Origin: a virus
Direction: 5' to 3' (one strand)
Virus record (IMG/VR): IMGVR_UViG_3300010885_030375
Location: 1-33,679 of that record
Length of the DNA stretch: 33,679 nucleotides
Under the pieces are notes generated by a model, which ran no database searches, was not told the origin of the DNA, and was given only the letters and a program-made list of their open reading frames with translations. Made by a program: the position numbers and the translations under genes. This document shows, piece after piece, positions 1 through 33,679 of this stretch. The number at the start of each line of letters is the position of its first letter. Position 1 is the stretch's first letter.

Positions 1-1
1 A

Positions 2-163
2 TATCCATTCCAAGCCAACCAGCCAGACCAGCAAGTTGTGTTTCTAAAGGATCTTCGCCGTGAAATGCGGTTTAAGTTTCAAAGCAACACTGTCGGCGGT
101 GATTACCAGATGGGCCAGTGCATCGCTCACATCGAGCCTGCGGATGGGACGGTGCTTGGATGA
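2..163 (+). CDS. 3' end of a virion (tail or neck) protein, truncated by the window edge
   Basis: An open frame enters from the left edge and ends at a TGA at 161-163, giving the last 53 residues of a longer protein. It holds a basic, aromatic stretch (REMRFKFQSN) followed by GGDYQMGQ and an acidic end. This layout, a strand-forming segment then a short glycine-containing tail, recalls the C-terminal ends of podovirus tail accessory proteins, but that is an impression from pattern, not a firm family match. Its stop overlaps the start of the next gene by four bases (ATGA at 160-163), so the two are translationally coupled and probably in one late operon. Function is unknown beyond probable virion structure. 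Confidence 0.6.
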   Translation, partial: YPFQANQPDQQVVFLKDLRREMRFKFQSNTVGGDYQMGQCIAHIEPADGTVLG

Positions 164-393
164 TTGGCATTGACCCTCGGTATATGGGCGTTATTGAGTG
201 GACGGACAGGATGCTTCCTGAGCTGATCAAAAATGGCGGCGATGTTGGCCGTCTTGACGATCCTGAACAGTGGCGGGAATGGGCAAGATCGGTTATATTA
301 ATCAACAATGAGTGGCAGGGCGAAACGCCAAATCCATATCAGTTTGATGACTGGCAGGATTGGGCGCAGCGATTCCTACAAGTGACGTATTAA
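160..393 (+). CDS. small acidic hypothetical protein, 77 aa
   Basis: The ATG at 160 overlaps the upstream stop as ATGA, which fixes the start; a longer version beginning at 118 would run needlessly into the upstream gene. The protein is acidic and rich in tryptophan (DDPEQWREWARS, DDWQDWAQRF), with no signal peptide or membrane segment. A strong ribosome-binding site for the next gene (AAGGAGG) begins just before its TAA. I recognise no family. Its position between a virion gene and three further virion-like genes suggests a minor structural or assembly protein, which is inference only. Confidence 0.7.
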   Translation: MIGIDPRYMGVIEWTDRMLPELIKNGGDVGRLDDPEQWREWARSVILINNEWQGETPNPYQFDDWQDWAQRFLQVTY

Positions 394-403
394 GGAGGCT
401 CCT

Positions 404-1675
404 ATGGTTGCCGCAACTCTGACGCCGGTTCGGATTGATCTTTCTCCAGATCCGTCTCATCGCTCCTATGCCAAGGGTGGTCTGCATAGGGAGGCGGAGC
501 ATGTGCGCAAAGCAGGGCGAGAGGGTGATAGCGTCCTGATCCATGTTAATGCGGAAGAGCTAGAGTGGCTGAAGCAAAACTTTGGGCCGGGCGCAATCAA
601 TCCTGAAACTGGGTTGATGGAATTCAAACCATTTTGGAAGCAGAAGTGGTTTGCCCCAGTTGCTGCCGTGGCAACAATGATCGCGGCCCCATATCTTGCC
701 CCTGTAGTGGCTGGGATGCTTCCTGCTTCTCTGGCTGGCGCTTCGGTTCTTGGCGCGTCTGTCCCGTCGATTGTCACAGGTGCTGGCCTTGGGGCTATTA
801 CGGGCGGGATCACCGGCGGGGCAAAAGGCGCATTGACCGGCGGGTTGCTTGGAGCAGCTGGCCCAATCGCATCAAATGCAATCTTTGGCCCACAGGGTCT
901 TTCTGGTGCGCTTGGGTTTGGCCCAACTGATGCTGCTGGATCAACAGATGCTCTTGGTTCAGCCACAGCCGCCAGTGCGGGTAAAGATGTTCTTGGGCAA
1001 ACCATTGACCCGTCCAAAGGGGCCATTGCAAATGCGTATTCATCCCCTATTGGGCCTACGGCTTCTGGAAGCGGCTTTATGGACGCTTCTGGTATTGGGC
1101 CAACAGTATCGGGCGGGCCTGTTGGTTATAGCGGAGCGCCAACCGGATCCGGGCTTTCAAATATTCTTAGTGGAGCTGGCGACAGTTTAAAGAGCATGGC
1201 CCCGTTGCTGCTTGTCGGTGCGGCAATGAATAGCATGGGTGGCAGCAAGAAAGCGGCCACAACTGATTCTTCTCAGGAAGCTAAACAAGCAGCTCTGCAA
1301 GACAACAATATGCAAACGCCATTGACCCCAGCCACGTTTAACCGCAAATACACCGATCAGGACATTTATGAAAACTATGGGTACGGCCCAGAGAAAAAGT
1401 TTTTCAGCGACAACACTATCACTGCTGCGATGGGTCATTATGTTCGCGGGGGCGGCACTGGGACTTCTGATAGTATTCCGGCACGGTTGTCTGACGGTGA
1501 ATATGTGATTGATGCTCAAACTGTATCAATGCTCGGTGATGGGTCATCTGACGCTGGCGCGAAAAGGTTGGACGCTATGCGAGAGGAAATCCGCAGACAC
1601 AAAGGCAAGGCGTTGGCTCAAGGCAAGTTTGCTCCACAGGCAAAAGGCCCACTTAGCTATGCAAGGGGGGCATAA
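404..1675 (+). CDS. virion-associated protein with INPETGL module and C-terminal 'LSDGEYVI' region
   Basis: 423 residues, with AAGGAGG just upstream of the ATG. Residues 29-74 form a module (GREGDSVLIHVNAEE, then GAINPETGLMEF) that recurs in the gene at the right edge of the window. Residues 80-150 are hydrophobic and rich in Gly/Ala, with possible membrane-inserting helices. The middle is low-complexity Gly/Ser/Ala. The C-terminal 80 residues contain IPARLSDGEYVIDAQTV followed by a basic helix; this region resembles a type I associate with marine and freshwater podovirus virion proteins, from memory only. It runs with the next genes at gaps of 2-9 bases. The composition would suit an internal or ejected virion protein that meets membrane, but no enzyme motif is visible. 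Confidence 0.8.
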   Translation: MVAATLTPVRIDLSPDPSHRSYAKGGLHREAEHVRKAGREGDSVLIHVNAEELEWLKQNFGPGAINPETGLMEFKPFWKQKWFAPVAAVATMIAAPYLAPVVAGMLPASLAGASVLGASVPSIVTGAGLGAITGGITGGAKGALTGGLLGAAGPIASNAIFGPQGLSGALGFGPTDAAGSTDALGSATAASAGKDVLGQTIDPSKGAIANAYSSPIGPTASGSGFMDASGIGPTVSGGPVGYSGAPTGSGLSNILSGAGDSLKSMAPLLLVGAAMNSMGGSKKAATTDSSQEAKQAALQDNNMQTPLTPATFNRKYTDQDIYENYGYGPEKKFFSDNTITAAMGHYVRGGGTGTSDSIPARLSDGEYVIDAQTVSMLGDGSSDAGAKRLDAMREEIRRHKGKALAQGKFAPQAKGPLSYARGA

Positions 1676-1677
1676 CA

Positions 1678-2805
1678 ATGGGTGTTCTTGATTTCCTTTT
1701 CCAAGGATCACCGCCACCGGCTGTAACAACATACGGAACATCAACGAACAACATCCCTCAGTTTATGAGCGATTACACGCTTGGTTTGCTAAACAAGGCA
1801 AGCGCCGTTGCAGGAGAGCCATATCAGGCATACGGCGGTCCTCGTATTGCGGCGTTTAAACCGGAGCAAACCAGAGCGTTTCAATTGGTTGGGGAATCTG
1901 TTGGGAAATTTGACCCGCAGCTAAATAAGGCATTTAGCGCCACGCAAGGTGCAATGGGCTATGACCCAACAAAGGCAGCGCAACCGTATATTGATAAAGC
2001 TAACCAATCATCAGCTAGCGTTGTTAATCAGTATATGAACCCATACATGGATTCGGTTGTTAACCGACTTGGCGACCTCGGTGCTAGGCAGCTTCAAGAA
2101 AAGTTTATGCCTGCTATTGGAAGCAACTTTATCCGTGCTGGGCAATATGGTTCTGCTGGTATGCAAGCCGCAACTGGCCAAGCATTGCGAGATGTTCAGG
2201 AAAGCACATTGGCAGAGCAGAATAAGGCTCTGGCTTCTGGCTATGGACAGGCTTTGCAAACAGCAGGAACGGATCTTTCGAGATACGGGAACCTTGGTCA
2301 GCTTCAGGGCAACTTGGCATCACAGGCAGCGCGTGATCAGTTGGCGGCTGGGTCTCAGTTTGGTTCGCTGGCTACTCTTGGCCAGAACATGAACATGAAA
2401 GACCAAGCTGCTCTTGAGTCAGTTGGCCAGACGCAGCAAACGCAAGCCCAGAAAAACTATGACTTGGCATATCAGGATTTTTCTGAACAGCGCAAGTATC
2501 CTTCCGACCAGCTTTCCATGCTTAACTCGCTTATCCGTGGTTTGCCTTATTCTCAAGCGGCAACAACAACAGGAACTGGCCCTGCCAGCAGCTATACAGC
2601 ATCGCCATTATCACAGGTTGCTGGCACTGCATCGTTGCTCAGTGCGCTGTCTGGTGTTAAGTTTGCATCGGGCGGTGATGTTGATGTTGTTACCGCTCAG
2701 GAAGAAAAACGCAAATACGAAGATGCCGAGCTTTCCAAGGTCAAGTTTGCAAAAGGTGGCATGAAGCGGAACAAAAACCGTCGCTCAAGCCGTGGTCGGA
2801 GATAA
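1678..2805 (+). CDS. probable virion structural or internal protein, 375 aa
   Basis: The ATG follows the previous stop by two bases, with a G-rich Shine-Dalgarno (AAGGGGGG) inside the end of the upstream gene. The protein is rich in Gln, Ala, Ser and Gly, with long amphipathic stretches (about residues 60-260) likely to be helical or coiled. It has a YMNPYMDSVVNRL element near residue 118. The C-terminus has two short FAxGG motifs (KFASGGDV, KFAKGGMK) and a very basic tail (RNKNRRSSRGRR) that could contact DNA. No catalytic motif is seen. The same AxGG signature occurs in the proteins at 404-1675 and from 32198, suggesting a shared role in the particle. Virion placement is inferred from neighbours and composition. 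Confidence 0.75.
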   Translation: MGVLDFLFQGSPPPAVTTYGTSTNNIPQFMSDYTLGLLNKASAVAGEPYQAYGGPRIAAFKPEQTRAFQLVGESVGKFDPQLNKAFSATQGAMGYDPTKAAQPYIDKANQSSASVVNQYMNPYMDSVVNRLGDLGARQLQEKFMPAIGSNFIRAGQYGSAGMQAATGQALRDVQESTLAEQNKALASGYGQALQTAGTDLSRYGNLGQLQGNLASQAARDQLAAGSQFGSLATLGQNMNMKDQAALESVGQTQQTQAQKNYDLAYQDFSEQRKYPSDQLSMLNSLIRGLPYSQAATTTGTGPASSYTASPLSQVAGTASLLSALSGVKFASGGDVDVVTAQEEKRKYEDAELSKVKFAKGGMKRNKNRRSSRGRR

Positions 2806-2808
2806 CAA

Positions 2809-3516
2809 ATGGCCTATACCGATCCTTTAAATGAAATTGTTCAGGGCTTGCAAAGCAAAATTCAGCAGCCACAGGGCGTCCTTGGTCAGCTTGATCCTAT
2901 GAAACTGGCCTTGGCTCAAGGGTTCTTTGCTCCAACTAAAACTGGTGGCTTTGGCGAAAGCGTTTCCAATGCTGTTGGCGCATTGCAAGGACCGCTTAAG
3001 ACAATGGCTGACCAGAACTCCAGCATCCAAGACAAGATTTTGCAGATCCGGTTGGCTCAAGCTAGGCTGCAAGCTCAAAAAGACAACAAAGAACCTGATA
3101 TGGGTGCTGGTGTTGATGACTACAGCCGTCTTGCCAATGCTGAAAAACTGTACCGTGAACAGTTTGGTCTTGATGATAGCCGTTTGTTTAAACCGGATGG
3201 GTCATTCCGCAGCCCTGAAGCTGAAGAAACATACAAGCAGCGCAAAGAGAAGTTTGACGCAGCTATTGGCCCAATGAGAGCGGCTATTGAGCGTCGTAAT
3301 GCTAAAGCGGGGTTTGGTTCGGGAGTTGGTGGCGGCGGCAAAGGCTCTGGTGGCAGTGGTGGAGCGATTAGTCTAGAATCAATTCCGAAAGAAGGTTTCA
3401 TTTACATCCCCCGTTCAGAACAAGAGTATAGGGCGTTGCCGCCAAATTCTCAATATAAAGATCCAAATGGGGCTGTCAGAACGAAACCAGACAGAAGTAA
3501 TAACCCACCCGCTTAA
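2809..3516 (+). CDS. hypothetical virion-cluster protein, 235 aa
   Basis: Starts three bases after the previous stop, with GGAG upstream. The N-terminal 100 residues are glutamine-rich and predicted helical (LQSKIQQPQGVLGQL, IQDKILQIRLAQARLQAQ), suggesting a coiled coil. The middle is charged. Residues about 168-190 are a glycine/serine linker, and the end has a tyrosine/proline-rich segment (GFIYIPRSEQEYRALPP) typical of a short beta structure. No family recognised. It lies directly before the giant polyvalent gene, separated by 12 bases, so it could be a partner for packaging or ejecting that protein; this is inference from position only. Confidence 0.7.
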   Translation: MAYTDPLNEIVQGLQSKIQQPQGVLGQLDPMKLALAQGFFAPTKTGGFGESVSNAVGALQGPLKTMADQNSSIQDKILQIRLAQARLQAQKDNKEPDMGAGVDDYSRLANAEKLYREQFGLDDSRLFKPDGSFRSPEAEETYKQRKEKFDAAIGPMRAAIERRNAKAGFGSGVGGGGKGSGGSGGAISLESIPKEGFIYIPRSEQEYRALPPNSQYKDPNGAVRTKPDRSNNPPA

Positions 3517-3528
3517 TGGGAGATTTTG

Positions 3529-6500
3529 ATGGCTCAATGGTGGAACAATGACCCTGTTTATCAAGGTCAGTCCAACAATAATTGGTGGGAAAATGATCCA
3601 ACTTTCAAAACACCTACCCCTCCTCGCCGTCCAGAGGAAGCACAGGTAGCTAGACCTCTAGAGGCTGAAGCCCCTTCATTTACTGAAGTAATGGCACAGC
3701 CTCCTGTTGCCTATGATCCAATGACGGGTATGCCTATTCCTGCTGCTCCAAGTGTGGAAAACAAACCTGACCTCACCACAATTCCCGGAGTCGCATACTA
3801 TAGCGGTGCTGCAAACCTTGGTTCACAAGATCCTGCTGATGTTGCTGCACTGCAACGTTCCCTTGATGCTATTGCGAAGAGGGAAGCTGACCGCGCAAAA
3901 AACCCAACCAAGTTCAGTCAAGTTGAAAAGGAAAAAGGGTTTATTGCGGCTGTTAAAGAAGACCCTGCTGGTTTTGCCAAAGAGACTGGGCAGAACATGG
4001 TTGAAGGCATTGTTCCTATGGGGGCAGCTATTGCGGGGGGTTTGGCTGGTCCGGGCGGTGTTGCAGCTGCTGGCACACTTTCGTTTGGGGCGGATGCCTA
4101 TGCTCGTGCATTGATTGATCAAACCCGCAAGCGCGGTGGTGATTTGGGTAATGCAGAGCAGTTCAACGCCATTTACATGAAGAATAAAGCCGAAATTGAT
4201 GCGGCTGCGGCAAAAGAAGCTGGCATTTCGGCTGCTCAAGGTGCAATTTTTGGAATGATCCCCGGAGGTGGTGGTCTCAAAGGGATGCTTGGCCGTATTA
4301 CTGTTGCGTATCCTTCCGTATCTGTTGCTGGGTCTGGCGCGAAGCGGATGGTCAACGATGAAGAGCCAGCGACCGGAGAAGAGATCCTTAAAGAATACGT
4401 CCAAGGTGTAGCGACTGGTTTGCCGTTCGAGGCTGCTGGTTTTATTCCAAGCGGCGGTGGAAAGCCAAAAGGCCCACCTTCAAACCGGTTGCTGGAAGGA
4501 CCACAGGGCGGTGGTCGTGGACCAGAAGGCGGTAAGCCAACGGAAGGTGGGCCAGCAGGCGGTGGTGCAGCTGAGCAGCCACAGGCCCGTAACCAGACCG
4601 TCACCGAAGCCGAGATCCTCAAGGGCGGCAAGTTTGGTGCTGATGACATTGCTGTTATGAGTCCTCAAGAACGGGCTGCAACCGCTCGTGATCTTGCACA
4701 GCAGGGCATTAAGCCTGAGCCTCTGACCCCTGAAGAATACAACCAGATCTTCAAGCCTCGTACTACTGTTGAAGAGGCATTGGATGAAGCCAGCAAAAAG
4801 AACTTTGTGGATCGGAAGAAAAAAGAAACCCAAGATCGGATGACCCGCACAGAAAACGAAACAAAGAATGAGTTCTTTGCTGTCTTAAAAGGCGATGGTC
4901 TTTCGACACAGGAAATTGGGCAGCTCTCTTGGCCTGAAGTTACTGAACGTGTTCGTAACATCAGAAGCCGTAAAGCAGACAAACCAATCTCTCTTACCCC
5001 TGAAGAAAAGATCGAGCTTAACTTGCCTTTGACTAAGGCTGATCAAAAAGCCTTGGACAAAAAAACTCCGCCAACTACCCCACCGGTTGGTGTTGAGGGG
5101 CGGGGGCCGGAAACTCCCCCGGCCTCCGGTTCCCTTGAAGAGCAAGCTAATGCAACGACAACTGTTACGGGTGAGAAGCCAGCCACAGATCTTACCGCTC
5201 TAACGGAACAGATCCGTCGGCAAAAGGAAAATGAAGCTCGTGGGGGTCGCCCTATTGATGAAGCCATCAATGAGTTGCCAAAAGGCAAAGATGGCAATCC
5301 AGATCTAGGCGTTCTGCAATTAGAAATTAAAAAGCGGACCCCAAATGAGCCGGGCAATACCCCGTGGGAAAACCTTGATCCTCGGCAGCAAGATGACATT
5401 ATCAAAGGGTTGCAGTCTCTCCGTCCCCCTGTCCCGACGGAAACTACTTCCCTGCCGGAAACACCAAGTGTTGAAGAGCCTACGGGCGGGACTAAGCCAA
5501 TAACTGAAGAGCTACCTGTTGGTGGAGCAAAGCCTCCGGCTGCGGAAAAAGAAGTAACTTCACCACAAACACCAACTGGTGAAAAGCCTGTTGCCGAACC
5601 TGAAACCGCACCTGTTGAACATGCGTTTACGTTCAAGACCTCCAAAGGGTCTGAATATGAAATGACAACGGACGGCAAAACTGTCCGCAACAAAGCTGCT
5701 CGTCCTGAACATCCCGGCGATGAAGGTATCAAGCCTCAAAGTGAAAAGACGGTGTTCTTGGATCGTAATGCGGCCAATGCACTTGCACCGCCTGAAAACA
5801 AAAATTGGATTTTGTTGGACAATGGCAATGGCACGGTTAGCCTTGCCACCCAAAACGCAGACGGTCTATGGGGAATGTCTCCATCTCAAAAAGATGTGCC
5901 ATATACGACTACCCCTGAGATCGGGAAGTATCCACTTGAGTTGTGGAAAGGCATCAAAAACGAAACTCTTGGCGCAACTGGGTTTAAAAACATCCACTTC
6001 GGCAATGAGATTGTTGCTGTAAGCCAGTATGCCGAAATGCCTGAGCAGCAGAAGCCGCAGGCCGCTAAAGAGGAAGCGCCACAGGAACAGGCTGCACCAA
6101 AGAAAGAAGTTGCTGCGCCGGAAGAAGCCACCGCACCTCCTGCTCCTCCTGTTAAGGAAGAGAAGCCAAAACCCAAGGAAGAAGAAAACGCCCCTCCTGT
6201 CACGCAGGAACGGCACAAGGTGGAATATGACTTCTTTGGGCCTAATGCCACCAAGATCGACAACATTGCAGGCATGGCCATTTCTGGGTTGGAGTATTCA
6301 GCTCTCAACGAAATTCCTGCTCCTGACTTTAAAGACTACAAAAACTTTAAATCTTTTTTGTCTGAAAAATCATCAAAATACCCAAAGTTAAAAAACTCAA
6401 CAGATAAAGAGATTCAAGAAGGGATTGAGCTTGCTCTTGTTATCCTTGCTCGGAAAATTGTTCTTAATGATCCAAGTTTGCCCAATGGCTTGAAAGTAGA

Positions 6501-9500
6501 TACGCCGCAGCAGAAATTTAATATTTTAAAAAGGTTGTATGATCGCCAGCCGAAGCTGACCGCTCGGACTAGCGAAAGCATTATGAACCAAGCGTATTCT
6601 ACACCAATCCCGCTTGCCTATGTGGCGTCCCGTCTTGCTGGGGTGAACTGGGGTAAGAGCGTTCTTGAGCCTACGGCTGGCAACGGTGCGCTTGTCATTG
6701 AAGCCAACCCTAAGAATACGGTTGTTAACGAATTGCAGCGTGTGCGCCGCGACAGTCTTAAAGCTCTTGGGTTTGATCCGGTTGGGAAAGACGCATCAGA
6801 AAAAGATTTTGTGTCTGGCAACTTCAATGTTGTCATTGCCAATCCTCCATTTGGCCCTGTTAAAGGTAAGGATGGGGACAACAAGGTTTTTGATATGGGC
6901 TTCATTCAGCCCAACTATAAAACCAAAGAGATCGACCACGCTATCTCTTTGACATCTCTTGACCACATGGATGCCAATGGCAACGCCGTCTTGATCATTG
7001 GAAGCGTTCACCCAATGGCTGTAACAGACGAGGCTCGGTCAGAAGGTTTTAATAGCAAGGCAAAGCGAGAGTTCTTCAAGACACTGTATGACAATTACAA
7101 TGTGACGGATCACTTCACCGTGGCCGGCAAACTGTATGAAAGACAGGGTGCGGCATGGCCTGTTGATGTCATCGTGATCAAGGGTAAAGGCAAATCAGCT
7201 TTGCCGCTTCCTGCCGTAAAGGTTCCACCACTCCTCACATCTTGGGAGCAGATCAAGGAGAAAATCCCAAATGAGTCCGAAGCAACAACTGTATCAGCAC
7301 CTACTCAGCCAGTTTCAGAAACTGGAGGGGAAGGAATTACAGCAGGAGCAGAACCAAGTGGACAACCTGATGTTCAAGGGGGGAATCCTGTCAGGAAGCC
7401 CAAAACAAAAACCACTGGAAGTGTTCGTGGCGAACCTAACGCTGAACAATCTGGATCTGGGGTGGGCGTTGACACCGGAGAACCTGAAAAGGGCATTGAA
7501 GGGCCGAAATCCGAGCGATTCAATCAGCTCGCTACTCCCAAGCAACGAGAGATAGTCCACGAAGAAGAAACTGAAACACAGCTTCCTTACTCTCCAAAAG
7601 CTCGTCAGTCTGCTGGATTGGGGACACTTGCCCCCGCCAACATGAAATCATCTATGGAATATGCGCTGAATAACCTTGAGGATAAGCGCGGGGACATTGA
7701 TGCGTATGTTGCTGACCGTTTGAAATACAAGCCAGAAGAATTGGCAAAATACTATTCTGGCGAACAGATCGACGCTCTTGCTCTGGCGATTGATAACCTT
7801 GAAAAAGGATCAGGCTTCATCATTGGGGACCAGACAGGCATCGGTAAAGGCCGCATCAATGCGGGCATCATTCGTTATGCCTTGGTCAACAAACTGACCC
7901 CTATCTTTGTCACTGAGAAAGACAATCTCTACAAGGATATGTGGCGTGATATGTCCAATGAAGAAGGGGTTGGTATCCCAAAATTCCTTGGCAGAGATCC
8001 AAATGTCTTGATTACAGATTTGGGCAAAACCATTGACTTAGATGAAGAGCTTGACGGAAAGAAGATCCGTTCTCCTGCGAACGTAGATGCTATCTACAAT
8101 AGCTCCATTCAATCTGGCAAAATGCCAAACTACGATATGATTTTTACCACATATTCACAGATGCAGACTGTGAAAGGTGAATCCCCGCTGCGCCGCAAAT
8201 TCTTGGAAAGCATGGCCAGCAACTCAATTCTTATTCTGGATGAGAGCCATAATGCGGGTGGCGGTGGAGCTGCAACTCGCGGCAAAGATAAGAATGAAGA
8301 GCTGAACAGGGCTGAGTTTGTCCGCGACATGACTCAAAAGTCGCAAGGGACATTCTTCTCATCTGCTACATTTGCCAAGCGTCCAGATGTTATGGATCTG
8401 TATGCAAAGACTGACATTGGCCTTGCGGTCGATGATATAAGCAAGTTGCCTGAACTGCTGGTCAGAGGTGGCGTTCCTCTGATGTCTGTATTGTCATCCA
8501 TGTTGGCAAAGTCTGGGCAATACATGCGACGCGAACGGACATTCGCTGGAGTCAAATACGAAGCAAAATTGTTTCCTGTAGACAAAGATGTTTACAACGA
8601 CTTCTCCAAGTCGATGATGAAGATTAATGAGTTTTCTCAACTTGTTAATAATGCCACAAAGGACATGAAAGACAGCCTCAAAGCACAGGCAGGGTCTGTC
8701 AGTAGCGATGGGTCAACTGGTGGTGCTGGCCTCGAATCGACAAACTTTACGTCGATCATGCACAACTTGATCAATCAGCTTCTGCTATCAATGAAGTCCA
8801 AGCCAGCTATCGAGGCAGCATTGAAAGCCATCAAAGACGGGCAAAAGCCTGTTTTGACTGTCTCCAACACAATGGAAACATTCTTAAAGACAACGGCTGA
8901 AGACCTTGGTTTATCCATTGGCGACACTGTTGAGCTGACATTTGGTGATTTGCTGCTTCGGTATCTTGATCGCACCCGCACATTGACTCTCAAGGAAGCG
9001 TTTTCCAAAAAGGGCGTAAAGGGCATCAAGCACTATATGACCGATGAGGAGCTTGGCCCTGCTGGTGTTGCGGCATACAAAAAAGCTCGCAACATGATTG
9101 AAGGCATTGATTTTGGTGATCTACCAATCTCTCCGATTGACTACATCAAATACAACATTGAGAAAAAAGGTTACAAGGTCGGTGAAATCACGGGCCGTCA
9201 AATGGTTCTGGATTATGGTGGAGAAGGAAGCGTTAACAAGCCTAGCGCACCATCTTTGGCAACTCGACCATCAGTTGCCACAACAGCAAGAGGCAAGAAC
9301 AAGACTATTGCAGACTTCAATAATGGCACATTGGATGCCATCATTATCAATAAGTCTGGATCGACTGGCCTTTCCCTTCACGCAAAGAAGGGCTTCAAGG
9401 ATGTGCGCCAGCGTCATATGATCATCGTTCAACCGAACGAAAACATTGACACGCACATGCAGACCCTTGGCCGCGTTCACCGCACAGGTCAGGTCATTGT

Positions 9501-12500
9501 CCCTGAATACACGCAGATGATTGCCGACATTCCGGCAGAGAAGCGTCCTGCTGCTGTCTTGGCTAAGAAGATGGCATCAATGAACGCCATTACGACATCT
9601 GCCCGTAAGAGTGCATTGACTGCTGAGAATGTTCCAGACTTTATTAATGAGTATGGGGACAAGGTTGCAGCTCAATTCCTGCGGGACAATCCGGACTTGC
9701 AGGACATACTTGGCATTGATCTTGGTGACAAAACCAAAAACATTGAAGATTTGATGCGCCGTTTGACTGGCCGTATTCCGTTGCTGGAGATTGAAGAGCA
9801 AACGGAAATCTATGAAATTCTTGAGGCTCGGTATGCTGATTTTATACAACAACTTGAGCTTTCCGGCGGTAATGCCCTTGAAACAAAGCGTTTGGATCTT
9901 GATGCCAAGCTGATTGAGAGTGCTGTTGCTCGTGAAGCAACCGGAGACAGCCCGTTTACGGCTGCTGTGATGTATGGCCTTTACGATATTAAGCGCATGG
10001 GCAAGCCAATTACAGCCCGTGACGCGATTGATTATGTCCTTGCTGCTCAAAAATACAAAGAAGAAACAAGCGATATAGACACGGTTGATGATGCTACCGC
10101 GCTTACTAAGCTGCAACAGATGTTTAAGTCGCGGCATAGAGAGATGGTTCAAGCCGCAAAGACCGAGTTTAATGACTATGAAAGAAAGGTTATTGCATCC
10201 ACAGAGGGAAAAGAGCGGCAGGCAAAGCAAGGAGAAAAGCTAACAATCCTCCGTCGGTCTTTTGACCAATTATCTCTGATGCTTGTCCCCGGTCAGCGCA
10301 TAAGGGTTACGTTGCCATCTGGTGAAACAGGCCAATCCCTTGTTATCAATGTTGGTCGATCCGGCAAATCCAATAACCCACTTGTCCCTAGCGATTGGCG
10401 TGTGACATTGGCGTTCCCATCAGGAACCCCAATTATCACAGTCCCATTTAGCCAAATTCAGGTGGGTGGTGATTTTGGGGAAAAGCTAGTTATTGATGAT
10501 TTGTATGGTCAAGACTCTGCAAAATCGTTTGCCGATACGTTCAATCAGCTTGCAGCAGCTGGTGCGCGTGAAAAGCGCGTTATTATCACAGGCAACATTC
10601 TGGCTGGGTTTGACATTGCCAATGGTGAAGGGCAGATCATTAATTTCACCAAGGACGATGGGAAGATTGAGCAGGGAATTTTGCTAAGAAGCAAGATCAG
10701 AACCTTGGCCGATGCGACCAAAGGGACAAAGGAAAAGATCAAAACTGTTGAAGATCTTAAATCTGCTGTTTCTGCCGCTCCGAAACAGACATTGTTGAGC
10801 AACGATGCAGCTGGGGTCATCATCAAAAAAGAAGGTGGCTACTACACGATCAGTGTTCCAAATTCCAAATCCAAGGCTGGGAAATATATTCTTGACCAGC
10901 AGCTGATTGAGTTGATTGGTGGTGGAGGACTTCATTCGGCTGGTTCGCGTATGCAAGCTAAATGGTTGCGTGTTGTTGATCCTAAGACCGATAAGATCCT
11001 TGAACGTATCCTTGCGATTGGTGCTTCGTTCGATAAGCAAATCGACCTGACACCAACATCATACTCGGTATTACGTCCTGCTCTGAAAACCGAAACAGCC
11101 CATGTGGTTCCTGAAGCCTACAAAGAGTTTGAAGGTATCATCAAGCGGACACTGGGTGAGAAGGCCCGTGTTGAGTTTGTGGAGCAGATCAAAGTCACCG
11201 ACTCACAGGCGGCAATGGATTCCGGTGGTGAGCTTGATGATTATGCTTCCGGTTCGCATGATCGACTGACCAATATGATCTATCTGGCGACAAGCCTTGA
11301 GAAAGGCGCATCGCTTCCTGACGCGACATACCATGAAGCATGGCACTCGCTTGAAGACAAGCTGACACCAGCAGAGCGCAAGGCAATCGCTGACGCTCGG
11401 CCAGAGAACAATCGCCTTGTTGCTCAGTATTACGGTGTGCCTGTCGAAAAGATCGAAGCTCTGTCTACTTCAGAGCAAGATGCTTATGCGATGGGCATGT
11501 TTGGCGCCAAGGCTGATGATCAGATCCGCAATGTTGCAATGGGCCGCGCTTCCTACGAAGTGTTCGGCAAAGTCTGGCTGACCTACCGTCGGTTCCGCAA
11601 TGTCGTGAACAAACTGTTCGGCAAGAAGAGCATGGACTCGATCTTCAATGATTTCTATGTCGGCGGCATGTCTGATCGTTTGGAGATGGAAGCCGATGTT
11701 ATGGCCGATAAGATGGGGGTCAAGACATCGGATCTTGCTTACATGGCATTGCGTCAAAAGCGCAAAGGTCCACCAACCCCTCAAAGTTACGAGGTCCACG
11801 ATGATACTCTTACAAATGAATTGATGTATGGCTTCGTTGATAAGTACAACGACATCTCCATGATCCAACGTGCCATTGAGAAGGCTCGTGGCTCTAAGCT
11901 GCCTGAGACAATGGACGTTGAAATGTCTATTGGCCTGTTCAACAATCGGGTTATCGCTCGGCAGGAAAAGGTCTGGGATAAAGAGCTTCAGCCGTTGCTG
12001 GATGAAATGGCGAAACTGAAGATCGAAGAAGCTGATCTTGTTGAATTCCTGTATGCTCGTCACGCTCCAGAGCGTAATGCCAAGATGGCCAAAAGAGATC
12101 CTAAACGGTTCCCTCATGGCGGGTCAGGCATGGAGAATGATGATGCGCAGGACATCGAGGATGCTTTTAAAAATAAGGGTATTTATGATACCTTAGTTAG
12201 ACTTGATGAAAAGTTCGTTCGCCCGATAATTAAGGCTGACCTTGATGAGCGTCTTGCGGCAGGACTTCTGACACAGGATCAATACGACGAATATACAAAA
12301 CCTTACGACGAAGGTGGGTATGATTTCTATGTTCCGTTGCGAGGCTATGCCGAACAGGATGCAGATGCAGAAGTAAATTCCCGTAGTCTTGGCCGTGGGT
12401 TTGGGTTCAGCGTATCAGGCAAGGAATATAAGGCGTCTATGGGCCGCAAAAGCAGAGCCTATAATCCATTCCAGAACCTGATCCAACAGCGCATGGACGG

Positions 12501-14550
12501 TATTGTTCGTCAGGAGAAGAACAGGGTAGACCGCGCTCTTTATCTTCTGGTCAAGAGCAATCCAAACCCAGACTTTGCGGAGATTCTCGACAGCAAGAAC
12601 ATGCCGATGGTCAAATACCTTTCGGCAGATGGGACCGTTCGTCAGCGTCCTGATACCAGCATCTATCGGGATGAGATGACCATTCCGTTCAAGATCAGTG
12701 GTGAAAGCCGTTACATTGTATTCAACGACGAGAACCCTTCAATGGTTCGTTTGGTTCGCTCGTTGAAGAACCTTCCAAATGATTCGCCATCAAAGCTGGC
12801 CAAATTCACGTTTGAGATTGGCCGCTTCATGTCGAAGATCAATACGGCATGGGTTCCAGACTTCTTCTTAACCAACTTCCCACGCGACGTTCAGGATGCG
12901 ATGATTGCCCTATATGGGACAAAGGAAGGGTTCGCCACCAACTTCATGACTGAACTGGCTGGCGCAGGGAAGATCATTGCCAAGGCCGAAACCGTTGGCG
13001 GTTTAAGCTCGCAAGACAAAGCTCTCTATGATGAGTGGGTCTTGAGCGGTGGCCGCATGGAATATGGCGGCTTTGAAAACTTGGAAAAGGTTCAGAGCAA
13101 GATCAGCCGTGAAATGTTCAAAGCCTTCTACGACAAAAAGACCACTAATCAGAAACTCATGCACGGCATGATGGAGTCTGGTCGGCTGACCATCGCAGCT
13201 TTGGAAAAGACAAACCAGATCTTTGAAAGCACCGTTCGCTTTGCCGTCTATCTCGCGGCTCGTAAGGGCGGTTACACCCAAGGCAAGGCTGCTGATTTGT
13301 CTCTAAATGCCACTGTGAACTTCCAGAAGAAGGGCGCATGGATGCCGGGCCTTAACGCTATGAAGCCGTTCTTGTCGGCCAGTGTTGGAGGTATCCGCAA
13401 CTTCGCTCGGTTCTTGATGTCCAAGCGGTTCCGTCGCGCTCTGTATGGCATAATCTTCATGGCCTTCCTGACTGGTCTGCTTGGCGTTTGGATGAACGAT
13501 GATGACAAGAATGAACCCGGAAAGAACACCTACTACACTCAGGTGAGAGGCTGGGAACGCTCAAGGAACGTCATTATCCCAATCAAAAACAAAGATGGCA
13601 GCTTCTACAAGTTTGATTTGGGCTTCCTTATCAAGTCGGCTTGGAACATCGGCGATAACATGGCGGCTGTGGCAACTGGCAATATGACGGCAGAAGACGC
13701 TGCTGTTAATATCGCTACAAGCGCGGTTGATTCCTTCAACCCTGCAAGCCAAGGTTCATTCTGGTCGGCAATTTTGCCTTGGTTTGCGCTTCCTGTTGTT
13801 CAGCTTGCGGTGAACAGGGATTCTTTTGGGAACCGTATCCACCCAGAGCCGGGGACAAAGAACGCTGAGAAGCCAGCATCCGAGCAATATTCCAGCAAAA
13901 CTCCAAACTGGACTGTTGATCTTGCAAGTTTCTTAAACCGGATGACGGGCGGCGATGAGTTTGAGAAGGGCAAGATTGATCTTTATCCCGGAACCATCGA
14001 CTACTGGGCAAAGAGCATTGCTGGTCAGACGGGACAGTTTGTTCAAAGGACGTATAAATCCATTGAGGATGGGCTTGAAGGCATCCCAACTCCATTGGAA
14101 GAGTCTCCATTGTTCCGTCGGCTTGTGACAAAGACAGCTGGCATCAATGAAGGTGCTTACTACGACAAGCGCAAAGAGGTGTTTGCCAAAGAGCAGCTGC
14201 TTAACGACGCATGGGAAGAAGCCAAATCGTCAGGTAGCCCAGCAGCTGAACGCAAGGTTGATAAACTTACGGATGAGCTTGGGATTAGGACTAAGGGTGA
14301 CAATCTGGTTCGCAAGAATAGTTTGCCAGACATGATCCGCAAGAATGACAAGATCCTTAACGATTACCGTGATGAGATTGTGATGATTAAGGGAGATGAT
14401 AAGTTGTCCCCCTTGAACAAGAAGAAGCAGATCACCGAGATTGAAGGCATGATGAGAGAGTATATGGATGAAACTCGCTCTTACATCAACTCTATGAAAG
14501 ATCCAGAGAAGTCTCCGCTTCAGAAGCTAAAAGAAGCAGCAGGAAGATAA
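3529..14550 (+). CDS. giant polyvalent protein: N6-adenine methyltransferase, strawberry-notch/DarB-type helicase, zincin-like motif, LPD-type C-terminus
   Basis: 3,673 residues from the ATG at 3529 (GGGAGA at 3518-3523; a TTG one codon earlier is possible). Residues 1-155 are unstructured and about 163-190 hydrophobic. Residues 300-900 are mostly Pro/Glu/Lys linkers around a small beta-rich domain near 700-830. A methyltransferase follows, with EPTAGNGAL at 1047 and the adenine-MTase motif IV NPPFG at 1105-1109. A superfamily 2 helicase of strawberry-notch type has DQTGIGKGR (1434-1442), DESH (1571-1574) and QTLGRVHRTGQ (1978-1988). A zincin-like HEAWH lies at 2602-2606. A C-terminal segment from about 3095 resembles large polyvalent-protein domains (LPD38-like) and carries a hydrophobic helix near 3305-3323; the last 200 residues are charged coils. 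P1 DarB, which has fused methyltransferase and helicase regions, is packaged and protects injected DNA. The same role here is inferred. One frame is intact throughout, and it ends at a terminator. Confidence 0.93.
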   Translation: MAQWWNNDPVYQGQSNNNWWENDPTFKTPTPPRRPEEAQVARPLEAEAPSFTEVMAQPPVAYDPMTGMPIPAAPSVENKPDLTTIPGVAYYSGAANLGSQDPADVAALQRSLDAIAKREADRAKNPTKFSQVEKEKGFIAAVKEDPAGFAKETGQNMVEGIVPMGAAIAGGLAGPGGVAAAGTLSFGADAYARALIDQTRKRGGDLGNAEQFNAIYMKNKAEIDAAAAKEAGISAAQGAIFGMIPGGGGLKGMLGRITVAYPSVSVAGSGAKRMVNDEEPATGEEILKEYVQGVATGLPFEAAGFIPSGGGKPKGPPSNRLLEGPQGGGRGPEGGKPTEGGPAGGGAAEQPQARNQTVTEAEILKGGKFGADDIAVMSPQERAATARDLAQQGIKPEPLTPEEYNQIFKPRTTVEEALDEASKKNFVDRKKKETQDRMTRTENETKNEFFAVLKGDGLSTQEIGQLSWPEVTERVRNIRSRKADKPISLTPEEKIELNLPLTKADQKALDKKTPPTTPPVGVEGRGPETPPASGSLEEQANATTTVTGEKPATDLTALTEQIRRQKENEARGGRPIDEAINELPKGKDGNPDLGVLQLEIKKRTPNEPGNTPWENLDPRQQDDIIKGLQSLRPPVPTETTSLPETPSVEEPTGGTKPITEELPVGGAKPPAAEKEVTSPQTPTGEKPVAEPETAPVEHAFTFKTSKGSEYEMTTDGKTVRNKAARPEHPGDEGIKPQSEKTVFLDRNAANALAPPENKNWILLDNGNGTVSLATQNADGLWGMSPSQKDVPYTTTPEIGKYPLELWKGIKNETLGATGFKNIHFGNEIVAVSQYAEMPEQQKPQAAKEEAPQEQAAPKKEVAAPEEATAPPAPPVKEEKPKPKEEENAPPVTQERHKVEYDFFGPNATKIDNIAGMAISGLEYSALNEIPAPDFKDYKNFKSFLSEKSSKYPKLKNSTDKEIQEGIELALVILARKIVLNDPSLPNGLKVDTPQQKFNILKRLYDRQPKLTARTSESIMNQAYSTPIPLAYVASRLAGVNWGKSVLEPTAGNGALVIEANPKNTVVNELQRVRRDSLKALGFDPVGKDASEKDFVSGNFNVVIANPPFGPVKGKDGDNKVFDMGFIQPNYKTKEIDHAISLTSLDHMDANGNAVLIIGSVHPMAVTDEARSEGFNSKAKREFFKTLYDNYNVTDHFTVAGKLYERQGAAWPVDVIVIKGKGKSALPLPAVKVPPLLTSWEQIKEKIPNESEATTVSAPTQPVSETGGEGITAGAEPSGQPDVQGGNPVRKPKTKTTGSVRGEPNAEQSGSGVGVDTGEPEKGIEGPKSERFNQLATPKQREIVHEEETETQLPYSPKARQSAGLGTLAPANMKSSMEYALNNLEDKRGDIDAYVADRLKYKPEELAKYYSGEQIDALALAIDNLEKGSGFIIGDQTGIGKGRINAGIIRYALVNKLTPIFVTEKDNLYKDMWRDMSNEEGVGIPKFLGRDPNVLITDLGKTIDLDEELDGKKIRSPANVDAIYNSSIQSGKMPNYDMIFTTYSQMQTVKGESPLRRKFLESMASNSILILDESHNAGGGGAATRGKDKNEELNRAEFVRDMTQKSQGTFFSSATFAKRPDVMDLYAKTDIGLAVDDISKLPELLVRGGVPLMSVLSSMLAKSGQYMRRERTFAGVKYEAKLFPVDKDVYNDFSKSMMKINEFSQLVNNATKDMKDSLKAQAGSVSSDGSTGGAGLESTNFTSIMHNLINQLLLSMKSKPAIEAALKAIKDGQKPVLTVSNTMETFLKTTAEDLGLSIGDTVELTFGDLLLRYLDRTRTLTLKEAFSKKGVKGIKHYMTDEELGPAGVAAYKKARNMIEGIDFGDLPISPIDYIKYNIEKKGYKVGEITGRQMVLDYGGEGSVNKPSAPSLATRPSVATTARGKNKTIADFNNGTLDAIIINKSGSTGLSLHAKKGFKDVRQRHMIIVQPNENIDTHMQTLGRVHRTGQVIVPEYTQMIADIPAEKRPAAVLAKKMASMNAITTSARKSALTAENVPDFINEYGDKVAAQFLRDNPDLQDILGIDLGDKTKNIEDLMRRLTGRIPLLEIEEQTEIYEILEARYADFIQQLELSGGNALETKRLDLDAKLIESAVAREATGDSPFTAAVMYGLYDIKRMGKPITARDAIDYVLAAQKYKEETSDIDTVDDATALTKLQQMFKSRHREMVQAAKTEFNDYERKVIASTEGKERQAKQGEKLTILRRSFDQLSLMLVPGQRIRVTLPSGETGQSLVINVGRSGKSNNPLVPSDWRVTLAFPSGTPIITVPFSQIQVGGDFGEKLVIDDLYGQDSAKSFADTFNQLAAAGAREKRVIITGNILAGFDIANGEGQIINFTKDDGKIEQGILLRSKIRTLADATKGTKEKIKTVEDLKSAVSAAPKQTLLSNDAAGVIIKKEGGYYTISVPNSKSKAGKYILDQQLIELIGGGGLHSAGSRMQAKWLRVVDPKTDKILERILAIGASFDKQIDLTPTSYSVLRPALKTETAHVVPEAYKEFEGIIKRTLGEKARVEFVEQIKVTDSQAAMDSGGELDDYASGSHDRLTNMIYLATSLEKGASLPDATYHEAWHSLEDKLTPAERKAIADARPENNRLVAQYYGVPVEKIEALSTSEQDAYAMGMFGAKADDQIRNVAMGRASYEVFGKVWLTYRRFRNVVNKLFGKKSMDSIFNDFYVGGMSDRLEMEADVMADKMGVKTSDLAYMALRQKRKGPPTPQSYEVHDDTLTNELMYGFVDKYNDISMIQRAIEKARGSKLPETMDVEMSIGLFNNRVIARQEKVWDKELQPLLDEMAKLKIEEADLVEFLYARHAPERNAKMAKRDPKRFPHGGSGMENDDAQDIEDAFKNKGIYDTLVRLDEKFVRPIIKADLDERLAAGLLTQDQYDEYTKPYDEGGYDFYVPLRGYAEQDADAEVNSRSLGRGFGFSVSGKEYKASMGRKSRAYNPFQNLIQQRMDGIVRQEKNRVDRALYLLVKSNPNPDFAEILDSKNMPMVKYLSADGTVRQRPDTSIYRDEMTIPFKISGESRYIVFNDENPSMVRLVRSLKNLPNDSPSKLAKFTFEIGRFMSKINTAWVPDFFLTNFPRDVQDAMIALYGTKEGFATNFMTELAGAGKIIAKAETVGGLSSQDKALYDEWVLSGGRMEYGGFENLEKVQSKISREMFKAFYDKKTTNQKLMHGMMESGRLTIAALEKTNQIFESTVRFAVYLAARKGGYTQGKAADLSLNATVNFQKKGAWMPGLNAMKPFLSASVGGIRNFARFLMSKRFRRALYGIIFMAFLTGLLGVWMNDDDKNEPGKNTYYTQVRGWERSRNVIIPIKNKDGSFYKFDLGFLIKSAWNIGDNMAAVATGNMTAEDAAVNIATSAVDSFNPASQGSFWSAILPWFALPVVQLAVNRDSFGNRIHPEPGTKNAEKPASEQYSSKTPNWTVDLASFLNRMTGGDEFEKGKIDLYPGTIDYWAKSIAGQTGQFVQRTYKSIEDGLEGIPTPLEESPLFRRLVTKTAGINEGAYYDKRKEVFAKEQLLNDAWEEAKSSGSPAAERKVDKLTDELGIRTKGDNLVRKNSLPDMIRKNDKILNDYRDEIVMIKGDDKLSPLNKKKQITEIEGMMREYMDETRSYINSMKDPEKSPLQKLKEAAGR

Positions 14551-14555
14551 AAGAA

Positions 14556-14584
14556 AACCCCCGCCGAGCAATTCAGCGGGGGTT
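14556..14584. terminator. bidirectional intrinsic terminator between convergent genes
   Basis: A 9-bp perfect stem (AACCCCCGC with GCGGGGGTT) surrounds an 11-nt loop. On the minus strand it is followed by TTTTCTTTTAT, a good U-tract for the leftward genes. On the plus strand it is followed only by TT and a mixed sequence, so rightward termination may be weaker. It sits six bases after the giant gene's stop and just beyond the last leftward gene, exactly where two convergent operons meet. Confidence 0.85.
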
Positions 14585-14617
14585 CTCATGCGCATATAGG
14601 CTTACGCCTTGGGCGGC

Positions 14618-14887
14618 TTATAGCTCACAAAGGCTGTAAATGTAAACAGGGCGCCCACGTTTTGCCGTTCTTGGAGCTTTTCGAGTGGCAAGGTTGCGGT
14701 CGCACATTTGTTTCAGCCTCTTAACCATGATCTGTCGATCATAGCCATTCATCGTCAGTGCTGCCTCGGACGCGGTGAAAGAACCAAGTCCAAAGGCATC
14801 ATAGAGAGCCAGATAGTCTCTAACATTCGGTGTGGTGGGTCCGAGATCCAGAGCCTTACGAACGATTGTTAGGTCCAGCAGTTGCAT
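14618..14887 (-). CDS. winged-helix-like DNA-binding protein, 89 aa
   Basis: Residues 10-80 read as a helix-turn-helix or winged-helix fold: a first helical region (NVRDYLALYDAFGLG), a likely helix-turn-helix (FTASEAALTMNGYDRQIMVKRLKQMCDRNLA), then a basic wing (ATRKAPRTAKRGRPVYIYSL). The pattern resembles small MarR/GntR-like regulators that read DNA with a basic beta hairpin, though no exact family is claimed. It is the last gene of a leftward operon and ends at the 14556-14584 terminator. Its start region overlaps the lipoprotein candidate by 32 bases, with AAGGG upstream of the ATG. It may regulate phage or host promoters; target unknown. Confidence 0.75.
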   Translation of the reverse strand: MQLLDLTIVRKALDLGPTTPNVRDYLALYDAFGLGSFTASEAALTMNGYDRQIMVKRLKQMCDRNLATRKAPRTAKRGRPVYIYSLCEL

Positions 14888-15041
14888 TTTTAACGATACC
14901 CTTATTCTCTTGTTCGATCAGATGACGAGTGTTTGACTTCGAACCGTCGTAGATGACGATTGTGCAGCCTGAGAGGAGGGTGGTAGCGGCTCCAAGAATG
15001 GCACAGGCATAATAATTGGCTTTATGTCTTGTGTGCGCCAT
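14856..15041 (-). CDS. small lipoprotein candidate, 61 aa
   Basis: From the ATG at 15041, preceded by AAAGGAAT at good spacing. The N-terminus is a typical lipoprotein signal: basic start (MAHTRHK), hydrophobic core (YYACAILGAATTLL) and lipobox LSGC with the modifiable cysteine at about residue 26. The mature part is short and polar. Most of the gene overlaps the end of the next upstream gene (14918-15175) in a different frame. Size and signal recall Rz1-type outer-membrane spanins, but the overlapping partner has no membrane anchor, so a spanin pair is not supported. A superinfection-exclusion lipoprotein is another possibility. Confidence 0.55.
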   Translation of the reverse strand: MAHTRHKANYYACAILGAATTLLSGCTIVIYDGSKSNTRHLIEQENKGIVKNATAGPNNRS

Positions 15042-15175
15042 GACTCGAATTCCTTTGTCCTGCTGTTCACAACCAGCCATTCAAGCGGGAGAGCTGTCCC
15101 GTGGTTGATGACGATGATTGCTTTACCTTCTCCGTTTGGGGTTTTGACGTTGATGCTTGGGTTAAGCTGTAACAT
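14918..15175 (-). CDS. hypothetical protein, 85 aa, overlaps lipoprotein candidate
   Basis: ATG at 15175 with GAGGT upstream and a 14-base overlap with the preceding gene's end, which supports the start. The first 50 residues (MLQLNPSINVKTPNGEGKA, then IIVINHGTALPLEWLVV) look like a compact beta domain; I recall similar short hypothetical proteins in alphaproteobacterial phages and genomes, but no function. The last 35 residues, Pro/Ser-rich, lie where the lipoprotein candidate is read in another frame, and their odd composition suggests that region is constrained mainly by the other gene. Confidence 0.65.
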   Translation of the reverse strand: MLQLNPSINVKTPNGEGKAIIVINHGTALPLEWLVVNSRTKEFESWRTQDIKPIIMPVPFLEPLPPSSQAAQSSSTTVRSQTLVI

Positions 15176-15494
15176 TCTGGACCTCGTTTAATTTCGCTTC
15201 GACTTCCGCAGTGAACGCATCGTTTGTCCGGCTTGGCATATTGACGAGCTGCGCTGCGATAGCTTGGTAGGCCGCAGAGTCCACCCAAGAGTCATGGTTG
15301 CTAGGATCATGGGCCAATCGAGCCTGTTTGACTGCCGACAGAACAAGGGCCACATCAAAGGCTGTAATGTTCTTGTTGGTGGTCACACTGGCTATGATGG
15401 ATGCGCGGGTAAAATTGGTTTTAAGATCCCCGTAATCCTTGCCCCGACCATTGATTGTCTGCTGTGCTGTTGTCAAAACGTCTTGAGTATTCAT
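15162..15494 (-). CDS. DUF6378-like phage protein, 110 aa
   Basis: The ATG at 15494 overlaps the stop of the HNH gene as ATGA, so this start is preferred over one 60 codons upstream that would lie inside the HNH gene. Recognisable features are GRGKDYGDLKTNF near residue 16, then ITAFDVALVLSAVKQARL, then NHDSWVDSAAYQAIAAQL. That order (GR..YG, a DV..m..K.aRl helix, and a D..vD.agY helix) is the pattern of the phage family DUF6378, whose role is not known to me. It is helical and soluble. It sits in an operon of nucleases and small regulators, so a DNA-metabolism or host-control role is plausible. Confidence 0.75.
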   Translation of the reverse strand: MNTQDVLTTAQQTINGRGKDYGDLKTNFTRASIIASVTTNKNITAFDVALVLSAVKQARLAHDPSNHDSWVDSAAYQAIAAQLVNMPSRTNDAFTAEVEAKLNEVQNVTA

Positions 15495-15865
15495 TGATCC
15501 TGTTCCCTTCTTAGAACGACTTGTCCATTCATTTTCCGTTTCCACTTGCTGTTTCTCCCAGCTGGAAGCGGCGTCCGTGACTGTTTTAATCCAAGAGTAT
15601 TCACCTTCTGGCGTTTGGCTTTCGCCGCCGTCTGGTGGTCCACCTTCGTCTTTTCCGTTGCGCATCCTAGACACGTTAACCTCACATTATCTTCAGTATC
15701 AGTCCCACCTAGTTCCAGAGCGCGGACATGCTCAAAGATGAATTTGCCCGCGCTGAGCTTGGCTTCGCACATCATGCACTTGCCATGCTCTCTCTCCCAT
15801 ATCGCCAGTTTTGTTCTTGGCGATAATCTCCCGCGTTTGGTTGTCCCAACATCCTCTATTTCCAT
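15491..15865 (-). CDS. HNH endonuclease, 124 aa
   Basis: Zinc-binding and catalytic HNH layout: C30-x2-C33 (CMMC), E45-H46 (FEHVRAL), ALELGGTDTEDN with N60, and C65-x2-C68 (CLGC), followed by a basic helix (TAAKAKRQK). This is the usual small phage HNH nuclease, which nicks or cuts DNA with a single metal ion; near TerL such enzymes aid packaging, but this one sits in the early leftward block. The position after the second CxxC normally taken by His or Asn is Ala-Thr here, so activity could be altered. Its start overlaps the upstream nuclease by 10 bases and its stop overlaps the next gene as ATGA. Confidence 0.85.
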   Translation of the reverse strand: MEIEDVGTTKRGRLSPRTKLAIWEREHGKCMMCEAKLSAGKFIFEHVRALELGGTDTEDNVRLTCLGCATEKTKVDHQTAAKAKRQKVNTLGLKQSRTPLPAGRNSKWKRKMNGQVVLRREQDQ

Positions 15866-16314
15866 TGGGACAAGTCCTTTTGCTCCATTCCGTATCCCTC
15901 GCCATGCCCAAGATTAACAATGTTCTCTAGCTTGTAGAGATGGTCAGCTGTGGCATAGCCAATGAACGAAACCTCATTGCCGTCGATGACCCCCAACACA
16001 AAAATATCAATGTCTGGGTTCACCTTCTTTGTTGCAAGAAGCCTGCCGTTTTTGTGTCGCGTGGATTTTATGTCGATCCGTTTATCCTTCAGGACACAAT
16101 CAAAACTGTGCTTGCGAGGGGATGCCTCTGGATTGAAGAAAATGTTCCAGTGCTTGCAAAACGCCATTTCTGCAATTACGCCATCTTCATCTGTCTCAAG
16201 GCTTGTGCCTATACCAGCATCCTTTACGCTTGCAGAGCGGGCAGAGAGCGTCCTCAAATTCCCAAGCAATTTGCAAACGATCATTTCTGAAGGGGTTAGT
16301 GCAACTGTAATCAT
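15856..16314 (-). CDS. PD-(D/E)XK nuclease-like protein, 152 aa
   Basis: The central part carries a plausible PD-(D/E)XK core: E49 in a helix (GVIAEMAFCKHW), D72 at the end of the first strand (SFDCVL), and D81-I-K83 in the second (KRIDIKSTRHKNGRLL). A following hydrophobic strand (DIFVLGVIDG) and a beta-rich end (VSFIGYATADHLYKL) fit a compact nuclease of restriction-enzyme fold. Its substrate cannot be read from sequence. The start overlaps the upstream stop as ATGA, fixing it at 16314. It precedes an HNH gene and follows a DUF1064 gene, making three nuclease-type proteins in one operon. Confidence 0.7.
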   Translation of the reverse strand: MITVALTPSEMIVCKLLGNLRTLSARSASVKDAGIGTSLETDEDGVIAEMAFCKHWNIFFNPEASPRKHSFDCVLKDKRIDIKSTRHKNGRLLATKKVNPDIDIFVLGVIDGNEVSFIGYATADHLYKLENIVNLGHGEGYGMEQKDLSQWK

Positions 16315-16532
16315 TGCAGCTGAAACCCCTTGGCTTGAGCCACCATCTTACGCAAAGCCTGAGCCATTGACGTAATCACGACCGAATGTTTGTCAGGTGG
16401 GATCGTCATCGAGATCTGCGATGCCATCATAATTAGCAAAGCCTCTGTGATAACTACTTCTCGAAATCCCTGTGCCGCTGTGTTGAGTGCCACCGTCAAC
16501 TCAATCAGCTGCTTCTGTTCTTCATCTTCCAT
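16311..16532 (-). CDS. hypothetical protein, 73 aa
   Basis: The start at 16532 overlaps the preceding small membrane gene by one base (TAATG), and the stop overlaps the next gene as ATGA, so both ends are supported by coupling. The sequence is mostly helical: an acidic N-terminus (MEDEEQKQLIELTVALN), a hydrophobic amphipathic middle (VVITEALLIMMASQIS) and a basic C-terminal helix. No family recognised; it could be a small dimeric helical adaptor or inhibitor. Confidence 0.65.
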   Translation of the reverse strand: MEDEEQKQLIELTVALNTAAQGFREVVITEALLIMMASQISMTIPPDKHSVVITSMAQALRKMVAQAKGFQLQ

Positions 16533-16645
16533 TAAAAATTACTCCAGTTGTTCCACACAATTTTTGCCAGCACCGCCACGCCAAGCCATAAGACAATGAA
16601 CAGCGGCGTTACCATCAAGATTGTCCACACATCAAGTTCTGTCAT
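16532..16645 (-). CDS. 37-aa single-pass membrane protein
   Basis: A very short gene with both ends tied to neighbours: its ATG (16645-16643) overlaps the upstream stop as ATGA, and its TAA overlaps the next ATG as TAATG. The product has an acidic start (MTELDVW), one hydrophobic span of about 23 residues (TILMVTPLFIVLWLGVAVLA) and a short tail with lysine and tryptophans. Topology is probably N-out or N-in single pass. It lacks the features needed to call it a holin. Inner-membrane micro-proteins of this kind in early phage operons often act on host membrane proteins, which is inference here. Confidence 0.6.
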   Translation of the reverse strand: MTELDVWTILMVTPLFIVLWLGVAVLAKIVWNNWSNF

Positions 16646-16998
16646 TTGATCAGCACCGATATTTTCATGTTGTAATACAATTCAGCAGCCTTCTTCCGCA
16701 GGCGATAGGCCGCATCCTTGTCCGTGCCTGATGACTTCAGCTCCTCGATCACCTCTACGCCGTCCTTTTTGTAACGAAAGTCTGCCGTATAGGTGCAGAA
16801 CAGGGCTTCCTTGGCGCCATCCTTGCTTTTCAGAAACACCGGAAACTTAGGCTGTAATTCAAGATCCGATATGATGTTGGCCCGAACCCCGATCTTCAGC
16901 TCGGCGTATCTCGTCATCTCTTTCTTTGATGCAAAGACAATGCCGTCCAAGGTTCGAAGCTCAGGCGCAACAACAGCAAAGCGATTACGCATTGCCAT
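16642..16998 (-). CDS. DUF1064-type nuclease-like protein, 118 aa
   Basis: The pattern matches the phage DUF1064 family: DGIVFASKKEMTRYAELK near residue 18, then ISDLELQPKFPV, then YTADFRYKKDG, then VEVIEELKSSGTDKDAAYRLRKK. D73, E86 and K88 (ELK) give a likely PD-(D/E)XK core, so a DNA endonuclease role, possibly on branched DNA, is reasonable though unproven. ATG at 16998 is chosen; a TTG one codon upstream and an ATG two codons downstream are also possible. It overlaps the upstream gene by 14 bases and the 37-aa membrane gene by four. Confidence 0.8.
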   Translation of the reverse strand: MAMRNRFAVVAPELRTLDGIVFASKKEMTRYAELKIGVRANIISDLELQPKFPVFLKSKDGAKEALFCTYTADFRYKKDGVEVIEELKSSGTDKDAAYRLRKKAAELYYNMKISVLIK

Positions 16999-17206
16999 CA
17001 ACTGCCATTGCCGAAAGGATCAGCCGCTTTTCATAGTCCACAAGATTGTCAAACACATGCGGCGCAAGGGCGACAGTTTCGTTCAGCCAGATATGAGTGC
17101 CATCGAATGAGGCATAAACCCCATCGCCCAAGTATGCGTCAAATTTTTTCATATCGTCCATTTCTCTCTCCTTCGCGGATTTCCGTTTGCTCTTAAATCC
17201 GGTCAT
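16985..17206 (-). CDS. hypothetical protein, 73 aa
   Basis: ATG at 17206 overlaps the upstream stop as ATGA. A basic N-terminal segment (KSKRKSAKERE) is followed by a beta-rich domain (FDAYLGDGVYASFDGTHIWLNET) and a C-terminal helix (VFDNLVDYEKRLILSAM). The middle resembles small phage proteins described only as hypothetical; I cannot name a function. It lies second in the leftward operon read from the 17550-17578 promoter. Confidence 0.65.
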   Translation of the reverse strand: MTGFKSKRKSAKEREMDDMKKFDAYLGDGVYASFDGTHIWLNETVALAPHVFDNLVDYEKRLILSAMAVDGNA

Positions 17207-17508
17207 GCTGGTATCTCGATCTCTTCAGGGTCAATCGGGCGTGGCATCCATTTAATCGGCTTCATGTCGCTCAGGATCTTGTCCACTTCACCCCAGCTCA
17301 ACTGCCATGCACCTTCTTCTTCGTCATACCATCCCTCTTGAATGGACCCCGAAAATCTGGTCAACCTAAAGAACAGCAGGATCTCTGTTCCATCTTTCGG
17401 AGCGGTGTCCATAGGACGCCATACCATTTCGAGAGCTTCCCACGCCTCTCTGTGAAGCGAGTCACCATCGAACGAATGGGCGGACTTCAGTCTGTCAATC
17501 AAATTCAT
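17203..17508 (-). CDS. DUF551-like phage protein, 101 aa
   Basis: ATG at 17508 lies behind a strong GGAGGAAA site, so the longer frame extending toward 17736, which runs through the promoter and the opposite gene, is rejected. The core shows the DUF551 pattern: WRPMDTAPKDGTEILLFF, then a GWYDEEEGAWQLSW stretch, then IKWMPRPIDPEE near the C-terminus. DUF551 proteins are common in phages and prophages, small and beta-rich, with no established biochemical role. As first gene of the leftward operon it should be among the earliest products of this block. Confidence 0.8.
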   Translation of the reverse strand: MNLIDRLKSAHSFDGDSLHREAWEALEMVWRPMDTAPKDGTEILLFFRLTRFSGSIQEGWYDEEEGAWQLSWGEVDKILSDMKPIKWMPRPIDPEEIEIPA

Positions 17509-17535
17509 TTTTTTTCCTCCATCACGAAAAGGGAC

Positions 17536-17564
17536 TTGATTTAAGATTTTAAATAGCATAAATA
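17536..17564 (+). promoter_or_regulatory. rightward sigma70-like promoter for the recombination/replication operon
   Basis: TTGATT (17536-17541), 17 bases, then TAAATA (17559-17564). It faces right and overlaps the leftward promoter, so the two could compete or be co-regulated. Transcription would begin near 17571, about 40 bases before the ATG at 17611. The -10 match is weak. Confidence 0.4.
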
Positions 17565-17578
17565 AAAAAACATCGCAA
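17550..17578 (-). promoter_or_regulatory. leftward sigma70-like promoter for the 17508-14618 operon
   Basis: On the minus strand TTGCGA (17578-17573), 17 bases, then TATTTA (17555-17550), in a strongly AT-rich intergenic region between two divergent first genes. Transcription would start near 17543, about 35 bases before the ATG at 17508. Predicted from sequence only. Confidence 0.45.
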
Positions 17579-17610
17579 CCCCGCGATATGAAATAAATCG
17601 GAGAAACCAC

Positions 17611-17826
17611 ATGGCTACTACCCAATTTATGAATGTTAAAGATGTTAGCGTAGAATTGCATGAGATGCCCAATCTTGGACGCACAGCCCTTCACATCCTG
17701 ATCGACACCATTCCCCACGCTGGCGTGACGATGCACGAAGAGGTTGTGATTATGTGGAATGGACCCAAAGAAACACTGCTTGAAAAGCTCGGCATGGACG
17801 CCTCACGGGTGAGCCGTGACGGGTGA
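17611..17826 (+). CDS. hypothetical early protein, 71 aa
   Basis: First gene of the rightward early block, with the leader GGAGAAACCAC directly before the ATG. The protein is a small mixed alpha/beta domain: a beta start (VSVELHEMPNL), hydrophobic strands (ALHILIDTI, VVIMWNG) and a terminal helix (KETLLEKLGMDASRV). No family recognised. Being first in an early operon it may act on the host, but no motif shows how. Confidence 0.7.
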   Translation: MATTQFMNVKDVSVELHEMPNLGRTALHILIDTIPHAGVTMHEEVVIMWNGPKETLLEKLGMDASRVSRDG

Positions 17827-17914
17827 CTTCATCCTTGGGTTCGTCGGCGGGTTCTTCACGGGGCCAGCCCTTTATATCATTTACCTTGTATATGAAGCAC
17901 ATTTTGGAGAGTGA
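17816..17914 (+). CDS. 32-aa membrane micro-protein candidate (GTG start)
   Basis: Between the 71-aa gene and the YqaJ nuclease an open frame from a GTG at 17816 encodes one hydrophobic span (FILGFVGGFFTGPALYIIYL) with acidic ends. Its stop at 17912-17914 lies one base before the YqaJ ATG, and it fills the gap between the two genes. The glycine-rich hydrophobic composition is unlikely as random out-of-frame sequence. The ribosome-binding site is weak and the start is GTG, so existence is uncertain; an alternative is that the region is only the nuclease gene's leader. Confidence 0.45.
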   Translation: MTGDFILGFVGGFFTGPALYIIYLVYEAHFGE

Positions 17915-17915
17915 C

Positions 17916-18707
17916 ATGCAACTTGGTCTAACAAAGGAACAGCAAGAGTTCCGTATGAATGTGATTGGCGGATCAGAGGCCAACATCTTGATGGGCGGTG
18001 ATGATGTTAAAGTCCTCCATCTCTGGCGGCAAAAGATTGGCGAAGTGCCAGCAGATGATCTTAGCGATGTCCTGCCTGTGCAGATGGGCCTGTTTACTGA
18101 GCCTCTCAACCGCCATTGGTATGAGAAGCAAACGGGACATAAGCTAACAAGCATCAACGAAACCCGCATCTCCATCGACCACCCATTCATGGGATGCACA
18201 CTTGATGGCATCACCTATGGTGGCAAGGCGGTGTGGGACGCAAAGCATGTGTCGGCTTTTGCCAAGTCAGAGGAAGTGGCTGGTCGATATAAACCACAGA
18301 TGACACACAACATGATCTGTTGCGGTTTGAAGCAGTCTGTCCTGTCGATATTCTATGGCAACCATAAGTGGGAAGAGATAGATATAGACTGGGATCAAGA
18401 ATACGCAGATCTCCTTCTTGCGGTCGAGGAAGAATTCTGGCGGTGTGTGCAGCAGAAGATCATGCCCGTGATTGTCGCCCCAACATATACAGGCCCAGTC
18501 ACCAAGACCGTCGATATGACAGGCAACAACGCATGGGCAAATGCCGCAGATGAATTCCTAAAGACCCAGCCTCAAGCCAAGAAGCATGATGCGTCAAAGA
18601 AGGTGATTAAGGAATTGATCGCAGTTGATGTGAAAGAGGCTTATGGCCACGGGATCGTCGCATCGAAGAGCGCAACAGGCGCAGTAACAATCAAAGGTGC
18701 AAAATGA
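17916..18707 (+). CDS. YqaJ-type viral recombinase nuclease (lambda exonuclease-like), 263 aa
   Basis: ATG at 17916 behind TTTGGAGAG is preferred to the upstream GTG at 17823, which would read through the preceding micro-protein in another frame. Motifs of the YqaJ/lambda-exonuclease PD-(D/E)XK family are visible: GGSEAN at 18-23, E62 in QMGLFTEPLNRHWYE, D97 in FMGCTLDG, and D108-A-K110 in AVWDAKH, followed by a KPQMTHNM helix. These enzymes resect one strand of a double-strand end to leave 3' tails for an annealing protein. The next gene, overlapping by four bases, is an ERF annealing protein, so the two form a phage recombination pair. Confidence 0.9.
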   Translation: MQLGLTKEQQEFRMNVIGGSEANILMGGDDVKVLHLWRQKIGEVPADDLSDVLPVQMGLFTEPLNRHWYEKQTGHKLTSINETRISIDHPFMGCTLDGITYGGKAVWDAKHVSAFAKSEEVAGRYKPQMTHNMICCGLKQSVLSIFYGNHKWEEIDIDWDQEYADLLLAVEEEFWRCVQQKIMPVIVAPTYTGPVTKTVDMTGNNAWANAADEFLKTQPQAKKHDASKKVIKELIAVDVKEAYGHGIVASKSATGAVTIKGAK

Positions 18708-19369
18708 ATACGTCAGAAACAATCAACGAGATCGCTGCCGCTCTGTCGAAGGCGCAAGGCGAAGTAAAAAACCCATTGTTCAATCGGGTAAACCCACACT
18801 TCAAATCCAAGTATGCCGACCTTGGCGAAGTGCTGAGTGTGGTGCGCCCGTCCCTGTCAAAGCATGGCATTGCGCTTATGCAGATGACAGGTTTTGGAGA
18901 CAACGGAATTGTCCTACACACTCGCTTGACACATTCCAGCGGCCAATGGATTGAAAGCACATACCCCGTTAGCAATCTTGGAACCCATCAAGCAATGGGC
19001 GCAGCCTTGACCTATGCCAAGCGGCAAGCTCTGTCTGCCATTGTTGGTGTGGCTGGTGAAGATGATACCGATGGCGAGGATGCCAAGGAATCGGTCGAAG
19101 GTGTAAAGCCACAGGCAAAGAAGCCAGTCAACAAAGCTCCGCAAGCGTTGACGCCCGACAAAAGCGCAGCGGCTCTTGCTGACATGATGGCTGATCTGAT
19201 CACTGTCGATAGCAAGATCGGCTTGCAACAATGGGCATCGAAGTGGCGGGAGATCAAAGCAACTTTGACACCGACCGACTCTGGCCTGATCACCGAGGCT
19301 TTCTACAAAGTCCAAGCTGAGATCAACGATGCCGTGAATTCGGCTGCACTTGAGGGGAGTGCTGCCTGA
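18704..19369 (+). CDS. ERF-family single-strand annealing protein, 221 aa
   Basis: The start overlaps the nuclease stop as ATGA. The N-terminal 120 residues match the ERF family: INEIAAALSKAQGEVKNP, then NPHFKSKYADLGEVLSVVRPSLSKHGIAL, then GTHQAMGAALTYAKRQALSAIVGV, ending in an acidic EDDTDGEDA. ERF proteins form rings and anneal complementary single strands, working with a 5' exonuclease. The C-terminal 90 residues are a basic, alanine-rich linker and a helical tail. Together with the upstream YqaJ nuclease this supplies RecA-independent recombination or concatemer formation. Confidence 0.92.
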   Translation: MNTSETINEIAAALSKAQGEVKNPLFNRVNPHFKSKYADLGEVLSVVRPSLSKHGIALMQMTGFGDNGIVLHTRLTHSSGQWIESTYPVSNLGTHQAMGAALTYAKRQALSAIVGVAGEDDTDGEDAKESVEGVKPQAKKPVNKAPQALTPDKSAAALADMMADLITVDSKIGLQQWASKWREIKATLTPTDSGLITEAFYKVQAEINDAVNSAALEGSAA

Positions 19370-19914
19370 TGAGCGGGGGCGAGATGGTAATGAGACGAAG
19401 TGGGGACAGGCTTTTGCCAGTCACAGAGCGGGATCGTGAAATCTTGCTTGAGATACCAGATGGCATTGACCTGTTTGTCAAAGCATCTCGCCCCCGAAGC
19501 CCCCGACAACACAGATTGTTCATGGCCCTGTTGCAGCTGGTGGTCGATAACCATCCGCACTACACAAGGCCAGAGCAGCTTCTCGAATGGCTGAAAGTCA
19601 GGCTTGGCTATGTTGATGAGACCGTCTGGCATGACGGGAAGGTCTGGTTCAAGACACAATCAATTAGTTTTGCCTCGATGGGTCAGGACAAGTTCAGACA
19701 GTTCTTCACTCTTTCAGTCGATGCGATCACACAGGAAGTCATTCCCGAATTGGATATGGACGCCCTATTGGACCAAGTGTCCGAGATGATGGGCGAGAAT
19801 GTGAGGAAGTATGTTAATGCAAATTCCGTGGACGCAAGCAGAGATCGACAAGGCAGTCGCATTGGTGAAGGCGGGGTCAACCGCAGCACAGATAGCGGCG
19901 GCTCTGGAAAATAG
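19369..19914 (+). CDS. DUF1367-like phage protein, 181 aa
   Basis: TGATG overlap with the ERF stop sets the start. The beginning (GDRLLPVTERDREILLEIP, then RSPRQHRLFMALLQLVVDN) and a later WLKVRLGY match the DUF1367 pattern found in recombination clusters of lambdoid and other phages. The conserved RSxRQHRLF stretch is basic and could bind nucleic acid. Its biochemical role is unknown, but a link with NinB-like recombination functions is often assumed from position. The last 33 codons are overlapped out of frame by the GcrA-like gene. Confidence 0.75.
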   Translation: MSGGEMVMRRSGDRLLPVTERDREILLEIPDGIDLFVKASRPRSPRQHRLFMALLQLVVDNHPHYTRPEQLLEWLKVRLGYVDETVWHDGKVWFKTQSISFASMGQDKFRQFFTLSVDAITQEVIPELDMDALLDQVSEMMGENVRKYVNANSVDASRDRQGSRIGEGGVNRSTDSGGSGK

Positions 19915-20320
19915 GACGCGCAACGCCGTGATCGGGTTGCTTCATCGGAGAAAAGTGCAGATGTCTATCATGCGCCCGAAGCCCTACCCAACCAAGACGC
20001 CGCCAAAGCCGAGGAAGCCTTCACCTCCGCAATTACCTCAAACCACAAAAACCTATGAAAGCTTTGATGAAAAGAGTTTTATCCCGACGAAGGTCGAGGG
20101 CGTCCCGTATGGGAAGATCCACATCCTCGATGCACACAGAAGCCAGTGCCGTTGGATCGAGGGCGACAGAAGTTTTTACATTTGCGGAGAGCCAACAGTC
20201 AACCAAACCAGCTGGTGTGGATGCCATTACAAAAGAGTTTTCACACCATCAGCAGTGGCGAAAGCACTTTCTATCGCAGCTAAGGAAAAGAAAATCGCTG
20301 AAAGATGGAACCGCTTCTAA
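19817..20320 (+). CDS. GcrA-like cell-cycle transcription regulator, 167 aa
   Basis: The N-terminus matches the GcrA DNA-binding helix-turn-helix: W5-T, ALVKAGSTAAQIAAAL, then TRNAVIGLLHRR (34-45), very close to the TRNAVIGKVHR signature of the family. A proline/lysine-rich linker follows (53-75). The C-terminal domain has the other GcrA hallmark: CRWIEGD (111-117), FYICG with C123, and C134/C136/H137. In Caulobacter GcrA binds sigma70 and acts at promoters bearing CcrM-methylated GANTC sites. A phage copy could redirect host sigma70 or time expression to the cell cycle; this is inference. ATG 19817 fits GAGGAA at 19803-19808 better than ATG 19811. It overlaps the upstream gene by 98 bases. 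Confidence 0.88.
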   Translation: MQIPWTQAEIDKAVALVKAGSTAAQIAAALENRTRNAVIGLLHRRKVQMSIMRPKPYPTKTPPKPRKPSPPQLPQTTKTYESFDEKSFIPTKVEGVPYGKIHILDAHRSQCRWIEGDRSFYICGEPTVNQTSWCGCHYKRVFTPSAVAKALSIAAKEKKIAERWNRF

Positions 20321-20342
20321 CAACCAACCAAAGGAAACCACA

Positions 20343-20654
20343 ATGAAAACTTTCGATCTTGAAACTATCGCCTATATCTTTGGCTATGCAGCTGAAGCCA
20401 TGTTTATGATGGCGGCTCTTGAGAAGGCTGCATCAATCAAGCCATCAAAGAAAGCCAAACCAACTTCCGAGAAAATGTGCAAAAATGGGGGCCGACCAAA
20501 AGGCGCGAAGAATTGGACGCAGGCCGAGACGGATACTGTCTTGAAGATGCACAATGATCTTCATAATATCCCTGACATATCGATGGCTGTGGGTCGCAAT
20601 AATCGGTCCGTTCGTTCCAAACTTGGCAAATTGCTTAGGGCTGGTGCGGCTTAA
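20343..20654 (+). CDS. SANT/Myb-like or GcrA-like DNA-binding protein, 103 aa
   Basis: ATG at 20343 has the leader AAAGGAAACCACA; an in-frame start at 20055 would overlap the GcrA-like gene and is rejected. Residues 1-35 are hydrophobic and helical (YIFGYAAEAMFMMAALEKA). Residues 49-99 form a helix-turn-helix domain: GGRPKGAKNWTQAETDTVLKM, then DISMAVGRNNRSVRSKLGKLL. The W-T-x-x-E start and R-S-V-R-S-K-L recognition helix resemble Myb/SANT-type and GcrA-type DNA-binding folds. It lies right after the GcrA-like gene, so the two may be related or cooperate. Its stop overlaps the next ATG by one base. Confidence 0.7.
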   Translation: MKTFDLETIAYIFGYAAEAMFMMAALEKAASIKPSKKAKPTSEKMCKNGGRPKGAKNWTQAETDTVLKMHNDLHNIPDISMAVGRNNRSVRSKLGKLLRAGAA

Positions 20655-21088
20655 TGGCTCGGATACGAACCATCAAGCCCGACTATTGGACGAGCAATCA
20701 GGTGATGGACTGCTCGCCTCTTACCCGTCTCTTGTTCATCGGAATATGGAATTTCTGCGATGACAAAGGGCGGATGACCGTCACCCCCAAAAAACTGAAG
20801 GCTCTCATTTTCCCTAGCGATGTGATGGCCCTTGGTGACATTCGTCGAATGATCGACGAGTTATCGGACACTAATCTTGTCACCCTGTATACCATTGAAG
20901 ATGTTGAATATTTACAGGTTAACGGGTGGTATCATCAGAAGATTGATCGACCCAATATCTCCCGCCTTCCAAACCCTGACGGAACGCTCGACGATCATTC
21001 GACGAAAGGTAGCGAGCAATCACCCCCGGAAGGGAAGGGAAGGGAAGGGAAGGTAGTAAGTAAGGACCATCAAAGGGAAGAATCTTAG
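20654..21088 (+). CDS. replication-initiation-like winged-helix protein, 144 aa
   Basis: Begins MARIRTIKPDYWTS, then LTRLLFIGIWNFCDDKGRM, then FPSDVMALGDIRRMIDELSDTNLV and YLQVNGWYHQKIDRP. This is the usual N-terminal winged-helix domain of phage replication proteins (DnaT/DnaD/lambda-O-like). The family brings a helicase to the origin; here the partner helicase and primase genes follow directly. The protein is short, with no clear C-terminal helicase-binding domain: its last 35 residues are a Glu/Lys/Gly tail encoded partly by a GGGAA repeat. An origin may lie in or near the gene, as in lambda O, but no iterons are evident. Confidence 0.75.
   Translation: MARIRTIKPDYWTSNQVMDCSPLTRLLFIGIWNFCDDKGRMTVTPKKLKALIFPSDVMALGDIRRMIDELSDTNLVTLYTIEDVEYLQVNGWYHQKIDRPNISRLPNPDGTLDDHSTKGSEQSPPEGKGREGKVVSKDHQREES
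21032..21049 (+). repeat. pentanucleotide repeat with G-quadruplex potential
   Basis: Four GGG runs at 21032-21034, 21037-21039, 21042-21044 and 21047-21049, each separated by AA, form a canonical intramolecular quadruplex motif. It is part of a GGGAA tandem repeat near the end of the replication-initiation-like gene, about 65 bases before the helicase start. Simple repeats of this kind are prone to copy-number slippage, which would shift the frame of the last codons. Confidence 0.8.
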
Positions 21089-21113
21089 TTAGTAGAGAGA
21101 GTAGGAAAACCAC

Positions 21114-22619
21114 ATGGCGTATCATGAGCTACGGGACTACCAAGAGGCAGGGATAGCAAATCTGCGGACTGCTCTTGCTGAAGGCCATAGTCGGATCATG
21201 TTTCAGTTGCCGACGGGTGCTGGCAAGACAGCGACAGCGGCATCCATCATTCGATCAGCTATCGGCAAGGGCAAGACCGTGATCTTTACGGTTCCCGCAC
21301 TAAGCCTGATTAACCAAACTATCGAGAGCTTTCGCGGTGATGATATTTACGACATCGGTGTGATGCAGGGCAATCATGAGATGACTGACGGTGACCAGCC
21401 TGTGCAGATTTGCTCGGTGCAGACGCTAACACGCAGAAAGATACCCAAGGCTGATCTTGTGATCGTTGACGAAGCTCATGTCGTGTTCAAGCTATACGAG
21501 CAATGGTTTAACGATCCTGAGTGGGCAAATGTCCCCATCATTGGCCTAAGCGCAACACCGTGGACCAAGGGATTGGGCAAACTGTATTCTAAGCTGGTGA
21601 TCGGCACGACCACGCAGGAGTTGATCGACAAGGAGATCCTGTCACCGTTTCGTGCGTTTGCCCCATCTCACGTTGACTTGAGCAATGTCAAAACTGTTGC
21701 TGGTGATTACGATCTTGAAGAACTTGGCAATGCGATGGACAAGCCTAAGCTGGTTGCCGATATTGTCGAGACATGGATAACCAAGGCAGAATACCGCCCG
21801 ACGCTGGTCTATGCGGTCAATCGCGCCCATGCTGCAAACATTGCGGATGCGTTTAACAAGGCTGGCATACCCTGTGGATACATGGATGGAACCACACCCA
21901 TCGAAGATCGGGACGCCATGTGTGATCGGTTCAGGCGCGGTGAACTGCGGATCATTGCCAATGTCGGTGTGCTGACCACTGGGGTTGATCTGCCGTTCGT
22001 TGCCTGTCTGGTGCTGGCGCGACCGACGAAGAGCGAGATGCTCTATGTGCAGATCATGGGCCGAGGCTTGCGCAGGGCAGAAGGCAAGACCGATTGCATG
22101 ATCCTTGATCATTCCGATACGACCCTGCGTCTGGGTTTCGTGACTGACATCCATCACACCAAGCTGAACAATGGCAAGAAGGATGAGGCCAGCAAGGGCA
22201 AGGAACGCGATGAACCATTGCCGAAGGAATGTCCTAGCTGCACATTCCTGAAGATGGCTAAGTTGAAGGCTTGCCCAAACTGCGGGTTTGAACCGAAAGC
22301 CCCATCAAATGTGTTCAACGTCGAGGGAACTCTTGCCGAAGTGAATGGCAAGGGGAAGAAAAAAACCTACGAAGGCACACTCACCCCGCACGATGAGCAG
22401 GAAAAGTATTACCGCGAGTTAAAGGGCATCGCCAAAAAGAAGGGATACAAAAGCGGCTGGGCATACCATCAATTCAAAGATCGGTTTAAGATTTCTCCCA
22501 GCGATCATTTTATCCAGACCCCGTTGGAACCATCGTTGCAGACGATCAATTACGTCAAACATGCGTGGATCAAGCGCAGCAAGGCTCAAGCAAAGGCAGC
22601 GGGCGCATGGGGACGGTAG
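21114..22619 (+). CDS. superfamily 2 DNA helicase, RadD/UvsW-like, 501 aa
   Basis: Leader GTAGGAAAACCAC precedes the ATG. A Q-motif-like start (LRDYQEAGIANL) leads to Walker A PTGAGKT at 33-39, DEAH at 119-122, a SATPWTKG motif III, and QIMGRGLRRAEGKT as motif VI at about 313-326. A C-terminal zinc ribbon has CPSC (373-376) and CPNC (387-390). This combination, SF2 helicase plus paired CPxC, recalls RadD (YejH), and the organisation also resembles phage UvsW-type branch-migration helicases. ATP-driven unwinding at forks or recombination junctions is expected. The primase gene overlaps its end by 13 bases. Confidence 0.92.
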   Translation: MAYHELRDYQEAGIANLRTALAEGHSRIMFQLPTGAGKTATAASIIRSAIGKGKTVIFTVPALSLINQTIESFRGDDIYDIGVMQGNHEMTDGDQPVQICSVQTLTRRKIPKADLVIVDEAHVVFKLYEQWFNDPEWANVPIIGLSATPWTKGLGKLYSKLVIGTTTQELIDKEILSPFRAFAPSHVDLSNVKTVAGDYDLEELGNAMDKPKLVADIVETWITKAEYRPTLVYAVNRAHAANIADAFNKAGIPCGYMDGTTPIEDRDAMCDRFRRGELRIIANVGVLTTGVDLPFVACLVLARPTKSEMLYVQIMGRGLRRAEGKTDCMILDHSDTTLRLGFVTDIHHTKLNNGKKDEASKGKERDEPLPKECPSCTFLKMAKLKACPNCGFEPKAPSNVFNVEGTLAEVNGKGKKKTYEGTLTPHDEQEKYYRELKGIAKKKGYKSGWAYHQFKDRFKISPSDHFIQTPLEPSLQTINYVKHAWIKRSKAQAKAAGAWGR

Positions 22620-23590
22620 AAGCAGCGCAGGGGAAGTGGCTCGGCCTTCTCACCCACTTTGGCATCGACAGCAAATACCTGATCAAGCGGCATGGGCCAT
22701 GCCCAATGTGCGGAGGCAAGGATCGGTTTTTATGGGACAACAAACACAATCTTGGAACATTCCTTTGCAATCATTGCGGAGCTGGCACAGGCTTCACCCT
22801 GCTATGCAAGTTCAAAGGATGGACAATGGCCGAAGCCATGAAGCACGTTGAAAAGATCGTCGGAGGAATTGATAGGAAGATGATCGACCACAAAGAACCA
22901 TCAGACCAGCAGCGCAGAGAGGCCATGAATAAGACATGGACGGGCGCACAGGCCGTTCAAGATGGCGATCCAGTATCAGCCTACCTGAAAGCAAGAACAG
23001 GCCGCCATTGGGCTTCTAATGCGATCCGATACCATGCCCAGCTATGGCATCCAGAAGAGAAGCGCAGTCTTGCGGGTATGGTCGCCAAGGTGACTGACCC
23101 AGACAACAGGCCAGTGTCGATCCATCGAACCTATCTTGAACCCGACGGGACCAAGGCCAAGGTGGCAAAAGGCAAGATGGTGATGAGCAGCACGATCCCA
23201 GATGGATCAGCGATCAGGCTCATGCCTTACACCGAGACATTGGGGGTCACAGAGGGGATCGAGACGGCATTTTCGGCAAGCGCGATCTTTGATGTGCCTG
23301 TTTGGGCGACAATCTCGGCTTCGATCATGGTCAAATGGAAGCCGCCAGCACCCATTCGGCATGTGATAATCTTTGGTGACAATGATCAAAACTTCGTTGG
23401 GCAGCTATCCGCATACCGCTTGGCCTATACTCTGGCGCGGGAACACCCCAAGGAATTTTCGATCACAGTCTGCATCCCCAGCGTAGGTGGTGCAGATTGG
23501 AATGATGTGCTTGGCTTAAACGGCCTCGACATGGCTCGTAAAGAGGCATATATTGCACACCCAAGAGCATTTCGCATCGCTCCGGCTTGA
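22607..23590 (+). CDS. DNA primase with zinc ribbon and Toprim domain, 327 aa
   Basis: An N-terminal zinc ribbon has C32/C35 (CPMC, followed by GGKDRFLW) and C54/C57 (CNHC, followed by GAGTGFTLL), the usual DNA-recognition element of bacterial and T7-like primases. A Toprim catalytic domain has TEGIETAFSA with the catalytic glutamate at 216 and FGDND at 256-260. No helicase motif follows, so this is a stand-alone primase that would work with the RadD-like helicase upstream or with host DnaB. ATG 22607 is preferred; a GTG at 22565 would lengthen the overlap with the helicase. A terminator follows the stop by about a dozen bases. Confidence 0.92.
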   Translation: MGTVEAAQGKWLGLLTHFGIDSKYLIKRHGPCPMCGGKDRFLWDNKHNLGTFLCNHCGAGTGFTLLCKFKGWTMAEAMKHVEKIVGGIDRKMIDHKEPSDQQRREAMNKTWTGAQAVQDGDPVSAYLKARTGRHWASNAIRYHAQLWHPEEKRSLAGMVAKVTDPDNRPVSIHRTYLEPDGTKAKVAKGKMVMSSTIPDGSAIRLMPYTETLGVTEGIETAFSASAIFDVPVWATISASIMVKWKPPAPIRHVIIFGDNDQNFVGQLSAYRLAYTLAREHPKEFSITVCIPSVGGADWNDVLGLNGLDMARKEAYIAHPRAFRIAPA

Positions 23591-23602
23591 TGTGGAAAGC
23601 AA

Positions 23603-23639
23603 AAACCCCCGCGAGTTTGTGGTGATCTCGCGGGGGTTT
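23603..23639. terminator. bidirectional intrinsic terminator
   Basis: A 13-bp perfect stem (AAACCCCCGCGAG with CTCGCGGGGGTTT) encloses an 11-nt loop. It ends with TTTG on the plus strand and TTTTTGC on the minus strand. It lies between the primase stop and the stop of the leftward 54-aa gene, so it can end both operons. Its CCCCCGC/GCGGGGG core is shared with the terminator at 14556-14584. Confidence 0.9.
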
Positions 23640-23641
23640 GA

Positions 23642-23806
23642 TTATTTAGCCAATCCTCTAAGGGCATGTTTAAGCCATTTCGGGATGGGTATTGACCCTT
23701 TCAGCCAGCGATAGACGGTCTTTGGTGTCACGCCGAGCGTTGCGGCAAAGGTGACACCATTGTGCTGGTGGTCGATCAACCACTGTTTCAATTCATCAGC
23801 CGTCAT
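23642..23806 (-). CDS. small helix-turn-helix protein, 54 aa
   Basis: The sequence reads as one helix-turn-helix: an amphipathic start (ADELKQWLIDHQ), FAATLGVTPKTVYRWLKG as turn and recognition helix, then a basic helix (PKWLKHALRGLAK). TPKTVYRWLKG is typical of Cro/XRE-like and MerR-like minimal regulators. The ATG overlaps the upstream stop as ATGA, supporting this start. It is the last gene of the long leftward block. It could be the regulator acting at the twin palindromes near 28466-28498, though that is only a proposal. Too short for many gene finders. Confidence 0.75.
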   Translation of the reverse strand: MTADELKQWLIDHQHNGVTFAATLGVTPKTVYRWLKGSIPIPKWLKHALRGLAK

Positions 23807-24279
23807 GCTGCGTCATTTTCATCAAATGGCGTGTAAAGGTGAGAGAGATAATCGGGCAGATTGTCTAGCTGGTCATAGCCATAGCAATCGTCAGACCCAT
23901 CATTCCAGCAGCCGATGAAGTTGTAAGCCTCATCAACGTATTCTGCTATGATGTTGAAGCCCTCTTCTCTCATGAACCAGTAGAACTCGATAGGTGGCGA
24001 CCAAGCCGTCTCAAATTGCAAATGCAACAATTCGCCAGCTTCATCATCTTGCAACGGCACACACCGCACGGCATCCCATTTTGTCCCCCAATGCTTAACG
24101 CACCAATCATACCAGCCGCCATCTGAAATCAACTCGGTAGGGCATGGCAGATAGTGCGAGAAAAGACGGTCTGAATTTTCCGTGTCAGAAGCGCATTTTT
24201 CATAAATAGCCTTGAATTCCGCATGTTTAATGGGGTCTTCATGGTAAATGTTGACGTAGTTTGTCACCCAATTAGGCAT
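23803..24279 (-). CDS. DUF1281/YubB-like ferredoxin-fold protein, 158 aa
   Basis: Leader AAGGAGAGCCACAATG. The opening MPNWVTNYV, later CPTELISDGGWYDWCVKHWGTKWDA and LHLQFETAWSPPIEFYWFMRE, then IIAEYVDEAYNFIGCW, match the API92/YubB-type family on plasmids and phages. The family has a ferredoxin-like fold with a typical N-terminal PNWxxNxxxI and a WGTKWD motif; its role is not established. Acidic and soluble, with a C-terminal LSHLYTPFDENDAA. A length of about 160 residues is normal for the family. Confidence 0.8.
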   Translation of the reverse strand: MPNWVTNYVNIYHEDPIKHAEFKAIYEKCASDTENSDRLFSHYLPCPTELISDGGWYDWCVKHWGTKWDAVRCVPLQDDEAGELLHLQFETAWSPPIEFYWFMREEGFNIIAEYVDEAYNFIGCWNDGSDDCYGYDQLDNLPDYLSHLYTPFDENDAA

Positions 24280-24290
24280 TGTGGCTCTCC

Positions 24291-24530
24291 TTAGTTTAAG
24301 CGTTCGATGATAGGATTGTTGCTAACCAAGACTGCGCCGAGGCGTCTGCTTTGGCCAATCATGTGTAGGGCTAATCGCATAGCTTGAACCAGATCGGCTC
24401 CCATGCCTCCACTGAAGCCATAGTCATCAGATATTTCGATACGGTCCAATGAGTAGACGGCTCCGGCCCGTTTTGCAGCCTCAAATGATGAATAATTTTC
24501 AGCATCGTAAATTTCTATGTGTCTCGACAT
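24291..24530 (-). CDS. hypothetical protein, 79 aa
   Basis: Start supported by the leader GGAAAACCACAATG. The product has a short acidic start, an alpha segment (SSFEAAKRAGAVY), a beta-containing middle (LDRIEISDDYGFSGG) and a helical C-terminal half (DLVQAMRLALHMIGQSRRLGAVLVS). No family recognised. The 5' end overlaps the end of the preceding gene by 16 bases. Confidence 0.6.
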   Translation of the reverse strand: MSRHIEIYDAENYSSFEAAKRAGAVYSLDRIEISDDYGFSGGMGADLVQAMRLALHMIGQSRRLGAVLVSNNPIIERLN

Positions 24531-24721
24531 TGTGGTTTTCCTTGTCTGCTATGGGGATTGTAATAACGAATTTTCTCAGGCTCAGGCGCGGCATCATCTG
24601 ATTTGATCTCGCGCATGAATTTGATGTTTGCCCTGCCAATCTCACGATGGATGGCGCGAAAGTGGGGAGCGAGTGTTTCCACCCGACCCCCGTCTTTGAG
24701 GTAAACGAGATACCATTTCAT
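24515..24721 (-). CDS. hypothetical protein, 68 aa
   Basis: Its ATG overlaps the upstream micro-gene stop by one base (TGATG). The N-terminus is a beta hairpin-like stretch (WYLVYLKDGGRVETLAPHF) followed by a basic helix (AIHREIGRANIKFMREI) and a polar, disordered tail. The last five codons overlap the next gene. No family recognised. Confidence 0.55.
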   Translation of the reverse strand: MKWYLVYLKDGGRVETLAPHFRAIHREIGRANIKFMREIKSDDAAPEPEKIRYYNPHSRQGKPQCRDT

Positions 24722-24822
24722 CAGCCAAACACGCAGATGATAAAAAGCATCAGGCTTGACCAGATCACGAACCCAGCGCAGTTTGCGAGGTCGATCAGCA
24801 GATCCTCAAAATATTGGCTCAT
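24721..24822 (-). CDS. 33-aa membrane micro-protein
   Basis: A short frame with an ATG overlapping the upstream stop as ATGA and a TGA overlapping the next start. The product starts acidic (MSQYFEDLLIDLANC) and ends in one hydrophobic span (GFVIWSSLMLFIICVFG). Both junctions are of the coupled type used throughout this genome, which supports it as a real gene. It is similar in size and layout, not in sequence, to the 37-aa gene at 16532-16645. Confidence 0.6.
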   Translation of the reverse strand: MSQYFEDLLIDLANCAGFVIWSSLMLFIICVFG

Positions 24823-25049
24823 GCTTTCAATCCGTCTAAAATGCCTTCTAGTTCCGCCGTCCAAGCCTCATCAAGAATTTTGTCAATTTCTGCCATGTCT
24901 TCCAAATCTTTCGCATAAGCAGCTTTGGAGAGAGGCATGTCTTTATCATCCAAATCTTTGCTCCATTCTTCGAGCTTCAATCTGGCGCGATAAAACGCAT
25001 GTTGGATTGTTAGCTTTTGCATCGACGTTAACTTCACATCAAAATCCAT
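24819..25049 (-). CDS. acidic helical hypothetical protein, 76 aa
   Basis: The ATG at 25049 is set by the leader GGAAAACCACAATG; a longer frame to 25082 is rejected. The protein is almost wholly helical: TSMQKLTIQHAFYRARLKLEEWSK, then acidic heptads (LSKAAYAKDLEDMAEIDKIL, WTAELEGILDGLKA), so a small coiled coil or DNA-mimic-like acidic protein is possible. No family recognised. Confidence 0.6.
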   Translation of the reverse strand: MDFDVKLTSMQKLTIQHAFYRARLKLEEWSKDLDDKDMPLSKAAYAKDLEDMAEIDKILDEAWTAELEGILDGLKA

Positions 25050-25129
25050 TGTGGTTTTCCTTTCGTTTACTGATGGCCTCATCAGACCCCGACTAACGGG
25101 ATGACTGGGGATTGCTCCCCAGTTTCGGC
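25050..25129 (-). repeat. degenerate copy of the intergenic module
   Basis: After the shared ACCACA leader this gap has an imperfect version of the intergenic element: a 7-bp hairpin CTGGGGA/TCCCCAG (about 25109-25126) and TGATG/CATCA (about 25070-25083). It lacks the ATTGCAAT and GGCAACATTGCC flanks of the six good copies, so it is a relic or a different spacer. Confidence 0.45.
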
Positions 25130-25417
25130 CTATTCGTATGTTGGCTTTCGATCTGGCCAGTGTCGAGGATAGCCCTCAAACACCACCGCAACGTATCGGC
25201 CTTCACTTAACACGCTGTTAATATCGGGCTTGCCCTCATTGAGCGCATCGCATGTTTTTTCTAGGTCATAGGCATATTGCTCGGCAGCGTCTCTGGTGAT
25301 GAACCCTTGGACCAGATTGGCATGATCATCAGCAGGGATACCGCACCCGTAATACCAGCCCCCTTCTTCGGGGCCACCATACGCACGATCCGCTAGGCAT
25401 ATTGCGACGGTAAACAT
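25130..25417 (-). CDS. hypothetical protein, 95 aa
   Basis: AAGGGGG lies upstream of the ATG. Begins MFTVAICLADRAYGG then WYYGCGIPADDHANLVQGF, with a helical EQYAYDLEKTCDALNEG and a beta-strand end (RYVAVVFEGYPRHW). Rich in aromatic residues, with a mixed alpha/beta layout and no known motif. It is ten bases downstream of the clamp gene's stop, so the two are probably cotranscribed. Confidence 0.6.
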   Translation of the reverse strand: MFTVAICLADRAYGGPEEGGWYYGCGIPADDHANLVQGFITRDAAEQYAYDLEKTCDALNEGKPDINSVLSEGRYVAVVFEGYPRHWPDRKPTYE

Positions 25418-25427
25418 GCGATCCCCC

Positions 25428-26060
25428 TTATGCAGCCTGATCGGCCTGATCTGGTTGCGCTTTGGGAGCCTTGGCCCATTCGGTATCAGGAAATGGTCGA
25501 TCTCCCCTGATCGGCATGATCACGCCAAACCAGTCGTAGATGTTTCCGCCATTCAGGTTGACTACCGCAGGATCCAGACCATTGTAGTGGACTGTGATCG
25601 ACGGCTTGCTATCATCAGAGACTATTTTGACGGCTTTCACAAAATCCAGCAGATAGGCTGGGTTGTATTGCGCGACCTCATTCGACCAGCCCTTCGGGAT
25701 CACCCGTGTGTAGTCTGGGAATGTCCCATCGACTAGCTTATCGACAAATACGTCACCAGCGTAGCGGATCGTGATCGTGTCGCCCTCGATGGACAGTGCA
25801 GCATCATCGTTGCCGTTCATTTTGCGTTTGGCGATCTTGATACGGTCGATCAGGCGCAGCGGGATGATGAACCCGTTTAATGGATATTCATCGCCCTCTT
25901 CGATTTTGTGTCGGGCAACGATCATGCGATGACCATCGGTCGCACACATGACAACATGCTCGCCTTGTGCTTTGACATGCACACCTTGCAGATAATACCG
26001 AGTTTCCTCAGTGCTGGCGGCAAAGCGAACGGCTTTTAGTAATTTCATATCCAGTAGCAT
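25428..26060 (-). CDS. short beta sliding clamp (DnaN-like), 210 aa
   Basis: ATG at 26060 after the leader GGAAAACCACAATG (the frame upstream to 26105 is leader). It shows DnaN features: ETRYYLQGVHVK, CATDGHRM (39-46, the VATDGHR signature), FIIPLRLIDRI, DGTFPDYTRVIP (111-122), and VIMPIR (180-185), the VMPMR end motif. Bacterial clamps have about 366 residues in three domains, so this is roughly two domains. It may assemble with a different subunit number, or form part of a host clamp; inference only. A phage clamp would hold a DNA polymerase, here presumably the host enzyme, on DNA. The last 25 residues are an acidic, unstructured tail. Confidence 0.85.
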   Translation of the reverse strand: MLLDMKLLKAVRFAASTEETRYYLQGVHVKAQGEHVVMCATDGHRMIVARHKIEEGDEYPLNGFIIPLRLIDRIKIAKRKMNGNDDAALSIEGDTITIRYAGDVFVDKLVDGTFPDYTRVIPKGWSNEVAQYNPAYLLDFVKAVKIVSDDSKPSITVHYNGLDPAVVNLNGGNIYDWFGVIMPIRGDRPFPDTEWAKAPKAQPDQADQAA

Positions 26061-26131
26061 TGTGGTTTTCCTCTCGTTTTGGCGACATTGCCACGCGAGG
26101 CCCAAGCCTGTCGGGCCTCTGATTGCAATGT
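26061..26131 (-). repeat. intergenic module 1 (leader, palindrome, variable hairpin)
   Basis: Plus-strand order: TGTGGTTTTCCTC (complement of the leader), GGCGACATTGCC, then the hairpin GAGGCCC (26097-26103) with GGGCCTC (26113-26119), then GATTGCAATG. It has the shared architecture of the six modules, with a hairpin sequence unlike the others. It sits between the clamp start and the stop of the next leftward gene. Confidence 0.8.
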
Positions 26132-26338
26132 TTATGAGAAGCGAAATGCAACTTCTGCAATGGCCGCTTGCATCGCCATCTCAACATGGTCCGATGGGCT
26201 AAAATCATTCCATTCGGTCAGTTTTGAAAGCGCATCGTTAAAGGTTTTGTCGGCAACCAAAATTGCTTCGCAGCGTTCAAATGGGTGAACGTCCTGAATG
26301 ATAGCAATCAATTCAGCGGATGGTTTGTGCTTGGTCAT
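26132..26338 (-). CDS. hypothetical protein, 68 aa
   Basis: Start at 26338 set by the leader GGAAAAACCACCATG; the 30-residue upward extension lies in a module and is rejected. The protein has two helices (SAELIAIIQDVHPFERCEAILVAD, and HVEMAMQAAIAEVAFRF) around a short polar stretch. No family recognised. Confidence 0.6.
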   Translation of the reverse strand: MTKHKPSAELIAIIQDVHPFERCEAILVADKTFNDALSKLTEWNDFSPSDHVEMAMQAAIAEVAFRFS

Positions 26339-26411
26339 GGTGGTTTTTCCTTTCCAGTTTGGCGACATTGCCACGGGAAGGCAGGGATGGCCCTGCCTTC
26401 GAATTGCAATG
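26339..26411 (-). repeat. intergenic module 2
   Basis: Contains GGCGACATTGCC (26361-26372), a perfect 10-bp hairpin GAAGGCAGGG (26377-26386) with CCCTGCCTTC (26391-26400), loop ATGG, then GAATTGCAAT. Same layout as the other copies with a different stem sequence. Confidence 0.85.
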
Positions 26412-26609
26412 TTATCTGCTGGCCTCATTCTGCTCGATCTGCTTGGCGATGGTGTTGTTCAGAACCATCATCGCCGTGTAGGCTGCGATACGATCATCTG
26501 GGTCCAGTCTGTTAATGACGTCGAAGGCAAAGGCTCGCGCAGCCTCGACCGTCTCGCGCTCCGCAAACAGATCACAGCGAAGGTAGTGTGCGATTTCTTT
26601 GTTGGTCAT
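26412..26609 (-). CDS. hypothetical helical protein, 65 aa
   Basis: ATG at 26609 overlaps the upstream DUF7007-like stop as ATGA. The sequence is helical throughout: TNKEIAHYLRCDLFAERE, VEAARAFAFDVINRLDP, and a final IAAYTAMMVLNNTIAKQIEQ helix. Possibly a small helical bundle; no family recognised. Confidence 0.6.
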   Translation of the reverse strand: MTNKEIAHYLRCDLFAERETVEAARAFAFDVINRLDPDDRIAAYTAMMVLNNTIAKQIEQNEASR

Positions 26610-26950
26610 GATGCTCTCCGTTTCAAGACCCATTCGGTCATGGTGCGTTGCGCGGCCTCAAGATCGGTTTCCCCTGCGGATCCGCGCCATGCTTTCCATT
26701 CATCAGGAAAGGCAAGGCAGACCATGCACCAATCAACATCTTCCTCGAACCAGCCGTCCTTGCCCTTGCCGCCGAATGACATGGCGAGCCATTCTGCTGG
26801 CATGTCCTTGCGCCGCTCGGCAGAGACATAAAACCCGCCATGACTGGGTGTGTAGATCGACCAGATACCAGCCATCGGCTGTTCTGCGTGATCAGGCTGG
26901 CCCCAAGGGGACCAAGTGGGCTTTGGGATAGCTGCGTATGGTTTTTGCAT
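26606..26950 (-). CDS. DUF7007-like phage protein, 114 aa
   Basis: Leader GGAAAACCACAATG. Contains TPSHGGFYVSAERRKDMPAEW, then GWFEEDVDWCMVCLAFPDEW. The TPSHGG..S..R...P segment and the following W.EED.DW...AFP segment match my recollection of the DUF7007 pattern in phages and plasmids; the function is unknown. It is soluble, with a charged C-terminal helix (DLEAAQRTMTEWVLKRRA). Confidence 0.75.
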   Translation of the reverse strand: MQKPYAAIPKPTWSPWGQPDHAEQPMAGIWSIYTPSHGGFYVSAERRKDMPAEWLAMSFGGKGKDGWFEEDVDWCMVCLAFPDEWKAWRGSAGETDLEAAQRTMTEWVLKRRAS

Positions 26951-27022
26951 TGTGGTTTTCCTCTCGTGTTTGGCAACATTGCCATGCGAGGACAGGCGCG
27001 AACCTGTCCCCTGATTGCAATG
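26951..27022 (-). repeat. intergenic module 3
   Basis: Contains GGCAACATTGCC, hairpin GGACAGG (26990-26996) with CCTGTCC (27003-27009), then CTGATTGCAATG. The hairpin is different from the others in sequence but pairs exactly over 7 bp. Confidence 0.85.
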
Positions 27023-27283
27023 TCATGCTGCGACGCTTGGCTTGAAATAGCCTTTCCAGACGTCGCCCAATTCATCAAAGTGTTTAATCCTTGTGTGGCC
27101 GTGTCCATACCGAGGCTTGTCGGATGTTGCGATTCGGATCATCTCTTTACGATCATGCGCGGCCTTCTCAATGGCCTCGGCCTGATCCCAAGTGTCACAG
27201 GCGACGCAGTAGTAGCTAAAGCCTCCCCGTGCTTCGCCCCAGCCGCTCATAGCCTTGTCTGTCATGTTCACATAGATGGTCAT
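27023..27283 (-). CDS. hypothetical protein, 86 aa
   Basis: Leader GGAGAAAACACCATG. Begins MTIYVNMTDKAMSGWGEARGG, then FSYYCVACDTWDQAEAIEKAAHD, and a basic C-terminal region (KPRYGHGHTRIKHFDELGDV). The strand-helix order suggests a small mixed alpha/beta fold of ferredoxin type; no name can be given. Confidence 0.6.
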   Translation of the reverse strand: MTIYVNMTDKAMSGWGEARGGFSYYCVACDTWDQAEAIEKAAHDRKEMIRIATSDKPRYGHGHTRIKHFDELGDVWKGYFKPSVAA

Positions 27284-27355
27284 GGTGTTTTCTCCGTGCT
27301 GGCGTCATTGCCATGCGAAGGCTGGGGGATGATCCCAGCCTCCTGATTGCAATGC
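27284..27355 (-). repeat. intergenic module 4
   Basis: Contains GGCGTCATTGCC (one change from the palindrome), hairpin AGGCTGGG (27319-27326) with CCCAGCCT (27334-27341), then CTGATTGCAATG. Confidence 0.85.
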
Positions 27356-27757
27356 TCAAAACCCGTCGTAGGGTGAGAGAGGCTCTTCAGCGAGCCGCTC
27401 CTGATATTCGAGCAGACGATCCTGATACTCTTCACTCATCAGGTTGGCGGTTTTCATGAGTTTCTCAACCTCTGGCGTGTTGCTGTAGTCCGCGATCACA
27501 TCGTATCCGTCATTGCCGTAAACAAAGAACCAGAACCCGACTCTGCGGCCCTGCGTTGTGTCGTAAGCCTCGATAGCTTGTTCATCCATATGGCCGAGGT
27601 TGTTCAAGATCAGCATCCTGTCTTTGGTCTGGATCATGTCAGGACCATTCGGGTCTATGGTGTTTTCAACCTTTATTGCCAGACCAGCGGCCAGCAGATC
27701 GGTGACCAGTTGGCTAACAATTTCGGTTTCCATTTCGTGTCGTGTTGGGAGTGTCAT
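27356..27757 (-). CDS. hypothetical protein, 133 aa
   Basis: Leader GGAGAAACCACAATG. A helical N-terminus (RHEMETEIVSQLVTDLLAAGLAI) is followed by a beta-rich central part (DRMLILNN, RVGFWFFVYGNDGYDVIADYS) and a helical acidic end (LMSEEYQDRLLEYQERLAEE). This layout resembles other small phage proteins with no known role. No catalytic motif. Confidence 0.65.
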   Translation of the reverse strand: MTLPTRHEMETEIVSQLVTDLLAAGLAIKVENTIDPNGPDMIQTKDRMLILNNLGHMDEQAIEAYDTTQGRRVGFWFFVYGNDGYDVIADYSNTPEVEKLMKTANLMSEEYQDRLLEYQERLAEEPLSPYDGF

Positions 27758-27827
27758 TGTGGTTTCTCCTAGCTGGCAACATTGCCACGGGAGAGGCAGG
27801 GATGTCCTGCCTCTCGAATTGCAATGC
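27758..27827 (-). repeat. intergenic module 5
   Basis: Contains GGCAACATTGCC, perfect 10-bp hairpin GAGAGGCAGG (27791-27800) with CCTGCCTCTC (27806-27815), loop GATGT, then GAATTGCAATG. It ends at the stop of the next leftward gene. Confidence 0.88.
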
Positions 27828-28046
27828 TTAGATCAGATCGAGCCAATGGCTCGGCTGCCGAAGTGTTTTCTTGGTGTGGTCAGTCAGGACGTGGATCGAA
27901 CGGTTTGTGATCTTGGTCACCGTGCCAGTTGATCGGAAGGGATGATCGAAGGACACTCGGCTGCCGACTTTGAAAATCCTGATCGAGCCGTTTGGGTCAC
28001 GGTCAGGGTAGTGAACAAAGGCCGAGATTGTTTGAACGTGTCGCAT
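27828..28046 (-). CDS. small beta-barrel-like hypothetical protein, 72 aa
   Basis: Leader GGAGAAACCACAATG. Predicted strands: RIFKVGSRVSFDH, TGTVTKITNRSIHVL, then TLRQPSHWLDL. The FKVGSRVSFDH..GTVTKI...IHVLTD pattern resembles an SH3- or KOW-like barrel, as in small nucleic-acid- or ribosome-binding proteins; this is a fold impression only. Confidence 0.65.
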   Translation of the reverse strand: MRHVQTISAFVHYPDRDPNGSIRIFKVGSRVSFDHPFRSTGTVTKITNRSIHVLTDHTKKTLRQPSHWLDLI

Positions 28047-28118
28047 TGTGGTTTCTCCGTCTTGGCAACATTGCCATGCGAGAGCAGGACCGTGATCCTG
28101 CTCCCTGATTGCAATGCC
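28047..28118 (-). repeat. intergenic module 6
   Basis: Contains GGCAACATTGCC, 8-bp hairpin GAGCAGGA (28082-28089) with TCCTGCTC (28096-28103), then CTGATTGCAATG. The last complete copy before the control region. Confidence 0.88.
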
Positions 28119-28340
28119 TCACCACGCAGTCGCTTTGATGTCGTTGTAGTAGTCGCTCATGGTCTCGACGAAGGATCGAACCTCGGCCAGTGCCTTCTGG
28201 AGGCTCCAGCCGTCTGCAACGAATTGCTGTTCGATGTCCTCGTCACTCATGGTCTCGACAATCACGCTCCAGCCGTAAGCCTCGCCGTAGTTGTCGATTG
28301 CAGCCTGTTTGATCTGCGCGACGATCTCTTGCTTGGTCAT
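28119..28340 (-). CDS. hypothetical protein, 73 aa, first gene of the leftward block
   Basis: ATG at 28340 set by the leader GGAGAAACCACAATG. The protein is helical and acidic: MTKQEIVAQIKQAAIDNYGE, then SVIVETMSDEDIEQQFVADG, then LQKALAEVRSFVETMSDYYND. First after the promoters at 28413-28498, so likely expressed earliest in this block. No family recognised. Confidence 0.65.
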   Translation of the reverse strand: MTKQEIVAQIKQAAIDNYGEAYGWSVIVETMSDEDIEQQFVADGWSLQKALAEVRSFVETMSDYYNDIKATAW

Positions 28341-28412
28341 TGTGGTTTCTCCTGTGAGCCTTATCAAGCAGGTCTCTATCCCTGCGACGGTCCAAGAGGG
28401 GACCGTTTCGGC

Positions 28413-28441
28413 TAGTTAGGAGGGGGGTTTCACGATGTCAA
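28413..28441 (-). promoter_or_regulatory. second leftward promoter candidate
   Basis: On the minus strand TTGACA (28441-28436), 17 bases, then TAACTA (28418-28413). The -35 matches consensus, the -10 is poor. It would start transcription close to the ATG at 28340 and lies downstream of the stronger candidate. Confidence 0.35.
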
Positions 28442-28469
28442 AGAGCGGGCGGTTCTGTGGCGCGAGGAC

Positions 28470-28498
28470 AATATGTCCTGTTTTGGACATAATGTCAA
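28470..28498 (-). promoter_or_regulatory. leftward promoter overlapped by twin palindromes
   Basis: On the minus strand TTGACA (28498-28493), 17 bases, then CATATT (28475-28470). Two related near-palindromes overlap it: GGACAATATGTCC at 28466-28478, covering the -10, and GGACATAATGTC at 28485-28496, covering the -35. Their centres are 19 bases apart, so a repressor could bind two sites on similar helix faces and block polymerase. This promoter should drive the whole 28340-23642 block. Confidence 0.55.
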
Positions 28499-28645
28499 AT
28501 CGTATCGATGCCTGTGATCGAGCAGAGTGTCGATTGTCGTATCTCGGTCCAGTCTGATCGACGGCTGCGGAGGCAAATCTCGCGCAGGATCGAAGGCAAA
28601 AATGTTTTTGCGCCAAGTGCCTGCCTTTGATGGTCAATCACATAC

Positions 28646-28735
28646 AGGGGGAGAGACAGACAACAGGGGGAAGGACAGACAAAGAGAGGCAGGGAAAGGG
28701 GAGAAGAGAGAGAGGGAACCAGAGAGGGGAAACAA
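28646..28735 (+). repeat. long purine-rich tract (G/A)
   Basis: A plus-strand run of about 90 bases made almost entirely of G and A in GGGAGA-, GAGAG- and GGGGAAGG-type words, broken only by a few C residues. Such tracts can form triplex or H-DNA. It lies upstream of the terminase small-subunit candidate; a matching pyrimidine tract lies just after that gene. Confidence 0.7.
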
Positions 28736-28767
28736 TCAACAACAATCAGCCAGAGCCTCACAGGACG

Positions 28768-28796
28768 TTGAAAATCAAACGATCTCGGTGTAACAT
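28768..28796 (+). promoter_or_regulatory. rightward sigma70-like promoter for the packaging genes
   Basis: TTGAAA (28768-28773), 17 bases, then TAACAT (28791-28796), about 85 bases before the ATG at 28882. Good spacing and fair box matches; no other evidence. Confidence 0.4.
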
Positions 28797-28881
28797 TCTC
28801 AACGGTTTACGAGAACGCAGACGGCTGGGGATATGCTCTCCGCCCATCTGGGACCATCTGGCTGATTATTGGAGGGATGAA

Positions 28882-29250
28882 ATGCCACGAGGCGGTGCAA
28901 GAGTAGGGGCGGGTCGGCGAGCCGGATCATTAGGCAAGCCACGGGTATCAGTCGATCGGGTGCTGGCCAATGCCACGCTAGACCCAGCCTACTCGCCTCT
29001 CGCCTTCTTGCTGGGGATCATGCAGGATGACAAGCAAGAGCTTCCCCTGCGCTACCAGTGTGCCGTTGCTGCTGCACCCTATATGCATCCCAAGCTATCG
29101 TCGGTCGAAGTGAAGGGGGATGCCAGCAGACCGTTGCAAGTGCAGTCGGATCTCGGCCAAGCCCTAGCGGCGCTGGCAGAACTGGCTCGCACTCGCCAGC
29201 CAGACATGATTGAACTGCTTCCGTCGGACGTTACGACCGTCGAAGCGTAG
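28882..29250 (+). CDS. terminase small-subunit candidate, 122 aa
   Basis: GGAGGG precedes the ATG at 28882; upstream in-frame starts lie in the purine tract and are rejected. MPRGGARVGAGRRAGSLGK at the start is the R-x-G-A-R-x-G-A-G-R motif common at the start of phage terminase small subunits. YSPLAFLLGIMQDD, then LRYQCAVAAAPYMHPKL, then SSVEVKGD follow the usual helical arrangement and tail of such proteins in alphaproteobacterial phages. It would recognise the packaging site and pass DNA to the large subunit, whose gene follows 1.5 kb later, further than usual. A DNA-binding protein of other function remains possible. Confidence 0.7.
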   Translation: MPRGGARVGAGRRAGSLGKPRVSVDRVLANATLDPAYSPLAFLLGIMQDDKQELPLRYQCAVAAAPYMHPKLSSVEVKGDASRPLQVQSDLGQALAALAELARTRQPDMIELLPSDVTTVEA

Positions 29251-29455
29251 ATTTCTGTCTCTTTCTCCTCTCTCTCTGCCTTTCCTCTCTCGTCCTGCCC
29301 TGCCAGCCGTCGCTCCGAAGGGTCGGTCCCCCCTTCGGCGGCTCGACTCTCAACGTGCAGACCCCACCCCAATTTTTTCAAACTTTTGATTGTTTTTCCA
29401 TCCCCCCTGTATATAATCCACCAAATGTGCAAAATTGGGCAACAACGGAGGTATC
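29250..29455. other. gene-free gap with pyrimidine tract and hairpin
   Basis: Starts with a plus-strand pyrimidine tract (about 29251-29292), then a hairpin CCGAAGGG (29315-29322) with CCCTTCGG (29331-29338). It has no U-tract, so it is not a clear terminator. A T-rich promoter follows. It contains no gene I can support. Confidence 0.6.
29390..29417 (+). promoter_or_regulatory. rightward sigma70-like promoter
   Basis: TTGTTT (29390-29395), 16 bases, then a perfect TATAAT (29412-29417), in a T-rich context. The start would lie near 29424, about 30 bases before the gene at 29456. One of the best -10 elements seen here. Confidence 0.5.
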
Positions 29456-29704
29456 ATGTCTGCGAAAATTTCATTTACTGTGACAGTGTATAAAAGGGAT
29501 GCGAATGGTGCGCTTCATGGGGATGGGACATCCACGGTGTTTAAGGGTGATGCTGTAACGTGGTTTGGGATTAAGCAGCAGGCAATTGACTTTGCGTTTA
29601 TGCATGAGGCTGTTGGTAATCATGTGTGCCAAGTGCGTTATACAAAGGGGAGATCGAGGTCTGTAATTTACAAGACGCCAAATTTTAATGGGACATGGAG
29701 GTAG
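29456..29704 (+). CDS. hypothetical protein, 82 aa
   Basis: CGGAGG lies just upstream of the ATG at 29456; a start seven codons earlier is less well placed. The protein is beta-rich: ISFTVTVYKRDANGAL, HGDGTSTVFKGDAVTWFGIKQQAIDFAF, then HVCQVRYTKGRSRSVIYK. A short ubiquitin-like or OB-like sandwich is conceivable. No family recognised. It may follow its own promoter and precedes a helix-turn-helix gene. Confidence 0.65.
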   Translation: MSAKISFTVTVYKRDANGALHGDGTSTVFKGDAVTWFGIKQQAIDFAFMHEAVGNHVCQVRYTKGRSRSVIYKTPNFNGTWR

Positions 29705-29706
29705 TG

Positions 29707-30012
29707 ATGCCTGCTAAGCAATTTGCTGAAAGGGACAGGTCTATTGTTATAGCGTATTTGAGTGGAGATATGACAAGGAAGGCTCTTGCGCAGAAGCATG
29801 GGGTATCTTATTCGCGCATTGTTCAAATTGTAGAACACCAGCTAAAAAGATTGGAGGTTTGGAAAAAGCATAGACTTATAAAAGTTCATAAGATTGTTGG
29901 GGTGTTGATTGACCCTGATGGTGTTGATGGGAGTGTGTTGCAGGAATGGACGCCAGAGCAGCAATGGGAAGAATTTGAGGTGAGTGCTGGACATGGCCAA
30001 ACCCAAAGGTGA
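29707..30012 (+). CDS. sigma-region-4-like helix-turn-helix protein, 101 aa
   Basis: GGAGG lies about six bases before the ATG at 29707. Residues 5-45 form a helix-turn-helix of sigma-70 region 4/Mor type: DRSIVIAYLSGDMTRKALAQ, then KHGVSYSRIVQIVEHQLKRLE. The rest is a basic helix (VWKKHRLIKVHKIVGVL) and an acidic tail. Such domains read -35-like boxes or related DNA. In a late packaging block it could be a late-gene activator, but a direct role is inference. Confidence 0.7.
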   Translation: MPAKQFAERDRSIVIAYLSGDMTRKALAQKHGVSYSRIVQIVEHQLKRLEVWKKHRLIKVHKIVGVLIDPDGVDGSVLQEWTPEQQWEEFEVSAGHGQTQR

Positions 30013-30091
30013 AGCTGCAAGCCAATGTGTCGATGGACCAAAGACAAAAAACTTGAAAAAACAACTTGATGATTGGAAAAAACACAAGTAG
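29993..30091 (+). CDS. 32-aa basic micro-protein candidate
   Basis: An ATG near the end of the helix-turn-helix gene opens a frame to a TAG at 30089-30091. The product is very basic and lysine-rich (MAKPKGEAASQCVDGPKTKN then LKKQLDDWKKHK). The ATG follows GTGAGTGCTGGAC, a weak ribosome-binding site. The size and overlap are normal for this genome, but evidence beyond the open frame and its composition is thin. Confidence 0.4.
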   Translation: MAKPKGEAASQCVDGPKTKNLKKQLDDWKKHK

Positions 30092-30167
30092 ATTGCAAAT
30101 AAGGGACTGGCCTCCCCCCGACCACTGGATCTGATCTGTGGCGTGTAGAAATCGGGTTATCGGCTAG

Positions 30168-30223
30168 GGTGTTACTGCCGGGGTCTTATCCCAGATAGGT
30201 CCATCACAACCGGCGGTAACACC
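30168..30223 (+). ncRNA. structured RNA or DNA element: long stem with inner hairpin
   Basis: The outer stem has 14 pairs, 30168-30181 with 30210-30223 (GGTGTTACTGCCGG against CCGGCGGTAACACC, with one G-U pair in RNA). Inside is a second stem, 30182-30190 with 30194-30202, with one mismatch and the loop CCA. A seven-base bulge ATCACAA remains on the 3' side. No U-tract follows, so it is not an ordinary terminator, and no tRNA T-loop or acceptor is visible. It fills the gap between a small gene and the gene at 30277. Confidence 0.75.
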
Positions 30224-30276
30224 TACTAACTTATTGAGACTGACATTGCAGAACTTCTTGAACCCGGTGAACCAAA

Positions 30277-30474
30277 ATGATGCAAGTTAATTACACGCTT
30301 GAGAACAATACGGATCAAGACTTTATGTTGGTCTGCACAATGGAACATGCGTCCAGTCCGTCTTTGATGCATTTGCCTGCCGGTGAAGTGGTAGCGTTCT
30401 TTGACCAGCGGGCATTGACGACAATCAAAATCTTTAAAGCAACACCAAAGGAGAAAACCAATGACAACGAATAA
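30277..30474 (+). CDS. hypothetical beta-rich protein, 65 aa
   Basis: The first of two adjacent ATGs at 30277 and 30280; the ribosome-binding site is weak (CCGGTGAA). The protein is beta-rich, with VNYTLENNTDQDFMLVCTM, a turn, and AGEVVAFFDQRALTTIKIF, and a charged tail. It could be a small capsid-decoration or fibre-like protein, but nothing specific shows this. Its end overlaps the GapR start by 14 bases. Confidence 0.6.
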   Translation: MMQVNYTLENNTDQDFMLVCTMEHASSPSLMHLPAGEVVAFFDQRALTTIKIFKATPKEKTNDNE

Positions 30475-30745
30475 CCAGATTGGAAGCCTGATTGACCGGA
30501 TTGAAGGTCTTATGCTGGATAAGGCACTCATTGAAGAAGGCATCAAAGAGATTTACATTGAAGCCAAGTTAAACGGCTTCGACACAAAAACCATGAAGAA
30601 GGTTGTGGCAATCCGAAAGCAGGGTGTTAAAAAGCATCAGGAAGAACGCCAGATGATTGATCTGTATATCAAGGATCTTGGCATGTTGGCCGATACGCCA
30701 CTGGGGCAATCTGCAATTCAACGGGATACGGGTGTTAAGTTTTAA
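30461..30745 (+). CDS. gapR: GapR/DUF2312 nucleoid-associated protein, 94 aa
   Basis: Leader AAAGGAGAAAACCA before the ATG. The family pattern is strong: IGSLIDRIEGLMLDKALIEE, GIKEIYIEAKLNGFDTKTMKKVV, then AIRKQGVKKHQEERQMIDLYIKDLG. The EIYxEAKxNGFDxKxxKKVVxIRKQ core is the DUF2312 signature. GapR is an alphaproteobacterial DNA-binding protein that tracks overtwisted, positively supercoiled DNA ahead of polymerases and helps topoisomerases. A phage copy could help replicate or package a strained genome, or rival host GapR; this is inference. It ends with a short extension absent from the compact core. Confidence 0.92.
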   Translation: MTTNNQIGSLIDRIEGLMLDKALIEEGIKEIYIEAKLNGFDTKTMKKVVAIRKQGVKKHQEERQMIDLYIKDLGMLADTPLGQSAIQRDTGVKF

Positions 30746-32208
30746 TGGCTCTTGAACCGGACGAAGCCACTAGGATCGTCAAAGAACAAATGGCGTCTCT
30801 TGATGAATACGGTCAAGAGGCGCTTTTGGCCCGTTTTAAGTGGCTGAAGAAGGGTAGACCAAACCAGATCATTCCGGAAAACTATGACTGGACATCATGC
30901 GGTGCGATGGCTGGGCGTGGATTTGGCAAAACCAAAATGGGTGCGGAGTGGGCTTGGTGGCAGGCTTGGAGACATCCTGAATCCTATGGAGCCATTGTTG
31001 CCCCCACACGGTATGACGCCCAATCCGTTTGTATTGAAGGACCGGCGGGCATTTTAAACTGTATGCCACGCAAGCTGGTTCGGGCGTTTAACAAGTCAGA
31101 TCTGAAGATTACGCTGGTTAACGGATCTACAATCCAAGCGTTTTCCGCCAGTGAGCCAGATCGCTTGCGTGGTCCGCAGCATCACTGGGCTTGGTGCGAT
31201 GAGCTTGCGGCATGGGAAGATGCGCAAGAAGTGTGGGACATGCTGCAATTTGGTATGCGCCTTGGTGATCACCCGCAGGCCATATGGACCACAACGCCCC
31301 GGCCAATCCCAATTGTCCGCAAACTGATCACATTGCCGGACTCAATCCTAATCAGAGGTTCGACATACGACAATGCTGATAATCTGCCTGAGTCATTTTT
31401 TAAGTCTGTTAATCAATACAGTGGGACAAAGATAGGCCGACAAGAACTTTTGGGTGAACTGCTTGATGCCGAAGAGGGTGGGGTTATCCAGCGTGGCTGG
31501 TTTAGCCTATGGCCTCGTGACAGAGTGCTTCCGCCATTCCAAATGATTGTTTCTAGCTTTGATACGGCGTTTACAGAGGAAACCCGCAACAAGAAAAGCG
31601 GTGATCCTGACCCTACAGCTTGCGTAACAATCGGGTATTTTGACCACGATGGGGAAATGGGCTTCCTTTTGCTGGATTGCTGGCAAGATCACCTTGGGTT
31701 CCCTGATCTTGTGGAGCGCGTAAAGAAGGAAATGAACATCCGGTGGGGTGATGACGAGTTTCGGGCGCAGATTAAGCCCCAAATTGGCAGCTCAAAGCCC
31801 TACAACCTTGGCCGCAAGCCGGATCATCTGATCATCGAAGATAAAGGGTCCGGTATCAGCTTGAGACAGGTGCTTTATCGGGAAAAAATCTTCCCAATTG
31901 CCTATAATCCGGGTCGAGCGTCCAAATTACAGCGTTTACATGCCGTTTCTCACTTGTTTCACGCTGGGCTGTTCCATGTTGTTGAAAGCAAAAAGCGGCC
32001 AAATGAGGCTGTCAGCTGGGCGGACGAGCTGATCAACCAGCTATGCTCGTTCCAAGGGGAAGGGTCGATCAAGCACGACGATTACGTTGACGCAATAACA
32101 CAGGCTTTGCGTTGGATGGCGGATAATGCTAGAATCTCGGTCACTGAAGATGATGATGATGACCCGCATAAACCGCAAATTGAAGTGATCAATCCATATG
32201 CCGTCTGA
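30745..32208 (+). CDS. terL: terminase large subunit (TerL), 487 aa
   Basis: ATPase part: AGRGFGKT at 56-63 (Walker A), WCDE at 150-153 (Walker B with catalytic Glu), and an adaptor-type segment AIWTTTPRPIPIV near 175. The nuclease part has SSFDTAF with D273 and a later DDYVDAITQALRWM with acidic residues near 445-449, an RNase-H-like two-metal core. This is a complete packaging motor and nuclease that cuts concatemers and drives DNA into proheads. It starts one base into the GapR stop (TAATG). The next gene overlaps its end by 11 bases. Confidence 0.96.
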   Translation: MALEPDEATRIVKEQMASLDEYGQEALLARFKWLKKGRPNQIIPENYDWTSCGAMAGRGFGKTKMGAEWAWWQAWRHPESYGAIVAPTRYDAQSVCIEGPAGILNCMPRKLVRAFNKSDLKITLVNGSTIQAFSASEPDRLRGPQHHWAWCDELAAWEDAQEVWDMLQFGMRLGDHPQAIWTTTPRPIPIVRKLITLPDSILIRGSTYDNADNLPESFFKSVNQYSGTKIGRQELLGELLDAEEGGVIQRGWFSLWPRDRVLPPFQMIVSSFDTAFTEETRNKKSGDPDPTACVTIGYFDHDGEMGFLLLDCWQDHLGFPDLVERVKKEMNIRWGDDEFRAQIKPQIGSSKPYNLGRKPDHLIIEDKGSGISLRQVLYREKIFPIAYNPGRASKLQRLHAVSHLFHAGLFHVVESKKRPNEAVSWADELINQLCSFQGEGSIKHDDYVDAITQALRWMADNARISVTEDDDDDPHKPQIEVINPYAV

Positions 32209-33679
32209 TTTTCCCACGCCAGAACAGTTAAATCAGCAGACAAACATGCTTACAGGGGCAAAAACAGCTGTTATGCCCCAGCGAAGCCGGTCAGTCATTC
32301 CCCTTGAAGATGTTATGGGTAGCGAGCCTCCGCCTGCTGGGTTGAGTCAGTATGGTGGTGCAAGGCAACCTTCATTTGGTGGAATTAGTCCTTTATCTGT
32401 TGATCGCCCAAAAATGAGCGAATCAGAACTGAAGGACATGGTGCAACGCCAACAGGCCAGATCCCCAAATGGCGGACTGCCTGTTTCAAAAATCCCAGCA
32501 ATGGCCCCATTAATGCTGGAAAGTGAAACTGGGGTTAGTGTCAGGGCCACACCTATGTCCGGTGGAAAATACCGGCAGATTGAAGCTGGGGTTACAATTC
32601 CGTTTGCCGGCGGGGATCTTAGCATTGATGGGTCTTATGGTCGCGTTTTTGGTCAATACAAAGAAAAACCAGAGATAAGCCGCCGCATTGAGTATATGCG
32701 TAAGTTTGCAGAAGGTGGAAAAGTAAATTACGAAAATTATGGAAGTGGCGCAGAACATTTGTTTTTTGACGATAACCGTGGAATATCTACAAATAAAATG
32801 TCAAATTACACAGTTGCGCAACCAGCTGTTCAACAACCAATTATTCCTCAGCCCGCTGTTCAGCAACCAATTATTTCTCAGCCCGCTGTTCAGCAAACCG
32901 CTATTCCTCAGCAAATTGTAAACCAACCTGAGTTTTTTTTACCGGAAATAAGCCCATTGCAGGCAATTCTGCAAGATTTTATAGGCATTGGTGGCGGCGC
33001 AAGCCCTTACAGCCCTTACGGATTTGATGAACAGGGTAGGAAGCTAACGCCACCCGGTTCACGATTTCCGTATATTGGAGCCGGAGGAGGCGGTGGCGGT
33101 CCTGCTGGAGATCCTAATTCAGCGTTTGAAACATTTGCTGCTGGCGGTGTTGTTGATACGCAAACACAGATTAACGGCCTTATGGCATCCGGTGGATTAG
33201 CGCTGGCTAAAGGTGGAGACGTGCAAGCCCCCCTATCAAACGTCACCAATATACAAAACACCATGCGCGGTGAATTTGCCAAGAGGGGTTTAGATTTTGA
33301 CCATTTTTTGTCATCTCAGGCCGTAATGATGGCGGCAGCTAAAAAAGCACAGGAAAGAGGGCGTAACGGCGATACATTGCTTGCCCACATTAACCCCGAA
33401 GAAGCAAAACTACTAAAAGAGCATGGCGGCTCTGGGACCATCAACCCTGAAACCGGGCTACTCCAATTTGACGATGGAGGTGGCGATGGTGGTGGCGGTG
33501 ACGGTGGGGGTGGCGACGGCGGCGACGGTGGGGGTGGCGACGGCGGCGACGGCGGTGACGGTGGCGACGGTGGCGACGGCAGTGATGGGAATGACGGCGG
33601 TTCTGATTCGGACAGCGACTCCGATAGCGACTCCGATAGCGACTCCGATAGCGACTCCGATAGCGACTCCGATAGCGAC
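32198..33679 (+). CDS. large Gly/Asp/Ser-rich virion-type protein, runs off the window
   Basis: Opens at 32198 in the TerL end (11-base overlap) and stays open for 494 codons to the edge. The N-terminal part is soluble and mixed. Residues 208-235 repeat QPAVQQPII (three variants). There are several AxGG motifs (FAEGGK, FAAGGV, LAKGGD). Residues 397-425 hold HINPEEAKLLKEH and GTINPETGLLQF, the module also found at 404-1675. A GD-rich stretch (about 427-465) is followed by Ser-Asp repeats to the end. Acidic glycine repeats suggest calcium binding or a flexible stalk. Probably a virion protein; the true C-terminus is unseen. Confidence 0.75.
   Translation, partial: MPSDFPTPEQLNQQTNMLTGAKTAVMPQRSRSVIPLEDVMGSEPPPAGLSQYGGARQPSFGGISPLSVDRPKMSESELKDMVQRQQARSPNGGLPVSKIPAMAPLMLESETGVSVRATPMSGGKYRQIEAGVTIPFAGGDLSIDGSYGRVFGQYKEKPEISRRIEYMRKFAEGGKVNYENYGSGAEHLFFDDNRGISTNKMSNYTVAQPAVQQPIIPQPAVQQPIISQPAVQQTAIPQQIVNQPEFFLPEISPLQAILQDFIGIGGGASPYSPYGFDEQGRKLTPPGSRFPYIGAGGGGGGPAGDPNSAFETFAAGGVVDTQTQINGLMASGGLALAKGGDVQAPLSNVTNIQNTMRGEFAKRGLDFDHFLSSQAVMMAAAKKAQERGRNGDTLLAHINPEEAKLLKEHGGSGTINPETGLLQFDDGGGDGGGGDGGGGDGGDGGGGDGGDGGDGGDGGDGSDGNDGGSDSDSDSDSDSDSDSDSDSDSDSDSD
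33614..33679 (+). repeat. 12-bp tandem repeat encoding Ser-Asp pairs, cut by the window edge
   Basis: The unit AGCGACTCCGAT repeats exactly 5.5 times (66 bases) to the last base of the window, encoding SDSD. It is preceded by a less regular GGTGGCGAC-type repeat from about 33476. The perfect identity of units suggests recent expansion, and the window ending inside it suggests that the assembly could not resolve it. Confidence 0.9.

Follow-up and report, generated by a model that had tools for sequence, protein, structure and literature searches.

Covarying RNA modules and hammerhead ribozyme motifs at successive gene boundaries of an uncultured phage operon

The leftward gene block of an uncultured virus (IMG/VR record IMGVR_UViG_3300010885_030375; the window, i.e., the whole stretch analyzed, is 33,679 nt long) carries an undescribed family of structured RNAs. 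These modules exhibit strong covariation and recur at gene boundary after gene boundary, with hammerhead ribozymes at equivalent boundaries of the operon. From this arrangement, it seems that a single long transcript is cleaved to yield one message per gene, with an uncatalogued RNA element doing part of the cutting. We found no description of the module in the open-access literature. RNA processing at gene boundaries is known in phages; the module family and its mixture with hammerheads are, as far as we could find, new.

Six modules of 52 to 56 nt lie on the minus strand between positions 26061 and 28118 (Table 1), each starting 0 to 2 nt past a stop codon and ending 16 to 21 nt short of the next start codon. 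The pattern CATTGCAAT-N{20,40}-TGGCAATG matches the window exactly six times, always on the minus strand and within the leftward block, while 100 shuffles gave 0 matches (i.e., 0 expected by chance). Direct reading of the minus strand confirmed the six gaps, with their coordinates and stems, listed in an earlier note on this DNA, and several finer details were revised. The inner stem has 9 to 11 bp rather than 7 to 10 bp. The TCGC said to follow the hairpin is present in four of the six copies (stems at 28110, 27348, 27016, and 26124), with CCCG in its place in the other two; the proposed second flank, GGCAATGTTGCC, is exact in three copies and reads TCGCC in two and ACGCC in one; and the leader description fails for two leaders, which end in ACACCATG and ACCACCATG. 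The internal loop falls into two classes in the window (i.e., AATCAG/CGCRTG and AATYCG/CCCGTG). The hairpin of module 4 recurs unchanged, ahead of the same downstream gene, in two related phages (G001 and G003).

Table 1. Features of the leftward block, in window coordinates
Feature	Position	Strand	Class	Stem	Remarks
Promoter-like TTGACA-17-CATATT	28470..28498	-			Reads into the block; consensus match only (10/12)
Hammerhead-like element, U3-A8 core	28350..28413	-			Upstream of the block's first gene
Module 1	28062..28116	-	A	GGGAGCAGGAT	2 nt past stop of gene 28119-28340; P1 CATTGC/GCAATG; tail TTGCCAA
Module 2	27773..27826	-	B	GAGAGGCAGG	1 nt past stop of gene 27828-28046
Module 3	27299..27354	-	A	GGAGGCTGGG	1 nt past stop of gene 27356-27757; tail ACGCCAG
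Module 4	26970..27022	-	A	GGGGACAGGT	0 nt past stop of gene 27023-27283
Module 5	26359..26411	-	B	GAAGGCAGGG	0 nt past stop of gene ending at 26412
Module 6	26079..26130	-	A	GAGGCCCGA	1 nt past stop of gene 26132-26338; upstream of the beta-clamp-like gene
Beta-clamp-like DNA polymerase processivity factor	25428..26060	-			
Type II hammerhead ribozyme	25071..25130	-			Gap between genes 25130-25417 and 24819-25069

A search of related phage genomes, which the earlier note had proposed, recovered at least 15 further copies from seven other uncultured phage contigs, by pattern and protein scans of viral contigs followed by a structural scan. Among the matches listed, G001 (57.9 kb) and G003 contributed four copies each, G008 (L289) and G010 (L348) two each, and G005, G007 (L217), and G009 (L336) one each; further copies probably exist beyond these. 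G002, which is almost a duplicate of the window, was left out of the counts. The first broad viral pattern scan returned mostly chance matches, and only matches with a hairpin, tail, or start context were kept. The scans that yielded the 15 copies gave, on shuffled sequence, one spurious match in 2.5 Mb and none in 3.6 Mb (one strand each). The distance to the stop codon is 0 to 3 nt in 20 of the 21 copies and 7 nt in the remaining one. No match to the module model was found in six named phages sharing the terminase or beta clamp, and searches of named phages with one module or with DNA close to the block were likewise negative. A screen of 399 sampled Pseudomonadota genomes, with stricter filters and with no positive control among them, yielded no module. 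A possible diverged relative of the module occurs in G005 (L162, minus strand, ~5361-5300 and 6680-6620), in which a GC-rich hairpin followed by ACTGGTTGCCA occupies two gaps (26 bits for the first gap). G001, with its four modules, also carries a CyVA-1 RNA (Rfam RF02965; L158:3863-3940, minus strand) scoring 47.4 bits, above the gathering score.

Comparison of the 21 copies shows that the module RNA folds into an outer stem of 6 bp (P1) and a variable stem of ~9 to 10 bp (P2), between which lie, in order from P1, an A-G mismatch, two pairs, and a 2x2 mismatch that is conserved. Together these make up an almost uninterrupted helix, ~21 positions long, flush with the upstream stop codon. The alignment contains 17 pairs, of which 12 are doubly changed, and 99.7% of the cells are paired. 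Double-change cells number 57, compared with 13.7 in shuffles, as counts of cells that are not independent events, since copies within one phage are related; the covariation score is 0.556, compared with 0.08 to 0.10 when the partners are slid. The view that the structure is under selection, put forward in the earlier note, is thus strongly supported, with covariation far above every control. All 21 cells holding standard pairs other than Watson-Crick ones are G-U and none is A-C, which indicates selection on RNA in the sense (coding-strand) direction. Purines make up 78% of the P2 5' arm.

The outer stem deserves separate consideration, since it is invariant within the window and the six copies alone therefore support only the inner stem. 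CATTGC/GCAATG, pointed out in the earlier note, lies within the predicted minimum-energy fold of all six copies (z, -3.2 to -5.7), and compensatory changes in the relatives bear it out (P1 variants CATTGC/GCAATG, TATTGC/GCAATA, and TAGTGC/GCACTA). The G001 variant was spotted by eye, and the scan that accepted the G009 and G010 copies required the tail and complete pairing of P1 (six pairs). For the G007 copy and the first of the two G008 copies, the retrieval pattern ignored the tail and the three outer pairs of P1, and the accepting scan left the outermost pair free; both copies are therefore unbiased at that position. Beyond P1, the pair at columns 9 and 41 varies (U-G, U-A, and G-C among the copies), so the helix continues past the constant A-G mismatch, and the 2x2 mismatch is retained in one of three forms (CA/GC, YC/CC, and CC/CA).

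Intergenic gaps longer than 40 nt in the block contain a module or a hammerhead in 7 of 7 cases in the window, 5 of 5 in G001, and 4 of 5 in G003, whereas short gaps and gene overlaps contain neither. The exceptional gap in G003 (L136:445-498) has another GC-rich hairpin, GGGGAGCG-CGAAAT-CGCTCCCC. In the diverged phages G008, G009, and G010, homologs of the beta-clamp gene have a module upstream and/or downstream, indicating that the association is old. Around the promoter-like site, TGTCC/GGACA repeats (28460-28500, including AGGACATATTGTCCT) overlap the match, with a similar layout in G001, and may constitute a repressor operator. Tandem short repeats (GGTGGCGGAT; CGGTCGAGCGC) occupy the first 250 bases of L289 and L348, upstream of the early block. 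Elsewhere in the window, an open frame of 3674 aa (3526-14550) in the structural-gene region is unusually long for a 33.7-kb record.

Gene families 15, 16, and 18 occupy differing places among the phages and have moved as module-bordered units, and identical P2 stems are found at non-equivalent boundaries. The modules are therefore interchangeable, with mosaic joints lying at the modules. The earlier note had raised the possibility of recombination joints that allow cassettes to be swapped, and this agrees with the evolutionary history; as the main role of the modules, however, acting as DNA cassette boundaries, it is highly improbable. Compensatory pairs with G-U and never A-C, together with one fixed orientation, point to RNA, and by inspection the modules have no integron-type R boxes (GTTRRRY/RYYYAAC), which also removes integron attC sites from the candidates. 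Since joints do not explain the RNA-type covariation, cassette shuffling is probably a consequence; it occurs at the modules but looks secondary.

The same block contains two hammerhead candidates. The type II hammerhead, in the gap at 25130-25082, has an intact core (GAAAC/GUC/CUGAUGA), closed stems I and III, and an open stem II, and is predicted to cut between 25103 and 25102. The equivalent gap in G001 and G003 also holds an intact type II hammerhead (core CUGACGA), and the G001 copy has an A-U to G-C change in stem III. Per-genome E-values in the three phages are 1.6e-5, 4.6e-5, and 3.4e-6, with scores all under the Rfam gathering cutoff (28.4 versus 37 bits). The second candidate, the hammerhead-like element, is a weak match (E, 0.0067; 18.3 bits) in which UUGAUAA replaces CUGANGA; its predicted cut lies between 28386 and 28385. 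Its G001 counterpart reads UCGACAA, adding U4C. Natural covariation of C3-G8 to U3-A8 is reported to retain activity, and a viroid hammerhead with U4C is reported to function, although weakly (PMC3088659). Beside the type II hammerhead (window 25067-25083 region, minus strand) lies CTGATG-AGGC-CATCAG, which in G001 and G003 reads CTGACG-AGGC-CGTCAG (L137, ~10976-10992; L136, ~2615-2632); this covarying hairpin would sequester the hammerhead core and is possibly a 5'-end fold adopted after cleavage. A different viral contig (L252:6960, plus strand) also has a clean type II hammerhead, located a short distance upstream of a start codon.

The modules have the potential for a second hairpin. The 3' strand contains UGGC and the tail contains GCCA; these exact complements are invariant in all copies, including those fetched regardless of the tail, and the second base of UGGC is constant although it is mismatched in P1. 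Pairing of the two excludes P1. According to partition functions, P1 is the prevailing fold of each of the six window copies when the RNA is intact (0.74 to 0.98), while removal of the 5' part yields the UGGC/GCCA hairpin at 0.58 to 0.95 in five of the six; the window copy at 26130 reaches only 0.05. In three copies from G009 and G010, this hairpin is favored already in the uncut RNA. Because UGGC/GCCA never varies, it is without covariation support, and comparison cannot prove the hairpin.

This mutual exclusion of P1 and UGGC/GCCA fits an uncut structural insulator, in which the hairpin would protect upstream 3' ends or serve as a stop-codon ribosome switch. In the latter form, a ribosome at the flush stop would cover the 5' arm of P1, the UGGC/GCCA hairpin would form, and translation of the next gene would then depend on that of the previous one. 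Given the size of a terminating ribosome's footprint, the spacing of 0 to 3 nt does place the 5' arm of P1 within it. The ribosome-binding site, however, is about equally accessible in both computed states, leaving a switch without an obvious output, and the hammerheads in equivalent slots are not accounted for. We consider an insulator unlikely.

We favor, with only slightly better than even confidence, a different role: the module would be a gene-end RNA-processing element that splits the polycistronic early transcript, most likely through cleavage by host RNase III. In such a scheme, the enzyme would act close to the mismatches in the middle of the helix, as in the early region of T7. With the 3' strand cut, the upstream message would end in the P2 hairpin, which would protect its 3' end, and UGGC/GCCA would be freed to pair as a protective hairpin at the new 5' end, immediately before the ribosome-binding site of the downstream message. 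The long message would thereby be converted into single-gene messages with hairpins at both new ends. The two hammerheads would serve the same purpose at other operon boundaries, making modules and ribozymes interchangeable parts.

We infer cleavage of the modules from three lines of evidence, i.e., the hammerheads at sister boundaries, the T7-like position and geometry, and the ability of an alphaproteobacterial RNase III to cut T7 R1.1, an intergenic RNase III site with an internal loop (PMC6121014). The RNase III of S. meliloti has a preference for longer duplexes, and its cut in R1.1 falls at an atypical position (PMC6121014). The host is probably alphaproteobacterial, judging mainly from terminase similarity to Caulobacter phages (~51%). 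No phage-borne RNase III (Pfam PF14622) was found in the four phages searched, so a host enzyme would have to act. Among the functions proposed in the earlier note, a processing site is the best supported, through the hammerheads at two other boundaries and the resemblance to T7 RNase III sites. Attenuation was dismissed along with intrinsic termination, as no module has a U-tract or a terminator-like site.

Two further candidates were set aside. A DNA operator formed by the palindromes ATTGCAAT and GGCAAYRTTGCC is inconsistent with the copies: the second palindrome is disrupted in half of them, and in the TAGTGC/GCACTA variant both repeats are partly rewritten with pairing kept. A small upstream ORF from the ATG in GGCAATG was rejected by inspection, as its spacing from the next start varies modulo 3.

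The invariant GCAA, UGGC, and GCCA flanks, next to an apical stem that is free to vary, could also be read by a protein. The module would then be bound by an RNA-binding protein encoded by the phage or the host (i.e., a translational repressor or antitermination factor), in keeping with its confinement to the early block. No candidate protein was identified, the modules occur as one copy per gene rather than as a nut-like single promoter-proximal copy, and hammerheads in sister slots are left unexplained; we regard such a role as distinctly improbable.

A new class of small self-cleaving ribozyme, used interchangeably with hammerheads at gene boundaries, is possible, although improbable and less likely than a processing element. 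Its active fold would be of the single-internal-loop "lantern" type, with two stems round one internal loop and the invariant GC-AA/UGGC and GCCA nucleotides. The modules occupy the same slots as hammerheads in one operon, their unpaired GCCA tail is invariant, and twister sister, pistol, and hatchet emerged from searches near genes associated with known ribozymes (PMC6154101). However, 5 of the 12 internal-loop positions differ between the classes (CA/GC, YC/CC, and CC/CA), which is unusual for a catalytic core, and no Rfam 15 covariance model, ribozymes included, gave a match overlapping any module at E up to 3 to 5.

If the modules are cut, this phage operon releases every gene on a separate message and uses two different means to do so. 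Phage hammerheads, for which such a job has long been proposed but unproven, would gain a concrete one, and the operon would illustrate a compact way to split polycistronic RNA. Should the modules cleave themselves, they would represent a new ribozyme class.

Several known systems resemble the modules in part. The start-associated sequences (SAS/ESAS) of cluster K mycobacteriophages (PMC3203893), with which the earlier note compared them, likewise occur in many copies just upstream of gene starts and comprise imperfect inverted repeats with a variable spacer. The likeness is limited to layout: the module stem covaries throughout and directly follows stop codons, while ESAS has no two-stem fold shown, and the SAS sequence is absent (the 13-mer GGGATAGGAGCCC before starts gave five matches with two to three mismatches, compared with 6.9 expected, none at a module). 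The twister-sister-like "lantern" ribozymes, RNAs of 31 to 35 nt that can self-cleave, also have two stems and one internal loop (PMC11620745); compared by hand with its description, their loop differs in sequence from that of the modules, and its conserved CA cleavage dinucleotide is absent from class B.

The T7 early RNase III sites (R1.1 and others) differ from the modules in sequence, and R1.1 has an asymmetric 4/5-nt loop where the modules have symmetric conserved A-G and 2x2 mismatches. Module stems also vary fully and are accompanied by the extra UGGC/GCCA hairpin, and module cleavage is predicted. Both are nevertheless hairpins with an internal loop between co-directional, co-transcribed early genes, located between the stop codon and the next ribosome-binding site, with a two-part helix and an upper stem of ~9 to 10 bp. 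The hammerheads of phages and prophages provide the other parallel (PMC3088659). The six modules are not hammerheads themselves, since they have no core (CUGANGA, GAAA, and UH at a three-way junction) and no ribozyme match. In prophages, however, multiple hammerheads flank genes and have been read as processing long transcripts (PMC3088659); they share with the modules their operon slots and flush position after stop codons, and two true or probable hammerheads lie in the module block itself.
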